Part shown: piece by piece, positions 1-24,200 of the stretch
Layout of the letters: each line of letters begins with the position of its first letter
Position numbering within the stretch: position 1 is the stretch's first letter
Virus record (IMG/VR): IMGVR_UViG_3300042923_000193
Location: 1 to 24,200 of that record
Reading direction: 5' to 3' (one strand)
Origin: a virus
Length of the DNA stretch: 24,200 nt
Notes under the pieces: model-generated
The model's input: only the letters and a program-made list of their open reading frames with translations
Told to the model about the DNA's origin: nothing
The model's database searches: none
Made by a program: the position numbers and the translations under genes

Positions 1-80
1 TAGAGAGAATATTTGAGGATATTTGTACAGGAGGAGAGGATGGATTTATAAAATATCCCGATGAGGATATGGAATATTAG
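1..80 (+). CDS. C-terminal end of an unidentified protein (partial)
   Basis: A reading frame is already open at the left edge and stops at TAG 78-80. The last residues are acidic and end in YPDEDMEY. Only about 25 residues are visible, which is too few for identification. The frame is probably coding because it is the only one open here and the next gene follows in the same direction. The start and product lie outside the window. Confidence 0.5.
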   Translation, partial: ERIFEDICTGGEDGFIKYPDEDMEY

Positions 81-130
81 AATGAAATTATTGTGAATTA
101 AAAATAAATCGGAGTAATTCTAGATAAAAT

Positions 131-157
131 GTACCGCGGTACCTCCAGACGTGGAGG
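131..157 (+). promoter_or_regulatory. GC-rich palindrome plus hairpin that masks a ribosome binding site
   Basis: GTACCGCGGTAC (131-142) is a perfect 12-base palindrome in very AT-rich surroundings. It overlaps by one base a second structure: CCTCCA (142-147), loop GACG, TGGAGG (152-157), a perfect 6-bp hairpin. The 3' arm contains GGAGG, the ribosome binding site of the gene starting at 168. In the RNA the site would be paired. The palindrome could be a protein operator or an alternative hairpin that competes for base 142. Function is inferred. Confidence 0.5.
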
Positions 158-167
158 GAATGTATAA

Positions 168-380
168 ATGAAAAATGTAATTTGTGATGTATGCAATGAA
201 AAAGTTGAATCAATTCAAAGCATTGTAATACCAGTCAAAGTAAAAGTATTTGAAAGCGGAAATGAAATTATTGAGGATAGAATTGATATTTGTAAATCTT
301 GTTTGTATGATCTTAACTTAGAGATTGAGAAAAAGAAAATAACTATAATAAAAAGTCTAAAACGAAAGAAGGTGAAATAA
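168..380 (+). CDS. Small zinc-ribbon protein
   Basis: This 70-aa protein has two CxxC pairs (Cys6/Cys9 and Cys42/Cys45), the usual layout of a four-cysteine zinc knuckle. A lysine-rich basic tail follows (residues 54-70). Such small phage proteins often bind nucleic acid or a host protein, but no family is recognised. The start is ATG 168 with GGAGGG 10 bases upstream, and that site sits in the 3' arm of a hairpin. The stop TAA overlaps by one base the ATG of the next gene, so the two are probably translationally coupled. Confidence 0.7.
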   Translation: MKNVICDVCNEKVESIQSIVIPVKVKVFESGNEIIEDRIDICKSCLYDLNLEIEKKKITIIKSLKRKKVK

Positions 381-1177
381 TGAAACACTTCTTAAGTTTT
401 GGAGGGGGGGTTAATAGCGTAGCCTATTACCTTTACTTAATAGAAAAAGGAATAGAATTTGAAGCTGTATTTAGTAACCATGGAGCAGATCATCCAGATA
501 CGTATAAATATATGGAGTACTTTAATAAAGAAGTAGTAAAACGAGGATGGAAACCAGTAACAATTATCGAAGGTAAAGTTCAAGAAAAGACAATGGATAA
601 GCCTATGAATCTATTTGATTATTGTTTATTAAAGAATGTAGTACCTAGTAGGATGCTAAGATGGTGTACAGAAAAGTTTAAGATAGTACCAACAAATCTA
701 TATATGAATTCTCAGCTTGAAGGTGGAGAAGAAGAAAAATGCTATATGCATATGGGGATAGCTTATGATGAAGCGCATAGAGCTAAACCACCTAAGAATC
801 CACCTAAATATTTAGCTAATAAGATATATCAATACTGGTTTATAGATGATGGAATAACTAGAGCAGATAATATAGAGATTATAAAAAGACATGGGTTTAA
901 AGTACCTAGAAAATCAGGCTGCTACTTCTGTCCATATGCTAAGAAAAAAGATTTTATAGAACTTTACAGAAATGATCCTTGCTTATATGAAAAGGCTAAA
1001 TTGCTAGAACACAATGTTAATGAGCAAAGATTGGCTAAAGGTAAAGCTCCACTATATATAAGTGCTAAACCTATTGAGGTTGTAGTTGGAGAAGGACAAG
1101 TTGAAATGTTCTTTGATGATGATGGAGAATTAGACCACTTTGGAGAAAGAGAACGCCCTTGTAATTGTGGTCTGTGA
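380..1177 (+). CDS. PP-loop ATPase of the PAPS-reductase family
   Basis: This 265-aa protein begins with a PP-loop-like motif, SFGGGVNSVA (residues 6-15), the ATP-pyrophosphatase signature of PAPS reductases and related thiolation enzymes such as DndC. Further family landmarks are RWCTEKFKI (Cys96), GCYFCP (Cys181, Cys184) and a C-terminal CNC (Cys261, Cys263). These cysteines could hold an iron-sulfur cluster or zinc. Phages often carry such proteins beside DNA methyltransferases, and a role in nucleic-acid or small-molecule sulfur chemistry is possible but unproven. A true assimilatory PAPS reductase is unlikely in this context. The start overlaps the previous stop (TAATG), with GAAGGTGA as ribosome binding site. 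Confidence 0.85.
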   Translation: MKHFLSFGGGVNSVAYYLYLIEKGIEFEAVFSNHGADHPDTYKYMEYFNKEVVKRGWKPVTIIEGKVQEKTMDKPMNLFDYCLLKNVVPSRMLRWCTEKFKIVPTNLYMNSQLEGGEEEKCYMHMGIAYDEAHRAKPPKNPPKYLANKIYQYWFIDDGITRADNIEIIKRHGFKVPRKSGCYFCPYAKKKDFIELYRNDPCLYEKAKLLEHNVNEQRLAKGKAPLYISAKPIEVVVGEGQVEMFFDDDGELDHFGERERPCNCGL

Positions 1178-1186
1178 GGTATTTTT

Positions 1187-1354
1187 ATGGATGAAGAAAT
1201 AGAAGCGTTAAAGATATTAGAAGTTTTAGATGAAAATAATATAGGTTACTGTATAAATCCTTCATCTGGAGATATATATTTTGCTAATGCAGAACAAAAA
1301 GAAAAGGGCGAAAAATTAATTAAAGAAGTAGAGAATAAGTATTCAGTTAAATAA
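1187..1354 (+). CDS. Small hypothetical protein, 55 aa
   Basis: The frame ATG 1187 to TAA 1354 encodes an acidic, mostly helical protein (begins MDEEIEALKILEVL, ends ENKYSVK). The upstream gene stops 9 bases before, and GTGAGGT there can serve as ribosome binding site. The sequence is well-formed and lies tightly between the PP-loop and methyltransferase genes. The middle, with YCINPSSGDIYFA, could form a beta hairpin. No family is recognised. Confidence 0.6.
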   Translation: MDEEIEALKILEVLDENNIGYCINPSSGDIYFANAEQKEKGEKLIKEVENKYSVK

Positions 1355-1379
1355 TTTTAAAGTATGTGGAGGTGAAATA

Positions 1380-2450
1380 TTGAAATTTATAGATATGTTC
1401 TGCGGCATTGGAACTATAAGAATGGGTTTTGAAAAGGCAGGACATGAATGTGTATATAGTATCGAATGGGATAAGCATAAGCGTAAAATATATTCAATAA
1501 TTTTTGGAGGTGAGCCAGAAGGTGCAGATATTAGGACAATTAACGGTAGAAGATTACCTAAATCAGATTGCTGGTGTTTCGGAGCTCCATGCCAAGACTT
1601 CTCCATTGCCGGAGAAAGAAAAGGACTTGAAGGAGATAGAAGCAGCTTGGTTAGAGAAGTATTTAGATTGCTCAGGGAGACTAAAGAAGAATATAGACCC
1701 AAATACCTACTCTATGAAAATGTTAAAGGAATGCTTTCTTCAAATAAAGGATTTGACTTCCTCGAAATACTCATTGAAATGGAGTCACTCGGCTACGATA
1801 CAATCGAATATAGTCTACTCAATTCCAAAAACTACGGAGTGCCACAGAACAGAGATCGTGTGTTTACTATCGGACATCTTAGAAACAGATGTAGCAGAAA
1901 AATATTTCCTATCAGAGGAAGCAACAATGAAACTGCTCTTAAACAGTTAATAGGAGGAAGTCAAGGAAACAGAGTTTATGATCCTAGTGGAGTTAGTTGC
2001 ACACTAGCAAGTCAAGCAGGAGGACAAGGAGCTAAGACTGGGTTATATCTTATAGGAAATACTCACCCAAGTGGTAAAGGTATGAATGGCAATGTGTATG
2101 ATAGCAAAGGAATAAGCCCAACGCTTACCACAAATAAAGGCGAAGGCATTAAAGTCTTAGTAAGACCATGTTTAACTCCTAATAGAGCTGAAAAACGTCA
2201 AAATGGGCGTAGGTTTAAAGATGTAGATGAACCAATGTTTACACTTACAAAACAAGATATTCATGGAGTGTTAATGAAAGGGAGAATAAGAAGGTTGACG
2301 CCTAAAGAGTGCTGGAGACTCCAGGGAATAGAGGATACCATAACAGATAAAGTTATTGCAGCAGGAATAAGTGATAATCAAATGTATATTGGTGCTGGAG
2401 ATGCATGTACAGTTAATGTAATTTATGAAATAGCTAAAAGAATGAGTTAG
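1380..2450 (+). CDS. C5-cytosine DNA methyltransferase (Dcm type)
   Basis: This 356-aa enzyme transfers a methyl group from S-adenosylmethionine to cytosine C5 in DNA. Motif I is FCGIG (residues 7-11). Motif IV is GAPCQDFS with catalytic Cys71. Motif VI is ENV (113-115), and motif VIII is QNRDRVF (156-162). The target recognition region (about 170-290) contains degenerate repeats of the form VYDxxGxSxTL. LTPKECWRLQG and the C-terminal GDACTVNVI fit motifs IX and X. All catalytic motifs are intact and the length is normal for a phage enzyme. The start is TTG 1380 after GGAGGTGA. No partner restriction enzyme is adjacent, so it is probably an orphan that protects phage DNA from host restriction. 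Confidence 0.95.
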   Translation: MKFIDMFCGIGTIRMGFEKAGHECVYSIEWDKHKRKIYSIIFGGEPEGADIRTINGRRLPKSDCWCFGAPCQDFSIAGERKGLEGDRSSLVREVFRLLRETKEEYRPKYLLYENVKGMLSSNKGFDFLEILIEMESLGYDTIEYSLLNSKNYGVPQNRDRVFTIGHLRNRCSRKIFPIRGSNNETALKQLIGGSQGNRVYDPSGVSCTLASQAGGQGAKTGLYLIGNTHPSGKGMNGNVYDSKGISPTLTTNKGEGIKVLVRPCLTPNRAEKRQNGRRFKDVDEPMFTLTKQDIHGVLMKGRIRRLTPKECWRLQGIEDTITDKVIAAGISDNQMYIGAGDACTVNVIYEIAKRMS

Positions 2451-2480
2451 TACGCCATACAAAAATAATCTGAAATAAAA

Positions 2481-2524
2481 GAGAATAGAGAATAAATCAA
2501 CAATAGTTTTATCTTTCTATTCTC
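2481..2524 (+). other. Long AT-rich RNA hairpin
   Basis: GAGAATAGA (2481-2489) pairs perfectly with TCTATTCTC (2516-2524). Inside, ATAAA (2492-2496) pairs with TTTAT (2508-2512). It lies in the 110-bp gap after the methyltransferase gene. There is no U-run behind it, so it is not a standard terminator. It could be an RNA stability or processing element. Confidence 0.45.
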
Positions 2525-2560
2525 ATATGCAAATAATAACTAAGTGAGAAGGTTGTAAAC

Positions 2561-2719
2561 ATGGAGGTTTTAAGTAAAAGTGATTTTATGAAAAAGGTTC
2601 TAAATGATAAATACAAAAAGAGATATAAAGAAAGACGTAAGACAAATGACGTTAATTGTTTGAAAGTTGAAGGAGTAATTAAAGCAAATAAATTAAGAGA
2701 TAGATCTAAAAGGAAGTGA
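2561..2719 (+). CDS. Small basic hypothetical protein, 52 aa
   Basis: The frame ATG 2561 to TGA 2719 encodes a very lysine- and arginine-rich protein (for example KYKKRYKERRK at residues 18-28, ending RDRSKRK). The composition suggests contact with nucleic acid. GAGAAGG lies about 8 bases before the start, and the next gene begins 5 bases after the stop. No family is recognised, and a spurious call is possible given the short length. Confidence 0.55.
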   Translation: MEVLSKSDFMKKVLNDKYKKRYKERRKTNDVNCLKVEGVIKANKLRDRSKRK

Positions 2720-2723
2720 TTGT

Positions 2724-3119
2724 TTGGAATATTGTATCGAATGTATGAAGAATGAAGTTTATAAACCAGGACAAGGGCATCATATTATTTCAAGAAAAAG
2801 AGCTCCTTATATGGTCCATGTGCCTATGAATATAGTTCCTTTATGTATAAAACATCATACTGAAAGTCCTACAGGAATACACCATGATAAAGAAATGATG
2901 CTTAGATATATACAAGAATTTCAACTTAAATTGACCTTATTACTGGACAAACCTTATTACGAACATAAAGAGCTTAAAGAACTTTTGAAATGTTCTGATA
3001 ACAGTATAAAGGCTATTACAAAGACTTTAATAAGGGGTAAAGAAGGGTATAAAAGAGAGGAATTAATATTTCGAATGATGGGTAATAGGAATTATTTAGA
3101 TGAGGTGATTGAGTGTTAA
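2724..3119 (+). CDS. HNH-type nuclease-like protein
   Basis: This 131-aa protein has an N-terminal HNH-like core. A zinc pair Cys4/Cys7 is followed by GHHIISRK (His19, His20), then Asn36 in NIVPLC, then Cys41 with His44/His45, and a further GIHH. This matches the ββα-metal layout of HNH proteins, with two metal-binding half-sites. The C-terminal part (about 60-131) is helical and charged, possibly a DNA-binding or oligomerisation region. The start is TTG 2724, 4 bases after the previous stop, with AGGAAG upstream. It may be a homing-type or recombination nuclease. It is too far from the terminase genes to be assigned the packaging-associated HNH role. Confidence 0.7.
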   Translation: MEYCIECMKNEVYKPGQGHHIISRKRAPYMVHVPMNIVPLCIKHHTESPTGIHHDKEMMLRYIQEFQLKLTLLLDKPYYEHKELKELLKCSDNSIKAITKTLIRGKEGYKREELIFRMMGNRNYLDEVIEC

Positions 3120-3418
3120 TTGTAATATTTAAAATGTATTTAGTCTCTATAATAATTGCATTAATGTCAATAGGTTTATTGTTATACAAAGCTAGAACTG
3201 ATTTATCAATAATTGATAAACAGATGTTGTTATCTAGAAAGTTATCAGGTAAAAGTGAAACAAAAATAGAGTTTTTAATAGTTGTACTTGTTACTCCTAT
3301 AGTTAATATAGCATTTACAGCAACTATAATATTTGTGATTATATCAACCTATGAAAGACTTGAAGAATTTTTAGATAATAGGTTACAGGAAGAAGAAGGT
3401 GATGATTTTGACGAATAG
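3113..3418 (+). CDS. Small two-helix membrane protein
   Basis: This 101-aa protein has two hydrophobic stretches, residues 2-23 and about 54-80, and an acidic C-terminal tail (ends EEEGDDFDE). It is probably inserted in the cytoplasmic membrane with the charged middle loop and tail exposed. The start is GTG 3113, overlapping the end of the HNH gene by 7 bases, with GAGGTGA as ribosome binding site. It overlaps the next gene as well, so the three are translationally linked. The function is unknown. Confidence 0.65.
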   Translation: MLIVIFKMYLVSIIIALMSIGLLLYKARTDLSIIDKQMLLSRKLSGKSETKIEFLIVVLVTPIVNIAFTATIIFVIISTYERLEEFLDNRLQEEEGDDFDE

Positions 3419-3737
3419 TAAACAAAAAGGAGCTAGAGGTGAAAGAGAGCTCTCAAACAAACTTAAAGAATATGGATATAACACAAGACGTGGACAACAA
3501 TACTGCGGAGCTAATGGAGATGCTGACATAGTGGGATTAGAAGGCATACACATTGAATGCAAAAGAGTAGAAAGGCTTAATATATATGATGCTATAAGCC
3601 AAGCTAAAGCGGATGCAAAAGAAAATGAAATACCTACTGTTTTCCATAGGAAAGATAGATGCGAGTGGCTAGTAACAATGACATTTGATGATTGGATAAA
3701 ATTATATCAACAATTCATGAGTAATCCATATGATTAG
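3402..3737 (+). CDS. Hjc-like PD-(D/E)xK nuclease, probable Holliday junction resolvase
   Basis: This is a small PD-(D/E)xK nuclease. It starts with KGARGERELSNKLKEYGY, the helix with a conserved Glu typical of Hjc-type resolvases. It continues with the catalytic string GDADIV...HIECKR, giving Asp, Glu and Lys in the right spacing. The role inferred from the family is cutting branched DNA during phage recombination or before packaging. The start is uncertain: GTG 3399, ATG 3402 and TTG 3408 are all in frame. AAGGTGA ends at 3402, which favours TTG 3408 by spacing, while ATG 3402 is the conventional choice. The gene overlaps the membrane protein gene upstream. Confidence 0.8.
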   Translation: MILTNSKQKGARGERELSNKLKEYGYNTRRGQQYCGANGDADIVGLEGIHIECKRVERLNIYDAISQAKADAKENEIPTVFHRKDRCEWLVTMTFDDWIKLYQQFMSNPYD

Positions 3738-3750
3738 GGAAGGTGAATAG

Positions 3751-4077
3751 ATGGATATAGTAACTATAAATAAAGAGATTTATGAATCAGGTAAAAGACT
3801 TGAGGAAGGAAGTAAAAAGTTATTTGGACTAGCTAAAGAAATGGCAGAAAGTGAAAGAGAATATAGAAAGGCTCTAGGGATTGAAATGTTATCCCTAAGA
3901 GCTGATAAAGTACAGGCTACACTTATCCCAGACATAGCACGAGGGAATACATCAGAATTGAAGTTTAAAAGGGATTTAGCTGAAGCAAGGTATAAATCAG
4001 CTAGGGATAGTTTAGAAGCTATTAAAGCTCAAGCCAATGGGTTACAGAGCATTTTAAAACATCAGGTAGATATATGA
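3751..4077 (+). CDS. Coiled-coil hypothetical protein, 108 aa
   Basis: The protein is almost entirely helical, rich in Glu, Lys and Ala, and shows heptad-like spacing of Leu and Ile through most of its length. There are no cysteines and no membrane segment. The start is ATG 3751 with GGAAGGTGA upstream. Its stop TGA overlaps the ATG of the next small gene (ATGA). No family is recognised. Similar charged helical proteins are common in the middle regions of clostridial phages. Confidence 0.65.
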   Translation: MDIVTINKEIYESGKRLEEGSKKLFGLAKEMAESEREYRKALGIEMLSLRADKVQATLIPDIARGNTSELKFKRDLAEARYKSARDSLEAIKAQANGLQSILKHQVDI

Positions 4078-4235
4078 TAAAGAAATTAAATATAAGAATT
4101 AAGCAGGATACAAGCTTTAAGCTTAGATGGGATAGAAAGACAGAATTAGAGCAAATATATTCAGTTTTAAATAAGCTACTGATTAAGTTAGATGAGGTTA
4201 TAGATAAGGTTAATGAATTAGATAAAAGAAAGTGA
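4074..4235 (+). CDS. Small coiled-coil hypothetical protein, 53 aa
   Basis: The frame ATG 4074 to TGA 4235 overlaps the previous gene in ATGA, and AGGTAGA lies just upstream inside that gene. The basic N-terminus (MIKKLNIRIKQD) is followed by a leucine- and isoleucine-spaced helix from about residue 24 to the end. The overlap and ribosome site argue that it is real. The function is unknown. Confidence 0.6.
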   Translation: MIKKLNIRIKQDTSFKLRWDRKTELEQIYSVLNKLLIKLDEVIDKVNELDKRK

Positions 4236-4243
4236 GGATAATT

Positions 4244-4771
4244 ATGGGAGATAAAGAAAGAATTTTAATGATGATAGTAACAAGAGTCATCACAAGGCTT
4301 ATGTATTCTACCTTTAATGATAGAGACAAGATAGTTAAATCACATATGTTTGAACAGTTAGAGTTGCTGAAGCGTGGAGATTTGGTTTTTACAACTACAA
4401 CAATAGTTCCAAATGATTTCATGGTAGGATTTGTGGAAGAAGTAGATAAAGAAAACCAATGTGTTGTAATAAGAGAAATAGGATCTAAAAAGCTATGTAG
4501 ATATTACAATGAATGGTTTACTGTTATTAATAAAAAAGAGATTGGATATGAGTATTTAGAAGGAGTTCAATATAAAACTTATATAAAAGTTCTAAAAGCA
4601 TTTAGCAAATATGCTGAGTATGGAACAAAGTTCAAATCAATCTCTTTTGAAGGGAATGTGTGTACTATTCAATCAAGACAAATGCATTCAAATGATTTAG
4701 AAAACGAATGGTCGTTTAAATATGATAGCAAAACAACTATTAAAAGTATTGGAGAGATTATTTCAAAATAA
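4244..4771 (+). CDS. Hypothetical phage protein, 175 aa
   Basis: The preferred start is ATG 4244, because GTGAGGA (4232-4238) is a ribosome binding site at the right distance. A GTG at 4232 in the same frame lies inside that site. The N-terminal third is helical. From about residue 42 a beta-rich segment begins with KRGDLVFTTTTIVPNDFMVGFV, suggesting a small barrel. No catalytic motif is apparent and no family is recognised. Confidence 0.65.
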   Translation: MGDKERILMMIVTRVITRLMYSTFNDRDKIVKSHMFEQLELLKRGDLVFTTTTIVPNDFMVGFVEEVDKENQCVVIREIGSKKLCRYYNEWFTVINKKEIGYEYLEGVQYKTYIKVLKAFSKYAEYGTKFKSISFEGNVCTIQSRQMHSNDLENEWSFKYDSKTTIKSIGEIISK

Positions 4772-4783
4772 GGAAGTGAGGAT

Positions 4784-4849
4784 ATGTGGGGTTGGATTAA
4801 ATTATTTTGCATAGCATTTCTAATAATAGGCTTAAAGAATGGGGTATAG
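4784..4849 (+). CDS. Putative membrane microprotein, 21 aa
   Basis: A tiny frame, ATG 4784 to TAG 4849, follows a good ribosome binding site (AGGAAGTGAGG). The peptide starts MWGWIKLF and has a hydrophobic core (CIAFLIIGL), enough for a short membrane helix. Its opening W-x-WIK resembles the opening of the 34-aa product at 23851 (MWDWIK). Very short, so it may not be expressed. Confidence 0.4.
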   Translation: MWGWIKLFCIAFLIIGLKNGV

Positions 4850-4909
4850 TTTGGCTTATTTACTGGTTTAATAAGGATAAAATTATTGAAGTTAGGGAGG
4901 AAGATTATT

Positions 4910-5272
4910 ATGAGTAAAATAAATCTAAATGATTATATAGGTAAAACATTCACTGTAACTAGAAACGAAATAACTAAACATGTAAAGATAAAAGGAATTA
5001 GTAGAGATAGAAGATTTAATTGTGTGATATTGAAAGATGGGAAAGAATTATATAAAGAAGATTTCTTTCCAGAAGATATATTGAAAAGTAGCGATCCAAG
5101 AGAGGTTAAAGATGAAAATATCTATAGAAACATTCAAATAAAACAAGACTTTGAGAAAGGCATTGGACAACAGGAATTATGTAAGAAATATGGTCTATGC
5201 CAAGCTAGTATAAGTAACATAATAAGAAATTTTACTACTGGGAAAATAACTGTAATAAGTGAGGTGGATTGA
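4910..5272 (+). CDS. HTH-containing protein, probable regulator
   Basis: The start ATG 4910 is chosen because GGGAGG lies 9 bases upstream. A TTG at 4886 in frame lies before that site. The N-terminal half (about residues 1-60) is beta-rich and could form a small SH3-like fold. The C-terminal half contains a helix-turn-helix reading DFEKGIGQQELCKKYG then LCQASISNIIRNF, as in resolvase-type or sigma-like HTH proteins. The protein probably binds DNA. Its position ahead of the ArpU-like gene fits a role in phage gene control, but the target is unknown. Confidence 0.65.
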   Translation: MSKINLNDYIGKTFTVTRNEITKHVKIKGISRDRRFNCVILKDGKELYKEDFFPEDILKSSDPREVKDENIYRNIQIKQDFEKGIGQQELCKKYGLCQASISNIIRNFTTGKITVISEVD

Positions 5273-5273
5273 T

Positions 5274-5564
5274 ATGGATAATATAATAAAATTTCCAAAA
5301 GAACATTTAGATAATCTTAAAAAAGAGCGTATGAAAAAAATGATAAACTTGCTTATAGATTTAAGCGATGGAGATTTTGCATTAATATTTAAAACTAAAG
5401 ATATGACAAGAGTATTTGAAGGTGATTTCAAAGAGGAATTTGTAATATGCATGTCTGATATATCCCAAATTAGTTGGAAGAAAGATAATTATTTCTTCAA
5501 GGGGTTTAATGATGTACTTAGTCCTAATTCAAATAGAAGGTTTTTTGACTTAAACCAAGAGTAA
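5274..5564 (+). CDS. Hypothetical protein, 96 aa
   Basis: The start is ATG 5274, with GAGGTGG upstream; the site overlaps the end of the previous gene. The sequence opens MDNIIKFPKEHLDNLKKERM, an N-terminal pattern seen in several small phage proteins. The remainder mixes beta strands and an acidic region. No motif or family is recognised. It sits directly between two probable regulators. Confidence 0.6.
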   Translation: MDNIIKFPKEHLDNLKKERMKKMINLLIDLSDGDFALIFKTKDMTRVFEGDFKEEFVICMSDISQISWKKDNYFFKGFNDVLSPNSNRRFFDLNQE

Positions 5565-5576
5565 TGGAGGAATAGC

Positions 5577-6098
5577 ATGAGTAAAGATAAAAAAGACTTA
5601 TCAGAGATAGAGAATAAGCTTAAGAATTATTTCTTGAAAGATCAGAAAATAAAATCATATAAATTAAAGATTGAAGTTATAAAGAAACAGAAAGCTGAAT
5701 TAGATTTACAAATAAAGAACAATGATATAGTTATTCCAATAGAATCATCTTCACCTAGTTTTGAAGAAAGAGTACAAACTACTCCAACAGGAATGAGCTA
5801 TGCAGAAAGAACTATGCTCAACATAATAGATAAAAAGATAATGGAATCCAGCAACTACCAGGAGGATATATACGCCTTAGAATCTAAAATAAGACGTATA
5901 GAGATTGATTGTGCTGAGATAGGGGAGAATATAAAGACACTGGATGAAGATAGCTTAAAACTTCTCTCAATGAGATATAAGGACAATAAAAAAGATTGGC
6001 AAATAGGACAAGATTTAAGAATGGATCAGAGTACAGTGACTAGAAAGAGAATGAGAATTCTATTAGATATATTTAAATTTGAAAACTGGGTAAATTGA
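5577..6098 (+). CDS. ArpU/RinA-like late transcription regulator
   Basis: This 173-aa protein has a charged helical N-terminal region and ends in a sigma-70 region-4-like helix-turn-helix (about residues 125-165): LSMRYKDNKKDWQIGQDL, then DQSTVTRKRMRIL. This architecture and its place just before the packaging genes match the ArpU/RinA/LtrC-type activators of late genes in Gram-positive phages. It ends 10 bp before three GCATTAAA repeats and a strong extended -10 promoter, which are its likely target. The start is ATG 5577 with GGAGGA upstream. The assignment rests on architecture and context, because the family diverges strongly in sequence. Confidence 0.75.
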   Translation: MSKDKKDLSEIENKLKNYFLKDQKIKSYKLKIEVIKKQKAELDLQIKNNDIVIPIESSSPSFEERVQTTPTGMSYAERTMLNIIDKKIMESSNYQEDIYALESKIRRIEIDCAEIGENIKTLDEDSLKLLSMRYKDNKKDWQIGQDLRMDQSTVTRKRMRILLDIFKFENWVN

Positions 6099-6108
6099 TG
6101 AAAAGTAT

Positions 6109-6141
6109 GCATTAAAATTGCATTAAAAACGCATTAAACCC
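6109..6141 (+). repeat. Three tandem GCATTAAA repeats, likely activator binding site
   Basis: GCATTAAAATT (6109-6119), GCATTAAAAAC (6120-6130) and GCATTAAACCC (6131-6141) follow each other with an exact 11-bp period, so each copy faces the same side of the helix. The third copy covers the weak -35 element (TTAAAC 6134-6139) of the promoter behind it. This is the arrangement expected for an activator that contacts RNA polymerase. The ArpU-like protein encoded just upstream is the natural candidate. Confidence 0.7.
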
Positions 6142-6162
6142 TTGATTTATCTATGTTATAAT
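6134..6162 (+). promoter_or_regulatory. Extended -10 promoter for the leader RNA and late genes
   Basis: A perfect TATAAT (6157-6162) is preceded by TG one base away (TGTTATAAT), giving an extended -10 element. At 17-bp spacing the -35 position reads TTAAAC (6134-6139), a poor match that lies in the third GCATTAAA repeat. Transcription would start near 6169. A strong -10 with a weak -35 under an array of direct repeats indicates activator dependence. The promoter is the only strong one seen between the regulator and the packaging genes. Confidence 0.75.
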
Positions 6163-6311
6163 ATATGTATAGAAAGTAACTTCTTTCTCATATTGTCTCC
6201 CTCTAGGATGAAAGAATAAAAAACTTAGGATGTGGTTACTAAAAATACCTATTGGTTTAACTTAGTGGGGACTTAGTAAACTTAAAAAGTATATTTAGTA
6301 AGAAATTCCTA

Positions 6312-6330
6312 TAGGGGTTAACAGCCCCTA
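6312..6330 (+). other. Hairpin with self-complementary loop, part of the leader RNA
   Basis: TAGGGG, loop TTAACAG, CCCCTA: a perfect 6-bp stem with a 7-base loop. The loop plus its closing G reads GTTAAC, a palindrome, so two copies of the RNA could kiss through this loop. It abuts the tRNA-like element that starts a few bases downstream. Confidence 0.5.
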
Positions 6331-6336
6331 CTATAT

Positions 6337-6396
6337 GGTTATATACTCAACTGGGGAGAAGCCTTAGAGCTGAGAGTTCGAATCTCTCTATAACCA
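6337..6396 (+). ncRNA. Truncated tRNA-like element 1 (60 nt)
   Basis: GGTTATA (6337-6343) pairs perfectly with TATAACC (6389-6395) as a 7-bp acceptor stem. GAGAG, TTCGAAT, CTCTC (6372-6388) is a canonical T-arm. CTC/GAG with GG in the loop (6346-6358) looks like a D-arm, and TA fills positions 8-9. Only 13 bases separate the D- and T-arms instead of about 22. They can form AGC, CTTAGA, GCT, too small for a normal anticodon arm, and no variable loop is left. No CCA is encoded. Outside, CTATA (6331-6335) can pair with TATAG (6402-6406), so the element seems embedded in the larger RNA. It is unlikely to decode codons. Confidence 0.6.
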
Positions 6397-6569
6397 ACTT
6401 TTATAGATTAAATGAAAAAGTTTAATATTGCCTTGGATATTAAAATTAACAAGTGGGATATTCTCCTAAACAATCGCAAGTTTATATGGAGAAATCTCGC
6501 AAACACAAGGATAGCTCATGTACCTAGATGTATAAAGAGTTCCTGCGCTCCTTAAATGGGGTGTTGCAT

Positions 6570-6613
6570 GGAGATTGAGTTTAGTCTGTAAGGTTCAAAT
6601 CCTTAAATCTCCT
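6570..6613 (+). ncRNA. tRNA-like minihelix 2 (acceptor plus T-arm only)
   Basis: GGAGATT (6570-6576) pairs perfectly with AATCTCC (6606-6612), and TAAGG, TTCAAAT, CCTTA (6589-6605) is a perfect T-arm stacked directly on it. Only 12 bases (6577-6588) replace both the D- and anticodon arms; they can form AG, TTTAGT, CT. GGG at 6558-6560 may extend pairing to CCC at 6614-6616. This is a tRNA top-half mimic, not a tRNA. A T-loop of this sequence is also a general RNA tertiary-contact module. Confidence 0.6.
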
Positions 6614-6648
6614 CCCTTTTATTGGACATAGTATTATCCTCCTCTTAG

Positions 6649-6692
6649 CATGAGAAGTAATATTGGGGCAAGAGTGTTGCTTCTCATGTTTT
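6649..6692 (+). terminator. Intrinsic terminator ending the leader RNA
   Basis: CATGAGAAGTAATA (6649-6662) pairs with TGTTGCTTCTCATG (6675-6688) over 14 bp with two G-U pairs, and TTTT follows. The stem is long and the U-run short, so it may be leaky or a structural end of the RNA. Confidence 0.7.
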
Positions 6693-6733
6693 AATAAGAT
6701 ATCATCAATCCTCCATAAGATTTTTATATATAG

Positions 6734-6765
6734 AAGCACTTTAGTTTAGATACTGAGGTGCTTTT
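6734..6765 (+). terminator. Second intrinsic terminator before the packaging genes
   Basis: AAGCACTTTAGT (6734-6745) pairs with ACTGAGGTGCTT (6752-6763) over 12 bp with two G-U pairs and loop TTAGAT. The 3' side runs into TTTTGTTAT. No good promoter is visible between here and the gene at 6797, so the late genes need read-through. Confidence 0.7.
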
Positions 6766-6796
6766 GTTATGTAAAAAGTAAAGGGGAGAAATAAGT

Positions 6797-7045
6797 ATGA
6801 AGTATAGAAAAAAGCCAGTTGTGGTTGAAGCGGTGCAATTTGATGGAACAGATAAAAGTGTTGAATGGATATTGCCTCAACTAATAAGTGGAGAAATAGG
6901 CAGAGCTCTTAATAAATTATATATTAAGACTTTAGAAGGTACTATGACAGCTGAAAAAGGAGACTACGTAATCAAGAGAATTAACGGCGAATTTTATCCA
7001 TGTAAGCCTGATATATTTGAAAAGACTTATGAATTGGTTAATTAG
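6797..7045 (+). CDS. Small phage protein of the [12 protein letters not shown] type (PGDYG-like)
   Basis: This 82-aa protein has the widespread phage layout that begins [15 protein letters not shown] and ends with a GDYVIK...[16 protein letters not shown] block. The family is common in phages and prophages of many bacteria and has no established function. It is beta-rich with a conserved PCKPDIF motif near the C-terminus. The start is ATG 6797 with AAGGGGAG upstream. It is the first gene after the structured leader and its terminators, 170 codons of small proteins ahead of the terminase block. Confidence 0.8.
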
Positions 7046-7077
7046 TTAGGTTATAATATAAAGGGGAGGGATTATAT

Positions 7078-7380
7078 ATGTTAGAAGTAAAAGGTGTATT
7101 AAAAGATTTTATTGAAAATCAATCTTTACAAGTTGAGAAGAATATTAGGATAATGTTGGAGCATGAGGGTGTAGTTGTTGAAAATCCTAAAGATTTAAAG
7201 CCAATATTAGATTCATTAGGATATGAATTTACAAAATATGAAATGCCAGGATTAGGAGTTATTTATAGATTACTAAGAGAAGGTAAAGTAAAATCTGAAT
7301 TTAGTTATAAAACCAATATAGATATCTCTGGAGAAATTACAAAAGGTACAATGGGAATATCAGAAGTAAAGTTTTATTAG
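7078..7380 (+). CDS. Hypothetical protein, 100 aa
   Basis: The frame runs from ATG 7078, after a strong GGGGAGGG, to TAG 7380. The N-terminal half is helical (LKDFIENQSLQVEKNIRIML) and the C-terminal half looks like beta strands ending FKY-like (EVKFY). No membrane segment, cysteine or known motif is visible. A strong terminator begins at the base after its stop, so it closes a short two-gene unit with the preceding gene. Confidence 0.65.
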   Translation: MLEVKGVLKDFIENQSLQVEKNIRIMLEHEGVVVENPKDLKPILDSLGYEFTKYEMPGLGVIYRLLREGKVKSEFSYKTNIDISGEITKGTMGISEVKFY

Positions 7381-7405
7381 GGTGTGATAATATCACATCT
7401 TTTTT
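7381..7405 (+). terminator. Intrinsic terminator
   Basis: GGTGTGAT (7381-7388), loop AAT, ATCACATC (7392-7399), followed by six T (7400-7405): an 8-bp stem with one G-U pair. A canonical terminator that sits inside the late transcription unit, before the terminase genes. Confidence 0.85.
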
Positions 7406-7420
7406 ATTTGGAGGGATAGT

Positions 7421-7588
7421 ATGTTAAAGAAAAAAATGTTATTAGAAGTTTATAGCATTTTAGAGACTGCCTTTTTGGCTATAAGTGCATTTAAATCATA
7501 TAAGGGAGAAATGATAGAAGCTATTTATTGTATGCTACTAGTCATTTTCTTGATTATGAGTAAAAGGGAATACAAAGAGGGGAGATAG
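7421..7588 (+). CDS. Small membrane protein, 55 aa
   Basis: The frame ATG 7421 to TAG 7588 starts after GGAGGGA. The sequence opens with lysines (MLKKKML), has one moderately hydrophobic segment (about residues 10-24) and one clear membrane helix (EAIYCMLLVIFLIM, about 33-46), and ends in a charged tail. It follows a terminator directly, and its last codons supply the GAGGGGAG ribosome site of the next gene. The function is unknown. Confidence 0.6.
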   Translation: MLKKKMLLEVYSILETAFLAISAFKSYKGEMIEAIYCMLLVIFLIMSKREYKEGR

Positions 7589-7589
7589 T

Positions 7590-7844
7590 ATGAGTGATTT
7601 ATTAAAACGTAAAGGTAAAATTAGAGTAAGTAGAACTCTCATAGATGAAGATGCTGAATTAGTATTAGAAGCACTTAAAGATATATTAATAACAGACGTT
7701 CTATATCATTATATGAAATATGAGTTGACTTACTGGGGATACTCAAAACGCTTTGAAATTGTTGAGGAACATATAGAAATACCTGAGTATTTAGTTTCTA
7801 TTAAAGAAATAGATGGAGAAAAAATTGTTGAGTTTAAAAGATAG
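7590..7844 (+). CDS. Hypothetical protein, 84 aa
   Basis: The start ATG 7590 is one base after the previous stop, with GAGGGGAG upstream, so the two genes are coupled. The protein has an amphipathic central part (DAELVLEALKDILITDVLYHYM) written here only by its edges: residues about 20-41. The end is basic. It contains several tyrosines and a tryptophan in the middle (YELTYWGYSKRF). No known family or motif is recognised. It lies directly before the small terminase gene. Confidence 0.6.
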   Translation: MSDLLKRKGKIRVSRTLIDEDAELVLEALKDILITDVLYHYMKYELTYWGYSKRFEIVEEHIEIPEYLVSIKEIDGEKIVEFKR

Positions 7845-7867
7845 ATTAAAGAATGGAGGTGAGCCTA

Positions 7868-8386
7868 TTGGCTAGACCAAACAAGTGGGATGATCTTAAT
7901 ATAAAAGATAAGCTAGAAAGTATTACTGGTTGGGCTAAACAAGGTTCAACTGATAAAGAAATATGTGAAATGCTTGGTATTAGTACTAAGTTGTTTTACG
8001 AATGGAAGAAAGATAAGAGTGAGTTTCGAGAGGCGATAAAAAAAGGCAAAGAGGTAAGTAATGGGGAACTATTAAATAGTGCTTTTATGCAGTCTACGGG
8101 CTTTTATACTACCGAACAGATACCTGTCAAGGTAAAGGATTATAAAGTCATAGAAGGGCAATTAAGGCAAATAGAGAGGGTTGAGGTTATCGAAGTAGAG
8201 AAGTATGTCCCTCCTAACCCAACAATGAATATATTCATGCTTAAGAATAGATTACCGCAAGACTATAAAGATAAAAGAGAGATTGAAACAACTGGAGAAA
8301 CAACAGTTAATAACAATCTTAAAATAGATGATAGTGTTAAAACAGAAGACATAAAAGATATGATTAAGAAGTTAGAAGATAAATAA
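7868..8386 (+). CDS. terS: Terminase small subunit
   Basis: This protein recognises phage DNA and feeds it to the large terminase subunit. The preferred start is TTG 7868, giving MARPNKWDDL. GGAGGTGA (7855-7862) is then the ribosome site; an in-frame ATG at 7853 lies inside that site. A helix-turn-helix lies at about residues 23-48 (GSTDKEICEMLGISTKLFYEW), typical of small terminases of Gram-positive phages. A short basic central helix follows, and the C-terminus (about 140-172) is a charged, flexible tail ending MIKKLEDK that may contact the large subunit. The length of 172 aa is normal. Identification rests on the HTH pattern plus adjacency to the large subunit. Confidence 0.85.
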   Translation: MARPNKWDDLNIKDKLESITGWAKQGSTDKEICEMLGISTKLFYEWKKDKSEFREAIKKGKEVSNGELLNSAFMQSTGFYTTEQIPVKVKDYKVIEGQLRQIERVEVIEVEKYVPPNPTMNIFMLKNRLPQDYKDKREIETTGETTVNNNLKIDDSVKTEDIKDMIKKLEDK

Positions 8387-8551
8387 TGTATATATGCAGA
8401 TTAATTGAATGTATAAAGTATGTATAAATTTATTAAATATGAATAAATATACGTAAAAATGCTAAAATTATCGGCAAAATACTTTTTTGAGTGAATAAAA
8501 CATGTATTTAATGTCGCTAAACACACATTTATGAACGTGAAAGGAGTGAAC
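8387..8551 (+). other. AT-rich gap between terminase genes, possible packaging or regulatory site
   Basis: This 165-bp gap separates the small and large terminase genes in an otherwise tight operon. It is very AT-rich and contains repeated TGTATA (8387, 8410 and 8421 areas). No ORF with a ribosome site, no terminator and no convincing promoter is visible. A packaging start site is possible because such sites lie in or near small terminase genes, but no defined motif supports it. Confidence 0.3.
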
Positions 8552-10018
8552 ATGGATAAAGAATCAATATTGTTAGAATTAAAAAAAGAACTAGCAAGGA
8601 GAGAATACTCAGAATATTGTATCTATGTTCATAGAGGAAATTGGATATTAGGAAAACATCTTAAATTAGTTTGTGCTGCTATAGAAGATTTAATATATAG
8701 AAAAATGAAACAGAATATATTAATAGTCAGTATGCCACCACAACATGGTAAATCTCAATGTGTAACTGAAACACTTCCTAGCTACTATTTAGGTAAGTTT
8801 CCTAGAAAGAGAGTTATTGAGGTTTCGTATGGTGATGATCTAGCACAAAGGTTTGGTAGAAGAAATAAAGAAAAGATACTGGAATATGGCAAAGAATTAT
8901 TTGATATAGAACTTTCTAAAACTTCTGATACAGATTTTGAAGTTAAAGAACATAAAGGCTCTATGATTTCTAAAGGTATTATGGCAGGTCTTACGGGTAA
9001 TCCAGGGGATTTGATTATAATAGATGACCCTATTAAGAATAGACAAGAAGCAGAATCTGAAACTTATCGTAATAGAATATGGGAAGAATTCTTAAACTCC
9101 ATTTATACTCGTTTGAGTGCAGATGGAGTTATTATTTTGATTATGACAAGGTGGCATGAGGACGATTTAGCAGGAAGATTATTAAGCACTATGCCTAATA
9201 AGGTTAAAGAGATTAATATTCCTTTAGAAGCTGAAGAAAATGATATATTGAATAGAAATGTTGGCGATAGTTTATTTCCTGAGATAGGTAAGGACAATAA
9301 CTGGCTTAAAGAGTTCAAACAGGTTTATACGACTCAAGAAGGTTCGAGATCATGGAATGCGCTTATGCAAGGTAGACCTACTGCACAAGAAGGTAATATG
9401 ATAAAGCGTAAGTGGTGGAAGTATTATGAGGCATTGCCCCAAATGATTCAGATTATTATGTCAGTAGATGCAACGTTTAAGGATGGAGATAATAGTGATT
9501 TCGTGGCTATACAAGTATGGGGAAAACGTGAAGCTGATATGTATCTAATAGATGCAGTTACGGAGCGTATGGACTTTCCTACTACTGTACAGGCTATTAT
9601 ACAAACTAAAAACAAATATCCTAAAATACAACAGATATTGATTGAAGATAAAGCTAATGGCTCAGCGATCATTTCTACACTTAAAAGAAAAATACCAGGA
9701 ATAATTGCAATAAATCCAGATGGGGGTAAAGTGGCTAGAGTAAACGCAGTATCACCATCTATTGAAGCTGGGAATGTATTCTTACCGCAGAATGAACAAT
9801 TCACTTTTGACTTTGTAGATCAATGTAGTAAGTTTCCTAATGGTTCACATGATGACATGGTGGATAGTATGTCACAAGCTTTAAACAGATTTATTTATTT
9901 CTCGGCTAATTTACCTAAACAACAGCCTAAATACAATTTCCCGAGTGAAAGACCGAGTCCAAACACATTTACAGGTGGAAGTTTAGACCGAAGTTATATA
10001 GATATGGATATTTATTAA
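8552..10018 (+). CDS. terL: Terminase large subunit
   Basis: This 488-aa packaging motor has an ATPase that drives DNA into the prohead and a nuclease that cuts the concatemer. Walker A is PPQHGKS (residues 62-68), Walker B is LIIIDDP (154-160), and a coupling region follows with TRWHEDD (199-205). The C-terminal RNase-H-like nuclease has Asp306 (SVDATFKDG), Glu365/Asp366 (IEDKANG) and Asp434/Asp435 (HDDMVD). All key residues are present and the length is normal. The start is ATG 8552 with AAGGAGTGA just upstream; ATG 8531 is in frame but lies before that site. The WHEDD-type sequence resembles terminases of P22-like and related headful phages, though cos-type use cannot be excluded. Confidence 0.95.
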   Translation: MDKESILLELKKELARREYSEYCIYVHRGNWILGKHLKLVCAAIEDLIYRKMKQNILIVSMPPQHGKSQCVTETLPSYYLGKFPRKRVIEVSYGDDLAQRFGRRNKEKILEYGKELFDIELSKTSDTDFEVKEHKGSMISKGIMAGLTGNPGDLIIIDDPIKNRQEAESETYRNRIWEEFLNSIYTRLSADGVIILIMTRWHEDDLAGRLLSTMPNKVKEINIPLEAEENDILNRNVGDSLFPEIGKDNNWLKEFKQVYTTQEGSRSWNALMQGRPTAQEGNMIKRKWWKYYEALPQMIQIIMSVDATFKDGDNSDFVAIQVWGKREADMYLIDAVTERMDFPTTVQAIIQTKNKYPKIQQILIEDKANGSAIISTLKRKIPGIIAINPDGGKVARVNAVSPSIEAGNVFLPQNEQFTFDFVDQCSKFPNGSHDDMVDSMSQALNRFIYFSANLPKQQPKYNFPSERPSPNTFTGGSLDRSYIDMDIY

Positions 10019-10030
10019 AGAGGTGATAAT

Positions 10031-10294
10031 TTGATATACGATTTAATAATCGCAATTATATTGATAGTTTCCTTCTTTACGTGTGTAAAGGCATATACGC
10101 TTGGATTTAAGCATGGTAAAGAAGTTAGCAAAGGAAATATTCCAAAACTAGATGTTAATCCTGTAAAGGCTATTAAAAAGCATATAGAAGCTAATGAGAC
10201 TAAAAAGCAAAACGATTTAGCTTATGAAGGCTGGAATGGCGAAAACGGAATAATGAACTATGATCCTTATAAAGATGTGAAAGAAGGTGATTAA
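10031..10294 (+). CDS. Small membrane-anchored protein between terminase and portal genes
   Basis: This 87-aa protein has an N-terminal membrane helix (about residues 3-20, IYDLIIAIILIVSFFTC) and a polar C-terminal domain with AYEGWNGENG and YDPYKDVKEGD. The start is TTG 10031 with AGGTGA upstream, and the portal gene follows 5 bases after the stop. Such small proteins are often found between packaging and portal genes, but no function is established. It could be a virion component inserted in the host membrane on entry. This is speculation. Confidence 0.6.
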   Translation: MIYDLIIAIILIVSFFTCVKAYTLGFKHGKEVSKGNIPKLDVNPVKAIKKHIEANETKKQNDLAYEGWNGENGIMNYDPYKDVKEGD

Positions 10295-10299
10295 GTATA

Positions 10300-12009
10300 A
10301 TGGATATTCAACAAGATTATGATTTATATCAAAAGGGTATGGATTATAACAATAAATTAAGACCAAGCTATTATAAAACAATAGATGTAAATGAACGGTT
10401 TTATGCAGGAGACCACTGGCATAATGTAAAAGCTAATGGACAACCTACATTAATAATGCCTGTATACAAACGTATAGCAGACCATGAGATAGCATCTATA
10501 CTTTCATCACCTGTCAAAGCTAAATTTAGTATTGAAAATTATGATGAAGAAGCGGCTGGAATGGATCAGGAACTAAAAAGAAAAGTAGATATGCTTAACT
10601 TTAAGTTAGAAGATAAATGGGAAAAAGACAAGCTAGATACTTTACTAAGAGAATGTTTAATAGATGGATTTAACACTGGTGATTACGCAATATATACTTA
10701 TTGGGATAGTAGAATATCAACAAAACAATATAGTGGAATTAATCCAGATGGGTCAAAATCCGAAATATTAGGCGATTTTGTTAATGAAGTAAAAGATGGT
10801 GCGGAAATAATGTTTGGAAATCCCAACGATAGAAGGGTACAAACACAACCTTATATACTTGTCATTGGTAGGGATATGGTTTCTAATTTAAAAGCTGAAG
10901 CCAAAGCTAATAAAGTTAGTGAAGCGGAATACTCTAAGATAACAGGAGATCAAGACTTTAATGAACAAAGTGGAGATAGAGGGAAGATTGAATTAGATAG
11001 TGTTGATAGTTCTGATAGTGGTAAATGCTTGTACATAATAAAGCTATGGAAAAAAGAAGGCCAAGTATTTTATCGTAAATCAACTAAATATTGCATGATT
11101 ATAAAAGAACAATCCATGGGCCTAAAGAGATATCCTTTGGCATGGGGAAATTGGACTAAACGTAAAAATAGTTATCATGGAACAGCACCAGGAACAGCAA
11201 TAGTGCCTAACCAAGTTGCTATAAATCAAATGTATTCTAATGTAGCTTATAACATGAGAATGACAGCTTTTGGCAAGGTTTTATATGATTCAAATAGAAT
11301 AGAAGCTTGGGATAATAGGATAGGAGCTGCTATACCAATGAATGGTGATGTAACAGGAGCGGTATTCCAGTTAGAACCCGGGAAATTGAATACGAATATA
11401 TTTAGCTTTATGAATGATATGCTTAAAAATACTAAGGATTTAAATGGTGCCAATGATGTAGCTTTAGGAGATATAAACCCAGAACAGGCGTCAGGAACAG
11501 CTATAGCAGCAACAGCACAACAAAGTGCAATACCTTTAGATAATCCTAAGGAAAACTTGTATCAGTTTATAGAGGACTTGGTGTTGAATTGGCAAGACTT
11601 CATTGAAAGCAAATATACAGTTAATAGAAAAGTAGGGTATGAAGAAGATGGAGTTTCAAAAGTTGGAGAAATAAATGGAGAAGATTATAAAGAAATACCA
11701 ATGAGCTTAAAAATAGATGTAGGACCATCAAAACAATGGTCTGAAATAACATCAGTTAATACAATAATGAATTTATTAAATAGTAAAGAAATTACATTAT
11801 TACAAGCATTAGAACGTTTCCCTGATGGGTATATAACAGATAAAGAAGGGTTAATTTCTCAAATAAAAGAACAACAGCAAATGCAATCTCCTATGGATGA
11901 TGGACTAACGCCTGAGGAACAGGCTACATTAAGTCAATTGCCACCAGAACAACAACAAGCTGTAATGGAACAATTAAAAGGTCAATTTTCACAAACACCA
12001 CAAATGTAG
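10300..12009 (+). CDS. Portal protein
   Basis: This 569-aa protein should form the dodecameric ring at the unique head vertex through which DNA enters and leaves. Its N-terminal part (YNNKLRPSYYKTIDVNERFYAGDHW) and the VNQMYSN-like central helical region fit portals of the P22/podovirus-like group. The C-terminal 50 residues are Gln/Pro-rich (for example PPEQQQAVMEQL) and probably flexible. Length and position, right after the terminase and before scaffold and coat, support the call. The start is ATG 10300 with GAAGGTGA upstream. The stop lies inside a terminator-like hairpin. No split or frameshift is seen. Confidence 0.85.
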   Translation: MDIQQDYDLYQKGMDYNNKLRPSYYKTIDVNERFYAGDHWHNVKANGQPTLIMPVYKRIADHEIASILSSPVKAKFSIENYDEEAAGMDQELKRKVDMLNFKLEDKWEKDKLDTLLRECLIDGFNTGDYAIYTYWDSRISTKQYSGINPDGSKSEILGDFVNEVKDGAEIMFGNPNDRRVQTQPYILVIGRDMVSNLKAEAKANKVSEAEYSKITGDQDFNEQSGDRGKIELDSVDSSDSGKCLYIIKLWKKEGQVFYRKSTKYCMIIKEQSMGLKRYPLAWGNWTKRKNSYHGTAPGTAIVPNQVAINQMYSNVAYNMRMTAFGKVLYDSNRIEAWDNRIGAAIPMNGDVTGAVFQLEPGKLNTNIFSFMNDMLKNTKDLNGANDVALGDINPEQASGTAIAATAQQSAIPLDNPKENLYQFIEDLVLNWQDFIESKYTVNRKVGYEEDGVSKVGEINGEDYKEIPMSLKIDVGPSKQWSEITSVNTIMNLLNSKEITLLQALERFPDGYITDKEGLISQIKEQQQMQSPMDDGLTPEEQATLSQLPPEQQQAVMEQLKGQFSQTPQM

Positions 12010-12019
12010 GTGTTTTTTT
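11993..12019 (+). terminator. Terminator-like hairpin at the portal stop codon
   Basis: AAACACC (11993-11999) pairs with GGTGTTT (12009-12015) across a 9-base loop, and four further T follow (12016-12019). The stop codon of the portal gene lies in it. The stem is short, so it is probably partial, lowering expression after the portal. Confidence 0.55.
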
Positions 12020-12077
12020 ATTGTATAAAATTCGCTTAAGATAGCGCAAAAAACTTATTTAAGAAAGGAATTTAATT

Positions 12078-12833
12078 ATGGATGAAAATTTTGAAAGCTC
12101 AGTAAACGCTGAGTCAGTGGCGAACGTTGAACCACAAGAAACTGAACAAATTGAATCTACTGAAAGCGTACCTGGTGAAGTCGCAACACCACAGGAAGAG
12201 AAAAGAGTTCAGAGTGCTGAAGAAAATGCTATGTATGCTCAAATAAGGCGTGAAGCTGAATCTAAAGCACAAGACAAGCTTATTGCTGAATTATATGGAG
12301 AAAGCCATGGTATTTATTCTAAGGCTGACTATGATAGAGCAGTACAAGCACAAAGAGAAGAAGCTCAGAGACAAGAATATCAAAATGCTGGAATTGATCC
12401 TGATTTGATAACAAGGATTATAAATGATAATCCAACAGTTAAACAAGCTAATGAGATTATCGCTAAGCAGCAACAACAGGCAAAAATAAATTCAGAAATA
12501 GAAGAATTGTTTAATGAATTTCCTGATGCAAGAAATGAACAAATTCCTGATAGTGTGTTACTTGAAAGCATAGATAAAGGTGTTTCGCTTAAATATGCTT
12601 ATGCAAAATATGCTACAAGCCAATTAAAAGCAAAGATTGCAGAATTTGAAAAAGGAGCAAAGACAGCTCAAACAAATTCCTTAAATGCTGAAACAACTAC
12701 AGGAAGTACAACAGGTAATGGAGCGAATAAACAAGACTTCATTTCTAAAGAAGTTTTTGAAGCTAATAAGAAAAATTCAACATGGTTAAATCAAAATTAT
12801 GACTTATTAACAAAATCAATGAACAAATGGTAA
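12078..12833 (+). CDS. Scaffolding protein
   Basis: This 251-aa acidic protein, rich in Glu, Gln and Ala, lies between portal and coat, where the scaffold gene belongs. The first 50 residues are low-complexity and acidic (repeated VEPQETEQ-like runs). The centre (about 60-150) is strongly helical with QREEAQRQEYQ and KQQQQAKINSEI. The C-terminus is basic and polar and ends NQNYDLLTKSMNKW, a plausible coat-binding segment. It would guide coat assembly inside the prohead and then leave. The start is ATG 12078 with AGAAAGGAA upstream. No protease domain is visible. Sequence identity alone would not prove the role. Confidence 0.8.
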   Translation: MDENFESSVNAESVANVEPQETEQIESTESVPGEVATPQEEKRVQSAEENAMYAQIRREAESKAQDKLIAELYGESHGIYSKADYDRAVQAQREEAQRQEYQNAGIDPDLITRIINDNPTVKQANEIIAKQQQQAKINSEIEELFNEFPDARNEQIPDSVLLESIDKGVSLKYAYAKYATSQLKAKIAEFEKGAKTAQTNSLNAETTTGSTTGNGANKQDFISKEVFEANKKNSTWLNQNYDLLTKSMNKW

Positions 12834-12852
12834 TTTGAAAGGAGAATGTAAA

Positions 12853-13689
12853 ATGTCAGTAGCAAACTTTATACCAGAAATTTGGTCAACAGGTATTTTA
12901 AAAGAAAGAGATAAGGTAATGATAGGTGCTAAGCACTGTAACAGAGACTATGAAGGCGACATAAAGAAAATGGGGGATAGAGTTAAAATCCTTACTATCG
13001 GTGATGTTGCTTCTTATGATTATACTAGAAACACAGATATTAATGCACCTGATCTATTAACAGATGAGGCTCAATGGTTAGATATCGACAATGCAAAATA
13101 TTGTCATGTATTTATTGACGATATAGACCAAGCACAAGCTAATCAAAAATTAATGGCTGAAGCTCAAAGAAAATTAGGCGTAAGAATGGCTGATGATATA
13201 GACCAAGATATATTTGCTGAATATGTTAATGCTGGAAAGACTATAGATGCTTATACAACAGCAGTAACAAGTGCTAATATAATAACTTATTTAGCGGCAA
13301 TAAACCAAGCTTTCCAAGAAGCTAACGTTCCAGAAGGCGAAAGAAAGTTCCTAGAAGTTACACCGGCAATATATAACAAAATGATCTTAGCAAGAATAGG
13401 AAAAGAAACTATGAACACTAAAGTAATAGATGGTGCAAATGTTCCAGTATTATACGGGTTTGAAATCTATGTTTCTAATAATATTCCTATAGTTGGCGGA
13501 ACCAGACACAAATGTATTGCAAGAACACAAGGAGCTATTTCTTTTGCTTCTCAAATAACTGAGAATGTAGCATACCAACCAGAGAAAAGATTTGGAGATG
13601 CTCTGAAATCTCTACAAGCTTGGGGTGTTAAAACTGTAAGACCTAAAGAATTAGTATTATTCGATTGTGCAATAGGAACAGAAGCTTAA
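12853..13689 (+). CDS. Major capsid (coat) protein
   Basis: This 278-aa protein should form the icosahedral shell with an HK97-like fold. The start is ATG 12853 because AAAGGAG lies 8 bases upstream; an in-frame TTG at 12835 precedes that site. The N-terminus SVANFIPEIWSTGILKE and the segment with DIDQAQANQKLM fit P22-coat-like or related Firmicutes coat proteins. Ordered mixed alpha/beta composition, no signal peptide and a location directly after the scaffold support the call. It lacks a long N-terminal delta domain, consistent with a separate scaffold. Codon use is somewhat richer in C-ending codons than in neighbours, as expected for the most abundant virion protein. Confidence 0.9.
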   Translation: MSVANFIPEIWSTGILKERDKVMIGAKHCNRDYEGDIKKMGDRVKILTIGDVASYDYTRNTDINAPDLLTDEAQWLDIDNAKYCHVFIDDIDQAQANQKLMAEAQRKLGVRMADDIDQDIFAEYVNAGKTIDAYTTAVTSANIITYLAAINQAFQEANVPEGERKFLEVTPAIYNKMILARIGKETMNTKVIDGANVPVLYGFEIYVSNNIPIVGGTRHKCIARTQGAISFASQITENVAYQPEKRFGDALKSLQAWGVKTVRPKELVLFDCAIGTEA

Positions 13690-13714
13690 GCTTCAATTTT
13701 AGGAGGTATTTAAA

Positions 13715-14047
13715 ATGGCAGACGTAACAAAAACAAATGGTGTTAAAAATGGAAGTGTTGCTTTTGCACCTGCTGCAATAGCATCTTCACAGACTATAGT
13801 TGTAAGCAAAGATGAAAGAATGTGTATATATGTTAATAATGCACAAGCTGGAGCATCAAACACTATAACAGTTAAGGCAGGGACTGGAATAGCTGCTGTA
13901 AGTGATTTAGTTGTAACAGTTCCACAGGCTTCAAGCGTTATTATAGGGCCTTTAGAATCAGCTAAGTATGTTGATAAAACAACTGGTAAAATCACTGTAA
14001 CAGCTTCTACAACTACAACTACAACTATTGGAGTAATCCAGTTATAA
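13715..14047 (+). CDS. Small beta-rich head decoration-like protein
   Basis: This 110-aa protein, rich in Ala, Thr and Val, alternates polar and hydrophobic residues throughout, typical of a beta sandwich. It has a Thr run near the C-terminus (STTTTTTIGV). It lies after the coat gene and before a strong terminator, and its ribosome site is strong (AGGAGGT). Position and fold suggest a capsid decoration or immunoglobulin-like surface protein. No catalytic residues are apparent. Confidence 0.6.
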   Translation: MADVTKTNGVKNGSVAFAPAAIASSQTIVVSKDERMCIYVNNAQAGASNTITVKAGTGIAAVSDLVVTVPQASSVIIGPLESAKYVDKTTGKITVTASTTTTTTIGVIQL

Positions 14048-14050
14048 AAT

Positions 14051-14078
14051 AGGGGGGATTATCCCCCTTTATTTTTTT
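14051..14078 (+). terminator. Strong intrinsic terminator after the coat genes
   Basis: AGGGGG and CCCCCT form a GC-rich 6-bp stem around GATTAT, followed by TTTATTTTTTT. It would limit transcription of downstream tail genes relative to coat. Confidence 0.85.
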
Positions 14079-14089
14079 AGGAGTTTATT

Positions 14090-14332
14090 ATGAAATACTT
14101 AGGAGAACCTTTTTTAACAATAATAGACTATGAAAGAAGCAAGAAAGTGTTTCAATTTGATGATAAAGGCGAATTCATAACTGAAGATAAAAGCTTGATA
14201 GAATGGATGAAAAAATATAAAAGTTTTATTAAGACAGAAAAGGAAACTTTTAAATGTAAGAAATGTGGAAATGTTTTTGAAAATAAAGGGCTTCTTTTAT
14301 CTCATTATCGAGAGCATAAAAAGGGGGTTTAA
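14090..14332 (+). CDS. Small head-region protein with a C2H2 zinc finger
   Basis: This 80-aa protein has two parts. Residues 1-48 carry the pattern FQFDDKGEFITEDKSLIEWMK, resembling small head-to-tail proteins of Firmicutes phages. Residues about 53-77 form a textbook C-X2-C-X12-H-X3-H zinc finger (CKKCGNVF...LLSHYREH). It is unusual to see a eukaryote-like finger in a virion-module protein, but such fingers occur in phages and archaeal viruses. It may bind DNA or a partner protein. The start is ATG 14090 with AGGAG upstream. The gene ends 1 base before the next start, inside its ribosome site (AAGGGGG). Confidence 0.7.
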   Translation: MKYLGEPFLTIIDYERSKKVFQFDDKGEFITEDKSLIEWMKKYKSFIKTEKETFKCKKCGNVFENKGLLLSHYREHKKGV

Positions 14333-14333
14333 A

Positions 14334-14924
14334 ATGAATTTAGCTAGATTAGAAGAAAAGATAATACAATTAATTAATCAATATTCAATTAATGGTAATT
14401 TAGTTGATAATACTAGAAATGCTGATTACCTATTAAGGATAAGAAATTTAATAGATACATGTCAAAAAGAATTGGCTAATGAATTTCCAATAGTTAAAGA
14501 ATATACATGGACACATGTCCCTGTTGCCAATCCAACAGATTTTTCAGAACAGGCTTTACCTAATAAATTTGAAAAGCTAATAAGTTTTAATTTAAAAAAA
14601 TATCCTTATTTTGAATCGATAGATTATAAAATTGATGGAGAAAATATTTTATTTAGCCCATTTTTAAATGGAGAATTAATTTTAAAATATCAAAAAATGC
14701 CTGATGATATTTTGCCAAATGCAGATGAAGAAATAGAGTTAGAAATAGGGATAAAATATCAAGAATTAATACCTTATTATGTTGCTGGATGGGTATATAT
14801 AGAAGATAACGCAACCATAGCAACAATGTTATTAAATTCTTATGAAACAAAGAAAAGTAAGCTTATTTATGTTAATCCTGTATCTTCTATACCTATTCAA
14901 GATGTGTATAGAGATTGCTTATAA
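14334..14924 (+). CDS. Head-to-tail connector or adaptor protein
   Basis: The start ATG 14334 is preferred because AAGGGGG lies 9 bases upstream; earlier in-frame starts lie inside the zinc-finger gene. The 196-aa protein opens with helices (EEKIIQLINQYSING), has a DxYLLRIRNLIDTCQKEL-like helix, and continues with beta-rich sequence that includes LILKYQKMP and ends near YETKKSKLIYVNP. Such helical-beta adaptors (gp4-like in P22, or gp6-like) bind the portal ring after packaging. It follows coat genes and precedes the tailspike, in the expected order. No enzymatic motif, including a murein-hydrolase one, is visible. Confidence 0.65.
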   Translation: MNLARLEEKIIQLINQYSINGNLVDNTRNADYLLRIRNLIDTCQKELANEFPIVKEYTWTHVPVANPTDFSEQALPNKFEKLISFNLKKYPYFESIDYKIDGENILFSPFLNGELILKYQKMPDDILPNADEEIELEIGIKYQELIPYYVAGWVYIEDNATIATMLLNSYETKKSKLIYVNPVSSIPIQDVYRDCL

Positions 14925-14936
14925 GGAGGGATTTAA

Positions 14937-16538
14937 ATGTCATATTCACCAACAGTGTGGCAAAATCTAGGAGCACCAGCTATAAATGCAACCAATTTAA
15001 ATAAAATAGAACAAGGAATTAAAGCTAATAGTGATGCTATAGAGGCACAAAATGAGAATATAACCAATACTACAAATATAGCTAATGATGCAAAAAATTT
15101 AGCTATATCAAATGATGCAAGAATAGATAATCTTATACTTAATAGTGGAAGTGGGACCAAGGATTCTGAATTAGTTGATCTAAGATATGATTCTGCAAAT
15201 GATATTTTATATAATTCAGCTGGTGAAAGAGTTAATAAGATTAATCTATGTTTGAAAGAAATTCAAAATGATGTAAATTCTATATCCTTTTTCCCTAGAT
15301 TTGATGGTGAAACAGATGATTATCAAAGGATATTGAGAACTATAAACAATACATCTAGCGGAGGAGTTATAAAAATTCCAAAGGGAACCTATGACTTGAA
15401 TGGTAATGATATTGTAATTTCAAAAAAGCTAACATTAATAGGAGATGGTGTAGATAATACAATATTAAGCGGTGGTAGCATTCAGATTCAAAGTAGTAGC
15501 GTAGAGATTAAAGATTTGTCAGTTTTAGCACTATCAAAGCAGAATGCGTTCCAATGCAATAGTGGAGCATTTGAAAATATAAGATTGATAAGATGTAAAG
15601 GTTCAGCTATAAGCCACAGTTTTTTATTTGAAAGCTATTATGGTACAGTGCAAAACATAATTTGTGAAGATTGTATCTCTATTGATTCTATACATGGGTT
15701 TATATCAAAAGCTTACGATATAACATTCAAAAATTGTAAAGCTATTAATCATGTTAGCGGTTTTGGGTTTGGATTAATAACTGACAATATAATTGGAGCT
15801 TCAAATATTGCTTATTGTAGTTATAGTAGAGTCCTCAACTGTGAGGCTTATAATTGTAGTAGTGGAGTACGTTCTTATTGCAGAGACAAATACAATGCAA
15901 CTTCTACATTAAAATGCAATAATAATATTATAGATGGTTTCAAATCTATACTGTGTAATACTCCTATATCGATAGGTGAAGATTCTATTCCTGCTGATTA
16001 TTTAGCAATAATGAGAATAGAATATTTTAAAATACTAAATGTCTCAGATGAACAAACCCCTTCTTCAAATCCTGGAATAATTTTAAGAAAAACATATAGA
16101 TGCATAATTGATAATTGCACTATAACAAATGGACTATCTCAGACAGCAAATGCGATTGACAATATAATAGGAAACGTTATTTCTTCTACAAGTTATCCTA
16201 ATACTGCTGTTATTCCATTGATTGGAAACACTTCTGTTAATACATCATTAAATACAAGTATAGAAATAGTAATGCAAAGCGGTACTTCTTCAAGTGATAT
16301 TGTAACATTAACTGGAACACCAAGAGATGGGAATATAGTAACGGTTTTAGTAAGACATGGTGGATTTAATAGTTTTGGTGGGTTTGATACAACTAACACA
16401 ATAATAGATACCTCAAAATTTACAATAATTAAAACATCATATACATTTAATCATGGACAAATAACTCAATGGATGTGGTTAAGGGGCGTAAATAAATGGT
16501 TGTGTATTTATGCTAGTCCAGATATTGTACTAAGTTAA
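14937..16538 (+). CDS. Tailspike or tail-fibre protein with right-handed beta-helix
   Basis: This 533-aa protein has an N-terminal virion-attachment part (SYSPTVWQNLGAPAINATNL) and a helical, probably trimeric coiled-coil stretch (about 22-66). From about 140 to 430 it has repeats of short beta strands with Asn/Ile ladders, beginning GGVIKIPKGTYDLNG. This is the pectate-lyase-like beta-helix of tailspikes, which bind and often cut surface polysaccharides. The C-terminal 100 residues (from IVMQSGTSSSDIVTLTG) are beta-rich, perhaps a trimerisation domain. No certain catalytic pair was identified. The start is ATG 14937 with AAGGAGG. Adsorption specificity is inferred from architecture. Confidence 0.8.
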   Translation: MSYSPTVWQNLGAPAINATNLNKIEQGIKANSDAIEAQNENITNTTNIANDAKNLAISNDARIDNLILNSGSGTKDSELVDLRYDSANDILYNSAGERVNKINLCLKEIQNDVNSISFFPRFDGETDDYQRILRTINNTSSGGVIKIPKGTYDLNGNDIVISKKLTLIGDGVDNTILSGGSIQIQSSSVEIKDLSVLALSKQNAFQCNSGAFENIRLIRCKGSAISHSFLFESYYGTVQNIICEDCISIDSIHGFISKAYDITFKNCKAINHVSGFGFGLITDNIIGASNIAYCSYSRVLNCEAYNCSSGVRSYCRDKYNATSTLKCNNNIIDGFKSILCNTPISIGEDSIPADYLAIMRIEYFKILNVSDEQTPSSNPGIILRKTYRCIIDNCTITNGLSQTANAIDNIIGNVISSTSYPNTAVIPLIGNTSVNTSLNTSIEIVMQSGTSSSDIVTLTGTPRDGNIVTVLVRHGGFNSFGGFDTTNTIIDTSKFTIIKTSYTFNHGQITQWMWLRGVNKWLCIYASPDIVLS

Positions 16539-16560
16539 TAATTAAGTTTAATGCTAACTT

Positions 16561-16590
16561 AGAGGGTAGAAATACTCTCTTTTTATTTTA
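16561..16590 (+). terminator. Intrinsic terminator after the tailspike gene
   Basis: AGAGGGTA (16561-16568), loop GAAA, TACTCTCT (16573-16580), 8 bp with one G-U pair, followed by TTTTATTTTA. The U-run is good. Confidence 0.8.
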
Positions 16591-16608
16591 TTAAATAGGA
16601 GGTGGAAT

Positions 16609-18501
16609 ATGTTTAAAGTTCCAAACCCACCTAACACACCTGAAATTAGATATGGTTCTGATGGAAAGTATTCCTTAAATGGTGGAATAAATCTATGGAG
16701 ACAGGAAACATCAATGTCTATGAATCAGGCAAGTAATATATTAAATCTAAATGCTGATGATAGGGGAACGTTAAGTAAAAGAAAAGGTCAAGTAATACTG
16801 AATGAAATATATCCATCTGATGATTTATTCCCTTCTGACAGCTTATATCCAAGTCAAGGCTTAGGTAGTGGCGGATGCGTTGCTATAGTTTATAAAGGTA
16901 AGATAATAGTTCAATGGAGTACATTTTTATACTCGTTTAATTTAGATGGTTCTAATCCTACAGAAATATATTCAGGATTAACAAATGCCAAAGCTTTCTT
17001 TGTTATATTTCAAGGTATTTTATACATGTTAAATGGTAATGAATATATTCAGTATGATGGATCAACGGTGCAACCAGTACAACCTTATATTCCAGTAGTA
17101 ACACAAGGCAGAAAAAATGATGGTTCTGTATCAACTTTATTTGAGCCTTTGAATTTATTAACTGGTGGTTTTACTGATATGTTTTCCCCATTAGGAACTG
17201 AAACTGTATTCAAACTATCTTTTGATGGATTAGATTTAACTACAGTTACAGCTAATAACGGGACAACTGAAGGAGCTGGATTCACCGTAAATAGAACTAC
17301 TGGTGAAGTAACTTTTAGTGTTGCTCCAGCTGCTGGAACTAATACATTGAAAATAACAGCTTACAAAACTAATCCTAATGATGCACTACAAATTAAAAAT
17401 TGCACTACAGCAATTGAGTTTTCATCAAGATTATTTATAACGGGCAATCCTAATTATCCTAATCGTTTATGGAAAACAGGATTAACAAGTGAACAATTAA
17501 CTATAGAAGCAAATTATTTCCCAGCTAGTGGACTAAGTTCGTTTGATTCTGTAACTTCTAGTGATGAACCTATGACAGCTTTTGTAAAGAAATATGATAA
17601 ATTGATTTATTTAAAAACTAAATCTACACATATAACTTATAACCAAACTCAAAGTGATGGTACAAGTGGTTTTCCTATAACTCCTATAAATGAGACAATC
17701 GGGTGTGATATGCCTGGAAGTATACAGCTGGTCGATAATATGCCTGTATTTTTCAATTCTCAAAATGGAGGCTATGCTATTGTTTCAACAACTGTATTAG
17801 GAGAGAATGAGCTAAAAGATTTATCTTTGCTTATTAATGGAGGAATTAGACAAGGATTGTTACAAGAGAGTGATGTTGATCTTAGAAGTTGTAGTTCATT
17901 TGATGATGGGGAAAAATATTATCTATGTATGCCTAACAGTGGACGTGTCTATGTTTGGGATTACTCATTAGGATATAACTTAAATAATCCAGAAACACTA
18001 CACTGGTTTATATATGACAATATATACGCAAATAACTTCTTTATAGTTAATAATGAACTTCATTATGCATCTAGTAAATTCGGGGTATTAGTTAAGTTTA
18101 CAGATGTAGCTAATGATTTCGGAAGACCTATAAATTCGCTATGGAAAACTAAACTAATGGATTTTGGAATTGCCGAATACTACAAAAATATTGTAGACAT
18201 ATGGTTAACAACAAGAGCCAATTCAAGTTCAAGTATATATATAAATTATTATGATGATAATGGTGATACAACGGCAGTAACAACAATTCCTAGTAGCAAC
18301 ATGAAAACTTTTAAATGGTCAACATGGAATTGGGCTAATTTTACTTGGAAATCACAAAAATTCCCTCCAACATTAAGATTTAAACCAGGGATAAAAAATG
18401 TTAGATATTTTCAAATAGAAATTTCAAATAATAATGTTGATGAAAATTTATCCATTATAGCTTTAGTTATTAAATGGATATCAACAAGAAAGGTAAGGTG
18501 A
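16609..18501 (+). CDS. P22 gp10-like tail hub (phage stabilisation) protein
   Basis: This 630-aa protein is beta-rich with many aromatic residues, as in tail-hub proteins of short-tailed phages (P22 gp10, and gp12-like tubular proteins of T7 relatives). The N-terminus SLNGGINLWRQETSM and QASNILNLNADDRGTL match the opening seen in this group. Residues about 68-84 repeat the short motif D-L-F/Y-P-S. The C-terminal third has strands (YKNIVDIWLTTRA, FQIEISNN) typical of a closing domain. It would plug and extend the portal-adaptor channel, bearing spikes. The start is ATG 16609 with AGGAGGTGG. The product is complete. Confidence 0.75.
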   Translation: MFKVPNPPNTPEIRYGSDGKYSLNGGINLWRQETSMSMNQASNILNLNADDRGTLSKRKGQVILNEIYPSDDLFPSDSLYPSQGLGSGGCVAIVYKGKIIVQWSTFLYSFNLDGSNPTEIYSGLTNAKAFFVIFQGILYMLNGNEYIQYDGSTVQPVQPYIPVVTQGRKNDGSVSTLFEPLNLLTGGFTDMFSPLGTETVFKLSFDGLDLTTVTANNGTTEGAGFTVNRTTGEVTFSVAPAAGTNTLKITAYKTNPNDALQIKNCTTAIEFSSRLFITGNPNYPNRLWKTGLTSEQLTIEANYFPASGLSSFDSVTSSDEPMTAFVKKYDKLIYLKTKSTHITYNQTQSDGTSGFPITPINETIGCDMPGSIQLVDNMPVFFNSQNGGYAIVSTTVLGENELKDLSLLINGGIRQGLLQESDVDLRSCSSFDDGEKYYLCMPNSGRVYVWDYSLGYNLNNPETLHWFIYDNIYANNFFIVNNELHYASSKFGVLVKFTDVANDFGRPINSLWKTKLMDFGIAEYYKNIVDIWLTTRANSSSSIYINYYDDNGDTTAVTTIPSSNMKTFKWSTWNWANFTWKSQKFPPTLRFKPGIKNVRYFQIEISNNNVDENLSIIALVIKWISTRKVR

Positions 18502-18505
18502 TTTT

Positions 18506-18946
18506 ATGAGTTTTGTGTTTGATCCTTCTACTGGTTTATTAGATACTACAAGATTTCCAGATGAAGATCCTTTAATAAGACAACACTTACAAGAACTTTT
18601 GCAACAAATACCTGATTATGTAGATTCTATATTTACATTTCTAGCATCACCAGATGGTTGGGTTAAAAATTCTATAACAGGTATTATAGAGCAATGGGGT
18701 ACAGTTACGGTTCCTAATTTAACTTCATTTGCCCAACAGTATGTAGATATTCCTTTTCCCACAGATTTTACAACTATATATCAATTCACATGCGATATAT
18801 ATGCTGAAGATACGAATTCAAACGTTATTCCAATATCAAAAGGTGGATTAGTTTTAAGCATAGATAAAGCTACTTTTAGAATGCAAAATACAGGCGCTAC
18901 AACTACAACAAGTATAAAAGTTGTATGGAGAGCAAAAGGCAAGTAA
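18506..18946 (+). CDS. Tail-tip or receptor-binding protein, gp53-like C-terminus
   Basis: This 146-aa protein has a helical N-terminus (LIRQHLQELLQQIPDYVDSIF), probably attaching to the hub. Its C-terminal beta domain contains WVKNSITGIIEQWGTVTVP and QQYVDIPFPTDF, ending VVWRAKGK. That G-x-x-KN...TGIIQWG layout is the one shared by many tail-fibre tips (gp53-like C-terminal domain). It starts at ATG 18506, 4 bases after the hub gene, with AAGGTGA upstream. It may be a small second adhesin besides the tailspike. Alternatively it could be a structural cap on the hub. Confidence 0.65.
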   Translation: MSFVFDPSTGLLDTTRFPDEDPLIRQHLQELLQQIPDYVDSIFTFLASPDGWVKNSITGIIEQWGTVTVPNLTSFAQQYVDIPFPTDFTTIYQFTCDIYAEDTNSNVIPISKGGLVLSIDKATFRMQNTGATTTTSIKVVWRAKGK

Positions 18947-18958
18947 GGAGGAATTGGC

Positions 18959-19915
18959 GTGGCTTACGAAGATATTTATTCAAGATATAATAATCTCTTT
19001 AATGCTCAAAATAACTCTTTAGCACAAAAAAGAGATTCAACGATACAACAATATCAAAATCAACAAAAAGAATTAGAAAATCAGTATACTGACTTGGCAA
19101 ATAGTTTAGCGGCTAAAGAAACAAGCACAAAAGGTCAATATGAAAATTTATACAAAGGACTAGACCAAAAAAATGTTGAAGCAAAAGATAAAAATTATAC
19201 AGATAGAAATAATGTAGATGTTACAGTAAACCAGAATAGAAATAGAGTCCAAGAACTTATGGCTAAGAATGGATGGCTAGGTGGCGGAGCTAATTTACAA
19301 GCTCAATTATCAGCTAATAATGATAGACTAACTGGTTTTGGTAATGCTGATACAAACTTAAATCAAACTTTAAATACAATTCTTCAAAATAGAAATACCT
19401 ACCAAGCAGATGAACAAAATGCTCTTAATGAAATAGGGAATCAAAGAACTTCTAATGATAGAGAAAGATTAACCAAACTTCAAAACATAATTGATGCTAT
19501 AAATTCAGCTAATTCTAATTACAATGCTGATAGTCAAGCTTTAAGAGCTAATTTAGATGCACAATCCATGGCAGAAATTGCACAAAGGGAAGAAGCTGAT
19601 AGAGCATATCAAAGACAAGTAGCATTAGCTAGTAGATCAGGTTCAAGTGGAAGTAGTTCTTCAAGCAACACAACATCCGGGATTCGTTCTATTACATCAG
19701 GAGATATAGACGGAATAGTAAATAGCACAACTAACACAGCTGATAAAAGAGCAGGATTATATGCATTATTAAAAGATTTAGAAGGACTAAAGGGTGAACA
19801 AGCTACCTTGTTAAGAAATTATACGCAAAAAGCATTAGAACGAATTAGATGGGATACTGAAGATACAGGAGTTAACAACTCTAGTAGAAGGATATCTGGT
19901 AACGCAGTTTATTAG
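18959..19915 (+). CDS. Coiled-coil, Gln/Asn-rich protein, probable ejection protein
   Basis: This 318-aa protein is dominated by long helices rich in Gln, Asn, Ala and Glu (for example QQYQNQQKELENQY), with a glycine-containing break (MAKNGWLGGGANLQ, about 101-114). A Ser/Gly linker (SGSSGSSSSSN, near 224-234) precedes a small helical C-terminal domain. It has no membrane segment. It precedes the 1177-aa protein, in the place where podoviruses keep internal proteins that enter the host with DNA (like P22 gp7/gp20/gp16). The start is GTG 18959 after AAGGAGG. No sequence homology can be claimed; a tail-shaft or chaperone role is the alternative. Confidence 0.55.
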   Translation: MAYEDIYSRYNNLFNAQNNSLAQKRDSTIQQYQNQQKELENQYTDLANSLAAKETSTKGQYENLYKGLDQKNVEAKDKNYTDRNNVDVTVNQNRNRVQELMAKNGWLGGGANLQAQLSANNDRLTGFGNADTNLNQTLNTILQNRNTYQADEQNALNEIGNQRTSNDRERLTKLQNIIDAINSANSNYNADSQALRANLDAQSMAEIAQREEADRAYQRQVALASRSGSSGSSSSSNTTSGIRSITSGDIDGIVNSTTNTADKRAGLYALLKDLEGLKGEQATLLRNYTQKALERIRWDTEDTGVNNSSRRISGNAVY

Positions 19916-19926
19916 GAGGGGTATTT

Positions 19927-22900
19927 ATGAATCCGGCATTAAAAAAGTATTTTGGCGATTCTTTAGATCCGCAATTAACAAAAGAACAAAAAGCATTGAC
20001 AGTTTCAGTTAATACGCCAAGTGGTGTCAACCCTATACTATCTAAATATGGGATATCATCAAAACCATATGAAAAACCAGTTACAAGCGCTAATAATTCT
20101 GAAAGCATATTCATTGATTCCCCTTTAATAAATGCAAGAACAAATTATATAAATCAAAGAACTCAAGAACTCCAAAAAGAATATGCTCCTTTAAAAAATG
20201 ATAAACTATTTGGATTAATTAAAGGTAAATCAGATGAAGAAATAAATCAAATAGTAAATAAAAACCTACAAGGTTATATAAATGCTTATGATAAAGAACA
20301 GGCTAACAAAAACAAGACAATTCCTACTAATTCATCAGATTATAAAGAGTTTTATAAAAATGACGTGTTAGGAGATAGTAATTTACCAGGATTTATTAAA
20401 GATTTTGCGGCTAACGTAGGCTTATTAAATACTAAACTGCAAAAGAACCCTTTAACAGGAAGATATATTCAAGTTATGAACCAGAATAGTGGACAGAATG
20501 TTACGGATGATTTAGGAAATGTAGTAGAAGCTCCTACAACAGGTAATAGGATACTTGATACACTAATAGATATACCTGCTAATATAGGTGCTAACGTAGT
20601 AGGAAATCAAGCAATAGGAGCAGGAGATTTTTATAATAAAACTGGTAAGGTTGCAGATAATTTAATCAATAGAACTGGATTACAAAATCCATTACTAAAA
20701 GCAGCTGCTAGAGGTGGGGCAGAAAATGCACTCCAAGAGGGGTTAATGTCAGTTGGACAAGGTGATAATTTAAGAGATATCGCTAAAAATACTTTAGTTG
20801 GAGGTCTTCAAGGAGCTGCTTTTGGTGGAGCTTTAGAAGCTGGAGGACGAGGATTAAATAGACTTAAAAATTCAGCAGTTACAAGTTCAAACACTATAGA
20901 AGATGGTATAAAAATGTCTCCAAAACTAAAACAAGTAGGAGACATTAACTATAATAATGCTGATATGCCTTTAAATAGCGCTATAGACAATTCTAAGCTT
21001 AAAGTTGTGAATAGTGATATAGAAAGACCTATTAACTCAATCGACGTTCCTATAAAGGCTGAGAGCCAACCATTGAATGTAAGTAATGCAAATGATTCTA
21101 TAAATATTCCTAAAAATAAAGCTAATTATCCAGAGGGTGAAAGTAGATGGAAAAGTACGGTTCAAAATGATAATAACACAGATCCAGAGTTGCAAAGATT
21201 ATTAGCTAAAACCAGTATGAAGTATGATATATCTAATAATAGAGACGTTCTAAATGTAGCTAAAAAGATGATAGATACCGATATTGATTCAGCTCTTAAA
21301 GTTGTAAAAGAAACTAAAGTGCCTACTCCTGAGACTAATGCAATGTCACAACTACTAATACAGAGACTTCAAAAAGATAAAAGATATAATGAAGCTATAG
21401 AATTAATAGAAGCTACTTCAAGAAATGCTACTACCCAAGGTCAAGCAATTCAAGCATTAAGTATGTGGGGAAGATTAACTCCAGAAGGTATGCTTCGTCA
21501 TGTACAAAGTACTTTCGATAAAGCTAATGTTGGGAATAGAAAAGCTAGAGTGGGTAATTTAGGAGATAAAATAGAAGGATTCCAAAATAAAGTTGGAAAA
21601 GAACTAAAATTAACGCCTGAGTTAGTAGATAAAATAACTAATGAAATGACAGATATATCTAAATTGGAAGATGGAAGTTACGGAAAATTGTTTAAAACAG
21701 CTTCTTTATTAGCGGATATAGATGAAATGATACCTAAATCAGTATCTCAAAAACTTTCTACAATACAAGCTATGGCGCAACTATTAAATCCAAAAACAGT
21801 TGGTAGAAATATTATAGGTAATACTTTATTTGGGCAAGGTCTAGAGAATGTATCGCAGACACTAGCTACTGGTTTAGATAAAGGTATAGGGGCATTTACA
21901 GGGAAAAGAACTACTACACTACCAAGTTTAAGTACTCAAGCTAAATCATTTAAAGAAGGATTGAGCCAAGGCATAAAAGAATCTCTGGCCGGAGTAAATA
22001 CAACTAATATAACTGGTAAATATGAACTAGGAAAACAGAATCGAACCTTTAATAGAAATACTAAATTAGGAAAACTTGAAACTGCTATGAATGTATCATT
22101 ACAAGCACCTGATAGGGCAGCATACAAGGCAGCTTATGACGATACATTGAGATCTATGACTAAAGCTAATAACGGACAAGTAAATGATGCTATGAAGGCT
22201 TATGCAGACTTTACTGCTAAATATAGAACATTCCAAGATGATAGCGAACTATCTAATACATTTAAGGGTTTAAAGTCAACATTAAATAAAGTAGGAATAG
22301 GTAAAAAGAGTTGGGATGGTACTAAAGAATTTGGATTAGGTGATTTAGTTTTGAAATATGCTAAAACCCCGGCCAATATATTAGATAGAGCATTAGATTA
22401 TTCTCCTATTATAGGAGTGGCAAAAGGTGTAGCTAGAGATGCTAGTAAAATAGGTACACAAAAAGCGTTAGTTGATGCTATGGGACGAAGTCTTACTGGA
22501 ACAGGAATTATGTTCCTAGGATATGAACTATCTAAGAATGGAGTGTTAACCTCAAAACCTGCAGATAATGTAAGTGAAGATAGATTTAATCGACAAATAG
22601 GACAAAATCCTTATTCAGTTAATATAAACGCTTTAAGTAGATGGGCTAATGGAGAATATACTAAACCACAACAAGGTGATAAATATGTTTCTTGGGATTG
22701 GGCTGCACCTACTTCACTGTTATTTGCAATGGGTGGAGATATTGCACAATCACAAAAAGAAGATAGTAGTTTATCAAGTTCATTAATACAAGGAATTACA
22801 ACTGGTTCAAACACATTGTTGGAACAGCCTTTATTCACTGGTGTCCAAAATCTTACTGCTTATGGAGATTTGTCTGAAGGTGTTTCAAACGCAGTTTTAG

Positions 22901-23460
22901 GGTTACCTTCAAGTTTTACTCCTACAGGATTGAAACAATTAGCACAATTGTTCGATAATACAGCAAGAAATACTTATGATCCTAGTAAAATAAAACAGGC
23001 GGGAAATCAAGTTATTGCCAAAACTCCTTTACTTTCAAAAACGCTTGAACCACAAATTACAACATTCGGAGAAGAAAGACAAAATTACAATTCCACTGGA
23101 TTAAAAAAAGGTTTTGATGTATTGCTAAATCCTGCACTAAATGGCACTTATTCTACAAATGAAACTACGCAGAAGATAAAAGATATTGCAGAAAGCACAG
23201 GAAGCAAAAAAGTATATCCTCCAGCTATTACTAGTAAAAAATTAATAGCACAAGGACAAAGTATCCAATTGACAGCACAAGAATTGAAAGAATACCAACA
23301 AAAAATAGGTCAGCAATATTTAAGTAGAGCTGGGAGTATAGTAAGTTCTGGAAAATCAGATCAAGATAAAGCTAAACAGCTTGAGGCATTGTTAACAGAT
23401 ATAAAAGATAAGGCTAAAGAAAATATCTTTAGAGGCCGTAATATAACACTTAAAAAATAA
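19927..23460 (+). CDS. Large internal (ejection) virion protein
   Basis: This is the longest gene, 1177 aa. The N-terminal 250 residues are helical and polar. Residues about 262-308 are Gly/Ala-rich with amphipathic helices (GGLQGAAFGGALEAGG), a possible membrane-active segment. A middle region has TSRNATTQGQAIQALSMW and RLTPEGMLRHV, then NPKTVGRNIIGNTLFG (about 620), motifs seen in giant phage internal proteins. A hydrophobic patch near 850-870 (SLTGTGIMFLGYEL) and a helical C-terminus complete it. With no tape-measure gene present, ejection through the short tail into the host is the likely role. No lytic transglycosylase motif was found. It starts at ATG 19927 with GGAGG. Confidence 0.65.
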   Translation: MNPALKKYFGDSLDPQLTKEQKALTVSVNTPSGVNPILSKYGISSKPYEKPVTSANNSESIFIDSPLINARTNYINQRTQELQKEYAPLKNDKLFGLIKGKSDEEINQIVNKNLQGYINAYDKEQANKNKTIPTNSSDYKEFYKNDVLGDSNLPGFIKDFAANVGLLNTKLQKNPLTGRYIQVMNQNSGQNVTDDLGNVVEAPTTGNRILDTLIDIPANIGANVVGNQAIGAGDFYNKTGKVADNLINRTGLQNPLLKAAARGGAENALQEGLMSVGQGDNLRDIAKNTLVGGLQGAAFGGALEAGGRGLNRLKNSAVTSSNTIEDGIKMSPKLKQVGDINYNNADMPLNSAIDNSKLKVVNSDIERPINSIDVPIKAESQPLNVSNANDSINIPKNKANYPEGESRWKSTVQNDNNTDPELQRLLAKTSMKYDISNNRDVLNVAKKMIDTDIDSALKVVKETKVPTPETNAMSQLLIQRLQKDKRYNEAIELIEATSRNATTQGQAIQALSMWGRLTPEGMLRHVQSTFDKANVGNRKARVGNLGDKIEGFQNKVGKELKLTPELVDKITNEMTDISKLEDGSYGKLFKTASLLADIDEMIPKSVSQKLSTIQAMAQLLNPKTVGRNIIGNTLFGQGLENVSQTLATGLDKGIGAFTGKRTTTLPSLSTQAKSFKEGLSQGIKESLAGVNTTNITGKYELGKQNRTFNRNTKLGKLETAMNVSLQAPDRAAYKAAYDDTLRSMTKANNGQVNDAMKAYADFTAKYRTFQDDSELSNTFKGLKSTLNKVGIGKKSWDGTKEFGLGDLVLKYAKTPANILDRALDYSPIIGVAKGVARDASKIGTQKALVDAMGRSLTGTGIMFLGYELSKNGVLTSKPADNVSEDRFNRQIGQNPYSVNINALSRWANGEYTKPQQGDKYVSWDWAAPTSLLFAMGGDIAQSQKEDSSLSSSLIQGITTGSNTLLEQPLFTGVQNLTAYGDLSEGVSNAVLGLPSSFTPTGLKQLAQLFDNTARNTYDPSKIKQAGNQVIAKTPLLSKTLEPQITTFGEERQNYNSTGLKKGFDVLLNPALNGTYSTNETTQKIKDIAESTGSKKVYPPAITSKKLIAQGQSIQLTAQELKEYQQKIGQQYLSRAGSIVSSGKSDQDKAKQLEALLTDIKDKAKENIFRGRNITLKK

Positions 23461-23464
23461 CTAA

Positions 23465-23528
23465 AGGGAACTAAAGACTGTACAGGTCTAATAGTTCCCT
23501 AAAAGGTTACATTCGGTTAAGAATGTAA
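23465..23528 (+). other. Two tandem perfect hairpins after the ejection gene
   Basis: AGGGAACTA (23465-23473) pairs with TAGTTCCCT (23492-23500), with AGAC/GTCT inside. TTACATTC (23507-23514) pairs with GAATGTAA (23521-23528) around GGTTAA. Neither is followed by a U-run, so terminator function is doubtful. They may protect or divide the mRNA between virion and lysis genes. Confidence 0.6.
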
Positions 23529-23588
23529 TCTAATTATATCAAGTATACAAGAAAAAGAATTAAAATTTAATTACAGAAAGGTTACAAA

Positions 23589-23603
23589 ATGGTGTATGAA
23601 TGA
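23589..23603 (+). CDS. Possible four-codon leader peptide MVYE
   Basis: ATG GTG TAT GAA TGA is preceded by AAAGG at 7 bases. Its stop overlaps the ATG of the next gene (ATGA at 23600), whose own ribosome site would be too far (about 18 bases). It may act only to bring ribosomes to the next start by coupling. Confidence 0.35.
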   Translation: MVYE

Positions 23604-23851
23604 ACATCGAAGAAGTAATCAAATTACTTGAGAAAAATCAAGAAGAATATTTTAAGCGCCTTGAAAAAATTATGAGAATGCAGACGATAAAATCTATTGT
23701 TAGAACAGTATGTTTATGCATTATTGTAGCAGTTTATTTATTTTTATATTTTCACACACCTTATCTCACAAAAAACTACGTTGAAAACGGTGAAGGCAAT
23801 GTTTATCAAGACGTGCAAAACGTAAATGGTAACATAGGAGGTGAGGATTAG
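23600..23851 (+). CDS. Small membrane protein, possible holin
   Basis: This 83-aa protein has a charged, helical N-terminal segment (residues 1-31), one membrane helix (about 34-53, SIVRTVCLCIIVAVYLFLYF) and a polar, Asn-rich C-terminus (NVYQDVQNVNGNIGG). It lies after the virion genes and ahead of an XhlA-like gene, so a holin or holin regulator is plausible. A single helix is compatible with class III holins, but BhlA/UviB-type holins usually carry the helix at the N-terminus. ATG 23600 is the first possible start because TGA lies directly upstream in frame. Translation probably depends on the MVYE mini-frame. Confidence 0.5.
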   Translation: MNIEEVIKLLEKNQEEYFKRLEKIMRMQTIKSIVRTVCLCIIVAVYLFLYFHTPYLTKNYVENGEGNVYQDVQNVNGNIGGED

Positions 23852-23955
23852 TGTGGGATTGGATTAAAAAAATATTACTTCCAAGAGGTGGCGTAGGTGG
23901 CATAAAAATATTCCTATCCAACTTGTTTAAATCTAAAAAAGATAAGGAGAAATAA
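23851..23955 (+). CDS. Cationic amphipathic microprotein, 34 aa
   Basis: GTG 23851 to TAA 23955 encodes a peptide starting MWDWIKKILLPRGG, with IKIFLSNLF in the middle and KSKKDKEK at the end. Aromatic-cationic amphipathic helices of this kind interact with membranes. The start overlaps the previous stop by one base, with GGAGGTGAGG upstream. It may help lysis, like small holin-associated peptides. The function is inferred from composition and place only. Confidence 0.5.
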   Translation: MWDWIKKILLPRGGVGGIKIFLSNLFKSKKDKEK

Positions 23956-23956
23956 G

Positions 23957-24200
23957 ATGGAAATAACAGAGGATAGAATTAGAAGAATAGAGGATATTCA
24001 AAAGGAAACAAGTATTTTTACTAAACAGAATACTGAAGATATCAAAAAACTACAAGATGAAGTATCCTCAATTAATGAAAATTTTAATAATGAAAAGATA
24101 CAAAATTCTAAAACCTTCTCTGAGATAAAAAGTGATGTTAAAGAAATAAATCAAAAGGTTTCTACTATAAATATATTTTTAGAGAAGCTAGAAAAACGAT
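23957..24200 (+). CDS. XhlA-like coiled-coil protein, partial
   Basis: The frame starts at ATG 23957 with AAGGAGAAA upstream and is still open at the window end (81 codons seen). The sequence (MEITEDRIRRIEDI, then KKLQDEVSSINENF and KEINQKVSTINIFLEKLEKR) is a regular heptad coiled coil. XhlA/haemolysin-type lysis accessories start in this way and carry a C-terminal membrane helix, which would lie beyond the edge. The assignment rests on position and coiled-coil pattern, so a holin accessory is likely but not proven. Confidence 0.55.
   Translation, partial: MEITEDRIRRIEDIQKETSIFTKQNTEDIKKLQDEVSSINENFNNEKIQNSKTFSEIKSDVKEINQKVSTINIFLEKLEKR

Follow-up and report, generated by a model that had tools for sequence, protein, structure and literature searches.

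A putative late-leader RNA with GC-hairpin and tRNA-mimic modules in Clostridium-type phages

The late control region and its non-coding RNA

The window (the whole stretch of DNA analysed, a 24,200-nt virus record) was a phage fragment carrying, in this order, the gene for a late transcriptional regulator (phrog_36, 173 aa; 5577-6098, plus strand), the RNA described here, small genes, and the genes for TerS (7853-8386), TerL (8531-10018), the portal and the major head protein. Relatives of the phrog_36 late regulator marked the matching site in Clostridium prophages, and only because of the range of this regulator family was the host inferred to be a Clostridium-like bacterium.

The late promoter, recognised from its sequence at 6109-6162 (plus strand), combined three direct repeats of GCATTAAA (starting at 6109, 6120 and 6131, with a spacing of 11 bp) with a -10 box, TATAAT, at 6157-6162. 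The hexamer TTGATT lay only 9 nt from the -10 box, so it is not a normal -35 box, and the promoter is better read as having an extended -10, TGTTATAAT. The “strong regulated promoter” of an earlier note on this DNA was retained as an activator-type promoter with repeats. Among the window and four related contigs (L082, L083, L084 and L086) the operator repeats differed in sequence (GCATTAAA, GCATAAAA, GGAATTAA and ATGTCC), and their three copies and ~11-bp spacing were kept across phages with different regulators.

With its ends inferred from promoter and terminator, the RNA would extend from 6170 to 6692 (~520 nt, plus strand). The 14-bp terminator stem described in the earlier note was present as a terminator-like stem (6649-6692, stem at 6649-6688, plus strand), to which a second terminator was added at 6736-6765 (plus strand), just ahead of the late genes. 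The stretch 6170-6692, with an activator-type late promoter on one side and two terminators on the other, was confirmed to be non-coding and strongly folded. No supported open reading frame was found between 6099 and 6796, and the sole frame in 6163-6692 (47 aa, 6412-6555) sat within a stretch replaced in relatives, which agreed with the earlier claim that 6163-6692 holds no supported gene. Folding of 6169-6700 gave a minimum free energy of -150.3 kcal/mol (z -5.42), equalled by 0 of 100 shuffles, and the multiple stems claimed in the same note were found at 6649-6688, 6312-6330, 6545-6564 and 6236-6301. The strongest fold among 520-nt segments sampled over 24 kb (z -5.8) began at 6401.

The RNA was divided into the following parts, all on the plus strand: a 5' domain at 6236-6301 with a near-invariant core, CCUAUUGG...AGUGGGGACUUAGUAAAC; a hairpin (UAGGGG/CCCCUA) at 6312-6330; tRNA mimic 1 at 6337-6395, with a 7-bp acceptor stem, a D arm and a T arm with the loop UUCGAAU, and lacking the anticodon arm and an encoded CCA; an exchangeable stretch at 6396-6544, of which five phages carried three unrelated versions; a second hairpin at 6545-6564, replaced in sequence in relatives and still possible there; tRNA mimic 2 at 6570-6612, a minihelix of acceptor stem and T arm; and an invariant unpaired segment at 6629-6643, UAGUAUUAUCCUCC, containing an anti-Shine-Dalgarno-like CCUCC. 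The two tRNA-like minihelices reported previously were real, the first with acceptor, D and T arms and the second with acceptor and T arm. Seven copies of CCUCC were present on the plus strand of the window, three of them within 104 nt of the end of the RNA (6611-6714). Complementarity between the RNA and the phage mRNAs, searched for antisense pairing, never exceeded 12 nt. The 5' core motif was also found behind the late regulator of a Clostridium intestinale prophage (L106).

Beyond the second terminator, two short intergenic patches (7040-7085 and 7368-7434) were 92-98% conserved amid otherwise replaced genes, the first of them containing the promoter- or junction-like sequence GGTTATAATATAAAGGGGAGG.

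Close homologues and the exchangeable stretch

The RNA was present in four IMG/VR contigs, three of which were reached through the regulator (L084/L088, L082/L087 and L083/L085) and one through a DNA pattern (L086). The alignment of the five phages comprised the conserved 5' domain, mimic 1, the exchangeable stretch, mimic 2 and the terminator stem. Between the mimics, the window had the same version as L084, L082 the same as L086, and L083 one of its own. As read from the sequences, a hairpin just before mimic 2 was possible in every version despite the replaced sequence; the stretch itself folded with z values from about 0 to -3 depending on the version, and was not clearly structured in all. 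A short shared stretch marked recombination in the cassette.

The RNA was 85-93% identical between phages while the regulator (53%), TerS (41%), TerL (28-81%) and the portal (27%) diverged, so the RNA did not track the packaging genes. A role as packaging RNA was set aside as unlikely, since the RNA persists next to quite different terminases and portals. In L086 the upstream gene and promoter were different and the RNA was kept.

In the terminator stem, three pairs showed two-sided changes in L083, a covariation score reached by 3 of 500 shuffles. In the 5' domain and mimic 1 the helices were 98% paired and nearly invariant, and consequently gave little evidence of covariation in this alignment; among the five closest phages most mimic stems did not vary at all and were uninformative.

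Searches of annotated phages found neither DNA similarity nor the regulator protein, and a DNA search of 207 Clostridiaceae genomes gave short matches only, taken as chance. Pattern matches other than L106 (L089-L091, L155, cyanobacterial and others) were likewise set aside as chance.

Hairpin and tRNA-mimic units in Clostridium prophages

Relatives of the regulator were found in 56 of the 207 genomes searched in the family of C. intestinale; a class-wide search outside Clostridiales gave weak partial matches only. The DNA directly behind the regulator was read in ~80 loci, and 14 late leaders (L141, L170, L177, L179-L182, L189, L193, L197, L199, L200, L205 and L218) contained a recurrent unit: a GC hairpin, then a few nucleotides mostly ending in U, then a tRNA or a tRNA mimic. 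Both elements of the window fitted this unit, with hairpin, short spacer, acceptor stem and T arm behind a phrog_36 late regulator. ARAGORN named a tRNA in 9 of the 14 leaders (Asn, Lys, Ser, Glu, Trp; one with anticodon UUA), and L141 additionally held a tRNA-Asn. Several units contained intact tRNAs, so ordinary tRNA genes of phages use the site as well. Mimics lacking a normal anticodon arm were present in L170, L177, L181, L189, L193, L200, L205 and L141, in tandem with a tRNA in five of them (L141, L177, L193, L200 and L205). The second unit of L193 (1216-1313, minus strand) was an odd serine-type tRNA with the ARAGORN anticodon UUA, which would read the UAA stop codon.

The comparison drew on five close homologues and about twenty wider units. 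A geometric scan for a 7-bp acceptor stem with an adjoining T arm, applied to 83 late regions, gave matches standing behind a hairpin and none on the reverse strand or in 415 shuffled regions. In L170, L193 and L200 the minihelices, 41 nt long and with a shorter acceptor, were found by eye and by model. A hairpin of at least 6 bp preceded 18 of 20 units vs. 5 of 46 control tRNAs (one of the five being the L141 unit itself), the controls having been drawn from matches of a covariance model, R1, and being if anything enriched for hairpins. The hairpin of a 19th unit (L083) had 5 bp, all GC. U was present at position -1 in 18 of 20 units and in 38 of the 46 control tRNAs.

Model R1, built on the 5' domain and mimic 1, was rejected as unusable for reach and mainly matched host tRNA genes; one of its matches (L141) later proved to be a true unit. 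In an alignment of six hairpin and mimic units, 99% of the cells were paired and 9 of 17 pairs showed two-sided changes (shuffled mean 4.7), with a covariation score of 0.62 vs. 0.23, as high as in 0 of 500 shuffles. These changes kept the hairpin, acceptor and T stems paired. The covariation in homologues that the earlier note had named as a test was accordingly present, both in three pairs of the terminator stem and in the six-unit alignment. Model R2, built from the six units, found the other units. The training set of model R3 was five prophage units and left out the sequence of the window. Over the 24.2 kb its best match was 6545-6616 (30.4 bits, E 1e-5) and its second best 6311-6399 (16.0 bits, E 0.03), ahead of a next best of 9.2 bits; the E-values come from a short calibration. 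The previous description of a large structured RNA with tRNA-like minihelices, perhaps of a new class, was supported by the homologues, by the covariation and by the cross-validated covariance model.

The only Rfam match in the window was tRNA (RF00005) at 6337-6396, with 32.4 bits (gathering score 29), and covered mimic 1 only; ARAGORN found no tRNA and no tmRNA in the RNA. All mimics retained the acceptor stem, the T stem and a T loop matching U(U/G)C(A/G)A; mimic 1 of the window, L177 and L141 also retained a D arm with a G-containing loop. The anticodon arm was absent in all mimics and CCA was encoded in none of them (vs. 46 of 46 control host tRNAs), so decoding is impossible for the mimics as they stand.

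Retention of tRNA parts might reflect decaying tRNA genes without present function. Intact tRNAs (Asn, Ser, Lys, Glu, Trp) at the matching site in other prophages, tRNA genes near terL in relatives and the recombination mark in the cassette are consistent with decay, but the two-sided changes kept the T stem, acceptor and hairpin paired, and the D stem changed from CACT/AGTG in L177 to CATT/AATG in L141 with its pairing kept. A similar short remnant, GCCUUAGAGC in the window and GCUUAAAG in L177, L141 and L205, filled the place of the anticodon arm and suggests that the mimics share an ancestor rather than having decayed repeatedly. Loss of function was therefore disfavoured, as a highly improbable explanation.

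Several further elements were observed at the site behind the late regulator in relatives: a DUF3800-VIII RNA (L190:835-898), a near-threshold abiF RNA (L199:1018-1049, minus strand) and, in L106 and L197, genes resembling DUF4062 proteins. These are possible defence cargo.

The mimics might alternatively act as decoys for tRNA-cutting or tRNA-modifying enzymes of host anti-phage defence, which would bind RNAs devoid of an anticodon loop and could not cut them there. All mimics kept the elbow and acceptor and lacked the anticodon arm, and defence-type cargo stood at the same site in relatives; nevertheless, an RNA that lacks the anticodon arm may not be bound by anticodon nucleases, and no partner gene was identified, which left this role quite unlikely.

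A leader element, GGACAGG..UUCAUUG..CCUCC, occurred 10 times per 1337 nt in unit-bearing leaders (L141, L170, L177, L179-L181, L189, L193, L197, L200 and L205) vs. 34 times per 125435 nt elsewhere. Enrichment of this CCUCC element, the position of the RNA between the late promoter and the late genes with two conserved terminators, and the recurrence of the 5' core in a short leader of C. intestinale that is followed by a terminator would all suit an attenuator or antitermination leader, in which the main task of the RNA is to control read-through into the late genes and the tRNA-like elements are passengers. Such control was considered unlikely as the main role: the conserved promoter-like patch at 7040-7062 could provide the late genes with a promoter of their own, and paired changes kept the mimics.

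In L082/L087 and L083, a third tRNA-like acceptor/T-arm pair (TAGAGTA..TACTCTA) was seen after the terminator stem; its D region resembled that of tRNA-Leu, and an unrelated insert occupied the place of the anticodon arm.

Relation to known RNAs and proposed working

The earlier note had likened the RNA to ROOL and GOLLD, large phage RNAs often found near tRNAs, and its size, phage setting and nearness to tRNAs do resemble theirs (PMC12286853). However, the window RNA was shorter and differently folded, a permissive Rfam scan of 6050-6800 (E up to 10) matched no ROOL, GOLLD or Y-RNA-like family, and 15 related loci contained no ROOL or GOLLD match at E up to 0.5. That assignment was not upheld, and a divergent nanocage RNA of either family is extremely unlikely.

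Among known RNAs, the tRNA-like domain of bacterial Y RNA comes closest in form. In YrlA this domain has acceptor, D and T arms, lacks the anticodon arm and binds PNPase (PMC8394870), and mimic 1 had the same arms and the same absence. In two Clostridium genomes, R2 matched a hairpin and minihelix directly upstream of a Ro60/TROVE gene, with 41 and 39 bits, and R3 also matched such a unit (28.5 bits). A mimic might thus work as a tether or decoy of the Y RNA kind, binding PNPase or another tRNA-binding host protein and redirecting or blocking it during late infection. Against this role, TROVE genes were absent from the window, from four related viral records (which may be fragments) and from ten unit-bearing genomes, and no Y-RNA-like Rfam family matched in the window or related loci. 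A Y RNA-like function was judged improbable. The window RNA differs from YrlA in its tandem modules within a phage late leader, separated by an exchangeable stretch. Y-RNA-like, tRNA-like repeats, none of them matched by Rfam, were also seen at 900-1600 of L296 and L297, upstream of a Ro60/TROVE gene in two Clostridium genomes.

Other known RNAs shared single traits with the window RNA. Phage tRNA genes and arrays occupied the same site behind the same kind of hairpin, with intact tRNAs in sister units, but the mimics lacked the anticodon and encoded CCA. The tRNA-like domain of tmRNA also has no anticodon arm; by contrast, ARAGORN identified no tmRNA, in which such a domain goes with a tag reading frame, here. 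The tRNA-like structures of plant RNA viruses engage host tRNA enzymes by elbow mimicry, whereas the window belonged to an unrelated DNA phage and its mimics were internal to the leader instead of forming the 3' end of a genome. Except, weakly, for tRNA, no described RNA family in Rfam matched the architecture of the unit, and no description of a late leader with hairpin and tRNA mimics was found in the open-access papers searched.

The reading put forward here, tentatively and as slightly less than an even chance, is that the RNA is a late leader of Clostridium-type phages, composed of GC-hairpin and tRNA or mimic modules, which RNase P and RNase Z cut. The promoter of the late regulator would start the RNA just upstream of the packaging genes. 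The mimics keep the acceptor stem, the T arm and in one case the D arm, the parts that tRNA-end enzymes would recognise; RNase P and RNase Z grip the tRNA elbow and read the acceptor and T arm, and RNase Z handles precursors without CCA (PMC4810234). Host RNase P and RNase Z may cut at the mimics, the cuts would divide the leader into pieces and detach these from the late mRNA, and the pieces could remain as stable small RNAs. The intact tRNAs of several units and an exchangeable stretch that was not clearly structured in every version weigh against this reading. Exchange of the middle piece between phages points to interchangeable cargo, as far as the sequences indicate. It is possible, and well short of probable, that these RNAs make up a distinct class, in which anticodon-less mimics derived from phage tRNA genes, each behind a hairpin in the late leader, engage the host tRNA machinery for a non-decoding purpose and hold exchangeable RNA cargo between them.

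A recurrent RNA architecture is hereby added to phage late control regions, where protein-based annotation and ARAGORN had missed it. Behind a common hairpin, tRNA genes and mimics lacking the anticodon trade places at a single site, which offers a natural series from tRNA to other RNA. Given the likeness to the tRNA domain of Y RNA, together with the model match beside a Ro60 gene, a possible link of phage tRNAs to Y RNAs can be put to the test.

Phages with related terminases also carried RNAs. Genes for tRNAs stood upstream of terL in L019, L032, L035 and L042, making this a recurrent place for tRNAs. A type-P5 twister and a type II hammerhead ribozyme were seen at L019:3416-3470 and L012:3014-3079, respectively (both minus strand). 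In L042, ~270 nt of apparently non-coding DNA (824-1090), without an Rfam match, followed a tRNA-Thr gene upstream of terL and may be a further large phage RNA.
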